A DNA stretch of 64,000 nucleotides from Acetatifactor sp. (lineage in GTDB: Bacteria > Bacillota > Clostridia > Lachnospirales > Lachnospiraceae). This document shows positions 1 through 64,000 of this stretch, one piece after another (within the stretch, counting starts at the first letter, position 1; every line of letters starts with the position of its first letter). The stretch is from NCBI GenBank assembly GCA_022511385.1, contig JAFLRN010000006.1:1-64000 (forward strand), in the 5' to 3' direction. The position numbers and the translations under genes are program-made. Under the pieces are notes generated by a model, which saw nothing but the letters and a program-made list of their open reading frames with translations, ran no database searches and was not told where the DNA came from.

Positions 1-2
1 AT

Positions 3-731
3 CAGGCAAGGATAACATTATTTAATATGCTTGATTATGCGTATCAAAATGATGTAATTATTAAAAATCCTTGTAATGGGATGGTGAAATCTGATATTGG
101 AAAGCCTGTGCAGAAGAAAGAAGCACTGACATTAGAGCAACAGAAAAGATTTGTAAGGGGAATCGTGGGAAATGCATACGAGTACCAATACAGATTTTTG
201 CTTCAGACAGGGCTTAGGACAGGAGAACTTGTAGGTTTGAAATGGACAGATGTTGATTTTGATAACCGCACCCTGACGATTAGCCGCTCTATGGAATATC
301 GCCACTCTACCGAAGAATGGAGAATAGGAGAACCCAAGAGTAAATCGGGGTATCGGTCAATTCCATTGACGGATGAAGCAATAGATATGCTGCGGAAACA
401 GAAGCAGAAGAATCTTGAGATCAAAGTAATTCCAATGGAATGGTCAGAGTTTGTTTTCCTGTGCAGAAAGGGAACGCCAGTCAAAAACAGTACCTATGAC
501 ACCATGTTGTTTAAACAGTGTGACAAAATAGGGATTCCAAGATTCTCCATGCACGTACTGCGGCATACCTTTGCCACAAGATGTATCGAGGGCGGTATGA
601 AACCGAAAACTTTACAGACGATACTCGGGCACTCTAACATCGGAATTACAATGAATCTGTACGTACACACGACAGAAGATGAAAAACACAAAGAAATCGA
701 GAAAATTGCAGCCTCGCTCAAGGTGGTTTAA
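3..731 (+). CDS. Tyrosine-type site-specific integrase, C-terminal part (5' end outside window)
   Basis: Frame is open to the left edge (QARITLFN|MLDYAYQND...). Catalytic motifs visible: TGLRTGELVGLKW, HVLRHTFATR, LGHSNIGITMNLYVH. Confidence 0.9.
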   Translation, partial: QARITLFNMLDYAYQNDVIIKNPCNGMVKSDIGKPVQKKEALTLEQQKRFVRGIVGNAYEYQYRFLLQTGLRTGELVGLKWTDVDFDNRTLTISRSMEYRHSTEEWRIGEPKSKSGYRSIPLTDEAIDMLRKQKQKNLEIKVIPMEWSEFVFLCRKGTPVKNSTYDTMLFKQCDKIGIPRFSMHVLRHTFATRCIEGGMKPKTLQTILGHSNIGITMNLYVHTTEDEKHKEIEKIAASLKVV

Positions 732-820
732 AGATTGGTACGTAAATTGGTACGCAACCAAACCCCTGAAAGGCGAAAACCCTATAAAATAAAGGAAAAA
801 TCAAAGGAGATTAGGATAAA

Positions 821-1918
821 ATGAAACTAGGAATCGTCGGATTACCTAATGTGGGAAAAAGCACACTCTTTAATTCATTGACAAAGGCGGGAGCGGAGTC
901 GGCAAATTATCCGTTCTGCACCATTGACCCCAACGTGGGAGTGGTGGCAGTGCCGGACGAGCGGCTAAAGCTCCTGGGAGATATGTATCAGTCAAAGAAG
1001 GTAACTCCCGCTGTCATTGAGTTTGTAGATATCGCAGGACTGGTGAAGGGCGCGTCCAAGGGGGAGGGCCTCGGCAACCAGTTTTTGAGCAATATCCGTG
1101 AGGTGGACGCTATTGTACATGTGGTGCGGTGCTTTGAGGATGCCAACGTAGTGCATGTGGACGGCAGCGTCAATCCGCTGCGGGATATTGAGACCATCAA
1201 CCTTGAGCTGATCTTCTCCGATCTGGAGGTTTTGGAGAGACGTCTGTCCAAGGTTTCCAAAGCGGCTCGGATGGACAAGACCTACGCAAAGGAGTTAGCT
1301 CTTCTGGAGAGGGTGAAGGCTCATCTGGAGAGTGGAAAGCCTGCAAAGACAGTGGGGCTTTCGGATGAGGACGAGCTTTCGCTTATGAAGGAGTTTAACC
1401 TGCTGACATACAAGCCCGTGATCTATGCCGCCAACGTGGCGGAGGAGGATCTTGCAGATGACGGAGCGTCAAACGCCATGGTCGGGGAGGTGAAGGAGCT
1501 TGCCCAGAGCGAGGACAGTGAGGTCTTTGTCATCTGTGCCCAGATCGAGCAGGAAATCTCCGAGCTGGAGGAGGATGAGAAAGCCATGTTTCTGGAGGAC
1601 CTGGGACTGTCCGAGTCGGGACTGGAGAAGCTGATCCGTGCCAGCTACCGTATCCTGGGACTGATGAGCTTCCTGACCGCCGGAGAGGATGAGACCAGGG
1701 CCTGGACCATCAAGATCGGCACGAAGGCGCCTCAGGCTGCAGGTAAGATCCACTCTGATTTTGAGAGAGGCTTTATCAAGGCTGAGGTGGTGAATTATAA
1801 GGATCTGTTGGAGCAGGGTTCCCTTGCTGCGGCCCGGGAAAAGGGACTTGTGGGCATCGAGGGAAAGGACTATGTGGTGAAGGACGGAGATGTGATCTTA
1901 TTCAGGTTTAATGTATAG
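821..1918 (+). CDS. ychF: Redox-regulated GTPase/ATPase YchF
   Basis: MKLGIVGLPNVGKSTLFNSLTKAGAESANYPFCTIDPNVGVV; C-terminal TGS-like region; 365 aa. Confidence 0.96.
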   Translation: MKLGIVGLPNVGKSTLFNSLTKAGAESANYPFCTIDPNVGVVAVPDERLKLLGDMYQSKKVTPAVIEFVDIAGLVKGASKGEGLGNQFLSNIREVDAIVHVVRCFEDANVVHVDGSVNPLRDIETINLELIFSDLEVLERRLSKVSKAARMDKTYAKELALLERVKAHLESGKPAKTVGLSDEDELSLMKEFNLLTYKPVIYAANVAEEDLADDGASNAMVGEVKELAQSEDSEVFVICAQIEQEISELEEDEKAMFLEDLGLSESGLEKLIRASYRILGLMSFLTAGEDETRAWTIKIGTKAPQAAGKIHSDFERGFIKAEVVNYKDLLEQGSLAAAREKGLVGIEGKDYVVKDGDVILFRFNV

Positions 1919-1932
1919 AAAGGCTGCAAAAC

Positions 1933-2847
1933 ATGAACGCAGGAGACATTGCATTTCCCAATCTGGGAATCTATTTGAAGAATGTACCCACCTCCTTTCA
2001 TATCTTTGGATTTGAGGTGTATTTTTACGGGTTGATCATTGGAATCGGAGTGATCGCAGGTATTCTGACGGCGGTCTACGTTGCAAAGGTTTCGGGGCAG
2101 GATCCTGAACTCTACTGGGATTTTGCGCTGTATGCTGTGATTTTCTCCATCCTTGGCGCCCGGATCTATTATGTTCTGTTTTCCTGGTCCGAGTTTAAAG
2201 GAAATCCGCTGCGGGTCTTTAACTTTCGGCAGGGCGGCCTGGCCATATACGGCGCTGTCATCGCAGCCTTTATCACCCTGTTCGTCTATGCCAGGGTAAA
2301 GAAACGGAATGCTCTGCTCATGGGGGATACAGCCATGGCGGGACTGATTCTGGGCCAGGCTATCGGCCGCTGGGGAAATTTTATGAACCGGGAGGTATTC
2401 GGCGAGTACTATAACGGCCTGTTTTCCATGCAGCTGCCGATTACGGCGGTCAGGGATGCGGGGGATATCACGGCAAATATTGCCGCGCATATTCCAGAAG
2501 GTGCGAACTATATCAATGTCCATCCCACTTTTCTTTACGAGAGTCTCTGGAATCTGCTGGTGTTTTTGTTGATCCTGTTGTGGCGGAAACACAAGAAATT
2601 TGATGGGGAGTTGTGTCTGCTGTATTTTGCTGGCTATGGCTTGGGACGGTTCATCATAGAAGGTATCCGCACTGATACCCTGTTTCTTCCCGGCACAACT
2701 GTTCCGGTATCCCAGGTACTATCTTTGCTCATGGTGGTTTTTGCAGTTGTAACAGATGTTCTGGTTCGGCTTAAGATGCGGAAACAATCAACAGAAGCTG
2801 TGATGCAGAATATGGAGAAGGTGTCGGAACAGGAGGAAAAAGAGTAA
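1933..2847 (+). CDS. lgt: Prolipoprotein diacylglyceryl transferase
   Basis: Multi-TM protein with GRWGNFMNREVFG and HPTFLYESLWN motifs typical of Lgt. Confidence 0.95.
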   Translation: MNAGDIAFPNLGIYLKNVPTSFHIFGFEVYFYGLIIGIGVIAGILTAVYVAKVSGQDPELYWDFALYAVIFSILGARIYYVLFSWSEFKGNPLRVFNFRQGGLAIYGAVIAAFITLFVYARVKKRNALLMGDTAMAGLILGQAIGRWGNFMNREVFGEYYNGLFSMQLPITAVRDAGDITANIAAHIPEGANYINVHPTFLYESLWNLLVFLLILLWRKHKKFDGELCLLYFAGYGLGRFIIEGIRTDTLFLPGTTVPVSQVLSLLMVVFAVVTDVLVRLKMRKQSTEAVMQNMEKVSEQEEKE

Positions 2848-2889
2848 GAAAATTAAAAACATTATTTTTTTATAAAAAAATTTTAAAAA

Positions 2890-2938
2890 AGGGCAGTTTT
2901 TGATAGGCCATAGATGTACTGTATCAAAAACTGCTCTT
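2890..2938. other. Inverted repeat (GAGCAGTTTTTGATA type hairpin)
   Basis: GGGCAGTTTTTGATA ... TATCAAAAACTGCTC; near-perfect 15-bp arms downstream of lgt. Confidence 0.7.
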
Positions 2939-2967
2939 ATACTATATCTTGTGGTTTGATGTCAAAA

Positions 2968-3001
2968 GGCGCTCCGAAGACCCCTTCGGAGCGCCTTTTT
3001 T
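2968..3001 (+). terminator. Intrinsic terminator
   Basis: GGCGCTCCGAAG-accc-CTTCGGAGCGCC followed by a T-run. Confidence 0.9.
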
Positions 3002-3025
3002 CGGCCTTTTGCAAAAAAATAGCAC

Positions 3026-3101
3026 TTGAAAAAAATTAATTATATGTTAAAATTTATATAAAAGTGGGATGGATGTGGCATCAAATCCCATAAAGTGGGA
3101 T
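3026..3101 (+). promoter_or_regulatory. mraZ/dcw promoter with MraZ-box-like repeats
   Basis: TTGAAA (3026) - 16 bp - TAAAAT (3048), then GTGG-containing repeats at 3064, 3075 and 3095 (AAAGTGGGAT twice). Confidence 0.65.
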
Positions 3102-3168
3102 GAAAGACCTAAAAAAACTGTTTTGATGCGAAATTCTGTGGCAGACCCATTTTTGATTGGTGGTGATG

Positions 3169-3603
3169 GCTATGTTCATGGGCAGATACAATCACACGAT
3201 CGATCCGAAAGGCAGGTTGAGCATTCCTTCAAAGTACCGTGAGATCTTGGGAGATGAATTTGTTGTATCGAAGGGAATGGATGGCTGCTTATTTGTGTAT
3301 GCGAACGAGGATTGGAAGGTCTTTGAGGCAAAGCTGGCATCACTGCCGTTGATCAATGAGGAAGCAAGGCAGTTTGCAAGATTTTTTCTGTCGGGTGCAA
3401 TGTACGTGACTGTGGATAAGCAGGGGCGGATTTTGATGCCCCAGGATTTACGGGACTTTGCTGGGCTGGAAAAGGATGTCGTGCTGGCTGGTATGGGCGG
3501 AAGGATTGAGATATGGAGCCTTGAGAAGTGGGAGAATAATAGTAGTCAGGTGGATATTAACCAGATTTCGCAGGGGATGTTGAATCTTGGGTTGACCATC
3601 TAA
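3169..3603 (+). CDS. mraZ: Transcriptional regulator MraZ
   Basis: FMGRYNHTIDPKGRLSIPSKYREILGD; first gene of dcw cluster. Exact start uncertain (3157-3175). Confidence 0.95.
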   Translation, partial: AMFMGRYNHTIDPKGRLSIPSKYREILGDEFVVSKGMDGCLFVYANEDWKVFEAKLASLPLINEEARQFARFFLSGAMYVTVDKQGRILMPQDLRDFAGLEKDVVLAGMGGRIEIWSLEKWENNSSQVDINQISQGMLNLGLTI

Positions 3604-3628
3604 GCTGCTGGTTGTGTTTGCGAGTGAC

Positions 3629-3766
3629 GCCCGGTTCCGGGAATGTTCCGCCGACAGACACGCTCCCGCTTGGAAAAACACGTAGCGGACACTAAGCTCG
3701 ACAGGACCTCGCTAAGTGCCGACGTGTTTTTAACAGTCTGCCGGAGGAACATTCCCGGAGCCGGGC
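3629..3766. repeat. Long imperfect palindrome (structured intergenic element) between mraZ and rsmH
   Basis: Outer arms GCCCGGTTCCGGGAATGTTCCGCCGACAGAC (3629-3659) / GTCTGCCGGAGGAACATTCCCGGAGCCGGGC (3736-3766); nested stem AAAACACGTAGCGGACACTAAGC / GCTAAGTGCCGACGTGTTTT. Confidence 0.8.
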
Positions 3767-3851
3767 TGGTTACCGCAGAGCATCTTTGTCAGACGGTGCC
3801 TGATACCAGCGAGGTTGAACTTTGCGGTTAGATAAAGAAAGGATGCCTGGT

Positions 3852-4790
3852 ATGGAATTTAAGCATTACTCTGTACTCCTGAGGGAGACGATAGAGCAGT
3901 TGCATGTGAAGGCGGATGGCATCTATGTGGATGGGACGCTGGGAGGCGGGGGACATGCTTATGAGGTGTGCAGCCGACTGAACGGAGGACATTTTTACGG
4001 GATCGATCAGGATGACGCGGCGATAGAGGCTGCGGGGAAAAGGCTGGCTCCTTTTGGGGACAGGGTGACGATCCTGAGAGATAATTATTGTAACATGAAG
4101 AGTACGCTGGCGGGAGAGGGCGTGGAACAGGTGGACGGTATTGTGCTGGATCTGGGCGTCTCTTCCTACCAGCTGGACACGGAAGACAGGGGCTTTTCGT
4201 ATCGGTTTGATGCTCCGCTGGATATGCGGATGGATCGCAGACAGGATATGACGGCACGGGATATTGTGAACGGTTATTCTGAGGGAGAGCTGTATCGCAT
4301 TATCAGGGACTATGGGGAAGATCGGTTTGCGGCCAATATTGCGAAGCATATTGTCAGAGCAAGGCAGGACAAGCCGGTGGAAACCACTTTTGAACTCAAT
4401 GAGATCATTAAGGCAGCCATTCCGGCAAGGATGCGCCAGAACGGGCATCCTTCCAAGCAGACCTTTCAGGCGATCAGAATTGAGTGCAACCGTGAGCTGG
4501 AAGTGCTGAAAAATTCGTTGGACGAGCTGATCGGGCTGCTTAGCCCGGGAGGAAGACTTTGCGTCATCACATTCCATTCTTTGGAGGATCGGATTGTGAA
4601 GACTGTGTTTAAAAGAAATGAAAATCCCTGCACCTGCCCACCGGGATTTCCAGTATGCGTGTGTGGGCAGAAGAGCAGGGGAAGTGTGGTGACGAAAAAA
4701 CCGATTCTTCCCGGCGAGGAGGAGCTTAAGGAAAACAATCGCTCCAAAAGCGCTAAGCTGAGAGTATTCGAAAAAGAAATAGAAGTTTAG
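3852..4790 (+). CDS. rsmH: 16S rRNA (cytosine(1402)-N(4))-methyltransferase
   Basis: [17 protein letters not shown]...[24 protein letters not shown]; typical start at internal Met of the ORF. Confidence 0.95.
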
Positions 4791-5318
4791 TTGGAAAGCA
4801 GGAACTATATTATGAGCCGCAGCAGAAGGAATTACAGAACATCTTCATATGAGAAAAATCGGAGCGCGAACGCTGCAAGGGTAACCCGCAGCGCTTACGT
4901 TTACGGGAATACTGCGCGCGAAATTGAGATTACCAGAGAGATGGAGGAGCCCAGGAGGCAGCCCCGGCCCCAAGTCAGAAAGAACCGCGAGAGAGCGCGC
5001 CACATGAGCGCAGGATATGTGCTTTTTCTGGCGGCAGCCCTGTGTACGGCAGCCTTGGTCCTGGTGAACTATATTCAGCTTCAGGCACAGTTGACCAATC
5101 TGACAAAGAGCGTGGCCTCGAAAGAGAGCCAGCTGAACAGCATGCGCATCGCTAACGACGAGGAGTATAACCGGATATTGAACAGTGTTAACCTGGAGGA
5201 AGTCAAGCGAATTGCCATCGGCGAACTGGGCATGACCTATGCCGAGGAGGGTCAGATCATCACATACACAAACAAAAGAAATGACTACATGCGCCGGGCG
5301 ACGGACGAAAGTCATTAG
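4791..5318 (+). CDS. FtsL-like / septum formation initiator-type division protein
   Basis: Basic N-terminus, single TM segment, coiled coil, position between rsmH and PBP gene. Confidence 0.75.
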   Translation: MESRNYIMSRSRRNYRTSSYEKNRSANAARVTRSAYVYGNTAREIEITREMEEPRRQPRPQVRKNRERARHMSAGYVLFLAAALCTAALVLVNYIQLQAQLTNLTKSVASKESQLNSMRIANDEEYNRILNSVNLEEVKRIAIGELGMTYAEEGQIITYTNKRNDYMRRATDESH

Positions 5319-5332
5319 AAACGAGGTGCATC

Positions 5333-7429
5333 GTGAAAGGCGGCAGTCAAAGGACAAGCGTTCAGAAAAACAGATTCTCGATTAAAATGCAAAAGAAGCT
5401 GGTAGTACTGTTTGTATTGGTACTACTGGCTTTTGCCGGGTTAAGCGCCCGGCTTATCTACCTGGTCCGTGAGAAAGGGACCAGATATCAAAAACAGGTG
5501 CTGGCCCAGCAGCAATATGATTCCTCTACGATTCCGTACAGACGGGGAGACATTGTGGACAGTCAGGGAACCAGGCTGGCAACCAGCCAGAAGGTGTATA
5601 ACCTTGTGATCGATGCAAAGGTGATGCTGTACAGGGAGGCTTATCTGGAGCCCACCCTGCAGGCGCTGGGAGCAAATTTTGATCTGAATATGGCCCAGAT
5701 AAGGGAGTATGTGAACACGCATCCCACCTCATCCTGGTATGTGCCTCTGAGGCGCCTGACCTACGATCAGATCAGCGGCTTTCTGGCGGCACAGAAGAAG
5801 GATAATAATATTCAGGGCGTCTGGTTTGAGGAAGAGTACCAGCGGATCTATCCTTACGGGTCCCTGGCGGCGGATGTGATCGGATTTACCAGTACGGACA
5901 ATCAGGGAAGCTATGGACTGGAGGAGTATTACAACGATATCCTGAACGGGATCAACGGCAGGGAGTATGGCTACCTCAACGAGGATCTGGCACTGGAGCG
6001 CACAGTGAAGGCAGCTGTGGACGGCAACAGCATTCATACTACCATTGATATAAACGTACAGATGATCGTGGAAAAGTATCTCCAGAAGTTCATGGATGAG
6101 CATAAGGATAAGAATACTCCCGGCAATGGCGCAAACAATGTGGGTTGCATTATCATGCGGGTGGATACGGGGGAAATCCTGGCTATGGCCAGCGCTCCGG
6201 GCTATGATCTGAACGATGCCAGAAATCCTCAGAGTCTTCTGGGGATGAAGATGGTGGAACAGATCACCAACGCCAATGGTTATCAGGAGATCAGGAACAC
6301 CAACACTGTCATCGATCAGGCAGTTCTCGGTGCCATGGATGAAAGTCAAATATACTTAAACTTAAATAATCTGTGGAAAAATTTCTGCATTGCCGGGACA
6401 TATGAGCCGGGGTCCACTGCAAAGCCCTTTACAGTGGCAACTGCATTAGAGCTGGGGACAGTTACGCCAAACACCTTGATAGATTGCAACGGTCTCTTGG
6501 AGGTCGGCGGTTATAAGATCCACTGCCATAATGGGAGCGAAGGTGTACTTTCTCTGGAGCAGGCTGTGGCCAAATCCTGCAATGTGAGTATGATGAAGAT
6601 TGCCCAGAATATAGGAAAGCAGGACTTCCTGGAGTTTCAGAAAATTTTCAACTTTGGCCTGCGGACCAATATAGACCTGGCAGGCGAGGCAAGAACCGCC
6701 AGCCTAGTCTACACGGTTGACAGAATGGGGCCTACGGATCTTGCAACCAACAGCTTTGGACAGAATTTTAATGTGACCATGATAGAAATGATCACAGGGT
6801 TTTGTTCCCTTATCAACGGCGGCAATTATTATGAACCTCATATGGTGGACAGGATCACGAATTCCAGTGGAGCGACAGTGAAGAATATCGAACCCAGAGT
6901 GCTGAAGCAGACCGTCTCCGAGTCGACTTCAGCGTTGATCAGACAGTACTGCAACGCGGTGGTGGAGTATGGAACGGGACATACGGCCAGACCTGCCGGT
7001 TACATGATCGGCGGAAAGACAGGAACAGCTGAGACCATCGACCCTGTGACACATCAGCGTTCAGAGAGTGATCACGTGGTGTCCTTTATTGGCTACGCTC
7101 CCGCGGACGACCCCCAGATTGCCATCTATGTGGTGGTGGACAGGCCCAATGAGTCCAAACAGGGTGATGCAAAATATGCTACCCGCATTGTGAGAAGTAT
7201 CCTCACAGAGGTACTCCCTTATCTGAATATCTTCATGACGGTGGAAGTTACGCCGGAGGAACAGAAAGAGCTGGATGCACTGCATTTGGAGAATACATAT
7301 TATTATACCCAGCCCCAGGGAGATGACGCCCAGGGGGATGATCCCCAGACGGCAAAAGATGTCTTTCAGTCCGACGGGTCCGAGTCGGTGGTCGATCCCA
7401 GCGTACCTGTCAACCCCGACATCCTGTAG
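5333..7429 (+). CDS. Class B penicillin-binding protein (FtsI/PBP2-type transpeptidase)
   Basis: Dimerisation domain plus STAK, SCN and KTGTAET transpeptidase motifs; 698 aa. Confidence 0.93.
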   Translation: MKGGSQRTSVQKNRFSIKMQKKLVVLFVLVLLAFAGLSARLIYLVREKGTRYQKQVLAQQQYDSSTIPYRRGDIVDSQGTRLATSQKVYNLVIDAKVMLYREAYLEPTLQALGANFDLNMAQIREYVNTHPTSSWYVPLRRLTYDQISGFLAAQKKDNNIQGVWFEEEYQRIYPYGSLAADVIGFTSTDNQGSYGLEEYYNDILNGINGREYGYLNEDLALERTVKAAVDGNSIHTTIDINVQMIVEKYLQKFMDEHKDKNTPGNGANNVGCIIMRVDTGEILAMASAPGYDLNDARNPQSLLGMKMVEQITNANGYQEIRNTNTVIDQAVLGAMDESQIYLNLNNLWKNFCIAGTYEPGSTAKPFTVATALELGTVTPNTLIDCNGLLEVGGYKIHCHNGSEGVLSLEQAVAKSCNVSMMKIAQNIGKQDFLEFQKIFNFGLRTNIDLAGEARTASLVYTVDRMGPTDLATNSFGQNFNVTMIEMITGFCSLINGGNYYEPHMVDRITNSSGATVKNIEPRVLKQTVSESTSALIRQYCNAVVEYGTGHTARPAGYMIGGKTGTAETIDPVTHQRSESDHVVSFIGYAPADDPQIAIYVVVDRPNESKQGDAKYATRIVRSILTEVLPYLNIFMTVEVTPEEQKELDALHLENTYYYTQPQGDDAQGDDPQTAKDVFQSDGSESVVDPSVPVNPDIL

Positions 7430-7440
7430 TTTGTGCGCAT

Positions 7441-7490
7441 AACCTCATAAAAGTGGGAATAGAGTATATCAATACCCTTTTTATGAGGTT
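7441..7490 (+). promoter_or_regulatory. Hairpin between the two PBP genes overlapping the likely SD of the second
   Basis: AACCTCATAAAAGTGGG (7441-7457) / CCCTTTTTATGAGGTT (7475-7490); right arm contains GAGG just upstream of ATG 7495. Confidence 0.65.
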
Positions 7491-7494
7491 TTGT

Positions 7495-9246
7495 ATGTTG
7501 ACGGACAACAACAAGATCTTCCACAGAAAAAAAATCCTGGTAATGTTTCTGGCATGCACGGGCATTCTGCTGTTTCTCTTTGGCAGACTGATCTATCTCA
7601 GTGTCTGGAAGGCAGAGTATTATTCTCAGATGGCAACGGAGCTTCATGAGAGGGAGAGAAGCATTAAAGCCGCCCGGGGGCGCATTTTGGACCGAAACGG
7701 TAAGGTGCTGGCAGACAACAAAACAGTCTGTACCGTATCCGTCATACATAACCAGATCAAGGATCCGGAACAGGTCATCAAGGTGCTCTGTGAAGAGCTG
7801 GATCTGTCAGAGGAGTATGTGCGTGCCAGGGTGGAAAAATATTCTTCCATGGAGAGGATACGAAGTAATGTGGATAAAGCATTGGGTGACAGGATCAGGG
7901 AATACGATCTGGAGGGCGTGAAGGTTGATGAGGATTATAAGCGCTATTACCCTTACAGCGAACTGGCAAGCAAGGTACTTGGGTTCACCGGCAGTGACAA
8001 TCAGGGCATCATTGGTCTGGAGGTAATCTACGAGGAATATCTTCAGGGAGAACCCGGAAAGATCCTTACTGTAACGGACGCTGCGGGCATTGAAGTGGAG
8101 GCAGCGGGGGAACGCCGGATAGAGCCGGTGGCCGGAAGTGATCTTGTCATCAGCATGGATATGAACATTCAGTCTTATGCTACCCAGCTTGCTGCTCAGG
8201 CCATGGCGGCGAAACAGGCGGACAGCGTCTCTATTTTGGTAATGAATCCCCAGAACGGGGAAATGCTGGCGATGGTGAATGTGCCGGAATTTGATCTGAA
8301 TAATCCGTTTGAGCTGCCGGAGGATATGTCAGCCAATCTCACAAATGAGGAACAGCAGAATCTGTTGAATTCCATCTGGAGAAACGGCTGTATCAACGAC
8401 ACCTACGAGCCCGGATCCACATTTAAGATCATTACAGCGGCAGCGGGTCTGGAGGAAGGCGTTGTCACGCCGAACAGTACCTTCAGCTGTCCCGGCTTTA
8501 TCATGGTGGATGACAGACGGATCCGCTGTCATAAGGTGGCAGGCCATGGCTCCCAGGATTTTATTCATGCCACCATGAATTCCTGTAACCCGGTGTTTAT
8601 TACCGTGGGCCTGAGGCTGGGCGTAGAGAATTATTATAAATATTTTGAACAGTTTGGTCTGAAGCGGAAGACCGGAATTGACTTGCCCGGAGAGGCGGGA
8701 ACCATCATGCACCGGATGGAGGACATGGGGAACGTGGAGCTTGCCACGGTATCCTTCGGCCAGTCCTTTCAGATTACACCCATCCAGCTTTTGACCACAG
8801 CGGCATCCATCGTAAACGGAGGGAACCGCATTACACCCCATTTTGGGATGCAGACTCTGGATGAAGGGGGAAATGTGCTGGAAACCTTTACCTATCCTGT
8901 CACAACGGACATTGTCTCAGACGAGACCAGTGCCATCATGCGGGAGATTCTGGAGCGGGTGGTGTCAGAGGGCTCGGGAAAGAACGGCGCGGTGGAGGGT
9001 TTCAGCGTGGGAGGAAAGACAGCCACAAGCCAGACACTGCCAAGGGGCAGCGGCAGATACATAGCATCTTTTGTGGGTTTTGCGCCCGCGGAGGATCCCC
9101 AGGTCATGGCTCTCGCCATCGTCAACAATCCTCAGGGTACCTACTACGGCGGTCAGGTTGCAGCTCCCATTGTCAGGCAGCTTTTTGAAAATATTCTTCC
9201 GTATTTGGGAATTAAGGAGTATAATCAAGAAAATGAGCAGAGTTAA
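7495..9246 (+). CDS. Class B penicillin-binding protein (SpoVD-like)
   Basis: EPGSTFK, NSCNP and GGKTATS motifs; start placed at MLTDNNK after the hairpin. Confidence 0.9.
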   Translation: MLTDNNKIFHRKKILVMFLACTGILLFLFGRLIYLSVWKAEYYSQMATELHERERSIKAARGRILDRNGKVLADNKTVCTVSVIHNQIKDPEQVIKVLCEELDLSEEYVRARVEKYSSMERIRSNVDKALGDRIREYDLEGVKVDEDYKRYYPYSELASKVLGFTGSDNQGIIGLEVIYEEYLQGEPGKILTVTDAAGIEVEAAGERRIEPVAGSDLVISMDMNIQSYATQLAAQAMAAKQADSVSILVMNPQNGEMLAMVNVPEFDLNNPFELPEDMSANLTNEEQQNLLNSIWRNGCINDTYEPGSTFKIITAAAGLEEGVVTPNSTFSCPGFIMVDDRRIRCHKVAGHGSQDFIHATMNSCNPVFITVGLRLGVENYYKYFEQFGLKRKTGIDLPGEAGTIMHRMEDMGNVELATVSFGQSFQITPIQLLTTAASIVNGGNRITPHFGMQTLDEGGNVLETFTYPVTTDIVSDETSAIMREILERVVSEGSGKNGAVEGFSVGGKTATSQTLPRGSGRYIASFVGFAPAEDPQVMALAIVNNPQGTYYGGQVAAPIVRQLFENILPYLGIKEYNQENEQS

Positions 9247-10189
9247 TGTGTTGGCTGTTTTGGTCTCTTTTTCACTGAGCGCCCTGGCGGGACCGGTGGT
9301 GATTCCCTTTTTAAGAAGACTGAAATGCGGTCAGACAGTCCGTGATGACGGTCCGGCCACTCACTTGAAAAAGACCGGTACGCCCACCATGGGGGGCCTG
9401 CTGATCCTGTTCAGTGTGGTGGTGACCTGCCTGCCCTTTCTTGCAAGTTACCCCAAGGCGGCACCGGTACTTTTTCTGACCGTGGGCTTTGGTATGATCG
9501 GATTTCTGGATGATTATATCAAGGTTGTGTGCAAGCGCTCCATGGGGCTGTCGCCACTACAGAAGTTTGGAGGACAGGTGCTGATCACGGCCGTGTTTGC
9601 TTATTATCTGACGCACTACACGGATGTAAGCCTTGCCATGCGGGTGCCCTTTCTGGAGGGAAGGTACATAGACCTTGGTATCTGGAATCTGCCCCTTCTG
9701 TTTTTTGTGGTGCTTGGAACCGTAAACGGCACAAACTTTACGGATGGTTTGGATGGACTGGCGGGAAGCGTCACGGTGATCGTGGCAGTGTTTTTCTCCG
9801 CAGTGGCAATCGGTGGCCGCTATGGGATTGAACCTGTTACCTGTGCGGTGGTGGGAGCGCTGCTAGGTTTTCTGCTCTTTAACGCGCATCCGGCATCCGT
9901 GTTTATGGGAGATACAGGTTCCCTTGCCCTGGGAGGTTTTGTGGCGGCCTGCGGCTATATGCTGCAGATGCCTCTTTACATAGCGATCGTGGGGGTAGTT
10001 TACCTTGTTGAGGTACTCTCCGTGATCGTCCAGGTGGGTTTTTATAAGCTCAGCGGCGGCAGGCGTCTGTTCAGGATGGCTCCGCTCCACCATCACTTTG
10101 AGTTGTGCGGATGGTCTGAGAACAGGATAACAGCAATATTTGCCATCGTCACGGCGCTCATGTGCCTGGCTGCCCTGGCGGCGTATTGA
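9233..10189 (+). CDS. mraY: Phospho-N-acetylmuramoyl-pentapeptide-transferase
   Basis: GTPTMGGLLIL, NFTDGLDGLAG, GDTGSLALGG, HHHFELCGW motifs; start overlaps upstream stop. Confidence 0.96.
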   Translation: MSRVNVLAVLVSFSLSALAGPVVIPFLRRLKCGQTVRDDGPATHLKKTGTPTMGGLLILFSVVVTCLPFLASYPKAAPVLFLTVGFGMIGFLDDYIKVVCKRSMGLSPLQKFGGQVLITAVFAYYLTHYTDVSLAMRVPFLEGRYIDLGIWNLPLLFFVVLGTVNGTNFTDGLDGLAGSVTVIVAVFFSAVAIGGRYGIEPVTCAVVGALLGFLLFNAHPASVFMGDTGSLALGGFVAACGYMLQMPLYIAIVGVVYLVEVLSVIVQVGFYKLSGGRRLFRMAPLHHHFELCGWSENRITAIFAIVTALMCLAALAAY

Positions 10190-10235
10190 CATAAAAAAGA
10201 GATAGTCAGATAGATCGGGTGGAGGATTTGTAGGA

Positions 10236-11600
10236 ATGATGACGGGTGAAAAATGTTTGGTGATCGGCTCGGGAATCAGCGGTGTGGGCTCCGTGGCCCT
10301 GCTGGAACACATGGGAGCCGATGTTACGCTGTACGACAGTGATGAAAAGCTGACGGCAGCACTCATTCAGGAGAAACTTCCCACCGGGAGCAGAACCCGC
10401 TGTGTGGCAGGCGAACTGCCGGAAGAGGTGCTTCGGGAAACCCGGACGGTTGTCTTAAGCCCCGGTGTCCCCATCGACATTCCTCTGGTGAACGCCCTGA
10501 GGGAAAAGGGAGCGGGTATCCTCGGCGAGATCGAGCTGGGATATCAGGAGGAAAAGGGACGGGTGGCAGCCATTACCGGAACCAACGGAAAGACCACCAC
10601 CACCACTCTGGTGGGCCAGATCATGGAGGCTCATCTCGGGAAGGAGAAGGTGTTTGTGGTGGGAAATATAGGAAATCCTTACACCTCCGAATGTCTGAAG
10701 ACAGCCGAGGATACTGTCACCGTAGGGGAGATCAGTTCCTTTCAGCTGGAGACCATCCGTGATTTTCATCCGGCTGTGTCGGCAATCCTGAACATTACGC
10801 CGGACCATTTGAACCGCCATCATACCATGGAGGCCTATGTGGCGGCAAAGGAAAATATCACCCTGAATCAGACGAAGGAAGACATTTGTGTCCTGAATTA
10901 TGAGAACGAATACACCCGCAGCTTTGGAAAGAGATGCCCGGCGAGGGTAGTCTATTTTTCCTCGGCAAGGGAGCTTCCGGAAGGGTATTTTTTAAGGGAA
11001 GACAAAATTGTGCGCCGCATGGACGGCAGGGAGCAGGAACTTCTGGATATCCACAGCGGTATGAGGTTGGTGGGGATATGCAATGTGGAGAACGTGATGG
11101 CAGCCCTTGCCATTGCGGAGGGAATGGGTGTTCCCATGGAGACGACGCTTCAGGTAATCAAAGAATTCCGTGCCGTGGAACACAGGATTGAATTTGTGGC
11201 CACAAAGGGGGGCGTTGACTATTATGACGATTCCAAGGGAACCAATCCGGATGCGGCCATTCAGGGCATCCGGGCTATGAGCAAACCCACAGTGCTCATT
11301 GGCGGCGGCTATGACAAGGGCAGTGATTATGACGAGTGGATCGAGAGTTTTGACGGCAGGGTAAAATGGCTGGTGCTCATCGGCCAGACCAGGGAAAAGA
11401 TAGCGGAGTGTGCAAGAGCTCACGGCTTTGGGATGATCCGGTTTGCAGAATCTTTCGAGGAATGTTTACAGCTCTGCACAGAGCTGGCGGAAGAAGGGGA
11501 TGCAGTGCTTCTGTCACCGGCCTGCGCCAGCTGGGGGATGTTCAAAAATTACGAGGAGCGTGGCGACATTTTCAAAGATTATGTGAGGGGCCTGGCATGA
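10236..11600 (+). CDS. murD: UDP-N-acetylmuramoyl-L-alanine--D-glutamate ligase
   Basis: GTNGKTTTTTLVG Mur ligase P-loop; DDSKGTNPDA; LSPACASWGMFKNYEERGDIF. Confidence 0.96.
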   Translation: MMTGEKCLVIGSGISGVGSVALLEHMGADVTLYDSDEKLTAALIQEKLPTGSRTRCVAGELPEEVLRETRTVVLSPGVPIDIPLVNALREKGAGILGEIELGYQEEKGRVAAITGTNGKTTTTTLVGQIMEAHLGKEKVFVVGNIGNPYTSECLKTAEDTVTVGEISSFQLETIRDFHPAVSAILNITPDHLNRHHTMEAYVAAKENITLNQTKEDICVLNYENEYTRSFGKRCPARVVYFSSARELPEGYFLREDKIVRRMDGREQELLDIHSGMRLVGICNVENVMAALAIAEGMGVPMETTLQVIKEFRAVEHRIEFVATKGGVDYYDDSKGTNPDAAIQGIRAMSKPTVLIGGGYDKGSDYDEWIESFDGRVKWLVLIGQTREKIAECARAHGFGMIRFAESFEECLQLCTELAEEGDAVLLSPACASWGMFKNYEERGDIFKDYVRGLA

Positions 11601-11645
11601 AAAAGGCGCAAGGACACTGCCTGAATCAGGGATGAAGGAGTAAGT

Positions 11646-12812
11646 ATGGCAGCACAGAGAGCGGCGAGAAGAAAGAGAAAAGAACAATCTGAATATTTTT
11701 TTGATTACAGCCTGTTATTTATTGTGCTGTTCCTTTTGGGTTTTGGCCTGGTGATGATCTATTCCGCCAGCTCCTATGAGGCCTATCAGAGTTTTCACGA
11801 TCAGGCCTACTATCTGAAAAGACAGCTGATAGCAGTGATCATGGGGATTGTGGCCATGATTGCGGTGGCGAACATTCCCTATCATTTCTGGGAGAGGTTT
11901 GCTTTTCTGGGGTATCTGGTATCCATGGCGATCATTCCGTTGGTGCTGACCCCATTGGGGGTGGAATCCCACAACGCCAGACGCTGGATCGGAATTCCTG
12001 TTATTGGCCTGAATCTACAGCCGGCGGAGGTGGCGAAGCTGGGCATGATCTTGTTTCTGGCAACTATGGTCTGCAAGATGGGAAAGGGCGTGCGGACCAT
12101 GAAAGGGTTTTTGTTTATGGTGGCCCTTCCTTTGCCCGTGGCGGCGGAGGTGTATCTGATCACTCAAAATTTAAGCTCTGCAATTATTATACTTGGTATC
12201 TCGGTACTGATGGTTTTTGTTGCCAGCCCGGATTACAGAAAGTTTGTGATCATGGGTGGCGCAGTGGCAGCGGTGGCAGCACTGGCGGTCTATCTGGCGG
12301 TAACCGGAAACGGAGGCCAGGGCTTCCGCAGCGGCCGCCTCATTGCCTGGCTTGACCCGGAGAGCGATTCCCTGGGCATTGGTTTCCAGACCATGCAGGC
12401 TCTGTATGCCATCGGAAGCGGCGGTATCTGGGGGAAGGGCCTGGGCCAAAGCATGCAGAAGCTGAGCTTCCTGCCCGAGGCCCAGAACGACATGATCTTC
12501 TCCGTCATCTGCGAGGAGCTTGGTCTGTTCGGCGCAGTGGCAATTATCCTGATGTTCATCATGCTGCTCTGGCGCATGATGGTGATAGCAAACAATGCGC
12601 CGGATCTGTTCGGCGCCATGCTGGTGGTGGGTGTCATGGGGCACATTGCCATTCAGGCGATCCTGAATATTGCCGTTGTGACCAACACCATTCCCAATAC
12701 AGGAATTTCCCTTCCCTTCATCAGCTATGGAGGCTCTTCGGTGATGTTTTTGTTGTCGGAGATCGGGCTTGTCTTAAGTGTGGCCAGACGGATACAGCTC
12801 AAGGAACTGTGA
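11646..12812 (+). CDS. ftsW: SEDS family glycosyltransferase FtsW/SpoVE
   Basis: Multi-TM, RRWIGIP, NTGISLPFISYGGSS motif. Confidence 0.92.
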   Translation: MAAQRAARRKRKEQSEYFFDYSLLFIVLFLLGFGLVMIYSASSYEAYQSFHDQAYYLKRQLIAVIMGIVAMIAVANIPYHFWERFAFLGYLVSMAIIPLVLTPLGVESHNARRWIGIPVIGLNLQPAEVAKLGMILFLATMVCKMGKGVRTMKGFLFMVALPLPVAAEVYLITQNLSSAIIILGISVLMVFVASPDYRKFVIMGGAVAAVAALAVYLAVTGNGGQGFRSGRLIAWLDPESDSLGIGFQTMQALYAIGSGGIWGKGLGQSMQKLSFLPEAQNDMIFSVICEELGLFGAVAIILMFIMLLWRMMVIANNAPDLFGAMLVVGVMGHIAIQAILNIAVVTNTIPNTGISLPFISYGGSSVMFLLSEIGLVLSVARRIQLKEL

Positions 12813-12875
12813 GCATGCCTCCCGCATAGGATAGAATAGGTCTATCAGATTGATACCGGATGGTGTTATAAGCAT

Positions 12876-14129
12876 ATGGATTCTATTCGTATTCAAGGCG
12901 GGGTGGCTCTTCAGGGAAAAGTCCGTATTCAGGGTTCAAAGAATGCCGCATTGCCAATTCTGGCAGCGACACTGCTTACCGGTGAGAGCTCTCTCATCAA
13001 AAACTGTCCCAGGATTGCGGACGTGTATGCTATGGTCAGTCTCTTAAAGGGCATTGGATGCACCGTGAACTGGCAGGAGAACGGCCTGTGTATCGACGCA
13101 TCTTCCGTGAACTGTGAAGAGCTTGGCGCGGAAGCCGTGACATGCATGCGATCATCCCTGTGTCTGCTTGGCGCATTGATCGGCAGATGCGGCAGGATTT
13201 CCATGGAGCATCCTGGGGGCTGCGTCATCGGACAGCGGCCCATTGATCTGCACATTGGAGCCCTTCGACAGATGGGTGTGGAGTTTCGGGAGGAAGAAGG
13301 CAGACTTATGGCAGAGGCAGACAAACTCTGCGGAGCACACATCAGCTTGCCGTTTCCCAGCGTGGGAGCCACGGAAAATGTTGTCCTGGCCGCCGTGCTG
13401 GCCGAGGGAGAAACAGTGTTGGAAGGAGCTGCACTGGAGCCCGAGATCACGGCGCTCTGTCAGTATCTTAAAAACTGCGGCGCTGAGATAGAGGGCGTTG
13501 GCACCGGGCGGCTGGTGATACGGGGCGGCAGAAGGCTGTACGGCACGGATTTTCCGGTTCCGGCAGACAGGATTGTGGCGGGAACCTATCTGTTTGGCTG
13601 TATCGGCGCCGGCGGCAGCGTATTTTTGGAGGATGCGCCCTGGGAGGAGATGGGGGCGGTTCTGGAGTTGGCGGAACGCATGGGCGGCAGACTTTGTATC
13701 TCTAAGGAGGGTATTTACGTACAGGCTCCCGGCAGACCCCGGGCTGTAGAATGTATCGAAACGGCACCTTATCCCGGTTTTCCCACAGACCTTCAGTCGA
13801 TGGCGCTCGCTGTAGCCGCGCTGGCTGACGGTGAGAGCCGGATCAAGGAAACAATTTTTGAAAATCGTTTCCGGGTTGTGGAAGAGCTGCGCAGGATGGG
13901 AGCTCAGATTGAGGAACAAGACGGCAGTATGGTTCTGGTGCACGGAGTGAAGTCGCTTCACGGTGCCAGTGTGGAGGCCAGAGAGCTGCGAGGAGGAGCG
14001 GCGCTGGTGGTGGCCGGGCTCATGGCCCAGGGAGAGACCACTGTGACGGGATGTAAGTTTATATACCGCGGATATGAAAATATCTGCAGAGATTTCAGGG
14101 AGTTAGGAGCGCGGGTGACAAGTGCGTAA
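12876..14129 (+). CDS. murA: UDP-N-acetylglucosamine 1-carboxyvinyltransferase
   Basis: LQGKVRIQGSKNAALPILAATLL; EPSP-synthase-like fold signatures; 417 aa. Confidence 0.94.
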   Translation: MDSIRIQGGVALQGKVRIQGSKNAALPILAATLLTGESSLIKNCPRIADVYAMVSLLKGIGCTVNWQENGLCIDASSVNCEELGAEAVTCMRSSLCLLGALIGRCGRISMEHPGGCVIGQRPIDLHIGALRQMGVEFREEEGRLMAEADKLCGAHISLPFPSVGATENVVLAAVLAEGETVLEGAALEPEITALCQYLKNCGAEIEGVGTGRLVIRGGRRLYGTDFPVPADRIVAGTYLFGCIGAGGSVFLEDAPWEEMGAVLELAERMGGRLCISKEGIYVQAPGRPRAVECIETAPYPGFPTDLQSMALAVAALADGESRIKETIFENRFRVVEELRRMGAQIEEQDGSMVLVHGVKSLHGASVEARELRGGAALVVAGLMAQGETTVTGCKFIYRGYENICRDFRELGARVTSA

Positions 14130-14850
14130 GGGAAGCAGGATAAAATTTGTCATACTGGCCGTTGTGCTGGTTCTGGCAGCGGTGTTAGGAACAGGATACT
14201 ATGTGGCCTCCACATATACCGTTAATACAGTATATGTGGAGGGGAATGTACATTATACGGAGGATGAGATAAAGAACATTGTCATGGAGGGGCCTTTTGG
14301 AAACAATTCTCTCTATCTGTCCATGAAATATAAAAACAAGGGCGTAGAAGGGATTCCTTTTGTAGATGTCATGGATGTTACCATTCTTGCCCCTGATACG
14401 GTAAGGATCACAGTTTATGAGAAGGTGCTGACAGGTTATGTGAAGCACCTGGGAAGTTATCTGTATTTCGATAAGGACGGTTACGTGGTGGAGAGTTCCA
14501 GCGTGAAAACCGCAGGAGTACCTCAGATCACAGGACTCAGCTTTGACCACGTGGCAGTGGGGGAAGCTCTTCCCGTGGATAATCCGGAGGTGTTTAGCCG
14601 CATCCTGAATATAACCAAGCTTCTGGAGAAATATAAGCTGAATGCAGAGAACATATTCTTCCATAAATCGGGTGATATTACAGTATATTTTGGAAATGTG
14701 AAGGTAGCGCTGGGCAGCGACAGCGCCACATTGGAGGACAAGCTCATGATGCTGCCGGGACTGTTGCCGAATCTGGAGGGGATGAGCGGAACTCTTCAGA
14801 TGCAAACCTATGTAGAGAGCGGAGGCAGATATACATTTCAGCCGGATTAA
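14122..14850 (+). CDS. Cell division protein FtsQ/DivIB
   Basis: Single N-terminal TM, POTRA-like VNTVYVEGNVHYTEDEIKN; overlaps murA end. Confidence 0.85.
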   Translation: MRKGSRIKFVILAVVLVLAAVLGTGYYVASTYTVNTVYVEGNVHYTEDEIKNIVMEGPFGNNSLYLSMKYKNKGVEGIPFVDVMDVTILAPDTVRITVYEKVLTGYVKHLGSYLYFDKDGYVVESSSVKTAGVPQITGLSFDHVAVGEALPVDNPEVFSRILNITKLLEKYKLNAENIFFHKSGDITVYFGNVKVALGSDSATLEDKLMMLPGLLPNLEGMSGTLQMQTYVESGGRYTFQPD

Positions 14851-14889
14851 AAAAGAAAAAGATCAAAGGATTAAAAAAATAAAAACATG

Positions 14890-14918
14890 TTGATTAATTC
14901 GTAAAAAAATTGTATGAT
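14890..14918 (+). promoter_or_regulatory. Probable sigma-A promoter of ftsZ
   Basis: TTGATT - 17 bp - TATGAT upstream of ftsZ. Confidence 0.55.
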
Positions 14919-14969
14919 AGTCTATATGAAGTTTTTAAAGCTTTGTTATTTTAGAAGGAGGACAAACCC

Positions 14970-16148
14970 TTGCTTGAGATTAAGACAAACGACGCTGAAT
15001 CTGCAGCTAAGATCATCGTGGTCGGTGTTGGTGGTGCGGGTAATAATGCTGTCAATAGAATGATAGATGAACAGATCGATGGTGTTGACTTTATCGGAGT
15101 CAACACGGATAAGCAGGCTTTGCAGCTCTGCAAGGCACCTAAGCTTTTACAGATTGGCGAAAAACTGACAAAGGGACTTGGTGCCGGAGCAAAGCCTGAT
15201 GTAGGCGAGAAGGCAGCCGAGGAGAGCGCAGAAGAGATTGCCACAGCCCTGAAGGGGGCGGACATGGTGTTTGTCACCTGCGGAATGGGAGGCGGCACCG
15301 GAACGGGGGCGGCTCCCGTGGTGGCCAGACTGGCAAAGGAGATGGGAATTCTTACCGTGGGCGTTGTGACAAAGCCCTTCCGGTTTGAGGCAAAGACCCG
15401 TATGGTAAACGCGCTCAGCGGCATTGAGCGTATCAGACAGCATGTGGATACCCTGATCGTGATTCCAAATGATAAGCTCCTTGAGATTGTTGACAGGCGT
15501 ACTACCATGCCTGAAGCGCTTAAGAAAGCAGATGAAGTTCTTCAGCAGGCAGTTCAGGGAATTACGGACCTGATCAATGTGCCCGCTATCATCAACCTGG
15601 ATTTTGCGGATGTGCAGACCGTTATGACAGAAAAGGGAATTGCACATATTGGAATTGGAGAGGGCAAGGGCGACGAAAAGGCTATGGAAGCAGTCAAGAT
15701 GGCTGTGGAGAGCCCTTTGCTGGAGACCACGATTACTGGCGCAAGTCATGTGATCATCAACGTGTCCGGCGATATTACTCTGGCAGATGCCAACGATGCG
15801 GTAAGCTATGTGCAGGGTCTTGCCGGCGAGGAAGTCAACATCATTTTTGGTGCCATGTATGATGCATCCAAGTCCGACACCTGCTCCATTACGGTAATCG
15901 CAACCGGTCTGGAGGAGGCCGCAGGACCCGGTCAACCCAGAATGAGCAGTGGTGTCGCATACAGGCAGCCTTCCGCGCATCTCACACCCAGTTCCCTTAA
16001 GAGCCTGGGCGTACAGCCTCAGGCAGGACAGCCAGTTGGGGGACAGCAGGTGCCAAGACCTGCGCCGGGAATTCAGAAGCCTGTTGATATCAGGAGCTCT
16101 GTGGAAGAGAAGTCCTTGAAGATTCCGGATTTCCTGCAGAGAAAGTAA
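14970..16148 (+). CDS. ftsZ: Cell division GTPase FtsZ
   Basis: [26 protein letters not shown] tubulin signature; TTG start after AGGAGG; C-terminal DIPDFLQRK-type tail (KIPDFLQRK). Confidence 0.97.
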
Positions 16149-16261
16149 CAAGCGCGCATATTTCATTCAGATAGGAAGCATGCTACACATCAACGTTTAA
16201 GCGATATCAGTCAGGTGTTGAGCAGATTGAGAAACTCCAAAAATTAGCATAGCATAATTAA

Positions 16262-16289
16262 AGGCCGAGTGGAAAACCACTCGGCTTTT
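16262..16289 (+). terminator. Intrinsic terminator after ftsZ
   Basis: GCCGAGTGG-aaaa-CCACTCGGC-TTTTAAT. Confidence 0.9.
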
Positions 16290-16385
16290 AATATGCATCA
16301 TGAGCCATTCTGACATGTCGAAAAAATCACATCATTCTCTCCGCGTCTTTGACAAATTTTATATCCTAGGAACCTTATAATCATT

Positions 16386-17282
16386 ATGAAAAGGATGATA
16401 CCAATGCATTACGAACTGTATGTAGACAGTCTGTTTCTGGTCAATTTTGTGATGAATCTTTACCTTCTTATGTTGGTGAACAGAAGCGCTTTCCGCACTG
16501 CCACGCCGGGAAGATTGCTCCTGGGAGCCGCAGTGGGAGGGCTTGGCGGATTGTTGCCTTATCTGCTTCCCGGTCCCGGCCTTTTGAAAATGGGAACGGG
16601 AATCGTAGCAGGGACAGTGGGGATGATTCTTATGGCATTTCCGGTAAGGGGCTTCAGAATGTTTGTGAAGCTGTTGGAAAAGCTGCTTTTATACTCCTTC
16701 TGTATGGGAGGTGCTCTGCTCTTTCTGGTCCGCGCCATACCCGGTCTGAGGAATGTTCTTACAAGTATTTTCGGGATCATGGGTGTGGGTGGGCTGTGCT
16801 TTTTATTCTTAAGCCGCTCTCGGAAAGGCGGGGGGCAGGAAGAGAGTCTGTGCCGAGCGGTTCTGATCTGTAAGGCAGTGCAACTTGAAGTGATCGGACT
16901 GGTGGATTCGGGGAATACCCTGACAGAGCCTATCAGCGGCAAACCGGTCTGCATTGTGACGGAGCAGATATTAAGCAGTCTGAAGGGAGATCTTCCCGAC
17001 GGATACAGAGCCGTTCCTTACCATAGTATTGGAAAGAAACGAGGAATCCTGGAGGGCTATCAGCTGCCGGAGCTTAAGCTGGAGCTTAACGGTATCACAA
17101 GGACCTTTCGCCAGGTCTGGATCGCAGCAAGTCCCCAGGGAATCAGCGAACAGGATAATGTGGAGGCGGAATCCGTAAAAATGATAGTAAATCCCTTGCT
17201 CTTTCTGGAGCAAAAAAAGGGAGGGCCGCGAAGGCGGCAGAATGAGAGGATATATGATACTGAAAGTAGCATTACCAGGTAA
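16386..17282 (+). CDS. spoIIGA: Sigma-E processing peptidase SpoIIGA
   Basis: N-terminal multi-[36 protein letters not shown] protease motif, directly upstream of sigE. Confidence 0.93.
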
Positions 17283-17991
17283 GATGCAATTTAAAATGAT
17301 ACGCAGGGAAAATCTGCTCCTGCACAAAAAAGGAGAGATCCACTATATTGGCGGTGCGGAGGTGCTGCCGCCGCCCCTGGAGGTTGACAGGGAAAGCCAA
17401 GTCATCAGTGATCTGGGAACGGAGATCGATGCGGAGGCAAAGGCCATCCTCATTGAGCACAATCTGAGACTTGTGGTATACATAGCAAAGAAATTTGACA
17501 ATACCGGTGTAGGGGTGGAGGATCTGATCTCTATTGGAACCATTGGTTTGATCAAATCCATCAATACCTTTAACCCGGAAAAGAATATTAAGCTTGCCAC
17601 CTATGCCTCCAGATGCATAGAGAATGAAATTTTGATGTATCTTAGAAGAAATAATAAAACCCGGCTGGAGGTGTCCATCGACGAGCCGCTGAATGTGGAC
17701 TGGGATGGCAATGAGCTGCTGTTGTCAGATATTCTGGGAACGGATGAGGATGTGATCTACCGGAATATCGAGAATGAGGTGGAGCGGAAGCTTTTGATGG
17801 GAGCAGTCAGCAAGCTCTCAGACAGGGAAAAGACCATTATCAGGCTTAGGTTTGGACTTGGGACCAGGGACGGCCAGGAGATGACTCAGAAGGAGGTGGC
17901 ATCTCTGCTGGGAATTTCCCAGTCCTACATATCCCGGCTGGAAAAAAAGATCATGCGCCAGCTGAAGAAGGAAATGAGCAGTCATATCTAG
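17254..17991 (+). CDS. sigE: Sporulation sigma factor SigE
   Basis: Pro-sequence then [64 protein letters not shown]. Confidence 0.95.
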
Positions 17992-18008
17992 TGATTGTGC
18001 AAGTCTGC

Positions 18009-18052
18009 TTACTTTTCACACGTCACCCATACAAGTGACGTGTGAAAAGTAA
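18009..18052. repeat. Perfect 18-bp palindrome, copy 1 of TTACTTTTCACAC/GTGTGAAAAGTAA family
   Basis: TTACTTTTCACACGTCAC (18009-18026) / GTGACGTGTGAAAAGTAA (18035-18052). Confidence 0.9.
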
Positions 18053-18205
18053 CGACATCTGTCATTTTTACGCAAGTCTGTCACTTTAGGCTTGGCAAAG
18101 AGGGTATAAATGGGTTATACTTATCACAGGGCGTCTGGCTGTTTGGCGCCCTGTGTCCGTGTTGTGGGCTATGTGAAATGAGATAAATCTGCGGAGTATA
18201 CATAA

Positions 18206-18508
18206 ATGATCGAGCGTCAAGACATTCTATCCATGGAGTACCTGAAGAAAACAGAGTTCACCGGCAGCCATCAGGGAATGCGCTACCGTCTGGAGGGCGT
18301 ATCCTCGGAGGATGGGAAAAAGCTCAGGGTCACGGTGTGGCCGGAGCCGTTCAATTTTTTTACAACACCTGCAGAGGAAAAGGAGAGCGCAGAGTTTTCC
18401 TTTGACGAGGACGGGGTACAGGATGCCGTGGCGTGGATGAATGACAGACTGTTTGAGGACAAGGACAGATGGGAGAATGCAGGCAGCCGCTGGAACAGCT
18501 ATCAGTAG
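18206..18508 (+). CDS. Hypothetical small protein (100 aa)
   Basis: Uninterrupted ORF with plausible composition; no family recognised. Confidence 0.6.
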   Translation: MIERQDILSMEYLKKTEFTGSHQGMRYRLEGVSSEDGKKLRVTVWPEPFNFFTTPAEEKESAEFSFDEDGVQDAVAWMNDRLFEDKDRWENAGSRWNSYQ

Positions 18509-18579
18509 AGGAAAGCTCAGCAGAGGCAGCGCCTGGGTACTGATCTGTCCGGGATGAATCGATATCGGAGAAAACTAAT

Positions 18580-19116
18580 ATGATGAAATATATATACAGG
18601 GATTTGGTTTCCGTAGCGGATTACCTTCCCTATGGTCTGGCGCTGGGGCTCCCCATCGCCCTGATCCTTTTGTGGCTTGTGGGCCGCAGTGGCAATGAGC
18701 GGAAAAAAGGGCTTGTGTCTAAGCTTCCGATCATTGTCTATGCGGTATACCTGGCGATATTGCTTGTGATTACCTTTTTTTCCAGGGAGAGCGGCAGCAG
18801 AGTGGGGGGTATGGATCTGAAGCTGTTTTCCACATGGGGGATCAACACTAGGAACAATGCTTTTGTGGTGGAGAATGTGCTGTTGTTCATTCCGTATGGC
18901 TTTGTGTGCAGTTTGGCTTTTCCATGGGCGCGGAATTTCTTTCGGTGCGCATGGTTTGGGGCCATGACCAGTGTGATGGTGGAACTGCTTCAGCTGATAA
19001 CTGAGAGGGGATATTTTCAGATTGATGATATTTTGACGAATATCCTGGGGACAATTGTGGGATTTTTGATCTATTGGGTGTGTCTGGGGTGGCGGAGACA
19101 TCGTACAGAGAAATGA
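18580..19116 (+). CDS. VanZ-like family membrane protein
   Basis: Multi-TM with NVLLFIPYGFVCSLAF and SVMVELLQLITERGYFQIDDILTNILGTIVGF (VanZ-type motif). Confidence 0.85.
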   Translation: MMKYIYRDLVSVADYLPYGLALGLPIALILLWLVGRSGNERKKGLVSKLPIIVYAVYLAILLVITFFSRESGSRVGGMDLKLFSTWGINTRNNAFVVENVLLFIPYGFVCSLAFPWARNFFRCAWFGAMTSVMVELLQLITERGYFQIDDILTNILGTIVGFLIYWVCLGWRRHRTEK

Positions 19117-19249
19117 ATCATACTTTGAGGGAGAAAATAATGTCGCTAAGCAAAGTAGCCGCATTGTTACTGCCAGTTATTGACAAATAATTATATTTAT
19201 GTTACTCTAAATTTACTCTTTGCACTGCATATAAATCTACAGTACAAAC

Positions 19250-19354
19250 TGAACAGACCGTGACGGAACGTTATGGAGTCGGGTCACAGGAGTGACAGTG
19301 GAAGCTTACATCCACGGGACAGTAGCTGCTAATACTGGTCGTGGGTGTTTTTTT
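19250..19354 (+). ncRNA. NiCo (czcD-type) riboswitch candidate with overlapping terminator
   Basis: ACGGAA ... GGAGTGACAG ... CACGGGACAG ... GGTC pattern upstream of a CDF transporter; ACATCCACG / CGTGGGTGT stem followed by T7. Confidence 0.75.
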
Positions 19355-19436
19355 GTACCTTTTCAAAAGGCATTCTTCTAAAAACCCCACATATATTGGT
19401 GTCATAGAGCTATCTTACATTTCGGAGGTAACTACT

Positions 19437-20357
19437 GTGAAGGAAAACGAAACAATGGCAAAAGAGTCCGCAAGGTCGGAGCAAGATTTTCAGAAGGTGG
19501 CTGAAAGGGTAGCAACGGTGACCATTTTGGGAAATCTGATACTGTCCGTTTTCAAGCTTATGGCCGGTATTGTGGCGCGGTCCAATGCCATGGTTAGTGA
19601 CGCAGTTCATTCCGCATCGGATGTGTTCAGCACATTTGTGGTCATGATTGGGATCAAGCTCGCCTCAAAGGAAGCGGATAAAGAGCATCCCTATGGGCAT
19701 GAGCGTTTGGAATGCGTGGCGGCTATTATATTGGCAATGGTTCTTTTTATAACAGGACTTGGAATAGGGATAGAAGCGTTGAAAAATGTCTTTTCAGGCA
19801 GTTATAACGACCTTCAGGTGCCTGGATGTTTTGCGCTGGCTGCAGCGATCGTGTCCATTGTCTGTAAGGAAGGAATGTACTGGTATACAAGATATTATGC
19901 CAGGAGAATCGATTCCAGCGCCCTGCTGGCGGATGCATGGCATCATCGTTCGGATGCATTATCTTCAGTGGGCGCTATGATAGGAATCGGGGGAGCAAGG
20001 CTTGGTTTTCCAATCATGGATTCTGTTGCCAGTTTGGTGATTTTTGGATTTATTGCGAAAGCGGCATTTGATATTTTCAAAGATGCCGTGGATAAGATGG
20101 TGGATCATTCCTGTGATGAGGAAACAGAAAACCAAATATATGAATGTGTTATGAAAACTCAGGAAGTAAGAGGAATAGACTCGCTTCATACGCGCATTTT
20201 TGGAAATAAAATCTATGTGGATATAGAAATACAGGTAGACGGTTCCTATACCCTGATAAAATCCCATGAAATTGCAGAAGAGGTGCATGAGAGTATTGAA
20301 AAGAATTTTCCGAAGATCAAGCATATCATGGTACATGTAAATCCAGATCCTAACTGA
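19437..20357 (+). CDS. Cation diffusion facilitator family transporter
   Basis: SDAVHSASDVFSTFVVMIG, HPYGHERLE, DAWHHRSDALSS metal-site motifs; GTG start preceded by GGAGGT. Confidence 0.92.
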   Translation: MKENETMAKESARSEQDFQKVAERVATVTILGNLILSVFKLMAGIVARSNAMVSDAVHSASDVFSTFVVMIGIKLASKEADKEHPYGHERLECVAAIILAMVLFITGLGIGIEALKNVFSGSYNDLQVPGCFALAAAIVSIVCKEGMYWYTRYYARRIDSSALLADAWHHRSDALSSVGAMIGIGGARLGFPIMDSVASLVIFGFIAKAAFDIFKDAVDKMVDHSCDEETENQIYECVMKTQEVRGIDSLHTRIFGNKIYVDIEIQVDGSYTLIKSHEIAEEVHESIEKNFPKIKHIMVHVNPDPN

Positions 20358-20531
20358 ACTTATCTTGCATGCTGCATACATAGCGTACTAAAGAATATTG
20401 AGAAATAAGGTGTAATTTATGCCTGCGAGAGAAAAATGCATGCCGGTATTTACGGGTTCATCAAACGGGTGAGGGGATATCCATACTATAATTTTTAAAC
20501 GGTAAGTTGAAGTTTTAAGGGGATGTTATTT

Positions 20532-21566
20532 ATGAAGTTTTCATATTTAGAAGCTGCCCATAGAGTGTGGGATGATATTCTTGTGATTGGGAAAACCATA
20601 GAACGGGACAACAAGAAATACCATATTATTGGAATGACTTTATGTGGCGAAGCGGAATTGTATATTATTGAGCCGTACACGGAACCGGAGGATTGCATCC
20701 CCACCAAAAGGGGTATCCGCAATCAAAGAAAAACTCTGAAAGAAAACAGAGGAAGCAGCAGAAGAGAAGATACTTATTTACATTGCAGTGAATTCTATAT
20801 AGGTAATCAACGGCTGCAGGCGCAGAGCGGTTCGGGTGGATCATTAAGATATTCGACAGAGAATTATGAGGAAATTCAGCTGTTCTTTGACATGCTTCGT
20901 GCCGGCTGGATCGTTCCTGAATGGTTAAAGAATGAAGAATGGGATAATTTGCAGCTTGTTACTTTAGTCTTTGCAGATGTAAAGAAGCTGCCGGAATATT
21001 CACCGGAAATGCCTATCATCATTAAGCACAGACCCAATTCTATCCAGCACATACTTGAAAAAACAGTTACTTTGACCGTTGGGAAAAGCCGTTCTTTCAG
21101 TTTCGTAGATTCTTACGGGGATAAAGTACAGTGCTTTATAAACAATGTTACATTAATAGATGTGTGGAAAGATACGGAAGAACAATTAAAGCAACGATTA
21201 AGCGACACGAAATATACGACACAGTTTTCTGAGGAACAATTACAGGAGATAAAAGAACATTGCTATAAAGCACTTCAGCAAAGCTGTTCAAAAGGAACGT
21301 ACTATATCGGTATAGAGTATGAATGCAGCAAAGATATAAGTTTACAATTCTATTCCAAAGAATTTTTAAAGTCAGTTCCTGTAACACATAAGGGTAGTTC
21401 CAGTTTCCTTATGATGAGTTTAAAGCCTGACAAAGAGCTGGGAACACATAATCTTCCGCTGAAAGGCTGCGTGATCCAGACAGCGGTTTCTCCAGATACG
21501 GTTACGATTCCTGCGGAGCTTTTTTCATATTTTGAGAAAATACCGGAATGGGAGGAAAAGGTATAG
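20532..21566 (+). CDS. Hypothetical protein (about 345 aa)
   Basis: Long ORF, no recognisable domain; RBS-like AGGGGATG upstream. Confidence 0.6.
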   Translation: MKFSYLEAAHRVWDDILVIGKTIERDNKKYHIIGMTLCGEAELYIIEPYTEPEDCIPTKRGIRNQRKTLKENRGSSRREDTYLHCSEFYIGNQRLQAQSGSGGSLRYSTENYEEIQLFFDMLRAGWIVPEWLKNEEWDNLQLVTLVFADVKKLPEYSPEMPIIIKHRPNSIQHILEKTVTLTVGKSRSFSFVDSYGDKVQCFINNVTLIDVWKDTEEQLKQRLSDTKYTTQFSEEQLQEIKEHCYKALQQSCSKGTYYIGIEYECSKDISLQFYSKEFLKSVPVTHKGSSSFLMMSLKPDKELGTHNLPLKGCVIQTAVSPDTVTIPAELFSYFEKIPEWEEKV

Positions 21567-21659
21567 GAAGAATGTGCCGGGCAGACGGAATCAGTATATG
21601 AAAGAGGAAACATAGTATGAAAGAAGTTTTACTTGTATTATTGAAGTGGAGCTCACAAA

Positions 21660-22382
21660 ATGTATGATGTAATAGTAGTTGGAGCCGGACCAACCGGCTC
21701 CACCGCTGCAAAGGTATTAGCGGGAAATGGCTATAAGGTTTTGTTAGCTGAAAAGTTCAAATTACCACGGTATAAATCCTGTTCAGGACAACTAATTAAG
21801 AAAACGCTTGATCTGGTGCAAATGTATTTTGGTGAAGCTGTCCCTGCGTCTACAATGTGTACGCCGACTGAAAATTGTGGTATGGTTTTTACTAACGATA
21901 AAGGCAAGGAATACCGCTTTGAGCAACCGGATTTATCAGAGTATGACGCATAGTTTAATGTAAAAGACGGTCATTTGGTGCTGGGCATATCTGTGAAAGA
22001 CACAAGCAAAATAGATCTCTATTACCAAATTTTTATTGTTTATATGAGAGAGCACCATAGGCTGCATATCGAAAAGCAGATTAAAACCGATAAATGGCTT
22101 AGGCCGCATATTCTTCCCGGCTGCAATATAGATTACGGCGTTGGGCGCGTATTATTTGCGGGTGAGATCGCCGGATTTCTTAACCCTATGGGTGAGGGGA
22201 TTTCTGCCGGAATGGAAAGCGGATATTGTGCAGCACAAGCCATTATGCAGCACTTTGACGATTTGGAAATGATATATGCAGACTACAAAGAAAGAACAAA
22301 GCCCTTGCATAATTACATGAAACGGCAATGGAACTTTGTCGCTGGAATAGCTGATACATTTAGTGAGATGAAACTAAAATAA
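21660..22382 (+). pseudogene. NAD(P)/FAD-dependent oxidoreductase (geranylgeranyl-reductase-like), decayed
   Basis: N-terminal YDVIVVGAGPTGSTAAKVLAGNGYKVLLAEK Rossmann motif; in-frame TAG at 21951; C-terminal GRVLFAGEIAGFLNPMGEGISAGMESG in the same frame; central region absent. Confidence 0.8.
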
Positions 22383-22390
22383 AAAAAGAA

Positions 22391-22434
22391 CGGGGCGCGG
22401 CAGCTACATAAGGCCACCGCGCCCCGTCTTTTTT
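22391..22434 (+). terminator. Strong intrinsic terminator
   Basis: CGGGGCGCGG ... CCGCGCCCCG then TCTTTTTT. Confidence 0.9.
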
Positions 22435-22454
22435 GGGTGCAGTTTGGTAAATCT

Positions 22455-22566
22455 GTTACGCAGTAGAAAGCCGATTTTGAGGGGACAGGTATAAATTCCT
22501 GCCCCTACCACAAACGCGCAGGGAAAGCCGCTTGCAGCAAGCCCTATTTAGCCTGTACTGCGTAAC
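22455..22566. repeat. Small element bounded by 11-bp perfect inverted repeats
   Basis: GTTACGCAGTA (22455-22465) / TACTGCGTAAC (22556-22566) with internal hairpin GGGGACAGG-tataaatt-CCTGCCCC. Confidence 0.55.
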
Positions 22567-22619
22567 ATGGCACGCTTTTTTCTCATGCGCTTCGCGGCCT
22601 GTTTCCGATAAATCTATGT

Positions 22620-23750
22620 TTAATCCCCGGTAGGAACATACGGTAGAAACTCAAAATAATCCATATTGACAACCGCAGTCCGAACACTTCCGTCTTGTGC
22701 ATAGTTAATGACATTAAAGATGTTCTCTACAGGGTCGTATTTCACAATAATTGCAAGGGCGGCTACTGAAACATCTATATTAAAATCTGCTTCCAAGTCT
22801 CTCTCTTTGATAAATCCATTCTCAATAACACCATTGTTACTGCGATAAATTATAACCCTTTCCACACCATCGTTATACATACAGTTACAAACCAATTCCA
22901 TAATTCCGTCATTATCAAGATCAACACTGTATGCCTCTGGATCATAGTCTGTACCAAGGGGACCAAATGTTTCTGCTATACACTGCGTTTTGCCGTCTAT
23001 TTCTGTATAGTAGTACCAAATGTAAAAATTCGGAGTGCTTTCTTCAACCCTAACATAATATCCGTCGAAGCCAAGAATATCGGTAAATGTATGTTCTGTT
23101 GGTTCATTAGTATTCGTGGAATTATTAGCACTAATTACCGTATCAAGAAGGTTATAAATACAATCAGGGTCGTTTGAACGGCTAAGCAACTGATAAAACA
23201 CACCATCATACTCAAATAATGCGCCATATACATATTCAGATTCTGGTGTGGGTTCTTTCTGATACAGGTTTACAAGGACATTGCCATATTGAAGTGTATC
23301 AAATACCTCAGAGGAATAGTCATTTTCTATCTGTCTTTGAAAAGAGCAGTTCAAAACAAGGGAATAATCGGGATAATCTGCTGTCACGGATAAGGTATCC
23401 CAGTTGGAAGTATCGTGAATATCTTTATTTTCTAAATGGCTTAGTTTGATAGTTGCAGCTTCGGAGTCCGACAGCACAAGATTTTCAACGAGGAGTGTTC
23501 CCTCATAAAGAGAAGAAATTTGTTCGATATTATCTATCGTTTCTATTGCAAGCCGATTATCAACATTAGCTTCGTTTGTTCGATTAAAAAAAAATATGCC
23601 GCCAATAACAAGGCATAAACAAGCTACCATAGCTCCCCATTTGAGCCAACCATTCTTTTTCTTCTTCAGCTTTGTTTGAGCTTTCTCGATAAATTGATTA
23701 TCGACATTGGTAATGCTGTTATACAGCTTTGAGGTTTCTTTTTCTTTCAT
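22620..23750 (-). CDS. Anti-sigma-factor-like membrane protein, partner of ECF sigma
   Basis: Start overlaps the sigma factor stop; cytoplasmic N-terminus LYNSITNVDNQFIEKAQTKL, single TM, large extracytoplasmic region. Confidence 0.65.
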   Translation of the reverse strand: MKEKETSKLYNSITNVDNQFIEKAQTKLKKKKNGWLKWGAMVACLCLVIGGIFFFNRTNEANVDNRLAIETIDNIEQISSLYEGTLLVENLVLSDSEAATIKLSHLENKDIHDTSNWDTLSVTADYPDYSLVLNCSFQRQIENDYSSEVFDTLQYGNVLVNLYQKEPTPESEYVYGALFEYDGVFYQLLSRSNDPDCIYNLLDTVISANNSTNTNEPTEHTFTDILGFDGYYVRVEESTPNFYIWYYYTEIDGKTQCIAETFGPLGTDYDPEAYSVDLDNDGIMELVCNCMYNDGVERVIIYRSNNGVIENGFIKERDLEADFNIDVSVAALAIIVKYDPVENIFNVINYAQDGSVRTAVVNMDYFEFLPYVPTGD

Positions 23751-24304
23751 AGGTAGTAGCCCTCCTGTTCAAGTTTGGATTTTAGACTTTTCCTAAGTCG
23801 ATACATTTTCTTCGCCATATTTGCCGGGGACGTACCGCTTTCCTGTGCAAGCGTATTTACTGCTTCGCCATTCCAATAACGGCGCATGAAAAGAATACAG
23901 TCATTCTGCGGCAATGACGCAAGCCATACATTGATGACTTCGGTCAGCTCTTGTTCTTCAATTTGGTGTTCAACAGTAGCGGGGGACGGTATGCAGTCCT
24001 CCAACTCATTTAGAAGCTGCTCTATACCCGCATAGCGTTTTTGGCGGTGGTTTTTCTTCCAAAGATCAAAGGCAATATTTCGGACTACTTTACCAAGCCA
24101 TGCGCCAAGTTTGTCGGGTTTCTGTGGCGGTATTGAGTTCCAAGCCCGCAAATATGTATCATTTACACATTCGTCTGCGTCAGCACTTATTGACAGTATG
24201 TTTAGTGCTATGCCGTGGCAAAAGGCTCCGTATTTCGTTGCTGTTTCCGAAATTGCAGCTTCATCACGCTTAAAATATAAGCTAATAATTTGTAAGTCCT
24301 CCAT
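23747..24304 (-). CDS. ECF-type RNA polymerase sigma factor
   Basis: Sigma-70 region 2 (DADECVNDTYLRAWNSIPP...LGAWLGKVVRNIAFDLW) and region 4 (LPQNDCILFMRRYWNGEAVNTLAQESG). Confidence 0.9.
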   Translation of the reverse strand: MEDLQIISLYFKRDEAAISETATKYGAFCHGIALNILSISADADECVNDTYLRAWNSIPPQKPDKLGAWLGKVVRNIAFDLWKKNHRQKRYAGIEQLLNELEDCIPSPATVEHQIEEQELTEVINVWLASLPQNDCILFMRRYWNGEAVNTLAQESGTSPANMAKKMYRLRKSLKSKLEQEGYYL

Positions 24305-24392
24305 TTCAAGCCTCCTTTCCGCAAGAATTATTATCTTGAAAGCTTTCACTTATAAAGACGACATTTCAGGAATGATATTCCCTGTGCTTTTA

Positions 24393-25685
24393 CTAAAGGG
24401 GAAAAGATACCTTAAAAGTGCATCCGCCACCAGGAGTATCAGATAATGTGATAGTTCCGTTGTGCATTTCTACTAATTCTCTTGCAATACTTAGGCCAAG
24501 GCCAAAGTGATCCCGTTGTGTCCTTGATTTGTCGGCACAATAAAATCGGTCATAGATAAAAGGCTTATCTTCATCTTTAATTCCCACACCGTGGTCAATC
24601 ACATAAAAAGAAAAAATATTTTTCTTCACGTCCGCCCCCAGTTGTATTTCTGAACCGGACGGGGAGTAATTGATAGCATTGTCTATCAGTATTTCAAGGA
24701 TCTGGGATATCCGCTCTTCATCTGCCGTAAGGGTCGGCAATAATTCATCGTTCATATCCAGCTTTAAGTGTAAATTGTTGAAACTGCAATGCGGTTCAAC
24801 CTTTTCATATAACGAAATAAGCAGGTTGTCCGCATTGATCTTTATTTTGTTAAGCGTCCATGTATGTGCATCTATGGACGATAACAGCAATAGGTTTTGG
24901 ATTAGTTTGGACATCCGCATACATTCCAGGTTGATGATATCCGTAGACTTTTTTATATCATCGGGAAGTTTATCCTTACGCCCGATCAGCTCCGAAGAAG
25001 TCAGGATCGTGGCGAGGGGAGCCTTTAACTCATGGGATACGGCAGCGATAAACTCCTTTTGACCCTGCATTGCACTTTCCGTTGGCGCTACTGCTTTGCG
25101 GATTAAGTATCTTGAAAGAAGCAGAATAGCTGCAAAGGCAATCAGCCATATAGCAATATAAAATAGGAGATGTTCTTTCAGGAAAAAGAAAGTATTGTCC
25201 ACAGCAGAAAAGCAGTATAGTTGGTAAAGTTCTCCATTGTTTGTGGCAATATCAGCCTGAATCCCATAATAGAGACCTTTTCCGCCTGAAGAAATGGTGA
25301 AAGTACCGCTTTGGGTACTGTGGATGTTGTCATCATAGCTGGATGTACTTGTCACTTTTCTTAATTCTGCAGAAAAAGCATTCATTAAGTTTTCCATATC
25401 ATCTGTATCTGGAGAAATACTCTGATAAAGAAGGGTATTGTCATTTCCCCTCCACTGGAGGATAAGATCATTTGAATTCTCCATTGCTTTCAGTGTATCA
25501 ATATAATCATCAGTGCTTTCCAGTTGATAGACTAAGAGCGTTGTCATTCGTTCAAAATAATGTTTCTGTGACTCTCTCTCTGATAGTATTGCATCATGGA
25601 TAAAAAGGGAAAAGGCCAGTGTAAAGATTACCATGATGCACAAGACAAACAGGAAAGAAAGTCGTTTTTTAAGTTTTTTCATCAT
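24393..25685 (-). CDS. Sensor histidine kinase
   Basis: Two TM segments, H-box AAVSHELKAPLATILTSSELI, N-box, GLGLSIARELVEMHNGTITL. Confidence 0.93.
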   Translation of the reverse strand: MMKKLKKRLSFLFVLCIMVIFTLAFSLFIHDAILSERESQKHYFERMTTLLVYQLESTDDYIDTLKAMENSNDLILQWRGNDNTLLYQSISPDTDDMENLMNAFSAELRKVTSTSSYDDNIHSTQSGTFTISSGGKGLYYGIQADIATNNGELYQLYCFSAVDNTFFFLKEHLLFYIAIWLIAFAAILLLSRYLIRKAVAPTESAMQGQKEFIAAVSHELKAPLATILTSSELIGRKDKLPDDIKKSTDIINLECMRMSKLIQNLLLLSSIDAHTWTLNKIKINADNLLISLYEKVEPHCSFNNLHLKLDMNDELLPTLTADEERISQILEILIDNAINYSPSGSEIQLGADVKKNIFSFYVIDHGVGIKDEDKPFIYDRFYCADKSRTQRDHFGLGLSIARELVEMHNGTITLSDTPGGGCTFKVSFPL

Positions 25686-26364
25686 CTGCTGCCTCCAAAA
25701 TATATCCGGATCCATAAATAGAGCGGATGCGGCATCTGCTGTGTAGCTGCTTTAATCTCTTTCTCAAAAAATAGATGTAATTATCCACGTTTCCTGGCTC
25801 AATACTGGCGGCAGTTCCCCAAGCCTTCTGCAGAAGCTGCTCTCTGGAAAAAATGGTCCCAGTAGAGGATAAAAAGGCACTGAGCAAGTGAAATTCCCTT
25901 GCGGTAAGCAGGAGGGAGACATCATTACAACACAGCTGCTGGTTTGCCAGGTTCAGTGAAATATCTTCAAAGTGTAGTGTGGAATCTTCCGTAAGCTGCG
26001 GGGAACGGCGTAGTAAGGCACGTATGCGGGCAGACAGCTCCTGGATGTGAAACGGTTTTACAAGGTAATCGTCTGCGCCGCAGTCCAGCCCCTCGATCCG
26101 GTCATTCAGTTCCGACATCCCAGTGATGACGATAACAGGAGTCTGAATATTCTTCCTGCGCATCGCTTTTATGAGGGATAGCCCGTCTATGACCGGCAAC
26201 ATACGGTCTATGATGGCCAGGTCGTAGGAATGGTCTGGAGAGAAAGCATACATAAAAGCATCATCACCGGTATTGCACACATCAACGACAAACCCTTCTT
26301 CTGAAAGGTGCTGTTTTATAGCATCACACAAATTAAGGTCATCTTCCACTAATAACAGGTTCAT
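25669..26364 (-). CDS. OmpR-family response regulator
   Basis: MNLLLVEDDLNLCDAIKQHL receiver with DRMLP, DYLVKPF, plus winged-helix C-terminus. Confidence 0.94.
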   Translation of the reverse strand: MNLLLVEDDLNLCDAIKQHLSEEGFVVDVCNTGDDAFMYAFSPDHSYDLAIIDRMLPVIDGLSLIKAMRRKNIQTPVIVITGMSELNDRIEGLDCGADDYLVKPFHIQELSARIRALLRRSPQLTEDSTLHFEDISLNLANQQLCCNDVSLLLTAREFHLLSAFLSSTGTIFSREQLLQKAWGTAASIEPGNVDNYIYFLRKRLKQLHSRCRIRSIYGSGYILEAADDEKT

Positions 26365-26416
26365 ATCACATGCTCCATATTTTCTATACTTATATGTCCT
26401 ATTATATCAATTAAAG

Positions 26417-26475
26417 TTCTAAAAATCTTCTAAAAAGAGACGTAAAAAAATGATTTCCTTCCAAGATTTTTAGAA
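26417..26475. promoter_or_regulatory. Putative response-regulator operator in divergent intergenic region
   Basis: TTCTAAAAA at 26417 and 26428 (11-bp period) and inverted TTTTTAGAA at 26467. Confidence 0.5.
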
Positions 26476-26519
26476 GATTAAAAGATTACAATGGTAAGGC
26501 AAGAAAAAAGAAGGAGGTC

Positions 26520-27071
26520 ATGGAAATGACAAACATTAGGTTAAAAAGAAAAATGTTGGCAGGAGGTATCATGGCGCTTATGCTGGGCTGTACAGCATGT
26601 TCTTCAAATGAAAACTCACCGGCACCCGTGGAGCCTTCCAATGTTGTGGGAAATCCACCAGCAGCTGGGGATTCTCAGCAGCCTCAGCCTGTTCAAAACA
26701 GCGGACAGGAGGAAACGGAAAACCATTCCTCTGACTGGTATTTTGAAAATACTAATCTGACAGGAAATGTGGTTGATTTTTTGGAAGACGGTTTCACGCT
26801 ATCACCTGCTATTGAAGGGGATGGCGGAAAGGAATTAGCGATAGCAGTCCCTGGAACAGAGGACCCAGATAGTCTGGTAACAATATCCTATTCTGAGAAT
26901 ATTATTTTTGAGGTCATTACAATGGATTGGGCCAGTAACACGATGATTTCCAGAGAAACAGCGGATAAGGAAACCGTCAAAAAGCAGTCCTACGTCCTAA
27001 TTTTTGGAACCTGCCAAGATACAAGGAATTGGACAGCAGACAGGGTGGTCATTATCAGACAGAGCAGGTAA
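26520..27071 (+). CDS. Putative lipoprotein of unknown function
   Basis: Signal peptide with lipobox-like LGCTAC followed by SSNENS; 183 aa. Confidence 0.75.
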   Translation: MEMTNIRLKRKMLAGGIMALMLGCTACSSNENSPAPVEPSNVVGNPPAAGDSQQPQPVQNSGQEETENHSSDWYFENTNLTGNVVDFLEDGFTLSPAIEGDGGKELAIAVPGTEDPDSLVTISYSENIIFEVITMDWASNTMISRETADKETVKKQSYVLIFGTCQDTRNWTADRVVIIRQSR

Positions 27072-27072
27072 T

Positions 27073-27134
27073 AGTGTGAAAAGTAATTCTAAGTCAGCAA
27101 AGTACGCTGACTAAGAATTACTAAGTTTCACACT
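27073..27134. repeat. Imperfect palindrome, copy 2 of GTGTGAAAAGTAA family
   Basis: AGTGTGAAAAGTAATTCTAAGTCAGC / GCTGACTAAGAATTACTAAGTTTCACACT. Confidence 0.85.
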
Positions 27135-27135
27135 G

Positions 27136-27162
27136 AAGAATGCCAGGGACAGGCATTCTTTT
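27136..27162 (+). terminator. Intrinsic terminator
   Basis: AAGAATGCC-agggaca-GGCATTCTT-TTC. Confidence 0.75.
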
Positions 27163-27203
27163 CATGGAATATTTGTGTCGCCCCAGGCGGCATGGAGGTT
27201 AGG

Positions 27204-28400
27204 ATGAACAGTATAAAAAGAGGTCTTTGCTATATTCGTAGAAAAAAGGGAAAGTCGGCACTATTGCTGTTCATTTTCCTGGCAGTGGCAACGATGGTCT
27301 TAGGTATCCTGTCCATACTGAAAGCAACATCATCTGTAAAAAGTGAGATCCTTCGTAACACAAATACCAAAGTAACACTGTTGGTGCAGGATAGTACGGA
27401 TCTGTTTGGGCAGGAGGATGTATCAGCTGTTTTGGATACAGAAAATATTGCCAGTGTCAATCGGAGTACAAGATACATTGCTGTACCGGGAAATTTTATT
27501 CCCGTGATGGGAGCAGATATGTCCCAAATGCAGGTTGTAATTATTGGTTATGATGATCTGGAGAAGGATAGTCCATTTGAGGAAAATATCTGCCGGCTGG
27601 TCCAGGGAACTTTTCCGACAAGAGAGAATGAGATTGTGGTAAACCAACTGCTGGCAGAAGGGAACCAGATTACTGTAGGGGATGAGCTGACTTTTCGGAC
27701 CGATACAGGCGAGGAATACACAGCTTTTGTGGCAGGACTTTACCTGACAGGAAATGAGCGCAGGCAGACAGAAAGCGTCACAACAGAGAACAGGATCGAA
27801 AACCAGGTGTATGCTTCCAGTGATTTGATAAGTGGATGGAACGGAGGGCAGTATGAAAAACTGGTGGCTTATGTGGAGAATCCGGAAATCCTTACACAGA
27901 CAGCGGAAAATCTGAGAAACCAGTTCGGAAACCGGGCGGAAATAAGCACACTGAGTACCATGTACCAGAGGATGCAATATTCACTTATACAAGTGGAGCG
28001 TATTACCCATCTGATCCTGGCGCTTACAGTCGTAACCGGAGTATTGGTGGTGGGTATGCTGCTATGTATGTGGATGCGCAGCCGGAAGATAGAGATTGTG
28101 GTGTTTATCAGTCTTGGTCTGTCTAAAGCTGAGATCTATTTTCAAATGGTGGTTGAGACTCTGCTTTTATATTCGCTGGGATTACTGGCTGCAGCAGGTC
28201 TTTATGGGGTATTTCTTTCCAGACTGGAGAAATGGATCAATACAGCAGGCGGAACAGGACTTAGGATGACTTATTCTTTTGGATTAGTTGGGATTGTGTG
28301 GGGAATAGGCGCACTAATCATGATAAGTCTGGTGGCTTTTGCGGCGGTTCCGCTATTCAGGAAAAATCTAAAGACAATTCTGTCTGAAATGGAAGGTTGA
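27204..28400 (+). CDS. ABC transporter permease (FtsX/MacB-like)
   Basis: N-terminal TM, large extracytoplasmic domain, three C-terminal TMs; followed by a second permease and ATPase. Confidence 0.85.
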   Translation: MNSIKRGLCYIRRKKGKSALLLFIFLAVATMVLGILSILKATSSVKSEILRNTNTKVTLLVQDSTDLFGQEDVSAVLDTENIASVNRSTRYIAVPGNFIPVMGADMSQMQVVIIGYDDLEKDSPFEENICRLVQGTFPTRENEIVVNQLLAEGNQITVGDELTFRTDTGEEYTAFVAGLYLTGNERRQTESVTTENRIENQVYASSDLISGWNGGQYEKLVAYVENPEILTQTAENLRNQFGNRAEISTLSTMYQRMQYSLIQVERITHLILALTVVTGVLVVGMLLCMWMRSRKIEIVVFISLGLSKAEIYFQMVVETLLLYSLGLLAAAGLYGVFLSRLEKWINTAGGTGLRMTYSFGLVGIVWGIGALIMISLVAFAAVPLFRKNLKTILSEMEG

Positions 28401-28410
28401 ATAGAGAGGT

Positions 28411-29859
28411 ATGAGAATGAATTTATTTGGTCTGGCCATACGGTCAGTGATAAGAAAACCAGTGAAAAGTATTATTTTACTGTTGATTGTATTTGTGGCT
28501 ACGAGCTTTATCTATGCAGGATGGGCGTGTCAAAGTGCAAGTGTGCAGACGCAGGACGCGGGAAGGCAGGCTCTGGGAGCAAGTTTTCGGTTGGAGGGAA
28601 ATGAGGCAAACAGGCACACCCGGATAGATATCCTGTCTGAACAGATTGGACACGATGTAAGCGGAAGTGCCGGAGGGTTTCACCAGAAGCAGTTGCCAAA
28701 TGGGAGTTGGATGAGCTGGGCAGATAATTCCTTTGAGACACTGCTTTTGGAGGATATTGAGAAGATAGCCGGGACGGAAGGAATTGCAGACTACAATGTC
28801 ACAACCGCTAACACAGTTGTAAACCCGGTGAATTTCCAGAGGATAGAAGATCCGGACGTGGATCAGAGCAGTGATCAGCTGGGTGTTTCGCTGCGCGGCA
28901 ATCTGAATATGGCATATGACTTTGATGTCCAGAAGGGAAATATTGTGGTAGGGGATGGACGGCTGATAGAACCCGGTGAGAGTGACGTCTGTGTCATTTC
29001 ACGGGAGCTGGCGGAATTGAACCGTTTGTCGTTGGGGGATGTCCTGCAGTTTAACAACTGGAGGGAACGGGAGGATTCGACAGTTTATGATGCGGTCATC
29101 ATAGGTATTTATGATTCCGTTCAGAAAATCATGCCAATCATGGCGGGAGACACCTACCGGGCAGAAAATATCATATTTACAAACTTACGTTTTCCGGAGA
29201 AGGCGGAAGGGTGCGATGGCGATCCACTGTTCCAGTACGCTACCTTTTGGGTAGAGGATGTGGATGCGTATGAGGAAGTAAAAGCACGGATACGGGAAGT
29301 AGACATTAACTGGGAGAGGTATGATTTTCTCGATAATACGGGAATGAGCGATACAATGGCGGAAAACTTCAACGACTTAAGTGATATGAGTTCCCTGCTG
29401 TTAGTATTTGTGGTGGTTTCTGCTGTGCTTATCTTATCTTTTGTGTTTCTTTTCTGGATGCGGAACCGGATACACGAGATCGGCATACTGCTTTCCATAG
29501 GGCGGAGCAAGCTGCAGATAACGGCGCAGGTTCTGGCGGAAGGTTTGTTGATTGGTGTTGCAGCTTTTTTGCTTGCGACATTGACTGCGCCTGCAGTTTC
29601 CAAAGGCGTAGCTGATTATCTTGTGGGGTATCAGATACAGCTTGCAGAGGAGAGGGAGCAGGCAGATGCGGGCATGGTGGCATCCTCCCTGCTTTCAGAG
29701 TCAGAGACTCAGGTTTTGGGAGTAAGTGTAAAGATTGGAATGGATGTGATTCTGTTTGCGTTTCTATCTACCGCAGGAATCGTTATAGCATCCGTCTTTT
29801 TCTCAGGAATTTATGTGATGAGACAGCGGCCTAAAGAAATTTTAAGCCAAATGAGTTAA
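28411..29859 (+). CDS. ABC transporter permease (FtsX/MacB-like)
   Basis: Same topology; FLFWMRNRIHEIGILLSIGRSKLQI motif. Confidence 0.87.
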   Translation: MRMNLFGLAIRSVIRKPVKSIILLLIVFVATSFIYAGWACQSASVQTQDAGRQALGASFRLEGNEANRHTRIDILSEQIGHDVSGSAGGFHQKQLPNGSWMSWADNSFETLLLEDIEKIAGTEGIADYNVTTANTVVNPVNFQRIEDPDVDQSSDQLGVSLRGNLNMAYDFDVQKGNIVVGDGRLIEPGESDVCVISRELAELNRLSLGDVLQFNNWREREDSTVYDAVIIGIYDSVQKIMPIMAGDTYRAENIIFTNLRFPEKAEGCDGDPLFQYATFWVEDVDAYEEVKARIREVDINWERYDFLDNTGMSDTMAENFNDLSDMSSLLLVFVVVSAVLILSFVFLFWMRNRIHEIGILLSIGRSKLQITAQVLAEGLLIGVAAFLLATLTAPAVSKGVADYLVGYQIQLAEEREQADAGMVASSLLSESETQVLGVSVKIGMDVILFAFLSTAGIVIASVFFSGIYVMRQRPKEILSQMS

Positions 29860-29871
29860 AGGAGAGTGTTT

Positions 29872-30504
29872 ATGATAGAGTTGAAGAATGTGTCTTATTA
29901 TTATAAGACACAAAAAGATAAATTAGTTTTAAATCAGATTTCATACCGTTTTGAGCCGGGAAAAATGTATGCGATCTTAGGCGTCAGCGGTTCCGGCAAG
30001 ACAACCTTGCTTTCCCTGCTGGCCGGCTTGGATTCACCGGTAGAGGGGGAAGTATGCGTGGATGGAGAGAACATCCTGAAGAAAGGTCTGGCCCATCACA
30101 GAAAGACCAACATTTCGCTTGTCTTTCAGAACTACAACCTGATCGACTATCTGACACCGGGGGAGAATGTGCTGCTGGGCGGGAATGCGGATGCAGATAT
30201 CCTGCTGACACAGATGGGGATTGACCGGATCACCAGAAAGAGAGGGGTAATGCAGCTCTCCGGCGGCCAGCAGCAGAGGGTGGCAATCGCAAGGGCATTG
30301 GCGAGCAAGGCACCGGTCCTTTTGGCGGATGAACCGACAGGGAATCTGGACGAGGCTACAGCAGAGGATATTACCAATATTTTTAAGAATCTGGCGCACG
30401 ACCAGAAAAAGTGCGTGATTGTAGTCACACACAGCAAGGAACTGGCGGAAGAAGCTGATGAGGTTATTATGTTGAAGAATGGGCGGATTAGTATGGAACA
30501 GTAA
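29872..30504 (+). CDS. ABC transporter ATP-binding protein
   Basis: Walker [12 protein letters not shown], signature [15 protein letters not shown], Walker B VLLADEP. Confidence 0.95.
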
Positions 30505-30740
30505 AAATTAAAAGGTGATACGCATTGCCTAAAACTTTTGCATTGCCACACCTTGTTGAGATACATTGATCCAGAATGTTTTCCCGTACAGAAAAGAAAA
30601 TGAAACAAATTATTTTCATATCTCTGGACCTGATTAATATTTTTTTATATATTTTTTTATGGAGATTTTAACTATTTAGCTTTAAATCTTGTCTTAATAG
30701 ATGAAGGGCCTTCGAAATTACAGTGAGAGGAGGGAGGCAT

Positions 30741-31298
30741 ATGGAGGATTCGCAGATCATCGACTTGTACTGGCATCGTGATGAAATGGCAATAACAGAG
30801 ACCAAGCGAAAATATGGTGCTTTTTGTTACAACATAGCATTCAATATTCTTTCAGTGAATGAAGATGCGGAGGAATGTGTAAACGATACCTATTATCGGG
30901 CATGGAACACAATCCCGCCGCAGCGGCCTGTAACATTTAGAGCATGGCTTGGCAAGGTGGTGCGTAATATTGCTATCAACCTTTGGAATAAAAACCATAC
31001 TCAAAAGCGATATGCCGGTATGACAGAGTTATTATGTGAACTAGAAGACTGCATCCCATCCCCTCACACTATCGAACATCACATGGAAGAAAAAGAGTTG
31101 TCAGAGTACATCAGCGCGTGGCTGCGTTCCCTTGCATGGGAAGACCGAGCTTTGTTTGTACGCCGTTATTGGAATGGCACACCGCTTGGAGAGCTGGCAA
31201 AGGAATGGAATATTGCCCCCGGCAAACTGGCCTATCGAATGCGCCGACTGCGAGGTGAACTTAAAACAGCTCTTGAAAAGGAGGGTATTTATCTATGA
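30741..31298 (+). CDS. ECF-type RNA polymerase sigma factor (paralogue of 23747-24304)
   Basis: DAEECVNDTYYRAWNTIPPQRP...FRAWLGKVVRNIAINLWNKNHTQKRYAGM; extensive identity to the minus-strand copy. Confidence 0.9.
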   Translation: MEDSQIIDLYWHRDEMAITETKRKYGAFCYNIAFNILSVNEDAEECVNDTYYRAWNTIPPQRPVTFRAWLGKVVRNIAINLWNKNHTQKRYAGMTELLCELEDCIPSPHTIEHHMEEKELSEYISAWLRSLAWEDRALFVRRYWNGTPLGELAKEWNIAPGKLAYRMRRLRGELKTALEKEGIYL

Positions 31299-32323
31299 GA
31301 GTAATAGAAGTAACCACCATATTCAACAGCATTACAAATATCAGCGAAGATATTATTGAAGAAGCGCAGAAGGATGTGCGGTTTTTTTCCCACAAAAAGA
31401 AAAGAAATATTGCATGGAGCAAATGGGTGGCAGCTGCCGCCAGTTTGGGTATCATTGCTTTGACTGCATTTGCAGTGTTTCGCTTTACCGCTCCTTCTGA
31501 TGCTCATTTGAATTTAGATGATAGCGTTTTAGGGGAATCGGTGCCTTTTGAGCCGCTGCCCACAGTAGTCAATACTGAAAACATTGGTGACGAAAGTGAT
31601 TTGTTGCAGAACAACGAGCCTATCTACTATAGCGCACTGCAACTTCCGAATGGCGGGGTAAAGGAGGAGCTTCTGGAGGCGTTTCAAGGGGGTGCAAGTA
31701 CCGCATCTATTGCGTCCTTCAGAGAATTTCGTGCAGATGGAGATTCTGTTGACTACATTGCTATTTTGGAGGGTGAGATTACTAATATTTATCTGAAACA
31801 TTATGATTATAAAGTGGCGTATGATAAATTTGAAGAGGAGCAGATATTTAACTATCATTATAAGACTGTCGTATATGAGATGTGCGTTGATAAGGTGTGG
31901 TTTGGAGATTTTGCTGCAGGAAGCACTATTTTGGTAGAGGATCAAACCTATTGGGGAACGTCGCTATGTGGCGAGACTTTTGCCATAAAGCAAGGGCACA
32001 GTTATGTAATTCCAATTTATCAAGGCAGCGATGAGCTTTTTCTACCTCCCAGTGAAACGCTGGTAAGTGGTGATATCACGAAAGACAGTAACTACAGTAC
32101 TTATTATCCTTATCATCCCCAGATAGAAGTGACGTTGGATAACTATTATATTGTTCCTGATGAATGGGAAACTCTGGCGGTGCCGGAAGCCACCAGAATT
32201 ATTATGGATGTGGAGCTTGAAGGAGAATACGGTTGGTACAAAGATAAAATGTTGATTTTGTCAGAAGAATTATTTGGTACCAGAATGGAACTTCTGGTAC
32301 AGAAGATATTGGGTATAGAATAA
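31295..32323 (+). CDS. Anti-sigma-factor-like membrane protein (paralogous architecture to 22620-23750)
   Basis: Overlaps sigma gene; IFNSITNISEDIIEEAQKDV N-terminus, single TM. Confidence 0.65.
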   Translation: MRVIEVTTIFNSITNISEDIIEEAQKDVRFFSHKKKRNIAWSKWVAAAASLGIIALTAFAVFRFTAPSDAHLNLDDSVLGESVPFEPLPTVVNTENIGDESDLLQNNEPIYYSALQLPNGGVKEELLEAFQGGASTASIASFREFRADGDSVDYIAILEGEITNIYLKHYDYKVAYDKFEEEQIFNYHYKTVVYEMCVDKVWFGDFAAGSTILVEDQTYWGTSLCGETFAIKQGHSYVIPIYQGSDELFLPPSETLVSGDITKDSNYSTYYPYHPQIEVTLDNYYIVPDEWETLAVPEATRIIMDVELEGEYGWYKDKMLILSEELFGTRMELLVQKILGIE

Positions 32324-32735
32324 ATAATATTGTTACAAGAATGTAGCATCTTTGCCTCAAACAGTGCTTAATGAGAGTGAAAGCAACGTTTTGTGCGCAG
32401 CATTGTCTATTTTCGTAAAGAATTTTTCAATGCTTGTAAAGTATCAGTGATTATCATTAGTTCTTTGCTGGTACAATCCTACAATAAATTAGCAGTTTCA
32501 GAAGGGTATGTGTGTTCTGCACTGTTAAAGTTGGCAACCTCTATTTAAAATGGGGGTTGCTAACTTAGATTAATCAGACGATATATAATGCAAAGTTATG
32601 CAACGGCTAAGGAAACAGATTTCACAAGTAACAGCTCAAATAGAACCGCTTAGAAAGCAGAAAAGCATCCACATAAACAGAGTCTGATGATAAGCATGCT
32701 GCGGAATACATGCAGAGAATACAGGGCGCAGTCCG

Positions 32736-32981
32736 TATGTCGGAGCGGATAAATCACGAGTTTGGTTTCAGGACGGCACAACTTCCTTTTTTGCCGAGTT
32801 GGAAAAGTCCAGCCAGCAGCAGAGAGAGCGAATCGAAAAGGCGCACGAGGAAAAGCGCGCTGAAAAGAAAGAGCAGGAAAAACAGGCGGAACGCGATAAA
32901 CAAGCAGAGCGTACCACGGTTCAGGCAGACAGCTTAGAGGAATTGCTTGAACGCGAGAATCAAACGAAAGCATATTGGTAA
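32736..32981 (+). pseudogene. 3' remnant of a coiled-coil cytosolic protein (DUF6033-like from memory)
   Basis: DKSRVWFQDGTTSFFAELEKSSQQQRERIEKAHEEKRAEKK...EELLERENQTKAYW readable in one frame without a start or upstream body. Confidence 0.45.
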
Positions 32982-33128
32982 AAGGCAGGAACACACTTGT
33001 AAGAAAAGGTGTCCAATACAACGTGCAAAGAGAAGAATAGAAGTTGCATGGAGGCAAGCAGTACACGCAAGGTAGATTACTATCGTTGCTACTGATTGCC
33101 TTTTTATGTTTGTGATGTTGGAGGACTT

Positions 33129-33788
33129 ATGGGAATCTCACATATTAGTAAAGCAAATATTGGAGCACAGTTGATTACTTCAACAAATAGCGGGGAGCCG
33201 GATTGGTCTATCATTCCGACCGCAGGAAAAAGCAGCAAATCACAGAATGAATTTGTTAATGAGATAAAAGAGCTGGCGCGGAAAGCAGCTTCAACAACAA
33301 ATAAAGCGGAATTGGATTATATCTCAAGACGAAACCTGCAATTACACGCAGAGTATTTGTCGGATGTAGCTCCCAACAGAAAGATGTTATATCAGCAGGC
33401 AAAAAATACAATAAAGAACCAAAGCGGCAACTCAAAATGCCGGGGAATTGGGGAATTAACACTACTTGACTTTTTGGAGGAAGCAGAGGGAAAGATCAGC
33501 AACCTTGCAGATAGAAAATTTGTACTGGCAGGGGGAGGTACATTGGTATGTCCTATGCTGACAGGCGGCGGGTATGGAGCGGAAATTTTTTATGGTGGAA
33601 CAATGGTATTGTCAAATACGGGTTATGGCTGGGGTTATGGAGCAACACCCGCAGAGCAAGAAAAATCAAAGGAATTTTATGAAATATACTTTAATGAATA
33701 CCGTTCCGTAAAGAATAGTGAGGGGGCAGAGTTGGCAGAGCTACCCGATTATTTAGAAGATAAGCCAATTTTTGATGAAAGGGCATAA
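33129..33788 (+). CDS. Hypothetical protein of accessory cluster
   Basis: MGISHISKANIGAQLITSTNSGEPDW...; RBS GGAGG upstream; no known family. Confidence 0.7.
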   Translation: MGISHISKANIGAQLITSTNSGEPDWSIIPTAGKSSKSQNEFVNEIKELARKAASTTNKAELDYISRRNLQLHAEYLSDVAPNRKMLYQQAKNTIKNQSGNSKCRGIGELTLLDFLEEAEGKISNLADRKFVLAGGGTLVCPMLTGGGYGAEIFYGGTMVLSNTGYGWGYGATPAEQEKSKEFYEIYFNEYRSVKNSEGAELAELPDYLEDKPIFDERA

Positions 33789-33859
33789 GAAAAAATAAAA
33801 TTAGGATACGCAAAGAAGCGAGACGTGAAATATTTTACAAAATATAGAGGGAAAGCACT

Positions 33860-34738
33860 ATGTATGAATTGATACAGGTTTCAGACAGAAGCTATTATAT
33901 TCAATGTCCTGCAAAGATAGGGCTTGTGAGGCTTAATGACACGGATGTTTGCTTAATTGACAGCGGAAATGACAAGGACGCAGGACGGAAAGTACGGCAA
34001 ATTTTGGATAGTAATAATTGGAGATTGACCGCAATTTACAACACACATTCTAACGCGGATCACATAGGTGGCAATAAATATCTGCAAGGGCAGACAGGTT
34101 GTAAGATATTTGCACCGGGCATAGAATGTGATTTCACACAGCACCCGATTTTGGAGCCGTCTTTTTTATACGGCGGTTATCCCTGCAAGGAGCTTCGGCA
34201 TAAATTTCTTATGGCGCAGGAAAGCAATGTGGAATATCTGACAAGAGAAGTTGTACCAGAGGGCTTTGAGATTATTGATTTGCCGGGACATTTCTTCGAT
34301 ATGGTGGGTTTCCGCACACCGGATGATGTGATCTACCTTGCCGATTGTCTTTCGAGCAGGGAAACACTGGATAAGTACCAGGTTGGTTTTATCTATGACG
34401 TGGAAGCTTATATAAAAACGCTTGAAATGGTAAAGACATTGAAAGCAAAGATGTTTGTACCGGCTCATGCACAAGTCACAGAGAACATTTCAGAGTTGGC
34501 ACAGTATAACATTGATAAGGTACAGGAAATTGCAGAAAGGATTGTTGCCCTCTGCAAAGAACCGGCTTACTTCGAAATGATTTTATCAAAGCTGTTTACG
34601 GAGTATGCCTTGAATATGAATTTTGAACAGTATGTGCTTGTTGGCAGCACCGTCCGTTCATATCTTGCATGGCTGAAAGATACGGGCAGGGTAAGCGCAA
34701 TATCTGAAAATAATATGCTGCTTTGGAAACAGATATAA
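33860..34738 (+). CDS. MBL-fold metallo-hydrolase
   Basis: NTHSNADHIGG motif, later H and D ligands (DLPGHFFDMVGF, YLADCLSS). Confidence 0.9.
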   Translation: MYELIQVSDRSYYIQCPAKIGLVRLNDTDVCLIDSGNDKDAGRKVRQILDSNNWRLTAIYNTHSNADHIGGNKYLQGQTGCKIFAPGIECDFTQHPILEPSFLYGGYPCKELRHKFLMAQESNVEYLTREVVPEGFEIIDLPGHFFDMVGFRTPDDVIYLADCLSSRETLDKYQVGFIYDVEAYIKTLEMVKTLKAKMFVPAHAQVTENISELAQYNIDKVQEIAERIVALCKEPAYFEMILSKLFTEYALNMNFEQYVLVGSTVRSYLAWLKDTGRVSAISENNMLLWKQI

Positions 34739-34827
34739 AAACGAATGAGCAATATACAAAGAAGCGGGTGGCATACACAATAGTTTTATTACTATAGGAC
34801 AATAGATGTATTTCGGGGGCTATAGTT

Positions 34828-35397
34828 ATGAATGTCAGCAACATAAGGGTATCATATGGGACTGAAAAAGTAAAATCTTCAAAAAATGACTGGAAACTAA
34901 CAGATACCCTTAAAGAGCAAATTATAGAATATGCAAAAGAAGATGCAAAAAGAAATGTTTATATGGGAGAAAAGTTCACATGTCTGCGTAAAAGTGAGGT
35001 AGCAAAAGTTGCTCCTGACAGGGCAGCATTGATGGCAACATTTGACCAAGCGATTGCCTTTGGCGATATGGGTGATTTGCAGAGAGTAAAAGGGGATGGT
35101 GAGCGGTGGTTATATGTTTTATTTGGAATTCCATATGAAGCAGAGTTTCAGTCCGTGGGGTTTGGTTCAGCGGTTCATGTGTATGATGAAAACGGAGATG
35201 AAATCTTGACATATACGGGAGGCGTCGGTTGGCAAGAAAAGGAGTCAAAAGCTGAAACGATTGTACATAGATCGTTAAGATTAACATATTACAACGCATG
35301 GCAGGATGCAAAAAAAGAAATCAAACAAATGGGCAGAGAGCTTGTTTCAGCTGACGGGGAAATAGTGAAGGAAAGTAAATTTGATTATAGGGCATGA
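34828..35397 (+). CDS. Hypothetical protein of accessory cluster
   Basis: 189 aa soluble ORF, co-directional; no known family. Confidence 0.7.
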   Translation: MNVSNIRVSYGTEKVKSSKNDWKLTDTLKEQIIEYAKEDAKRNVYMGEKFTCLRKSEVAKVAPDRAALMATFDQAIAFGDMGDLQRVKGDGERWLYVLFGIPYEAEFQSVGFGSAVHVYDENGDEILTYTGGVGWQEKESKAETIVHRSLRLTYYNAWQDAKKEIKQMGRELVSADGEIVKESKFDYRA

Positions 35398-35455
35398 CTT
35401 TGACAATAACAAATCAAACCCACCTGTGGGCGAAGATAGAAAAGAGGAATAGAGA

Positions 35456-36265
35456 ATGGGAATAGGTATATCAAATAAAGCACAGGCGGCACATCAATGT
35501 CAAACAGAGGCGGAAGCGATAAAGCAGAGACGTCAGGAGGCTGTTAAAGCTGATGCTTCGAGTATTTCGAGTAAGACGAATCAGCGTGATGTTTTTGAAC
35601 CTTCTTCTAATGATAAGTTTGATTATTACGGTGATTATGATGGATATGCTAATATAGCGGAGTATGCTAGTAGTTTGAGAGAAAGTATATTGTATCGTTA
35701 TTCGCATACTGTTGGCCGCCACAATGCTACATGGGTCATGGACGAAGTGGGGAATGATTTGCGTAATATGAAGGAGGAAAAAGGAGCATACAATGGCTCG
35801 GATTTGCTTAACGCATATGGCTATACTTATGCAAGACTTTATGATGAAAGCGAACAAAGATTTGAAAACGGTGATGAGCTATGGTTTGATTTAAGTGGGA
35901 AGCCGTTGACGAAGGAAGAGGCGAAGGAAAAGGAACTTGAGGAATTAAATAAGGCTTATGAAGGTGCGGTGGAATGGGCAGCCAGTTGTGCATACGTAAT
36001 GGCGGGGATTCAGAGGACGCACTGGAGTTCTATTTCTGGACAGACACAAAACTATGACAAGGCGGCACAGGAAATTCCGGAAATGAGACAGAAAGATCGG
36101 GAAGAGATGAAACGAGCATTTTATGAGGCCAGAGATAGATATATGGAACTGTATAAAGAGTGTATACAAACCGGAAATCCGCTGACACGGCAAGGGTATG
36201 TATTTGACCATAATGCTCTTCTGGGCTTTTTGGCAAAGACATGGAGCGAGGATACACATAGATAA
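35456..36265 (+). CDS. Hypothetical protein of accessory cluster
   Basis: MGIGISNKAQAAHQCQTEAEAIKQR...; soluble, Y-rich, no signal peptide. Confidence 0.7.
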   Translation: MGIGISNKAQAAHQCQTEAEAIKQRRQEAVKADASSISSKTNQRDVFEPSSNDKFDYYGDYDGYANIAEYASSLRESILYRYSHTVGRHNATWVMDEVGNDLRNMKEEKGAYNGSDLLNAYGYTYARLYDESEQRFENGDELWFDLSGKPLTKEEAKEKELEELNKAYEGAVEWAASCAYVMAGIQRTHWSSISGQTQNYDKAAQEIPEMRQKDREEMKRAFYEARDRYMELYKECIQTGNPLTRQGYVFDHNALLGFLAKTWSEDTHR

Positions 36266-36293
36266 CTATTTAATCTTATGGAGGATGAATCAA

Positions 36294-36872
36294 ATGGATA
36301 TTAATACGGCATATGGCAACAGCTATTCTGCATATACGCAGAGTGTAAAGAAAAACACATCAGAAACAGATGCTGCCGCTAAGACTTCTAAAATGTCAGA
36401 AGCGGAAGAAATGGCAGCTTTTAAAAAGGAGTTTTACGCAGATTTAGAAAAAATAACCAACCATAGAACGGTATATAGTTGGTCCGTCAACATATCAGAA
36501 AAAGCATTTGAAAATATGAAAGCTGATCCGCAGTATAGGGCAAAAATTTTATCCTTAATTCAGCGTGATGTGGGAGATTCTTACGCTCCAAGAAATTGCG
36601 CTGTTATGATCACGGTAGGAGCTGCAAGCAAGGACTACAGAGCTGATTCGTGGCCGGATTGCAACGATGAAGAATATCATGCACGTTCTCAGAACAGCTT
36701 TTATAAGAGAGACAGTGGGAAGAAAGACAGAGCGGATGAGATTAATAAGCGATATCTTGAAAAGAGAGTGCAGGCTAAAAAGCTGCAGGAAAAGCTTTTG
36801 AAAGAAGACGTTGAAAAACAGGAATTAGAACATAGCCGTCTGATGAAATCATGGTACAGTGAAAACAAATGA
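36294..36872 (+). CDS. Hypothetical protein (DUF6033-like N-terminal region, from memory)
   Basis: MDINTAYGNSYSAYTQS... NISEKAFENMKADPQYRAKILSLIQRDVGDSYAPRN...; start after GGAGG. Confidence 0.7.
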   Translation: MDINTAYGNSYSAYTQSVKKNTSETDAAAKTSKMSEAEEMAAFKKEFYADLEKITNHRTVYSWSVNISEKAFENMKADPQYRAKILSLIQRDVGDSYAPRNCAVMITVGAASKDYRADSWPDCNDEEYHARSQNSFYKRDSGKKDRADEINKRYLEKRVQAKKLQEKLLKEDVEKQELEHSRLMKSWYSENK

Positions 36873-36890
36873 CACAAGGAGTATTTCAAT

Positions 36891-37916
36891 ATGATCGGAA
36901 CCAGTAATAATATAGGGACAGACCACCAGCAGTATGCTCAGGGAGGAACAATTCTTAGGAAGACATATTCCTATAAAAATGGGAAAGGGCAGGAAGAAGA
37001 ATATTATGCAAAAGATGCTCTTGAGATTACGCATAGTCTTAGTAAAATCTCGCCTGATGTTGATAATTATGAAGAGATAAAGCAGATGCTGAAAAATAAT
37101 TTAATAAACGGAGGAAAAATCGATTATCTGGGAAGCAAATATAAGAGCGAGATATCTGAAATCATGAGCGATTATTATAGTGGGAAAATAAACCGTGATG
37201 AGGTCAAAAATATTTTTAAGGAATATTTTTATCATGCCTTCGGCAATTCTTCAGTCAATCAAAACTACGTAAAGCATTCCGCAACAAGTTTTTTGGCAGG
37301 GTTATATGAATTGTTCAGCGAAGCTAACGCCAGCAATGCGTATGTAAAGAATATGGAGGAGGGAGAGGCTTTAATGGAAGGCCATGGGCTCACCTGGAAT
37401 GGAACTTATTACTACAATGCAGACTGGTACTATGCGTGCGAAGAGATGCAGGAAATGTTTCGGGAAACAGCGAATGATCTGGCAGATGAAGTTGGCGCTG
37501 AGCATGTGGATTTTGAATATGTGGAGAAGAACACAAGATTTAAGCTGACTGGTGGAATTACCTTCAATGGTATATGGGATTGTATAAAATGGCAGATTAA
37601 CTGTGATAGAGGAATCAACAGCAGATTCCTGAATAAAGATATGGCTCCGCCCAAGGGCTTCGTATACTGCTCAACTAATTGGAACGAGAAAGCTGATCTG
37701 TATAAGGGGAAAGATCATTCTTTCATGTTATTCCTTCTGGCTGCGGCCCAAAACACTGATGAAAAGGATAGCCTGCTGTTTCATGATAAAAAGTACAGCC
37801 ACTCCAGTAAATGGGAGAAAAATGATACTTATCACAGTGCAATGGCATTCTTAAAGAATTTTAATATCCAATGGAATCGCAGATGTGACAGAATGGAATT
37901 CTTATATGTGCGATAA
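36891..37916 (+). CDS. Hypothetical protein of accessory cluster (341 aa)
   Basis: MIGTSNNIGTDHQQYAQGG...; soluble ORF 18 bp after previous gene. Confidence 0.7.
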   Translation: MIGTSNNIGTDHQQYAQGGTILRKTYSYKNGKGQEEEYYAKDALEITHSLSKISPDVDNYEEIKQMLKNNLINGGKIDYLGSKYKSEISEIMSDYYSGKINRDEVKNIFKEYFYHAFGNSSVNQNYVKHSATSFLAGLYELFSEANASNAYVKNMEEGEALMEGHGLTWNGTYYYNADWYYACEEMQEMFRETANDLADEVGAEHVDFEYVEKNTRFKLTGGITFNGIWDCIKWQINCDRGINSRFLNKDMAPPKGFVYCSTNWNEKADLYKGKDHSFMLFLLAAAQNTDEKDSLLFHDKKYSHSSKWEKNDTYHSAMAFLKNFNIQWNRRCDRMEFLYVR

Positions 37917-37993
37917 TTCACAACATAATTCATCCCTTTCACAACATTTTTCTTGCGATTCATTTCTTTTTATTCCGATATAGTATGTATAAT
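37917..37993 (+). promoter_or_regulatory. Putative LytTR operator and promoter of the two-component system
   Basis: TTCACAACAT at 37917 and 37938 (21-bp period), TATAAT at 37988 with no good -35. Confidence 0.55.
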
Positions 37994-38012
37994 AACAGCA
38001 AAGGAAGTCAAA

Positions 38013-38732
38013 ATGAAGATAGGGATATGCGATGATGAAAAAGAAATAAGAGCGATGCTCCGGGATAAAGTGCAAAGCCTCTATCCTAAAGCAGACATAA
38101 TACTTTATGCATCAGGGGAAGAACTGCTTGTGGGGGAATTGCCGGACATTCTGCTGCTGGATATTCAGATGAAAGGAAAAAGCGGAATCGAGACAGCGAA
38201 GGAGCTTCGCCGGATGGGCGGTCAGGTCATCATTATTTTTGTGACTGCAATAGAAGATTATGTATTTCAGGCGTTTGACGTGGACGCACTGCATTATCTT
38301 GTGAAACCCTTTGATAATGATAAATTGTTTGAGGTATTACATAAAGCGGCTAAACAGTTTGAGGACAGACAAAAGCCAGAAACTGCAAACAGCAAAAAAG
38401 AAAAGCCTCCCTTTCTCATTTCTTCAGGAGGAAAGCACTTTACTGTCAATTTGGATGATATTGTATATGCGGAAGTATTTGACCGAAAAGTGATCATCCA
38501 TACAATGACTGAGGATATAGAATATTACGGAAAGTTGAAAGATCTGGAGCAGCAGGCTGGTGAGGGATTTTACCGTCCCCACAGGGCATACTTGATCAAT
38601 TTTAATTTTGTCTGCAAATATGATGCCGCTGTCATTTATTTAAAAACGGGACAGGCCTTAATGGCAAAACAGAATTATCCGGGCTTTGTGAAAAGCTATT
38701 TGAGATTTATCCAGAGAAAGGAGAGGGACTAA
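38013..38732 (+). CDS. LytTR-family response regulator (AgrA-like)
   Basis: MKIGICDDEKEIRAMLRDKV receiver; C-terminal LytTR region (GEGFYRPHRAYLINFNFV). Confidence 0.93.
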   Translation: MKIGICDDEKEIRAMLRDKVQSLYPKADIILYASGEELLVGELPDILLLDIQMKGKSGIETAKELRRMGGQVIIIFVTAIEDYVFQAFDVDALHYLVKPFDNDKLFEVLHKAAKQFEDRQKPETANSKKEKPPFLISSGGKHFTVNLDDIVYAEVFDRKVIIHTMTEDIEYYGKLKDLEQQAGEGFYRPHRAYLINFNFVCKYDAAVIYLKTGQALMAKQNYPGFVKSYLRFIQRKERD

Positions 38733-40106
38733 ATGGAACTCATGGAAATCTGCTGTGCCACTGAGACATATATTTACATTATAGCTTATACCTCAATGAC
38801 GGGATACATTTTATACTATTTTGCAAAGCCGTTCATGATAAAAAAGGATAAGACTTTTTGCGTTGGAGCATCCTATATTTTCACCATGTGTATACTGGAT
38901 GTGGTGCCGGTGATGCTAAGTAATTTTGTTGCGTACAGCACCGGGATATTATTGGCTTTCCTTGTTATGTGCTGGATAGACCGCAGGAATTACCGTCAGA
39001 AAATATATATTGTGATCACATTTTTTTCTCTTCGATGGCTATCGGCATATTTGGCGAGCACACTCACGGCAAACTTGTACGGTAAAATGGTGATGACCCC
39101 ATATCTGGCAGGCCGCCCTGTCTGGCAGCTGGTTGCAACAGTAGGGACAGATATTTTGAAGTTGGCAATTATGTTTTCCGTGCTCAGGTTCAGTGTCGGA
39201 CGTATTATAAAGGCGTATACCTATAAGCGCGAGAATATGACGACCAAGGAACTGCTGATGCTGATCGTGCCCTCTGTCACAGGGATGACCGGGTATGAGA
39301 TTATGCAGTATTATCAGACTTATATAGAAACAAGTGTTCAGGAGACAGTGTCAGGCATTTATTATGTTCTGGCTCTTTTGCATTATGGAATATCCATTGT
39401 TACGATAGTTGTTGTGGCAGTTCTTTTTCATAATATTAAGGAAAATCAGGAAGGTAAACTGCAGAATGAAATGATTTCTGCACAGATAGATAACATGAAA
39501 CGCCATATCGGACAAGTCGAAAATCTATATCAGGACATACGTGGTATGAAGCACGATATGGCAAACCATATTCTTACGCTGGAGAGACTTTATGCAGCAA
39601 ACGAAGCGGAACAGGCGCAAGAATATGCCAGAGAGCTGACAACGGCTTTGGTTAATATGGCAGCGGGAGAGATCAAGAGCGGAAATCCCATAACGGATAC
39701 GATTTTGCAGGAGTGGAAAACGGAGGCGAAAAAAAGAAATATATGTTTGGAAAGCGAGTTTCATTTTCCTGCAGACTCCAATATTAATGTATTTGACCTT
39801 AGTGTCATATTGAACAATGCCTTACAGAATGCGGTGGAGAACACAGTGGGAGGGGAGGCTGCGCATATAGATGTACTGTCTTACTGCAGAAACAATGCTT
39901 ATATGATCGAAATCAGCAACAGTTTTACGGGTAGTTTGCAGTGGGATACGGAATGCGGATTGCCAATCACGTCAAAGGGGGAAACGGAAAGTCACGGATA
40001 CGGTTTGAGTAATATCCGTAAAGTGGCGCAAAAATATTTTGGTGATATGGACATTGTGTTACAAGATGAAAAATTCCTACTCAGCGTTATGCTGATAATG
40101 AACTAG
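38733..40106 (+). CDS. GHKL-domain sensor histidine kinase (AgrC-like)
   Basis: About six N-terminal TMs; IRGMKHDMANHILTLERL; VILNNALQNAVEN; HGYGLSNIRKVAQKYFGDM. Confidence 0.92.
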   Translation: MELMEICCATETYIYIIAYTSMTGYILYYFAKPFMIKKDKTFCVGASYIFTMCILDVVPVMLSNFVAYSTGILLAFLVMCWIDRRNYRQKIYIVITFFSLRWLSAYLASTLTANLYGKMVMTPYLAGRPVWQLVATVGTDILKLAIMFSVLRFSVGRIIKAYTYKRENMTTKELLMLIVPSVTGMTGYEIMQYYQTYIETSVQETVSGIYYVLALLHYGISIVTIVVVAVLFHNIKENQEGKLQNEMISAQIDNMKRHIGQVENLYQDIRGMKHDMANHILTLERLYAANEAEQAQEYARELTTALVNMAAGEIKSGNPITDTILQEWKTEAKKRNICLESEFHFPADSNINVFDLSVILNNALQNAVENTVGGEAAHIDVLSYCRNNAYMIEISNSFTGSLQWDTECGLPITSKGETESHGYGLSNIRKVAQKYFGDMDIVLQDEKFLLSVMLIMN

Positions 40107-40155
40107 AAAATGCCTCTTGTGCGGATGAAACGATTCGGCATAAGAGGCATTTTGG
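40107..40155 (+). terminator. Intrinsic terminator-like hairpin after kinase gene
   Basis: AAAATGCCTCTTGTGC ... GCATAAGAGGCATTTT. Confidence 0.7.
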
Positions 40156-40288
40156 TTTACAACAGAAAAAAGGCTGTTCACTGCAAAACGCTTTAATAGG
40201 AAATCCGGTCTTTCGATAAAAAATTCAGAAGACAAAAACCGGTATTGAGAAACGGACTTCAAATCAACGAGATCAAGGAGGAAAAGAA

Positions 40289-41035
40289 ATGACTATTAAC
40301 GGCATGAATGGAGTGAACGCACAGGCAGGGCAGATGAGAATGAATCAGGCAGCGGATTCTTATAGCAGGAACCTGCAGAAACAGATCGCTGATGCGCAAA
40401 AACAGCTGCGGGAACTGTCTTCCAATGAGGGCTTATCATTGGAAGAGAAAATGAAAAAGAGGCAGGAGATACAGCAGCATATCAGTGACCTGAATATGCA
40501 GCTAAGGCAGCACCAGATGGAGCAGCGCAGAGAGGCTATGAATAATGCGAAGGAACAGCAGGATGAAGGTTCTTCCATGGATGGCATGCTGGGTGGAACA
40601 AGCAAGGCAGAAAGCAAAAGCACAGGGCTTTCACAGGCAAGCATGACAGCAATGATTTCTGCGGGCAGTTCCATAAAACAGGCAAAAGTACAGGGCGGCA
40701 TCGCAACAAAACTGGATGGGAGAGCAGGAGTGCTGGAATCTGAAATTAAGCTGGATAAAGTCAGGGGAGGGGATACGCAGGCAAAAGAAGTAGAACTGGC
40801 AGAGGTCGAACGGAAAGCGCAGACAGCGACTTCATCACAACTCTCCACGCTGGCGGACGCAAGTAAGGCTATGGAGGCAGCCGCAAAGGCAGACAGCAAG
40901 TCGGAAAAGACCGACAACGAAGATGCAAAGACTGTAGATGCGCAGGAAAAAGATGCAAACGAAAACAGGTACGAACCAGAGAGCGAAAAAGCACCGCAGC
41001 CGGCAGTGTATGCATCCGTGGATATTCGCTTGTAG
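40289..41035 (+). CDS. FlxA-like coiled-coil protein
   Basis: LQKQIADAQKQLRELSSNEGLSLEEKMKKRQEIQQHISDLNMQLRQHQMEQRRE; FlxA-like pattern. Confidence 0.75.
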   Translation: MTINGMNGVNAQAGQMRMNQAADSYSRNLQKQIADAQKQLRELSSNEGLSLEEKMKKRQEIQQHISDLNMQLRQHQMEQRREAMNNAKEQQDEGSSMDGMLGGTSKAESKSTGLSQASMTAMISAGSSIKQAKVQGGIATKLDGRAGVLESEIKLDKVRGGDTQAKEVELAEVERKAQTATSSQLSTLADASKAMEAAAKADSKSEKTDNEDAKTVDAQEKDANENRYEPESEKAPQPAVYASVDIRL

Positions 41036-41047
41036 GAGGTGACACAT

Positions 41048-41866
41048 ATGTCAGGAATTAATTTTAATGATTATGCAACCTATGATGCCGGTTACGATTT
41101 TTCTTCTCTTCTGGGTGGAACGACCAATTCTTCAGGCAACCTGCTTTCAGACTATGCTTCCATCAAGAACGGAAGTTACGGAAAGTTGATGAAAGCATAT
41201 TATGCAAAAATGGATGCAGAAAACGTATCAGCAACGGGAGATTCTACGAAAAGGCTGACACTCATGAAGTCAAACGCAGATTCTTTGAAGAAGTCTGCGG
41301 ATGTCTTGAATAATGCTTCGCTATGGGAAAAAAAGAAAATTAAGACAACGGATGAAGAAACAGGGGAAGAGGTCGAGGTAGAGGATTATGATTGGAATGC
41401 AATCACGAAAGCGGTAAAATCCTTTATCGAGGATTATAACTCTGTTGTGGAGCAAGCAGGCGATTCCGATACGAAAAATGTGCTCCGCAATGCGGCGTGG
41501 ATGACCGGCATGACAGATAAAGCTCAAAATCTGCTCTCACAGGTAGGGATCACTATCGGAAAAGGCAACAAGCTGGAACTGGATGAAGATGCTTTAAAGA
41601 AGGCCAATATCGCTACTTTGAAATCTCTGTTTACAGGATACGGTTCATTTGCTGATAGAATCGCCCAAAAAGCAGGCAGTATCAGTAGTGCTGCGACTAA
41701 TGCAGCAGCAAGGGATAAGGGAGGAACATATACAAGAAACGGAAGTTATTCTGATACCCTTTCAAAAGTGTTATCCGGTATTGTGGATGCCAAAGTGGGG
41801 GATGATTACAGCAGTTCGGTTACAACGTCAAAGTCTGCGTCTGGCAAACAGGATCAGGAAGCGTAA
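41048..41866 (+). CDS. Protein with flagellar cap (FliD) C-terminal-like region
   Basis: ITKAVKSFIEDYNSVVEQAG...KGNKLELDEDALKKANIATLKSLFTGYGSFADRIAQKAGSISS resembles FliD_C. Confidence 0.6.
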   Translation: MSGINFNDYATYDAGYDFSSLLGGTTNSSGNLLSDYASIKNGSYGKLMKAYYAKMDAENVSATGDSTKRLTLMKSNADSLKKSADVLNNASLWEKKKIKTTDEETGEEVEVEDYDWNAITKAVKSFIEDYNSVVEQAGDSDTKNVLRNAAWMTGMTDKAQNLLSQVGITIGKGNKLELDEDALKKANIATLKSLFTGYGSFADRIAQKAGSISSAATNAAARDKGGTYTRNGSYSDTLSKVLSGIVDAKVGDDYSSSVTTSKSASGKQDQEA

Positions 41867-41917
41867 ATGCTAAATTTGAAAAAAATATAAGCGATATGCA
41901 AAGAAGCGGATGGCATG

Positions 41918-41962
41918 CACGATCGCCGCATGCAGTCAAAAAGCAGCATGCGGCGATCGCTG
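41918..41962. terminator. Bidirectional terminator / palindrome between convergent genes
   Basis: CGATCGCCGCATGC (41920-41933) / GCATGCGGCGATCG (41946-41959). Confidence 0.85.
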
Positions 41963-41966
41963 AATA

Positions 41967-42818
41967 TTACTCTTTCTTATAAAATGCTTCTATTACCTTT
42001 CCCAGATACGCCGTTGCGCCCTTTCCCCATATGCTGTCGGTGACCTTCTGAATTTCTAAATTGGTCTGATAAAAATGGGCTGTCTCCAACAGCAGTTTTG
42101 TGACATCCGCCATCTTGAACAATTCCCGGTATATCAAGTCATACTCCTTCATAAGATCCTGTATCTCTGTCGAATGCATATCACAGTCTTTTTTGTCAAT
42201 CAGCGCCTTGGTTACTGCATCCAGACGTTTCTGGCATTCAGGTATTCTTTCAGGATTACCGGGATTTTTTGAAGCTTCTAATGCAGATTCCTTACTCCCG
42301 TACCATTCAACTACCTTTGCAAAATTCTTTTGAGCCTGCTCGGAAGCTGCGTTTTTCAGAAAATGTTCCTCAAACGCTTCCATGCTTCCATACCTGTCAA
42401 TGAATATCTGTTGCTGTTCATCGTTCATGTTTTTGACCATATCAGTGTACATGGTACGAATTTCTGTTTCATCAAACACCGTAAAGTCCATTTTAGTATC
42501 TCCTTTCAGAATATCATCAATGCTGGAAATTAGCCGCTCTATGCGTTCCTTTTTTGTTTCCAGCATTTTTCTCTGCATTTGCAGAATCTGGTTTCTGTCA
42601 AGAACAGGATCATCCATAATAGTCTTGATTTCCTTTAAAGGAATATCAAACTCACGGAAAAACAATATTTGCTGCAAAGCTTCCAGGGCTTTATCGTCAT
42701 AAAGCCGGTATCCCGCTTCGTTTTTTGACGTAGGAGTAAACAGTCCTATTTCATCATAGTAATGAAGCGTGCGCACGCTGATACCTGTAAGTTTTGATAA
42801 TTCCTTTACTGTCATCAT
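41967..42818 (-). CDS. MerR-family regulator with TipAS-like effector domain
   Basis: MTVKELSKLTGISVRTLHYYDEIGLFTPTSKNEAGYRLY; C-terminal TipAS-like region. Confidence 0.92.
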   Translation of the reverse strand: MMTVKELSKLTGISVRTLHYYDEIGLFTPTSKNEAGYRLYDDKALEALQQILFFREFDIPLKEIKTIMDDPVLDRNQILQMQRKMLETKKERIERLISSIDDILKGDTKMDFTVFDETEIRTMYTDMVKNMNDEQQQIFIDRYGSMEAFEEHFLKNAASEQAQKNFAKVVEWYGSKESALEASKNPGNPERIPECQKRLDAVTKALIDKKDCDMHSTEIQDLMKEYDLIYRELFKMADVTKLLLETAHFYQTNLEIQKVTDSIWGKGATAYLGKVIEAFYKKE

Positions 42819-42849
42819 TCCATTTGGCCTCCTTGTTCCTGATATGACC

Positions 42850-42880
42850 ACTTTACCCTATGACGCTCCGTGAGAGTCAA
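42850..42880 (-). promoter_or_regulatory. MerR-type promoter with 19-bp spacer
   Basis: Minus strand TTGACT-CTCACGGAGCGTCATAGGG(19)-TAAAGT with ACG...CGT dyad in spacer. Confidence 0.7.
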
Positions 42881-42968
42881 TAGGTTTTTGAAATTTTTCT
42901 GTATAAATGTCAGGAATATATTTTAAACCATAATGTAAAATAGTAATAATGATTCTTATGGAGTTGAC

Positions 42969-43418
42969 ATGAGAAAATATTCGGTCATTGCTGTTATATC
43001 AGTTCTTTCGCTGGGAGTGTTGCTGATTGCATATGTAAAAAGACAGCAAGATACAGTTGAAACATTTCATGTAAGCGCAACAACAGAAGATGAGGTAAAG
43101 GACGAACTGATCATAGCTGTGTTTATTGAAAGTATCACAAAAAATGTAAACATGTTTTATTCAGAATATTATACGGGGCAAATTATGGTATATAATTACG
43201 AAACAATTATTGTGGCAATCGAGAAAACAGAGAATAGATCAATATCCGTCAAGTTTGGGGTAACGCCAATGGTCGGCGCGCATAATCCACTGGGTTATGA
43301 TGAATTATTGTATAAGATTGATTATGTGGGAAATGGAAAACTGGTCCAATATGAGCACATAAAAAATTATGATGTGCCGGAAAAATTTCAGGGTTACATA
43401 ATTAAGCCAATAGAATAA
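42969..43418 (+). CDS. Hypothetical membrane-anchored protein (149 aa)
   Basis: N-terminal TM segment, otherwise unknown. Confidence 0.6.
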   Translation: MRKYSVIAVISVLSLGVLLIAYVKRQQDTVETFHVSATTEDEVKDELIIAVFIESITKNVNMFYSEYYTGQIMVYNYETIIVAIEKTENRSISVKFGVTPMVGAHNPLGYDELLYKIDYVGNGKLVQYEHIKNYDVPEKFQGYIIKPIE

Positions 43419-43651
43419 TTTAAGAATGATATGGGATTCTGGGATGAATGAGCTACTGCCGTCACCGATTTCCTGGCTGCCATCAAATAAACGCGTGAAA
43501 AAAGTGTGCACAGGCGCCCTTGATTTTCATTATAAGTATTTACAGATAAACATACTGATTGTATTATAATGAAAAAAGAGGGCACAATGCCTCATGGCTT
43601 TCAAGCCAATGTGAGAATAGTTTGGAAATGTAGATAGAGGGTAACGGAAAT

Positions 43652-44434
43652 ATGTATAAACATCACGAAGAATCCATTGCAAATATGAAAGAGTATTTTA
43701 GAAAGCAAGGAGTCATAGCCTTGATTCTAATAGGTTCTGTGGCAAAGAGAACAGCGAGAGCAGATTCCGATCTTGACTGTGCTGTTGTTTTATCTGAGGA
43801 AGAATACGCAGAAAAAGAGAAAAGAAACGTGACAACAGAGACAGTGGACGGATACTGTACATATGAAGGTGGATATTTTGATATTAAGTATATGACAAAG
43901 GCGTATCTAAAAGAATTGGCCGTGAAAGGCAGTGAACCGGCTAGAAACACTTTTGCCAAAGCCAGAATTTTATTTTGTAATGATGCGGAGATTGAAGATA
44001 TACTACCACAGATTCCGGTGTTTCAGAAAAAAGACAAGGAGGATAAGTTACTATCTTTTTACTCGGATTTTTGGCTCAATTATTACTATTATCTGAAATG
44101 TCCGATTGATGGATATATGAAAATGCGGACTATAGCAGAAATAATATACAGCGTGTATCGAATGATTCTGCAGGAAAATGAGATTTTGTTTGATTGTAAC
44201 AGACGCTTAGAAAAGCAGGTACAATCAATATCTGATAAAACTGCTGACTTGGTCAGATTGGCAAGACAACTTGAAGCTTCCCAAAACGAACAGGATGCTG
44301 ATAAATTTGTAGAAAAATTCCATGAGATTACAACATATGTGCCGCCAAAGGATATGAGAGTAGTCTTGACAAGATATTCAAAAGACTTTCAAGAATGGTG
44401 GAGGGAACCAAGACCGAATATCAATGAATGGTAA
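43652..44434 (+). CDS. Nucleotidyltransferase-fold protein
   Basis: ALILIGSVAKRTARADSDLDCAVVL matches GSxAxG...SDxD nucleotidyltransferase motif. Confidence 0.82.
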   Translation: MYKHHEESIANMKEYFRKQGVIALILIGSVAKRTARADSDLDCAVVLSEEEYAEKEKRNVTTETVDGYCTYEGGYFDIKYMTKAYLKELAVKGSEPARNTFAKARILFCNDAEIEDILPQIPVFQKKDKEDKLLSFYSDFWLNYYYYLKCPIDGYMKMRTIAEIIYSVYRMILQENEILFDCNRRLEKQVQSISDKTADLVRLARQLEASQNEQDADKFVEKFHEITTYVPPKDMRVVLTRYSKDFQEWWREPRPNINEW

Positions 44435-44472
44435 AGTACAGTAGTTCTCATATTTATTCTATACAGTTATAG

Positions 44473-44499
44473 AATTGGCGGGGAGTCTCCCCGCCAATT
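44473..44499. terminator. Bidirectional terminator-type palindrome
   Basis: AATTGGCGGGGA-gtc-TCCCCGCCAATT. Confidence 0.85.
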
Positions 44500-44587
44500 A
44501 GGTTGGATCCGGGTCTATCGACCAGGCCAATATTATTACACATGCGTAAATCAGATTCAGTATCTGCCATGAGTAAACAACTACATT

Positions 44588-45367
44588 TTACGCCGTCAAA
44601 TAAGTCCGCATCGTCCTAAGTGCATTCTTCTCCAGCCTCGACACCTGGGCCTGTGAAATGCCGATGGATTCCGCTACCTCCATCTGGGTCTTGCCCTCAA
44701 AGAACCGCAGTGAGATGATTTCATGTTCCCTGGCATTCAGCTTCTTCATAGCTTCACTCAAGGACAGATGCTCCACCCAGGTCTCCTCTTTGTTCTTCTT
44801 ATCGCTGATCTGGTCCATTACATACAGTGTATCCCCACCGTCCGTGAAGATGGGTTCGTAGAGACTCATAGGATTCTGGATTGCATCGAGAGCATAGGCA
44901 ATGTCCTCCTTGGCGATGCCGATTTCACCCGCAATCTCTTCAATGGTCGGCTCTTTCAAATTTTTTCTTGTCAGGTTTTCTCTGGCATAGATCGCCTTAT
45001 ATGCCGTATCCTTCAACGACCTGGACACCCGGATGCTGCTGTTATCCCGCAAAAACCTCCGAATTTCGCCAATGATCATCGGAACAGCATAAGTGGAAAA
45101 CTTCACATTCAGGGAGGAGTCAAAATTATCAATGGCTTTGATGAGCCCGATGCAGCCGATCTGGAACAGGTCGTCCACATTTTCGTTGCTGGAGGCGAAG
45201 CGCTTGATGACGCTTAAGACAAGCCTCAGGTTTCCTTCGATGTATTCTTCTCTGGCTTTTGTATCGCCCTCCCCGATTCTCTGGAAGAGGGCTTCCTTTT
45301 CCTCGGCCTTCAGCAGAGGGAGCTTTGAGGTATTTACCCCGCAGATTTCTACCTTTCCCTGTGTCAT
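44588..45367 (-). CDS. sigG: Sporulation sigma factor SigG
   Basis: KVEICGVNTSKLPLLKAEEKEALF N-terminus characteristic of SigG; regions 2-4 intact; AGAGGAG RBS before MTQGK. Confidence 0.93.
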   Translation of the reverse strand: MTQGKVEICGVNTSKLPLLKAEEKEALFQRIGEGDTKAREEYIEGNLRLVLSVIKRFASSNENVDDLFQIGCIGLIKAIDNFDSSLNVKFSTYAVPMIIGEIRRFLRDNSSIRVSRSLKDTAYKAIYARENLTRKNLKEPTIEEIAGEIGIAKEDIAYALDAIQNPMSLYEPIFTDGGDTLYVMDQISDKKNKEETWVEHLSLSEAMKKLNAREHEIISLRFFEGKTQMEVAESIGISQAQVSRLEKNALRTMRTYLTA

Positions 45368-45531
45368 GTCTCCTCTTTCCGCGGGCACAACTTTCGCCTG
45401 CTGTTTCTTTTTGTTACTGATCGATGGAACAAATCGTAACTCTTTTTCTCACAGTGGTAGTATGTGCCTGAAGAGCAAAATTATTCCGCAGTTTTGAGAA
45501 TCGTTAGTGAAAAATGGCGGTTTTTTGTAAT

Positions 45532-45599
45532 GGGAAATTTTGTATTACAGCAAGGGAAATTATGTGTTATGAAAAAGGGAAATTATGTGTTACAAAAAG
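45532..45599. repeat. Three tandem 22-23 bp repeats
   Basis: GGGAAATTTTGTATTACAGCAA / GGGAAATTATGTGTTATGAAAAA / GGGAAATTATGTGTTACAAAAAG. Confidence 0.85.
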
Positions 45600-45650
45600 T
45601 AAAATTTGCATATACTGGTAATAAAAAGCTGCGGCAAAAGGTGCGGTGAA

Positions 45651-45884
45651 ATGCTGTTTTCAGAGTTAAAGTGTAAGGATGTGATCAATACAAGAGATTG
45701 TAAGAAGCTGGGAAAGGTTTGCGATCTGGAATTTGATCCCTGCACCGGGTGCATCTGCAAGATCATGGTACCGGGAAATAACCGAATTCTCAATTTTCTC
45801 AACTGCGAGCCCAGCATAGTCATTCCGTTTAAGGATATTTGCCAGATTGGTCCCGATATCATTCTGGTTGACATTCCATGCTGA
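45651..45884 (+). CDS. YlmC/YmxH family sporulation protein (PRC-barrel)
   Basis: MLFSELKCKDVINTRDCKKLGKVCDLEFDPCTGCI; typical neighbour of sigG. Confidence 0.88.
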   Translation: MLFSELKCKDVINTRDCKKLGKVCDLEFDPCTGCICKIMVPGNNRILNFLNCEPSIVIPFKDICQIGPDIILVDIPC

Positions 45885-45947
45885 AACAGTTTAAAATAAA
45901 TATAGGTGTTTTGTCGAATTTACACACCGGAGAAAGGGGATACAGAC

Positions 45948-46397
45948 ATGAAATGTCCTTTTTGCAGCCACGAAAATACAAGAGTGATCGATTCCAGACC
46001 GGCGGAGGACAATAATTCCATCAGACGCCGCAGGGTCTGTGACGAATGCGGGAAACGCTTTACTACTTATGAGAAGGTGGAAACCATTCCTCTGATCATT
46101 ATCAAGAAAGATGACAATAGGGAGACCTACGACCGATCCAAGATAGAGGCCGGCGTACTCCGGGCCTGCCATAAGCGGCCTGTCAGTGCCCAGCAGATTA
46201 CAGGTTTGGTGGACGAGGTAGAGAACGAGGTCATGAACATGGAGGAGAAGGAGATTTCCAGCCAGGTCATCGGTGAGCTTTTGATGAACAAGCTGAAAAA
46301 TCTGGATCCGGTTGCATATGTGCGTTTTGCGTCCGTGTATAGAGAATTTAAGGATATCAACACCTTTATGGACGAGCTGAAGAAAGTGCTGGAGTGA
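45948..46397 (+). CDS. nrdR: Transcriptional repressor NrdR
   Basis: MKCPFCSHENTRVIDSRPAEDNNSIRRRRVCDECGKRFTTYE zinc ribbon plus ATP-cone. Confidence 0.97.
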   Translation: MKCPFCSHENTRVIDSRPAEDNNSIRRRRVCDECGKRFTTYEKVETIPLIIIKKDDNRETYDRSKIEAGVLRACHKRPVSAQQITGLVDEVENEVMNMEEKEISSQVIGELLMNKLKNLDPVAYVRFASVYREFKDINTFMDELKKVLE

Positions 46398-46647
46398 AGT
46401 GCCTGAGCCTGATAGCAAAACTGGGTAAAGCGGACTGGCATAATGACTAAATGGAGTGAGATGAGAACGGAGCATAGTGAGAACTAAGCAAATCAAGAGT
46501 TAAGCAGATTGAAACGAAGCAAAGAGGAGACCTCTGCACAGCTGCTATGACAACTATAAGTATATAGGTGGTCATAACAAGTGTGCAGGGGTTTTCGCAG
46601 TTTGATCCCGCAGAAGGCAGTTTTGACATCAGCATGCTCATGCTTTC

Positions 46648-48000
46648 TCAGTGCTTCTTGAAAAATCGCCACAAGCATACCAGATACAGGGCGCCCAGGA
46701 TCAACTGGCTGGCCAGCAAACCCCAGAGATATCCAGGGATGCCAAACCGCGGCACTGCCCAGAACACAAATGCCAGTCTGATCAGCAGGCAGATAACATT
46801 CATGGCAAAGATGTGCCCCGCCATCCCCAGTCCTTGAAGAATGCTGGAGAGCGTGGTGTCCAGATAAAGGAAGGGGCAGATGAAGCCCAGAGTGGAGATA
46901 AAGTATCCCGCAAGTGGGCTGTGAAACAGGGTGGTACCAGCCCATTGTCCCAGGAGGACAAAAATACACAGGCAGCCAAATCCCATGAGTCCACAGTACT
47001 TGATGGTTTTGACGGTATATTTTTTTACGGCGTTTATGTCTCCCAGAGCATAGCTCTCAGAGATCATAGGCAACAGCAGGACCGCCACGGCGCTGGTCAG
47101 GGCGTTGGGAAAGAAGATGAAGGGCATAGCCATTCCGGTGAGAACGCCGTAGACGCTTAAGGAGGTAACATTGTCAAATCCGTAGAGCCGCAGTCTGGCA
47201 GGGATGGAGACGGATTCCACGCTCTGCAGAAGATTCAGCACGATACGGTTTGCGGTCAGGGGCAGCGCCATGGCCAGCAGCTGGCCGTATAATCTTTTGG
47301 AGGTTCCCAATACTCTGCGTGAGCCGGTGAGAGCCGAAAGACCCCATTGCCCCCGGGATTTGTAAAAGTGCTGCCAGGCTGCTCCCATAGACACCAGCAT
47401 GGAGAAAAATTCTCCCACGGTGAGTCCGAGTACGGCGACGGAGATGGAAGGTGTTTTTCCGACAGAGATGAAATAGGTAGCAATTATGTATACGCAGCCC
47501 ACTCTGACAGCCTGCTCCAGAAGCTGGGAGACGGAAGGGATGCCTGCTTTCTTGATGCCATAGAAATATCCGTTGGCACAGGCGTGGATGGCACCCAGCG
47601 GGATGGAGAAGGAGAGGATCCGTAGCATGTCGGCGGTGCGGGGCTCCTGTAATAACTGGGCTGCGATGGGGTCTGCCAGCCTGTAGACAACCAGATTGCA
47701 TAAAAGCGACAGGGGAAGGGAGATGCTAAGACCCACAGCCAGCGGCCGGAAGGAGGGGCGCTTTTCCCGGGCGGCCTGCTCGGCTACCAGCTTTGAAATG
47801 GCAGTCTGATAACCCGCGGCAGTCAGGGAGAAGGACAGGGAGAGAACCGGGCCCAGGAGCTGGTAAATGCCCATTCCCTCTTCGCCGAACAGCCGCGACA
47901 GATAAATCCGGTAAAAGAATCCAATGATGCGGGTCAGAAAACCGGTGGCGGTTAAAATGATGGTCCCAAAGACCAAAGGGTGACTTTTTCTTGTATTCAT
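46648..48000 (-). CDS. Polysaccharide biosynthesis / SpoVB-like flippase
   Basis: Multi-TM MATE/MOP-fold; ILTATGFLTRIIGFFYRIYLSRLFGEEGMGIYQL. Confidence 0.9.
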   Translation of the reverse strand: MNTRKSHPLVFGTIILTATGFLTRIIGFFYRIYLSRLFGEEGMGIYQLLGPVLSLSFSLTAAGYQTAISKLVAEQAAREKRPSFRPLAVGLSISLPLSLLCNLVVYRLADPIAAQLLQEPRTADMLRILSFSIPLGAIHACANGYFYGIKKAGIPSVSQLLEQAVRVGCVYIIATYFISVGKTPSISVAVLGLTVGEFFSMLVSMGAAWQHFYKSRGQWGLSALTGSRRVLGTSKRLYGQLLAMALPLTANRIVLNLLQSVESVSIPARLRLYGFDNVTSLSVYGVLTGMAMPFIFFPNALTSAVAVLLLPMISESYALGDINAVKKYTVKTIKYCGLMGFGCLCIFVLLGQWAGTTLFHSPLAGYFISTLGFICPFLYLDTTLSSILQGLGMAGHIFAMNVICLLIRLAFVFWAVPRFGIPGYLWGLLASQLILGALYLVCLWRFFKKH

Positions 48001-48016
48001 AGTTACCAGGCCAGAC

Positions 48017-48098
48017 GTTACTTTTCACACTCTTACTGAATCCAGCCCAGACACTTGCAGGGCTGGCATCACTGGCAGGGCTGGCGTGTGAAAAGCAA
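48017..48098. repeat. Imperfect palindrome, copy 3 of GTGTGAAAAGTAA family
   Basis: GTTACTTTTCACAC (48017-48030) / GTGTGAAAAGCAA (48086-48098) with internal GGGCTGGC repeats. Confidence 0.8.
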
Positions 48099-48295
48099 TG
48101 TCAGACTTTTTCTCTATTTATATTCTCGGCTTACAGTTGACAGAACCAGGGCTTAGTGTTATATTATTTATTAATTCCTAGTAAAATGGTATAAATTAAG
48201 GTGATTGTCATGATCCTACAAGGAACTGTTTGATTTCAGGATGCATGTTTTGAGCAGGTTCATGAAAAAAATGGAATATGAAAGGTGAGATGACC

Positions 48296-49477
48296 ATGAT
48301 ATATCTGGACAATGCAGCAACTACCAAAACAGCGCCCGAGGTCGTGGAAGCCATGCTGCCTTATTTCACGGAGAATTACGGGAATCCCAGCACGATCTAC
48401 AGCCTCGGTTCCACAGCAAAGAAGGCTGTAAACCAAGCCAGGAGGACTATTGCGGAGGCTATTGGTGCTAAGCAGGAGGAAATTTATTTTACCGCAGGCG
48501 GTTCCGAGGCGGACAACTGGGCGCTGAAGGCCACGGCAGAGGCATACAGCCAAAAGGGAAAACATATCATCACCACAAAGATCGAACATCATGCGCTGCT
48601 TCACACCTGTGAGTATCTGGAGAAGCATGGTTTTGAGGTTACTTATTTAGATGTGGATGGGGACGGCCTGGTGGATCTTGAGGTCCTGAAGGCAGCTATC
48701 CGTCCTGACACCATCCTGATCAGCATCATGTATGCCAACAATGAAATCGGCACTATAGAGCCCATTGCTGAAATCGGTGCGATAGCAAAGGAGAAGGGGA
48801 TTCTGTTCCACACGGATGCAGTGCAGGCCTTTGGGCAGATTCCTCTGAACGTGGATGAGCTGAATGTGGATATGCTCAGCGCCAGTGCCCACAAGCTGAA
48901 CGGTCCCAAGGGCATCGGCATGCTCTATATTCGCACTGGTGTGAAAATCCGTTCCTTTGTGCACGGCGGCTCCCAGGAGCGCAGCCGTAGAGCTGGGACG
49001 GAGAATGTACCCGGTATCGTTGGATTTGGTGCAGCGGTGGAACGGGCTGTGCGGACCATGGATGAGAAGATAAAAAAGGAGACGGAACTTCGGGATTATC
49101 TGATCGGCCGTATTGAGAAGGAGATTCCCTACAGCCGGCTGAACGGCCACAGGACCAGGCGGCTGCCCGGCAATGTGAACTTTGCTTTTCAGTTTATCGA
49201 GGGTGAGTCCATGCTGATCATGCTGGATATGAAAGGCATTTGCGGTTCCAGCGGTTCCGCCTGCACATCAGGCTCCCTGGACCCCTCCCATGTGCTGCTG
49301 GCCATTGGCCTGAAGCATGAGATTGCCCACGGTTCCCTAAGGCTGACTCTGTCGGAGGAGAACACCCGGGAGGAGATGGATTTTGTGGTGGAGGAGCTGA
49401 AGAAAATCGTGACTAAGCTGCGGGAGATGTCCCCTTTGTATGAGGATTTCATGGCGAAGCAGGGTAAGGGACAGTAA
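48296..49477 (+). CDS. nifS: Cysteine desulfurase (NifS/IscS family)
   Basis: MIYLDNAATTKTAPEVVEAM; SAHKLNGPKGIG PLP lysine; GSSGSACTSGSLDPSHVL active Cys. Confidence 0.95.
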   Translation: MIYLDNAATTKTAPEVVEAMLPYFTENYGNPSTIYSLGSTAKKAVNQARRTIAEAIGAKQEEIYFTAGGSEADNWALKATAEAYSQKGKHIITTKIEHHALLHTCEYLEKHGFEVTYLDVDGDGLVDLEVLKAAIRPDTILISIMYANNEIGTIEPIAEIGAIAKEKGILFHTDAVQAFGQIPLNVDELNVDMLSASAHKLNGPKGIGMLYIRTGVKIRSFVHGGSQERSRRAGTENVPGIVGFGAAVERAVRTMDEKIKKETELRDYLIGRIEKEIPYSRLNGHRTRRLPGNVNFAFQFIEGESMLIMLDMKGICGSSGSACTSGSLDPSHVLLAIGLKHEIAHGSLRLTLSEENTREEMDFVVEELKKIVTKLREMSPLYEDFMAKQGKGQ

Positions 49478-49612
49478 ATGCTGTAGACAGTGCATGGATC
49501 CTCAATAACCGCAAGCAGAGCATAGCGCATTTTAAGCAGCTGCCATGTACGGTTGAGGAATGCCGGGTAATTATGAATATAGGCTGCCTGCAGGCAGCAG
49601 AAAAGAGGACAT

Positions 49613-50050
49613 ATGTATAGCGAAAAGGTGATGGATCATTTTCAAAATCCCAGAAATGTGGGAGAGATTGAGGACGCCAGCGGTGTGGGCACTGTGGGAA
49701 ACGCCAAGTGCGGCGATATCATGAGGATTTTTTTGGACATAGACGACAACGGCGTTGTCCGTGATGCGAAATTTAAGACCTTTGGCTGCGGTGCTGCCGT
49801 GGCAACCAGCTCTATGGCGACAGAGATGGTGAAGGGAAAGACCATCCAGGAGGCCTTGCAAGTCACAAACAAGGCTGTGATGGAAGCGCTTGACGGACTG
49901 CCTCCCGTGAAGGTACATTGCTCCCTGCTGGCGGAGGAGGCCATCCATGCCGCCCTCTGGGATTATGCGGAGAAGCATAATATCGTCATCGAGGGTCTTG
50001 AGAAGCCAAAGAACGATATCAGCGAGGGCGAGGAAGAAGAGGAATACTGA
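49613..50050 (+). CDS. nifU: Fe-S cluster assembly scaffold NifU/IscU
   Basis: MYSEKVMDHFQNPRNVGEIEDASGVGTVGNAKCGD; KTFGCGAAVATSS; VHCSLLAEEAI. Confidence 0.95.
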   Translation: MYSEKVMDHFQNPRNVGEIEDASGVGTVGNAKCGDIMRIFLDIDDNGVVRDAKFKTFGCGAAVATSSMATEMVKGKTIQEALQVTNKAVMEALDGLPPVKVHCSLLAEEAIHAALWDYAEKHNIVIEGLEKPKNDISEGEEEEEY

Positions 50051-50061
50051 TGAAGGTTGAA

Positions 50062-50088
50062 AAGAAGGCTTGGAAGCCTTCTTTTCTT
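50062..50088 (+). terminator. Intrinsic terminator after nifU
   Basis: AGAAGGCTTGGAAGCCTTCTTTTCTTTT. Confidence 0.8.
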
Positions 50089-50125
50089 TTGCAGGATCTA
50101 CATCAGGTGAAAGAGGGATGACACT

Positions 50126-50175
50126 CTGCAGATGGGAGAGAAATGTTTTTCTGCAGGCGGGAGAGAAATGCTTTT
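50126..50175. repeat. Two tandem 25-bp repeats (third degenerate copy follows)
   Basis: CTGCAGATGGGAGAGAAATGTTTTT / CTGCAGGCGGGAGAGAAATGCTTTT. Confidence 0.8.
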
Positions 50176-50248
50176 CCCGGTTGAGAAAATGCTTCTTCTT
50201 TGCTATAATTATGGTACTTTTAATGGGTGTGAGTACAAGGAGGAAAAT

Positions 50249-51079
50249 ATGAAACTTGGCATTTCATCGCCGCTGGCCCATATATCCCCAGAGGATTGGG
50301 CGGCAAAACAGAAGCAGGAAGGCTGCGGGTGTGTGGTATTTCCGCTCAGCTGTGAGGATAAAGAGGCGGATATTGCAGCCTACGAACAGGCGGCGAGGAT
50401 AAATGGCCTTCAGGTCGCTGAGGTGGGAATCTGGCGGAATGCTCTGGCGGCTGATGAAAAGGAGAGAAACGCCGCCATGGACTACAGCATCGGACAGCTG
50501 AGGCTGGCGGACCGGCTGCACGCCAGGTGCTGTGTCAATGTAGCAGGGGCTGCAGGTCCGGTCTGGGATGGAGCATATAAAGAGAATTTCAGCCAGAATA
50601 TGTGGGACCGGACAGTCCGTATGATCCAGGAGATACTGGATGAGGCAAAGCCGGAGCATACCTATTTTACGTTGGAGTCCATGCCCTGGATGATTCCGGG
50701 GAGTCCGGAGGAATATCTCAGGTTACTGGCAGCTGTAAACAGGGATCGGTTTGCCGTACACCTTGATATTATCAATATGATCACCACGCCGGAGAGGTAT
50801 TTTTTCCCGGAGCGCTTTCTGGAGCAGACCTTTTCTCTGTTGGGGCCGCATATCAGAAGCTGCCATGTGAAGGACATTCTTCTGCTTCCGTCTTATACGT
50901 TCCAGCTGAGAGAGTGCGCCTGCGGCGACGGAACCTTTCCGCTGGAGTATTATGCTGAACTGGCAGACCGGACGGATCCGGAGATGCCGATGATCATTGA
51001 GCATCTTGACACGGATGCAGCATATTTACAAAGTCTTGGCTATGTCAGGCAGCGTTTGGCAAAAGCAAAGACTATTTGA
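50249..51079 (+). CDS. Sugar phosphate isomerase/epimerase (TIM-barrel AP-endonuclease-2-like)
   Basis: TLESMPWMIPGSPEEYLRLL...VHLDIINMI...SCHVKDILL, GDGTFPLEYYAEL. Confidence 0.85.
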   Translation: MKLGISSPLAHISPEDWAAKQKQEGCGCVVFPLSCEDKEADIAAYEQAARINGLQVAEVGIWRNALAADEKERNAAMDYSIGQLRLADRLHARCCVNVAGAAGPVWDGAYKENFSQNMWDRTVRMIQEILDEAKPEHTYFTLESMPWMIPGSPEEYLRLLAAVNRDRFAVHLDIINMITTPERYFFPERFLEQTFSLLGPHIRSCHVKDILLLPSYTFQLRECACGDGTFPLEYYAELADRTDPEMPMIIEHLDTDAAYLQSLGYVRQRLAKAKTI

Positions 51080-51094
51080 AAGGAGAAAAGCAGG

Positions 51095-52015
51095 ATGGGT
51101 GAATACAGATCAATGGACACCAATGAGATAACAAGGGCGTATATGGATTCGATCCTGATTGAGGAGCGACTGATCGGTTCCACACTGCCGACCATTCAGA
51201 TGGATTTTTTGGGCGAAACATTTTCCGGTCCAGTCATGACGCCGGCCTTCTCCCATCTGCCCGCCTATAACGGCCGTGAAAAAAACGGACTGGTGGAGTA
51301 TTCGGAAGCGGCGAAAAGCAGCAATATTGTGAACTGGTGCGGAATGATGGAGAATGATACGTTTTCGGAGATTCTGAAGACGGGAGCAAGAACCGTCCGT
51401 ATTATCAAGCCATATGCCGACAGGGCCAAAGTGATGGATCAGATCGCGTTCGCACAGGACAACGGCGCCTTTGCCGTGGGAGTGGATATCGACCATATCT
51501 TTGGAACAGGAGGCTATGATGTAGTTGCGGGAGAAGCTATGACAGCTCAGTCCCAGGAGGATATCAGAGGATATGTGGAGGCCACAAAACTGCCCTTTGT
51601 GGTGAAGGGGGTCTTGAGCGTCCGGGATGCGGTCAAATGTGCCGAGGCCGGGGTAAAGGCGATCGTGGTGAGCCACCATCACGGAATCCTTCCCTTTGCG
51701 GTTCCACCCTTAATGGTTCTTCCCGAGATCAAAAAGGCTTTGGACGGAACCGGTGTCACCATCGTGGTGGACTGTGGCATTGACAGGGGGGTGGATGTCT
51801 ATAAGGCGCTGGCACTGGGGGCCGATGCCGTATCTGTGGGCCGTGCCATGCTGCCATCTCTGGAGAAGCAGGGGAGCGCCGGAGTGGATGAATACATTCG
51901 GGGAATGCATCAGGAGCTGGTCAAGGTCATGGGTATGACAGGAGCGGGGGATCTTCGTGAAATTGATCCGTCAACGCTTTGGATTGGCGGGAAAACGCTT
52001 ATGCCTGTTGGATAA
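51095..52015 (+). CDS. FMN-dependent alpha-hydroxy-acid oxidizing protein
   Basis: LPFVVKGVLSVRDAVKCAEAGVKAIVVSHHHG; TIVVDCGIDRGVDVYKALALGADAVSVGRA. Confidence 0.9.
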   Translation: MGEYRSMDTNEITRAYMDSILIEERLIGSTLPTIQMDFLGETFSGPVMTPAFSHLPAYNGREKNGLVEYSEAAKSSNIVNWCGMMENDTFSEILKTGARTVRIIKPYADRAKVMDQIAFAQDNGAFAVGVDIDHIFGTGGYDVVAGEAMTAQSQEDIRGYVEATKLPFVVKGVLSVRDAVKCAEAGVKAIVVSHHHGILPFAVPPLMVLPEIKKALDGTGVTIVVDCGIDRGVDVYKALALGADAVSVGRAMLPSLEKQGSAGVDEYIRGMHQELVKVMGMTGAGDLREIDPSTLWIGGKTLMPVG

Positions 52016-52081
52016 AAGCTATAAACGAGAGGATATGCTGTCTGAAAAGCGGCTGTCCTTACAAAAATGTAAGGTTTATCG

Positions 52082-52125
52082 AGGGAAATGTAAGGCTATT
52101 CTATGGCGGTACATTTCCCTTTTTT
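52082..52125 (+). terminator. Intrinsic terminator
   Basis: AGGGAAATGTA ... TACATTTCCCT-TTTTT. Confidence 0.8.
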
Positions 52126-52194
52126 GTATATGTAATATATGGATACCAAGGAAGTAGGAGATTACAAAGATTTTAAGAAAGGCTGAATCATAAA

Positions 52195-52467
52195 ATGCAG
52201 AAACGCTTTTGTCGGATTTTTGAATACATGATCTTGGGTATTGGCATGTTATTTATTGGACTGCTGCTGATTCCTGTCGGAGTCCTGGTGATGCTTGTGA
52301 CCGTGGTATGGAGAGCTACCGACAAGCTGATCCGCTTTCTGGAAAAAAGGGAAAACGGCATAAGGGAAGGGCAGAAAAAGACTGTGTCAGAACCGGAACC
52401 GGAACTTCTGACAGAGCTGACGACGGAATCAAACTCAGAACAGGGAGGCTGGCAGTTGTTTTTTTAA
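52195..52467 (+). CDS. Small hypothetical membrane protein (90 aa)
   Basis: Hydrophobic helix plus charged tail; no family recognised. Confidence 0.5.
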   Translation: MQKRFCRIFEYMILGIGMLFIGLLLIPVGVLVMLVTVVWRATDKLIRFLEKRENGIREGQKKTVSEPEPELLTELTTESNSEQGGWQLFF

Positions 52468-52582
52468 AGGAAATATACTATACTGTACCCAGAAACACAG
52501 CGCAGAGCCATGACAAAACGGTTTCTGCGCTGCGAATGTATGCCTGCCTGTAAAGGCGGGATGGAAGGGTACAGAGCTTGAC

Positions 52583-53692
52583 GTGAAAAAGCGGGTGGTA
52601 GTGGGCATGTCCGGAGGTGTGGATTCCTCTGTGGCGGCCTATCTTTTGAAGGAACAGGGCTATGATGTGATCGGCGTCACCATGCAGATCTGGCAGGATG
52701 AGGCTCTTGATGTGGTGCAGAAAAACGGCGGCTGCTGCGGTCTTTCGGCGGTGGAGGATGCCCGGCGGGTAGCGGAGCAGCTGGACATCCCCCACTATGT
52801 AATGAATTTTAAGCAGGAATTCAAATCCCATGTGATTGATTATTTTATAGAGGAGTATCTGAATGGGCGTACGCCAAACCCCTGTATCGCCTGTAACCGC
52901 TATGTAAAATGGGAGTCGCTTTTGAAGCGGAGTCTGGAGATTGGCGCGGATTATATTGCCACTGGGCATTATGCCAGGATTGCGCAGCTTTCTAACGGCC
53001 GTCGGGCTGTCCAGACATCTGTGACTGCGGCTAAGGACCAGACCTATGCCCTGTACAACCTGACCCAGGAGCAGCTGGCAAGGACTCTGATGCCCGTGGG
53101 AGAATTCACCAAGGATCAGATACGGGAGATAGCCTCCGGACAGGGACTGGCTGTGGCACACAAGCCGGACAGCCAGGAAATCTGCTTTGTGCCGGATGAT
53201 GACTACGCGGGCTTTATCGACCGTGAGGCTGGGGACAGGGTGCCGGGACCAGGTAATTTTGTGGACATGTCCGGCAGAGTCCTGGGACGGCATAAGGGTA
53301 TTACCCATTATACCATCGGTCAGCGGAGAGGCTTGGAGCTGCCCATGGGGGAGAGGGTCTTTGTGGCACAGATCAGACCGGAGACCAATGAGGTTGTGAT
53401 TGGCAGCAATCAGGATGTATTCTGTTCGGAGGTATTCTGCGACAGAGTGAATTTCATGGCAGTGGAGGATCTGACGGAAGTGTTGCAGGTCAGGGCAAAG
53501 ATACGATACAATCACGGTGGGGAGGACTGTACCATCGAGAAATTGCCGGATGGCAGGGTCCGCTGCCGCTTTGTGAAGCCGGTGAGGGCGGTCACCCCCG
53601 GGCAGGCAGTGGTTTTTTACCGGGATGGGCTTGTGCTGGGAGGGGGAACCATTTGTAAAGGTCATGATCCCGTTTCAGTCTTGAATTTTTAA
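52583..53692 (+). CDS. mnmA: tRNA-specific 2-thiouridylase
   Basis: VVVGMSGGVDSSVAAYLLKEQGYDVIGVTMQIW; TPNPCIACNRYVKW; KPDSQEICFVPDDDY. Confidence 0.96.
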   Translation: MKKRVVVGMSGGVDSSVAAYLLKEQGYDVIGVTMQIWQDEALDVVQKNGGCCGLSAVEDARRVAEQLDIPHYVMNFKQEFKSHVIDYFIEEYLNGRTPNPCIACNRYVKWESLLKRSLEIGADYIATGHYARIAQLSNGRRAVQTSVTAAKDQTYALYNLTQEQLARTLMPVGEFTKDQIREIASGQGLAVAHKPDSQEICFVPDDDYAGFIDREAGDRVPGPGNFVDMSGRVLGRHKGITHYTIGQRRGLELPMGERVFVAQIRPETNEVVIGSNQDVFCSEVFCDRVNFMAVEDLTEVLQVRAKIRYNHGGEDCTIEKLPDGRVRCRFVKPVRAVTPGQAVVFYRDGLVLGGGTICKGHDPVSVLNF

Positions 53693-53703
53693 AACGTTTA
53701 AAT

Positions 53704-54309
53704 GTGTACCTGCACAGTTATGGAGAAGCCGTCATAGAGATTAGTGATAGAATGACAATCGGCGTGAAGGAGGGACAAATGGATATTCATTATAACAATG
53801 GGGGAGCGACTCCTGTGATGCCCCGGTTTGGCTGGGTCAGAGGGACTATTGTGGACATGATGCCCACCAGGCAGGGAGGCCGACGTGCTGACGGCTGCGT
53901 CCTCTTTGTGACCCTGGAGACGGAAGAGGGAGAGACGGTAAATATTATCCTGTCACCCACAACCTATGTGGTAGATTTTGAGACATTATCGGTGGGAATG
54001 GACTGCACCTTCTGGTATCTGGCGGATGCGCCCATGATCCTGATCTACCCGCCCCAGTATAATGCAGCGGTGGCTGCAAGGAACAGAAATGACCGCATGA
54101 TTGATGTGAGCCGGTACAGCCGGGAACTGGTAAATCAGGAGCGGACCCTGCAGTTAAAATTGGACGGCTCTGTGGACATTCGGACCACGAACAACCAGTA
54201 TTTTCAGGGAAGTCCTGCAGACCATGATCTGGTGGTAATTTATGAGACCTCCACCAGGAGTATCCCCGCACAGACCACGCCCAAAAATATCGTGGTACTC
54301 TGCAGCTGA
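53704..54309 (+). CDS. Hypothetical protein (about 200 aa; start uncertain)
   Basis: Intact ORF, no recognised domain; more likely start at an internal Met. Confidence 0.6.
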   Translation: MYLHSYGEAVIEISDRMTIGVKEGQMDIHYNNGGATPVMPRFGWVRGTIVDMMPTRQGGRRADGCVLFVTLETEEGETVNIILSPTTYVVDFETLSVGMDCTFWYLADAPMILIYPPQYNAAVAARNRNDRMIDVSRYSRELVNQERTLQLKLDGSVDIRTTNNQYFQGSPADHDLVVIYETSTRSIPAQTTPKNIVVLCS

Positions 54310-54423
54310 TAAATTCAGCAATATATAAATATAGTCTGCGGTTGGAACATTATCAGGGCTGGCATCACTTGCAGAAAAGCAGAAATGAGTGCGGACAGAA
54401 GGATTTAGATCCAAGGAGCTACT

Positions 54424-56034
54424 ATGCTAAAAGTATTTATGGTGGAAGATAAATTTGAGATATTGGACAATCTCAGAAACAGCATTGACTGGGAAGCAAA
54501 TGGATATGAGCTTTGTGGAGAGGCCAGTGATGGAGAACTGGCCTTTCCCTTAATCCAGAAGCTTAGGCCGGATATTTTGATCACGGATACCACAATGCCG
54601 TTTATGGACGGAATATCTCTAAGCAGACTTGTCAAAAAGGAAATGCCATGGATTGAAATTATTATTCTTTCCGACGAAGAAAAATTTGAGTATGCCAGAG
54701 AGGGAATCAGGCTGGGAGTAGCCCAGTATCTTCTTAAACCGATCAGCGGATCAGAGCTGCTGGCAGAATTGGATGCTCTTGGGCAGAAGATCATGAAGCA
54801 TCGGCAGGAGCGTGAAATCATTGAAGGATACCAAATAGGCAGGAGGCATTTTTCACGGAAGCTGCTCACAGGCTCCGTCTCTACGGCTGAACTGTTGGAG
54901 GATGCCCGTCAGCTGGGGGTGGAGCTTTCTGCAATGTGGTATAATATTATTCTGATGACAACTCAGCATCCGTATTCAGTAAGCGGTGAGTATGTTGACT
55001 GCAGTCAGAAAATGAAGGAGCTGCTGCAGCAGTGGTCTGTGGAAAACCAAGGGCATCTTCTTGTTTTTGACAGAGATCTGGAAGGGCATATTCTGATATT
55101 TCAGGGAGATTCCAGAGAAGAACTGGAGTATCTCCAGAATGATTGTATGAACCTTTTAAAGGAGCACTTCACAAGCGGGGGACGGACTTATTATTTCGGA
55201 GGAATCGGCACTCCCGTAAATCGTCTCGGGAAATTGCCGGAATCCTTTGAAAGAGCCAGCCGTGCCTTTTCACGCCGCTATTTCGTCAGTGAAAGCCAGA
55301 TACTGGACAGCGAAAAGCTGGCATTCGGCACGTATGCAAACAGTAAAACGATTGACATCGGCAGTATCAGTCCCAAACAGATTGACAGAGGAAAAATACG
55401 TGAGTTTTTAAAAGTAGGAAACGTGGAAGAGACAAAATACTTTGTGGAAGAATTTCTGCAGGGTATAAGCGACAGTGATGCTCTGAAATCGGATATTTTC
55501 AGGCAGTATATCATTTTAGATACCTATTTTTGCGTTGTGGATTTTCTGGAAAACTTACAGATTGAAAGGGATGGGATCACCCTCCCTGATATAAGTTCAG
55601 ACATGTTGCAAAATGTGAATGGGAGAGTGGAAAAATATCTTGAGGATATGATCGGAAAAGCGCTGGAAATGAGGGAAAAGGCCGCTGGTAACCGTTATGG
55701 CGACATTCTGGATGAGGTAATGTGTTATATTGATGAAAACTATGCAGATGAGGAGCTGTCACTGAATTCAGCAGCCTCCCATGTGAATTTTTCGCCCAAC
55801 CATCTGAGCGCAATATTTAGCCAGCATACGGGACAAACCTTTATTAAATATCTGACGGATATCAGAATGAATAAGGCAAAGGAACTGCTGCGATGTACCG
55901 GAAAAAAGAGCAGCGTGATCAGCGCGGAGGTGGGTTATAAGGATCCCCATTATTTTTCTTTTTTGTTTAAAAAGACACAGGGAATGACTCCTACCCAATT
56001 CCGCCGGGGGAAGAGTGTGGAAGACAATTCCTAA
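54424..56034 (+). CDS. YesN-type response regulator with AraC DNA-binding domain
   Basis: MLKVFMVEDKFEILDNLRNSIDW receiver; C-terminal AraC HTH VNFSPNHLSAIFSQHTGQTFIKYLTDIRMNKAKELL. Confidence 0.93.
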   Translation: MLKVFMVEDKFEILDNLRNSIDWEANGYELCGEASDGELAFPLIQKLRPDILITDTTMPFMDGISLSRLVKKEMPWIEIIILSDEEKFEYAREGIRLGVAQYLLKPISGSELLAELDALGQKIMKHRQEREIIEGYQIGRRHFSRKLLTGSVSTAELLEDARQLGVELSAMWYNIILMTTQHPYSVSGEYVDCSQKMKELLQQWSVENQGHLLVFDRDLEGHILIFQGDSREELEYLQNDCMNLLKEHFTSGGRTYYFGGIGTPVNRLGKLPESFERASRAFSRRYFVSESQILDSEKLAFGTYANSKTIDIGSISPKQIDRGKIREFLKVGNVEETKYFVEEFLQGISDSDALKSDIFRQYIILDTYFCVVDFLENLQIERDGITLPDISSDMLQNVNGRVEKYLEDMIGKALEMREKAAGNRYGDILDEVMCYIDENYADEELSLNSAASHVNFSPNHLSAIFSQHTGQTFIKYLTDIRMNKAKELLRCTGKKSSVISAEVGYKDPHYFSFLFKKTQGMTPTQFRRGKSVEDNS

Positions 56035-56227
56035 AATGTCACGCTACGTCGAGAAATGGATATAAAAATCTACCAAAATAATAAAATAATTAAAATATTG
56101 AATTTGTTAATAAAAAAATTAACATTTTTGTCATTTGTCTGAATGGTTTTTTCATGGAATGCAAGGTAAAATTAGTTTTATCAGGAGAAAATCCTGAAAA
56201 CAAAATATTTGGGAGGATATACCAATC

Positions 56228-57196
56228 ATGAAAAAGAGAGTTTTAGCAGTTGTAATGGCAGCTGCAATGCTGTTCGGACTGGCAGCATGCGGTGGCAACG
56301 GTGACAGCGGCAGCGGGGATCTGATCAAGGTCGGCATTATCAATAACGACCCCAACGAGTCCGGTTACCGTACCGCAAACGACAAGGATCTGCAGGCTAT
56401 GTTCACCAAGGAGAACGGCTATGATGCCAACTTCGCTTACGGTGATACCAACGACAAGCAGATCAATGCTGCTCAGCAGATGATCCAGAGCGGCGTTCAG
56501 TATCTGCTTCTTTCCGCACAGGACGTTTCCGGTTGGGACGGCGTACTGCAGGATGCAAAGAACGCAGGCGTTAAGGTGATTCTGTATGACCGTACCATCG
56601 ACGCTGATGCAAGCCTTTACGAGGCATCCGTTGTTTCCGATATGGCAAAAGAGGGTGAGACCGCTGCCAACTGGCTGAAGAATCAGAACCTTGGCGAGTA
56701 CAATATCATCCACATTCAGGGCCAGATGGGTACTGCAGCACAGGTTGGCCGCAGCGGTGCATTGGTTGATATGGCAAATGCAGAAGGCTGGAACATAGTG
56801 AAGCAGCAGACAGGAAACTGGAACGCTGAACAGGCACAGCAGATCGTTCAGTCCGTGATCGATGCTGGAACTTCCTTCAATGTAATTTATGCAGAGAATG
56901 ACAACATGGCTCAGGGTGCAGTTGCAGCTCTTGATGCAAACGGAATCACCCATGGCGTAAACGGCGATGTTGTGATCATGGGCTTTGATACCAACAAGTG
57001 GGCTCTGCAGGAGCTGCTGAACGGCAACTGGAACTATGACGGACAGTGCAATCCTCTGCAGGCTTCCTACCTTGATGATATCATCAAGAAGCTTGAGAAG
57101 GGCGAGACAATCTCTCCTAAGACCATTATCATGGACGAGAAGGGATTTGATGCATCCACAATCACTGAGGCTGATGTAGAAAAATATGGTATCTAA
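56228..57196 (+). CDS. Sugar ABC transporter substrate-binding lipoprotein
   Basis: Lipobox LAACGG; periplasmic-binding-protein type 1 fold; YtfQ-like. Confidence 0.92.
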   Translation: MKKRVLAVVMAAAMLFGLAACGGNGDSGSGDLIKVGIINNDPNESGYRTANDKDLQAMFTKENGYDANFAYGDTNDKQINAAQQMIQSGVQYLLLSAQDVSGWDGVLQDAKNAGVKVILYDRTIDADASLYEASVVSDMAKEGETAANWLKNQNLGEYNIIHIQGQMGTAAQVGRSGALVDMANAEGWNIVKQQTGNWNAEQAQQIVQSVIDAGTSFNVIYAENDNMAQGAVAALDANGITHGVNGDVVIMGFDTNKWALQELLNGNWNYDGQCNPLQASYLDDIIKKLEKGETISPKTIIMDEKGFDASTITEADVEKYGI

Positions 57197-57231
57197 TCAG
57201 ATGGGCCTGATACTTATGGTTTAGTGCTATC

Positions 57232-57281
57232 AAAGTGCGGCGCAGCGTAAATGAGAATCGTACGCTTGCACCGCACTTTTT
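57232..57281 (+). terminator. Intercistronic hairpin between binding protein and ATPase genes
   Basis: AAAGTGCGGCGCAGCGTA ... TACGCTTGCACCGCACTTT-TT. Confidence 0.75.
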
Positions 57282-57310
57282 GTAAAATAAGGAATGAGGT
57301 GAATGCACTG

Positions 57311-58840
57311 GTGAAAGAAAACGTTGTGTTAGAAATGAAAAATATTCATATGGGTTTTCCCGGAGTAAAAGCCCTGCAGGGGGTGGATTTTTCTCTGTGC
57401 GAGGGTGAGATCCACGCGCTGATGGGGGAAAACGGAGCCGGAAAATCCACGTTGATAAAGGTTTTGACCGGAGTTTATGAGAAGGATGACGGAGAAATCT
57501 TCTTAAAGGGATACGACAAAGCAGTGTCCATCCGTTCGCCCCAGGATGCCCAGAAAGTGGGCATCAGTACGGTTTATCAGGAGATCACACTCTGCCCCAA
57601 TCTCTCTGTGGCTGAGAACATGTACATAGGCCGTACGGCAGGATTGGGACAGAATTGGAAGAAGATGAATTCGGATGCTGAGAAGCTGCTGCGTTCCCTG
57701 GATGTTCCCGCCACTGCTACCCAGCAGTTGTCCAGCTGTTCCATTGCGGTTCAGCAGATGGTAGCTATCGCCAGAGCTGTGGATATGGATTGTAAAGTGC
57801 TGATTTTGGATGAGCCCACCTCGTCCCTGGATGACCAGGAAGTGCAAAAGCTGTTTGTACTGATGCGCAATCTGAGGGAGAGAGGCGTAGGAATTATCTT
57901 TGTGACCCATTTCCTGGATCAGGTGTATGAGGTCTGTGACAGGATTACGGTGCTGCGCGACGGTAAGCTGGTGGGCGCTTTCGATATCAAGGACCTGCCC
58001 AGGGTCCAGCTGGTGGCGAAGATGCTGGGTAAGGATCTGGACGACATGTCGGATATCAAGTCGGAAGGCGCGGCTTACGAAGGGAAGGATGCCCACACGG
58101 CAGTTCTGGAGACGGAGCAGCTGGTGAGTGACGCAGGTATCAAGCCCTTCGATTTCCATATCAACAAGGGAGAAGTAAACGGCTTTACGGGACTGTTAGG
58201 TTCCGGCAGAAGTGAATGTGTGCGTGCGATTTTCGGGGCGGACAGAGTAGTGGGCGGCACCGTGAAGAAGAACGGGAAGGTCATTAAGATCGCCAAGCCT
58301 CTTGACGCCATGAAAAACGGAATTGCGTATCTTCCTGAGGACCGTAAGCTGGACGGTATTGTGGGAGATCTTTCTGTGCGGGATAACATCATTCTTGCGC
58401 TGCAGACGCTGAAAGGTTTTTTCAAGCCCATCTCGAAAGCCCAGGCATATAAGTTTGCCGACGAATATATCAAGCTTCTGGACATCAAGACAGCTTCTGC
58501 CGATACACCAATCAAGTCTTTGTCCGGCGGTAACCAGCAGAAGGTGATTCTGGCGAGGTGGCTTTTGACTCATCCGGAATATCTGATCCTGGATGAGCCA
58601 ACCAGAGGTATTGATGTGGGAACAAAGGTAGATATTCAGAAGCTGGTGCTGAAGCTGGCTTCGGAGGGGATGAGTGTTACTTTCATCTCTTCAGAGACGG
58701 ACGAGATGCTGCGCACCTGTTCCCGGCTGGTAGTGATGCGGGACCGCAAGGTAGTAGGGGAGCTCTCGGGAGAACAGTTGACCCAGAACATGATCATGAA
58801 TACGATTGCCGGAGGGAACAGAGACGATGCAGAAAACTGA
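57311..58840 (+). CDS. Sugar ABC transporter ATP-binding protein (duplicated ATPase)
   Basis: GENGAGKSTLIKVLTGVY; LSGGNQQKVILARWLLTHPEYLILDEPTRGIDVGTK. Confidence 0.95.
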   Translation: MKENVVLEMKNIHMGFPGVKALQGVDFSLCEGEIHALMGENGAGKSTLIKVLTGVYEKDDGEIFLKGYDKAVSIRSPQDAQKVGISTVYQEITLCPNLSVAENMYIGRTAGLGQNWKKMNSDAEKLLRSLDVPATATQQLSSCSIAVQQMVAIARAVDMDCKVLILDEPTSSLDDQEVQKLFVLMRNLRERGVGIIFVTHFLDQVYEVCDRITVLRDGKLVGAFDIKDLPRVQLVAKMLGKDLDDMSDIKSEGAAYEGKDAHTAVLETEQLVSDAGIKPFDFHINKGEVNGFTGLLGSGRSECVRAIFGADRVVGGTVKKNGKVIKIAKPLDAMKNGIAYLPEDRKLDGIVGDLSVRDNIILALQTLKGFFKPISKAQAYKFADEYIKLLDIKTASADTPIKSLSGGNQQKVILARWLLTHPEYLILDEPTRGIDVGTKVDIQKLVLKLASEGMSVTFISSETDEMLRTCSRLVVMRDRKVVGELSGEQLTQNMIMNTIAGGNRDDAEN

Positions 58841-59930
58841 GAAAAAGAAACTTACCGTTAAGGATATTTTAAAAAATATTGTGAGCCGGCAGATTTTTAT
58901 TCCGATAGCGGCTCTGCTGGCGCTGGTCCTGTTTAACCTGATCATGGACCCCGGCTTTTTCGCTGTCACCCTGAAAACCAACAGTGCGGGCAATCCCGTT
59001 TTCACCGGTAATCTGATCACGATCCTTGATTACGGTTCTGAGCTTGCCATCCTGGCCATCGGCATGACACTGGTGACGGCAGCCGCCGGGGGACAGGACA
59101 TCAGTGTGGGCGCAGGCATTGCCATCAGCGGCAGCGTGATCCTGCGGGTGCTCTGCGGCAGCACAACGCCGTGGCCTGATAAGATGCAGGCTCCCATCAT
59201 CGTGGCATTTTTAGCGGGCTGCCTTGCAGCGGTGCTTTGCGGTGCATTTAACGGTGTGCTGGTGGCATACTTTAAAATTCAGCCCATGGTAGCCACGCTG
59301 ATCCTCTATACGGCCGGGCGGTCCATTGCGGCCTGGGTCAACCTGAACCAGCTTCCCATCGTAAACGACAAGAGCTTCGGCTATTTTGGCAATATCATTC
59401 CGGGCATTCCCATTCCCACGCCGATCTTTATAACGGCAGCGTGTCTGATCATCATTGCCCTGTTGATGAAGTTCACAACTTTGGGCCTGTATACGCAGTC
59501 CGTGGGTATCAACGAGAGCTCTTCAAGACTGAACGGACTCAACCCTATTTTGATCAAGTTTTTAGCCTTTGTCATTTTGGGACTCTGTGTGGCTGTTGCC
59601 GGACTGATCAAGGTCAGCCGTCTTTCCACCATTAACTATTCCGTCATTGCCAAGGACATTGAGATGGATGCCATTCTTGCGGTGGCACTGGGCGGGAATG
59701 TTCTGAGCGGAGGCAAATTCAATATAGCCGCTTCCGTCCTGGGTGCTTATGTCATCCAGTTCCTGACCACCACACTTTATAAATATGATGTGCGGTCGGA
59801 TGCGCTTCCCGCGTACAAGGCTATTGTGGTCATCGTGCTGGTTGTTCTGAGTGCTCCTACCGTGAGGCGGTACCTGAATGGCTTTAAGAAGAAACTGACA
59901 CTGCGTCTGAGCGGAAAGGAGGTCGGTTGA
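58827..59930 (+). CDS. Sugar ABC transporter permease (YtfT-like)
   Basis: RbsC-type permease, GGQDISVGAGIAISGSVIL. Confidence 0.93.
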   Translation: MQKTEKKKLTVKDILKNIVSRQIFIPIAALLALVLFNLIMDPGFFAVTLKTNSAGNPVFTGNLITILDYGSELAILAIGMTLVTAAAGGQDISVGAGIAISGSVILRVLCGSTTPWPDKMQAPIIVAFLAGCLAAVLCGAFNGVLVAYFKIQPMVATLILYTAGRSIAAWVNLNQLPIVNDKSFGYFGNIIPGIPIPTPIFITAACLIIIALLMKFTTLGLYTQSVGINESSSRLNGLNPILIKFLAFVILGLCVAVAGLIKVSRLSTINYSVIAKDIEMDAILAVALGGNVLSGGKFNIAASVLGAYVIQFLTTTLYKYDVRSDALPAYKAIVVIVLVVLSAPTVRRYLNGFKKKLTLRLSGKEVG

Positions 59931-59931
59931 T

Positions 59932-60990
59932 ATGTCTACCGAAAAAACACAGAATACCAAAAAAAGAATAAGCAGCAAATTTCAAAATATGACCGATACA
60001 AATCTGCTGCTCACCATTACCGTGGTCGTCTTTTTCGTGATGTATATCGGCGCCATGATCTTTCAGGGCGGTGCTTTTTTAAGACCACAGGCATTCTTAA
60101 ATATTTTGAATTCCCAGGCGGCGCTGATCATTGCTGCCTGCGGCATGAGCATTGTCATGATCGCGGGAGGAATTGATATCTCCGTGGGCGGCATGGCTGC
60201 CCTTGTCAGCATGAGCTGCGCGGTCTACCTGGACTATAAGGGAGGAAATGTTTTTGTCTCTCTGCTGATCGCTCTGGCCATTGGCCTGGCTTTCGGTCTG
60301 GTACAGGGAGCTCTGGTGGCTTATCTGGAGATTCAGCCCTTTATTGTTACCCTGGCAGGCATGTTCTTTGCCCGGGGCATGACCACCATCGTGAATACGG
60401 AGCCCTTCAATGTGCAAAATGAGCAGTTTGTTGCCTTAAAGAACGCGAGGATCGTGATTCCGGGGCTTGGCTCCACGAACAGAAACGGAGTCTATGTGGA
60501 TGCATACATAGAAATCGGCGTAGTAGTAGCGCTTCTTGTGGTGATCTTTTTCTTCTGTTTACTCCGCTGGAGTAAGCTGGGACGCCGTTTTTACGCAGTG
60601 GGCGGAAACAGTCAGAGTGCACTGATGCTTGGAATCAATGTAAAGCGCACGAAATTTTATGCCCATTTGATATGCGGTCTGCTGGCAGGAATCGGCGGGT
60701 TTGTCTATTTCCTGCACATTGGATCCGGCTCACCCTCCCATGCGATGGGCATGGAGATGAATGCCATCGCCTCATCCATTATCGGGGGCACCATGTTGAC
60801 GGGTGGTGTAGGTAACATCATAGGTACTTTCTTTGGCGTGCTGTCTCTGAGTACGATACAGAATATTGTTTCCTCCGCAGGTCTTGGCGAAGCTTGGTGG
60901 ACGGGTATTACCGTTGCCGCCATGCTGTGTCTGTTCCTGGTGATCCAGAGCGTTGTCATGGCCCGTAAAAAGAAAATTATCAAGGGCTGA
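59932..60990 (+). CDS. Sugar ABC transporter permease (YjfF-like)
   Basis: RbsC-type permease, IAGGIDISVGGMAALVSM. Confidence 0.93.
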   Translation: MSTEKTQNTKKRISSKFQNMTDTNLLLTITVVVFFVMYIGAMIFQGGAFLRPQAFLNILNSQAALIIAACGMSIVMIAGGIDISVGGMAALVSMSCAVYLDYKGGNVFVSLLIALAIGLAFGLVQGALVAYLEIQPFIVTLAGMFFARGMTTIVNTEPFNVQNEQFVALKNARIVIPGLGSTNRNGVYVDAYIEIGVVVALLVVIFFFCLLRWSKLGRRFYAVGGNSQSALMLGINVKRTKFYAHLICGLLAGIGGFVYFLHIGSGSPSHAMGMEMNAIASSIIGGTMLTGGVGNIIGTFFGVLSLSTIQNIVSSAGLGEAWWTGITVAAMLCLFLVIQSVVMARKKKIIKG

Positions 60991-61019
60991 GTGGAATAAT
61001 ATAGCGTAGGAGAAATCTT

Positions 61020-62687
61020 ATGACAAAAAGGAAAGGCAAGTTTAGTTTATTCAGCATATTGATCATGCTGTCCCTGATACCGCTTGTGCTGTCAATTTCC
61101 ATTATCAGTGTGTCTTCCTTATTCATTACCAAACGTAATTTGGAAAACGCGTCAAAGAATATGCTGTATGTGGTGGCTAATAACCTGGCTAACTACTGTG
61201 AGGAGCGAAAGATAAACGCTATCAGCGTGCTTCAGTATTATGATTATCTAGACAGTCTTAAGGAACAGGGCATTGAGATGGCCATCTTATTGGACGGTGT
61301 GCCCACTGCGACCTCTATCAGAAACGAAAACAATTACCGTGTTACGGAAATTGAATTTGAGAAGGATATTGTGGCCGATGCTGAAGAGATCCGAAACGGA
61401 TACTATGACGAGTATGTGATGATAGATAAGCAGGTTTATTATGCTTATTATATGCCTATTCTGCAAGATGGCCGGATTATCGGAGTGGCTTTTGCAGGTC
61501 AGCTGCAGGACCATGTGACTGGAGCAACAAAGAGCATAGTCATCACCTTTATATCCATTGCAATTGTTTTGGTGGTGCTGTTTGCTGTTATTATCCTTGT
61601 TATTAACAAGGGCCTGTCGAATTCCTTCCTGACTATAGGGAAGAATGTCAGCGCCCTGTCAAAGGGTAACCTCAGAAAGCAAAAGGAGAGCAGGAGTGCC
61701 ATAAAGGAAATGGATAATCTTTTGCTGGAGACCAGTTCCATGCAGAAAAATCTGTCAGAGACAATAGGTAAGGTAAAGAATATCTCCCAAAATCTGGCGG
61801 ACAATGTGGCCGATGTTACGATGCTGAGCCAGAGCAGTACCCGAAGGGCAACGGAAATCACATCCGTAATCACATCCCAGGTGGAATCTGTCACGGGAAT
61901 ATCGGAGAACGTGCAGGACATTAATGAGCGGATGCTGGAGATCGGAGATTGCGTCAATGAAATTTCTGACAGTGTGGAAAATTTGTCAGGACACTCGGAA
62001 AAAATTCTGGTTACCAATAACGAGGCCATGACCAGCATGAATGAGATCCTGGAGAGCAGCAAGAAATCTGTAGGAGCGGTGAATGATATTGCAACGCAGA
62101 TATCTCAGACCAATGATGTGATCATGCAGATTCATCAGGCAGTTGAACTGATTTTATCCATTTCCGAACAGACAAATCTCTTAAGCTTAAATGCTTCCAT
62201 CGAGGCCGCCAGGGCCGGGGATGCGGGCAGGGGATTTGCTGTGGTCGCAGAGGAGATCCGGCATCTTTCCGAACAGAGCGCAGAGGGTGCAGAAATGATC
62301 AAAAATCTTGCAGGAGCAATCACCGAGAAGTCACAGGAATCGGTGAATCTGGCGGATAAGGTCTATGCTCTGATTCGAGCAGAGCAGGAGAGTGTTTCCA
62401 TGACACAGCAGAAGTATGAGGAACTCAGCACCGAGATTGAGGATTCCGTGACGGAGATCAGGGCGATTGCAGACAGGACCGATCATCTGACTGATTATAA
62501 GGAGAGAGTGATCGAAAAGATGCAGGCCTTAAGCGTAATCAGTGAGGAGAGCGCGGAGAGCAGTCAACAGGTAAATGACAACATCCATGAGATTATCGCA
62601 GAAGTGGGAGAAGTGAACGACAACTGTGAAAAGATCAATGATATGGCCGGTGTTTTGAAGGAATCCGTATCTTATTTCAGTGATTGA
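61020..62687 (+). CDS. Methyl-accepting chemotaxis protein
   Basis: Two TMs with Cache-like sensor; hairpin tip [40 protein letters not shown]. Confidence 0.95.
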
Positions 62688-62759
62688 TCGATCTGTGGGA
62701 ATGGACTTTTGCAGGGAACAGATCTTTGGAAGCCGAAAGCTTTGAGCATGAATATAGTA

Positions 62760-62823
62760 AAGGGCGCGGTAAGCTGCAGAAACCCGTGGATACACGGAAA
62801 GCCAACTTGACTGCGCCCTCCTT
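62760..62823. terminator. Terminator-type hairpin between convergent genes
   Basis: AGGGCGCGGT ... ACTGCGCCCT with nested CCGTGgataCACGG. Confidence 0.6.
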
Positions 62824-62833
62824 TCATGTTCTG

Positions 62834-63652
62834 CTAGATTTTCCTGAATTCAGCATTTCTCTTCTCAAATATTGTGTAGTATTGGAAGCCGCAGGCTTTC
62901 AGGACTTCTGATGCCCGGCCAAAATGAGATGCAATATTCTCAGGAGAATGGGCGTCGGAGCCGATGGTGACGATTTCACCGCCCAGTTCCTTGTAACGTT
63001 TCAGAATTTCAGCGCAGGGATGGATGTCGCGCATACCGCCTTTCAATCCGCCGGTATTTATTTCCAGGCCTTTTTCCTTCTCAATCAACGATTTCAAAAT
63101 CTCATCGATGATGTCCCTGTATTTCCCATAAGAATATTCCCGGTCTTTATTTGGCCCGTAGCGAACCACATAATCCAGATGGCCGTACACGTCAAAGCAG
63201 GAAAATTTCTTTACATTCTCCAAAACGGATTCAAAGTACTCCCGGTATGCCTCCTCCTCAGAGCGGCCTTCATAAAAAGCAGCGTAGTAAGGATCCCTGC
63301 CATGACAGATATGGGAGGAAGCGATGAGAAAATCGAACTCATAGGATTTTGCATAGACGGAAATTGGCCGGAAAGCTTCCGGCTGCAGTCCCAATTCCAC
63401 TCCGAAGAGCAGACGTATCTTTCCCTCATATTTTTCTTTAAGCCGGACCAGATCATAGAGGTAAGAGTCGGTATTCAGCAAAAAAATGTCCCCCGGTCCG
63501 TCAGCTGAGTCGGGATAGTCGATGTCGTGGTGCTCAGTAAAGCACATGGTATCCAGGCCTTGCTTAATACCTTGGAGGATCATTTCTTCCATAGGGGTAT
63601 CCGAGTCCCCGGAATGAGAGGAATGTAGATGACAGTCTGCTGTAATTGGCAT
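62834..63652 (-). CDS. PHP-domain histidinol-phosphatase
   Basis: MPITADCHLHSSHSGDSDTPMEEM; TEHHDIDYP; IGSDAHSPENI. Confidence 0.9.
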   Translation of the reverse strand: MPITADCHLHSSHSGDSDTPMEEMILQGIKQGLDTMCFTEHHDIDYPDSADGPGDIFLLNTDSYLYDLVRLKEKYEGKIRLLFGVELGLQPEAFRPISVYAKSYEFDFLIASSHICHGRDPYYAAFYEGRSEEEAYREYFESVLENVKKFSCFDVYGHLDYVVRYGPNKDREYSYGKYRDIIDEILKSLIEKEKGLEINTGGLKGGMRDIHPCAEILKRYKELGGEIVTIGSDAHSPENIASHFGRASEVLKACGFQYYTIFEKRNAEFRKI

Positions 63653-63728
63653 AGCTGGTCTCCTTTCTAACGATACTGTAACGGTTGCTGATACTACTAT
63701 TATTCATAAGCGGGTCACAGGCAGCGGG

Positions 63729-63882
63729 CAGCGGGTGTACTCAAAGCAAACACCTTAAGGCATCCTTAGCGGAGATGAAATCCACTGCCTACGCAGACTT
63801 AGGCGCGGTACTTTCGCGCCTTAGTCGAAGTTGGCAGTTAGTTCAGCGGAGCGTTGCCTTGTTTGCGTGAGTACATACGCTG
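63729..63882. repeat. Long imperfect palindrome (structured intergenic element)
   Basis: CAGCGGGTGTACTCAAAGCAAACACCTTAAGGCA / TGCCTTGTTTGCGTGAGTACATACGCTG; nested GACTTAGGCGCG / CGCGCCTTAGTC and ACTGCC / GGCAGT. Confidence 0.8.
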
Positions 63883-64000
63883 TCCGGTGCCGTCACTTGC
63901 GCAAATTCTAATCAAGTATACCACATTTCTAAACAATCTGTAAAATTTCCGGACAAACCCAAATTATTTTTCAAATACATCTTGAATTATATCGGGAAAT

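What the first reader, a model, noticed from the sequence alone, without database searches (positions are those of the whole stretch)
33129..41866. Candidate undescribed system: co-directional cluster of signal-peptide-less proteins around an AgrC/LytTR two-component system
Seen: at least nine plus-strand ORFs in about 8.7 kb. They are six uncharacterised soluble proteins or decayed relatives, an MBL-fold hydrolase, a LytTR regulator, a six-TM GHKL kinase, a FlxA-like coiled coil and a FliD-C-like protein. Several N-termini are short and polar with I/N/Y residues and no signal peptide (MGISHISKANIG, MGIGISNKAQAA, MDINTAYGNSYSAY, MIGTSNNIGTD, MTINGMNGVNAQAG, MSGINFNDYATYDAGYD). This resembles flagellin or hook-associated N-termini used for flagellar export. 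No flagellar structural gene is in the window. Inference: a regulated set of effectors or accessory proteins, perhaps exported by the flagellar apparatus or a signal-peptide-independent route.
Basis: partly seen in the sequence, partly recalled or inferred. Interest (0 to 1): 0.82.

Follow-up and report, generated by a model that had tools for sequence, protein, structure and literature searches.

The report
Flagella-linked regulon of FliK-tailed proteins
Motile gut Lachnospiraceae carry gene clusters of uncharacterised proteins without signal peptides, apparently switched on by a dedicated sensor pair together with the flagellar sigma factor, and many end in the same five-residue tail as the flagellar switch protein FliK, which suggests an overlooked set of proteins that work at, or leave through, the flagellar export machine.

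Summary
In detail: ten co-directional plus-strand genes at 33129-41866. Of the six unnamed proteins, orf1 and orf3 are one family, orf4 a second, orf5 a divergent DUF6033 member, orf6 a third. RR-HK-FlxA-(FliD_C) is a module conserved across Lachnospiraceae. Four lines tie the cluster to flagella. (1) In 199 family genomes DUF6033 (66/66) and FlxA (25/25) occur only with FlhA (P=2e-23, 1e-7); a Cas1 control shows no association. (2) RR, FlxA and, otherwise, only proteins of this class share a composite promoter: LytTR-type direct repeat TTCAC-N16-TTCAC about 31 nt before the sigma-28 box CCGATA, with a degraded -35. (3) N-termini resemble known flagellar substrates (modest signal). (4) FlxA, DUF6033, DUF3879 and orf1/orf3 proteins share a C-terminal tail ΦDΦ[KRST]Φ also found on FliK of the same bacteria (E. 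coli FliK: VDIFA); published work proposes that FliK's last five residues engage FlhB and flip export specificity. Best explanation: a LytTR-controlled sigma-28 sub-regulon whose products are flagellar export clients or export-gate regulators. The regulatory link rests on strong sequence evidence; secretion is inferred, not shown. The metallo-beta-lactamase gene is probably a bystander.

The parts
32690..32981 (+). frameshifted remnant (pseudogene) of a DUF6033 gene, upstream neighbour of orf1
   Evidence: PF19498 match 2.2e-13 at 32769-32972; homologous segments split over two reading frames
33129..33788 (+). orf1, 219 aa, orf1/orf3 family; ends ...PIFDERA (relaxed FliK-type tail)
   Evidence: relatives in G204 and G159 and, partial, on a Lachnospira eligens megaplasmid
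33860..34738 (+). MBL-fold hydrolase (Lactamase_B); probably a bystander
   Evidence: PF00753 1.7e-16; not seen in the cluster anywhere else
34828..35397 (+). orf3, 189 aa, orf1/orf3 family; ends ...SKFDYRA (FliK-type tail)
   Evidence: relative L274:16817 has the composite promoter and ends FDVKA
35456..36265 (+). orf4, 269 aa, new family; several relatives (not orf4 itself) carry a FlgM-like [D]xVxISxEG motif
36294..36872 (+). orf5, 192 aa, divergent DUF6033-superfamily protein
   Evidence: HHalign 99.9-100% to DUF6033 profiles; AF2 mean pLDDT 75.5; no PDB fold match
36891..37916 (+). orf6, 341 aa, family seen only in similar clusters
   Evidence: relatives next to orf1/DUF6033/DUF3879 genes in L037 and L116
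37917..37981 (+). composite promoter of the TCS: direct repeat TTCACAACAT (37917, 37938; 21-bp period) and sigma-28-type -10 box CCGATAT (37975-37981)
38013..38732 (+). LytTR response regulator
38733..40106 (+). AgrC-type GHKL sensor kinase (MKHDM H-box)
   Evidence: sequence
40156..40219 (+). degenerate copy of the composite promoter in front of FlxA (TTTACAACAG-N11-TTCACTGCAA ... TCGATA)
   Evidence: 4 mismatches to the 7+7+6-base scoring consensus; strict copies in front of FlxA in L255, L278, L286, L300
40289..41035 (+). FlxA-like coiled-coil protein, 248 aa; ends ...YASVDIRL (FliK-type tail)
   Evidence: PF14282 1.4e-18
41048..41866 (+). FliD_C-like protein, 272 aa, FliD D1-type core without the rest of FliD
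   Evidence: PF07195 5e-8; AF2 core 64-223; the six best PDB fold matches are all FliD

Best explanation
The cluster is one instance of a widespread, undescribed regulon of flagellate Lachnospiraceae. An AgrC/LytTR two-component pair activates its own operon, flxA-fliD_C and, in other genomes, dozens of small signal-less proteins from promoters read by the flagellar sigma factor (sigma-28), the LytTR repeat standing in for the missing -35 box. The products are then made only once the basal body is finished and sigma-28 is free. They most likely engage the flagellar type III export gate: N-termini of the late-substrate type, and in several families a FliK-type C-terminal pentapeptide that could touch the FlhB C-terminal domain. 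They would be exported as accessory or effector proteins, or act at the gate as regulators. Shown by sequence: gene order, restriction to FlhA genomes, promoter architecture, shared tail. Inferred: LytTR binding, sigma-28 use, FlhB contact, export. The identity of the signal and the purpose of the cargo are open.
For: Restriction to flagellates: FlhA in 110/199 genomes; DUF6033 66/66 FlhA+ (P=2e-23), FlxA 25/25 (P=1e-7), DUF4885 6/6, DUF3879 13/14, orf4 family 9/10; Cas1 control 46 vs 42 (P=0.48). Module RR-HK-FlxA-FliD_C in named genera. Composite promoter with <=2 mismatches upstream of 37/75 flxA and 32/55 RR genes, 0/375 and 0/275 shuffles, 16/948 other genes; of 2868 genes scanned, the 92 with <=3 mismatches are 36 RR, 33 FlxA and 23 others that are all signal-less cluster-type proteins. 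200-genome scan: 26 matches vs 5 for the reversed pattern, with 11 lying just upstream of RR, DUF6033-type or FliD_C genes. -35 degraded in composite sites (TAAA within 1 mismatch 6/37) but kept in lone DUF6033/FliD_C sigma-28 promoters (27/36), P=4e-7. Consensus CCGATAT for the family's sigma-28: PMC3720852. N-terminal composition classifier trained on known flagellar substrates: AUC 0.87. C-terminal tail: 136/270 tail-checked cluster proteins of several unrelated families vs 14/2215 others; FliK 7/15 strict (10/15 with D at position -4) vs 0/288 other flagellar-locus ORFs; E. coli FliK ends VDIFA. FliK's last five residues proposed to contact FlhB: PMC13344023. FliS-type chaperone gene inside one such cluster (L132).
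Against: No direct evidence of secretion or of DNA binding. orf1-orf6 of this window do not themselves have the composite promoter and a neighbouring DUF6033 copy is dead, so this copy may be partly decayed. orf4, orf5, orf6 and FliD_C lack the tail. The N-terminal signal is modest (an internal-segment control already gives AUC 0.67; FlgM-profile hits are individually weak). Only 5 of 61 congeneric genomes carry a close flxA-fliD_C module with HK and orf1 is very rare (1 in 199 other genomes). Tail-bearing proteins lack FliK's T3S4 domain, which FliK needs for switching. Loci share ancestry, so P-values overstate independence.
Confidence: 0.6

Rival explanations
1. The proteins are cytosolic regulators or chaperones of flagellar export or of late gene expression (anti-sigma, chaperone or switch modulators) that touch FlhB or FlhA but are not secreted.
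For: FliK-type tail without export proof; FliS-like gene adjacent in L132; coiled-coil and highly charged C-terminal helices in FlxA and DUF6033; sigma-28 control.
Against: S/T/N/G-rich, charge-poor N-termini of the exported-substrate type; large lineage-variable repertoire is more like cargo than like core regulators.
Confidence: 0.25
2. Structural or surface accessory proteins of the filament: FliD_C and FlxA decorate or cap flagella and the others are filament-lumen or surface components.
For: FliD D1-like core in FliD_C; sigma-28 promoters as for filament genes.
Against: FliD_C lacks FliD D2/D3 and FliD_N; clusters lie away from the filament operons and are accessory.
Confidence: 0.15
3. 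The C-terminal tail is a ligand of a PDZ-type protease or another degradation tag, and the cluster is linked to flagella only through sigma-28.
For: Hydrophobic C-termini are recognised by PDZ proteases (general knowledge); a second conserved C-terminal ending EN[ML]FA[ML]ASLM exists in the same promoter-defined set.
Against: Same tail on FliK of the same genomes and on E. coli FliK, and on none of 288 other flagellar-locus ORFs.
Confidence: 0.1
4. A mobile or decaying island of unrelated hypothetical genes (phage, plasmid or defence cargo) caught next to a TCS.
For: Pseudogenes in the window and in L. eligens; 99.9% identical 839-nt stretch between genera G159 and G008; serine-recombinase-like ORF beside the G204 cluster (identified by eye).
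Against: No PADLOC hits, no convincing phage families, no phage match for FlxA; conserved promoter, order and flagella restriction.
Confidence: 0.05

Closest known systems
Flagellar sigma-28 (FliA/SigD) class 3 regulon of Lachnospiraceae (PMC3720852)
   Same: CCGATAT -10 box; restriction to flagellates; lone DUF6033 and FliD_C genes with TAAA-N-CCGATA promoters
   Different: here the -35 is replaced by a LytTR repeat, so a dedicated two-component system gates a sub-regulon
FliK, hook-length ruler and export specificity switch
   Same: C-terminal pentapeptide ΦDΦxΦ
   Different: no T3S4 (Flg_hook) domain found; unrelated bodies; many genes per genome
FlgM and other late flagellar substrates
   Same: MxI..Y N-terminus, S/T/K-rich linker and, in the orf4 family, a [D]xVxISxEG motif
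   Different: profile matches are weak; no conserved sigma-binding region
FliD filament cap
   Same: FliD_C domain and D1-like fold in the 41048-41866 protein
   Different: lacks FliD_N, D2 and D3; 272 aa; accessory gene beside a TCS
agr/LytTR quorum-sensing systems
   Same: GHKL kinase plus LytTR regulator, direct-repeat binding-site architecture
   Different: no AgrB-like gene nearby; regulates sigma-28-type promoters
Non-flagellar proteins secreted by the flagellar system (e.g. Campylobacter, PMC5223770)
   Same: proposed route: export through the flagellar apparatus without a signal peptide
   Different: Gram-positive commensals, co-clustered families with their own TCS and a shared C-terminal tail; secretion untested

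Membership tests
Flagellar sigma-28 regulon | CCGATA(T) -10 box upstream | tested here: met
   RR 37975-37981; lone DUF6033 22/39 vs 65/1083 other genes
Flagellar sigma-28 regulon | TAAA -35 box 14-17 nt upstream | tested here: not met
   degraded in composite promoters (6/37 within 1 mismatch), kept in lone ones (27/36)
Flagellar sigma-28 regulon | dependence on fliA | not testable with these tools
   needs a mutant or transcriptome
Flagellar export substrate | occurs only with flagellar export genes | tested here: met
Flagellar export substrate | export lost in export-apparatus mutants | not testable with these tools
   needs secretome
Flagellar export substrate | substrate-type N-terminus, no signal peptide | tested here: inconclusive
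   AUC 0.87 vs cytosolic N-termini, internal control 0.67; no signal peptide
FliK | C-terminal five residues ΦDΦxΦ | tested here: met
   FlxA, DUF6033, DUF3879, orf1/orf3 families
FliK | T3S4 / Flg_hook domain | tested here: not met
   no such Pfam hit in the cluster proteins scanned
FliD | FliD_C domain and D1 fold | tested here: met
   PF07195 5e-8; FliD is the top fold match, E 0.03-0.2, prob 0.84-1.0
FliD | FliD_N and D2/D3 domains | tested here: not met
   272 aa, disordered ends, no FliD_N hit
FlxA-like (PF14282) | Pfam model above cut-off | tested here: met
   67.3 bits vs cut-off 26.3
DUF6033 (PF19498) | Pfam match of orf5 | tested here: inconclusive
   no direct Pfam hit but HHalign 99.9-100% to DUF6033 profiles
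agr quorum sensing | LytTR regulator with GHKL kinase | tested here: met
agr quorum sensing | adjacent AgrB | tested here: not met
   no AgrB hit among the window ORFs scanned around the cluster; AgrD-size peptides not tested

The most novel reading that the evidence does not exclude
Commensal Lachnospiraceae possess a dedicated, environmentally gated secretion programme that reuses the flagellar export gate: a LytTR/sigma-28 regulon of many unrelated cargo proteins that share a FliK-type C-terminal FlhB-engaging tag, i.e. a substrate class of flagellar type III export not recognised before.
Probability: 0.38. Interest if true: 0.92.

Novelty: new variant of a known kind. Interest (0 to 1): 0.8.

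Why it matters
Flagellate Lachnospiraceae (Roseburia, Lachnospira, Eubacterium and relatives) are abundant gut bacteria, and the only published function of their flagellar apparatus known to me is motility and flagellin signalling. A regulon of up to dozens of co-regulated proteins bearing the tail of the export switch would mean either a second use of the flagellar machine (delivery of non-flagellar proteins in commensals) or a new layer of control of the export switch. It also joins DUF6033, DUF3879, DUF4885, FlxA-like and FliD_C proteins, which have no function in the papers searched, into one testable hypothesis, and gives a promoter motif and a C-terminal motif by which members can be found.

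Tried and rejected
Defence island: no PADLOC hit. Phage origin: only weak PHROG hits, no phage match for FlxA. A plain TAAA-N-CCGATA promoter inside the cluster: none. Repeat CAAAGAAGCGGRTGGCAT near 34757 and 41899 as a general element: seen in no locus from another genome. Genome-contig scan with orf4 alone: nothing. FlgM-linker motif as a general mark of the cluster: not enriched (2/130 vs 9/802), although it recurs in the orf4 family. A solved relative of DUF4885, DUF6033 or FliD_C by sequence: none. Fold of orf5/DUF6033: no PDB match.
Full report
OBSERVATION. orf1, orf3, orf4 and orf5 have no significant Pfam or NCBIfam match; orf6 has a marginal AF0941-like hit. None of orf1-6, FlxA or FliD_C has a signal-peptide-like stretch. 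The host genome has flagella-type FlhA, FlhB, FlgK, FlgL, FliD and FlgM genes elsewhere.

WHAT THE UNKNOWN PROTEINS ARE. Profile searches over the fetched loci and HHalign show that orf1 and orf3 are one family (99.8%), orf4 belongs to a second family (100% to a protein of genome G204), orf5 is a divergent DUF6033 protein (99.9-100%), and orf6 has relatives only in similar clusters. A dead DUF6033 copy lies at about 32690-32981. In the complete genome G204 the same TCS-FlxA-FliD_C core is flanked by orf6, orf1, DUF6033, orf1/3-type, DUF4885, DUF6033 and DUF3879 genes, and orf3 and a second AgrC/LytTR pair follow. The cluster in the window is therefore one of many variable assemblies of the same protein class.

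THE CONSERVED CORE. A genome-contig scan with a FlxA alignment gave 268 relatives; of the 80 loci kept, 63 have the kinase, 60 the regulator and 45 FliD_C, nearly always in the order RR-HK-FlxA-FliD_C. Named carriers include Roseburia faecis, Eubacterium plexicaudatum, Petralouisia muris, Lachnospira multipara, Butyribacter intestini and Acetivibrio ethanolgignens. FliD_C folds (AF2, residues 64-223 confident) like the FliD D1 region: the six best PDB matches are FliD, with modest E-values of 0.03-0.2 but probabilities of 0.84-1.0.

FLAGELLA RESTRICTION. In one draw of 199 family genomes besides the window's own (about one per genus), FlhA is present in 110. DUF6033 occurs in 66, all with FlhA (Fisher P=2e-23); FlxA in 25, all with FlhA (P=1e-7); DUF4885 in 6, all with FlhA; DUF3879 in 14, 13 with FlhA; the orf4 family in 10, 9 with FlhA. 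The single exception, G159, has these genes on contigs of 1.8 and 4.7 kb; the latter is 99.9% identical over 839 nt to a flagellate of another genus, so it is recent transfer or mis-binning. The control gene cas1 shows no association (46 of 110 with FlhA, 42 of 89 without; P=0.48).

REGULATION. In front of the window's RR a direct repeat TTCACAACAT (37917, 37938; 21-bp period, the spacing expected of LytTR/AgrA sites from general knowledge) is followed by CCGATAT at 37975, the sigma-28 -10 box reported for this family (PMC3720852). The same architecture stands in front of other RR genes, flxA genes, DUF6033-type genes and a FliD_C gene. Counting TTCAC-(15..17)-TTCAC-(27..34)-CCGATA with at most two mismatches: 37/75 flxA and 32/55 RR upstream regions, none of 375 and 275 mononucleotide shuffles, 16/948 other genes; spacing 16/31 dominates. 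Scanning 2868 genes for the sharper form gives 92 at <=3 mismatches: 36 RR, 33 FlxA, and 23 others, every one of them a signal-less protein of this class, including an orf3 homologue. Across 200 whole genomes the strict pattern occurs 26 times against 5 for the reversed pattern, and 11 of the 26 sit directly upstream of RR, DUF6033-type or FliD_C genes; none was seen upstream of core flagellar genes. In composite sites the TAAA -35 is lost (6/37 within one mismatch) while lone DUF6033/FliD_C promoters keep it (27/36; P=4e-7). The simplest reading is that the regulator replaces the -35 contact and activates sigma-28 RNA polymerase. In this window RR has a perfect site, FlxA a degenerate one, and orf1-orf6 none.

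ENDS OF THE PROTEINS. A composition classifier trained only on known flagellar substrates (FlgM, FlgK, FlgL, FliD, FlgF/G, FlaG) separates cluster N-termini from cytosolic ones with AUC 0.87; an internal segment gives 0.67, so part of the signal is general composition. A FlgM N-terminal profile weakly favours cluster proteins (9/130 vs 5/802 at E<=1, and by inspection the five are themselves cluster or DUF6033 loci). More striking, an alignment of DUF6033 proteins exposed a shared C-terminal tail. The pattern [FLIV]-D-[FLIVMYA]-[KRSTG]-[AILVM]-COOH ends 136 of 270 proteins of the FlxA, DUF6033, DUF3879, DUF4885, orf1, orf3 and orf4 families (FlxA 70/81, DUF6033 51/130, DUF3879 10/22, orf3 family 5/8, the others none) but 14 of 2215 other ORFs, most of which look like unassigned cluster proteins; inside proteins it occurs at 0.03-0.07% of positions. 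In the window it ends orf3 (FDYRA) and FlxA (VDIRL), with a relaxed form on orf1 (FDERA); the genome's other DUF6033 gene ends FDYTI. FliK of the same family ends the same way (VDYTA, IDYSA, MDYRA, VDMTV, MDVTI): 7/15 strict, 10/15 with D at position -4, against 0/288 other ORFs of the flagellar loci. E. coli K-12 FliK ends VDIFA. A 2026 study (PMC13344023) proposes that the last five residues of FliK interact with the FlhB C-terminal domain to flip the export specificity switch. Relaxing the fourth residue, 12 of the 23 promoter-defined proteins carry the tail (counted by eye), which links two independently defined marks.

MECHANISM. Shown from sequence: conserved module, flagella restriction, composite promoter, shared tail. 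Inferred: (i) the kinase senses an unknown signal and the phosphorylated regulator binds the repeat; (ii) sigma-28 polymerase, free only after hook completion, transcribes its operon, flxA-fliD_C and tailed proteins; (iii) the products go to the flagellar export gate, where the tail may touch FlhB as FliK's does; (iv) they are exported, or they tune the gate. I put about 0.6 on the export-gate model as stated, about 0.38 on a true tagged cargo class, and higher (about 0.85) on membership of the flagellar regulon.

LIMITS. All evidence is computational. Loci are related by descent, so P-values overstate independence, although one genome per genus was used for co-occurrence. The shuffles keep mononucleotide content only. 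ORF starts were chosen mechanically. The tail is absent from orf4, orf5, orf6 and FliD_C, and this window's upstream half may be decaying. The MBL gene has no link to the class elsewhere.

Noticed in passing
L213:9323-10180 (own genome, contig C77); L223:9606-10508; also L221, L222, L224: Stand-alone proteins fusing an XRE-type HTH to a domain matching the FlhA cytoplasmic region (PF00771 up to 7e-29 with HTH_3 9e-17), in L223 directly beside a FliD_C gene: possible transcription factors that sense export clients.
   Followed up: partly
L261, L270, L274, L279, L280, L292, L294, L295, L309: A second conserved C-terminal ending, EN[ML]FA[ML]ASLM (L309: EQAFALASLM), on proteins with the composite promoter.
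   Followed up: no
L132:5968-6447: FliS-like chaperone gene (PF02561, 2.7e-14) next to DUF6033 and orf5-like genes.
   Followed up: no
window 34757-34774 and 41899-41916 (weaker form near 33810): Repeat CAAAGAAGCGGRTGGCAT after the MBL gene and after FliD_C; not found in loci from other genomes.
   Followed up: partly
L314 (G159 contig C81) vs L315 (G008 contig C10): 99.9% identity over 839 nt of cluster DNA between two genera: recent transfer or mis-binned contig.
   Followed up: partly
L344 (Lachnospira eligens megaplasmid NZ_CP085937.1): orf3 homologue ending NFDMKA plus broken orf1-like fragments on a 629-kb plasmid.
   Followed up: partly
window 19239-19324: NiCo riboswitch in front of a cation-efflux gene.
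   Followed up: no
window 44480-44529 (-): DUF3800-XI RNA motif beside a sigma-factor gene at 44588-45388.
   Followed up: no
window 17242-17991 and 44588-45388: A SpoIIGA-sigma factor pair (16386-17991) and a second sporulation-type sigma factor lie either side of the region holding the cluster.
   Followed up: no
search control: Bacillus subtilis has a DUF4885 protein; whether it is SigD-controlled was not checked.
   Followed up: no
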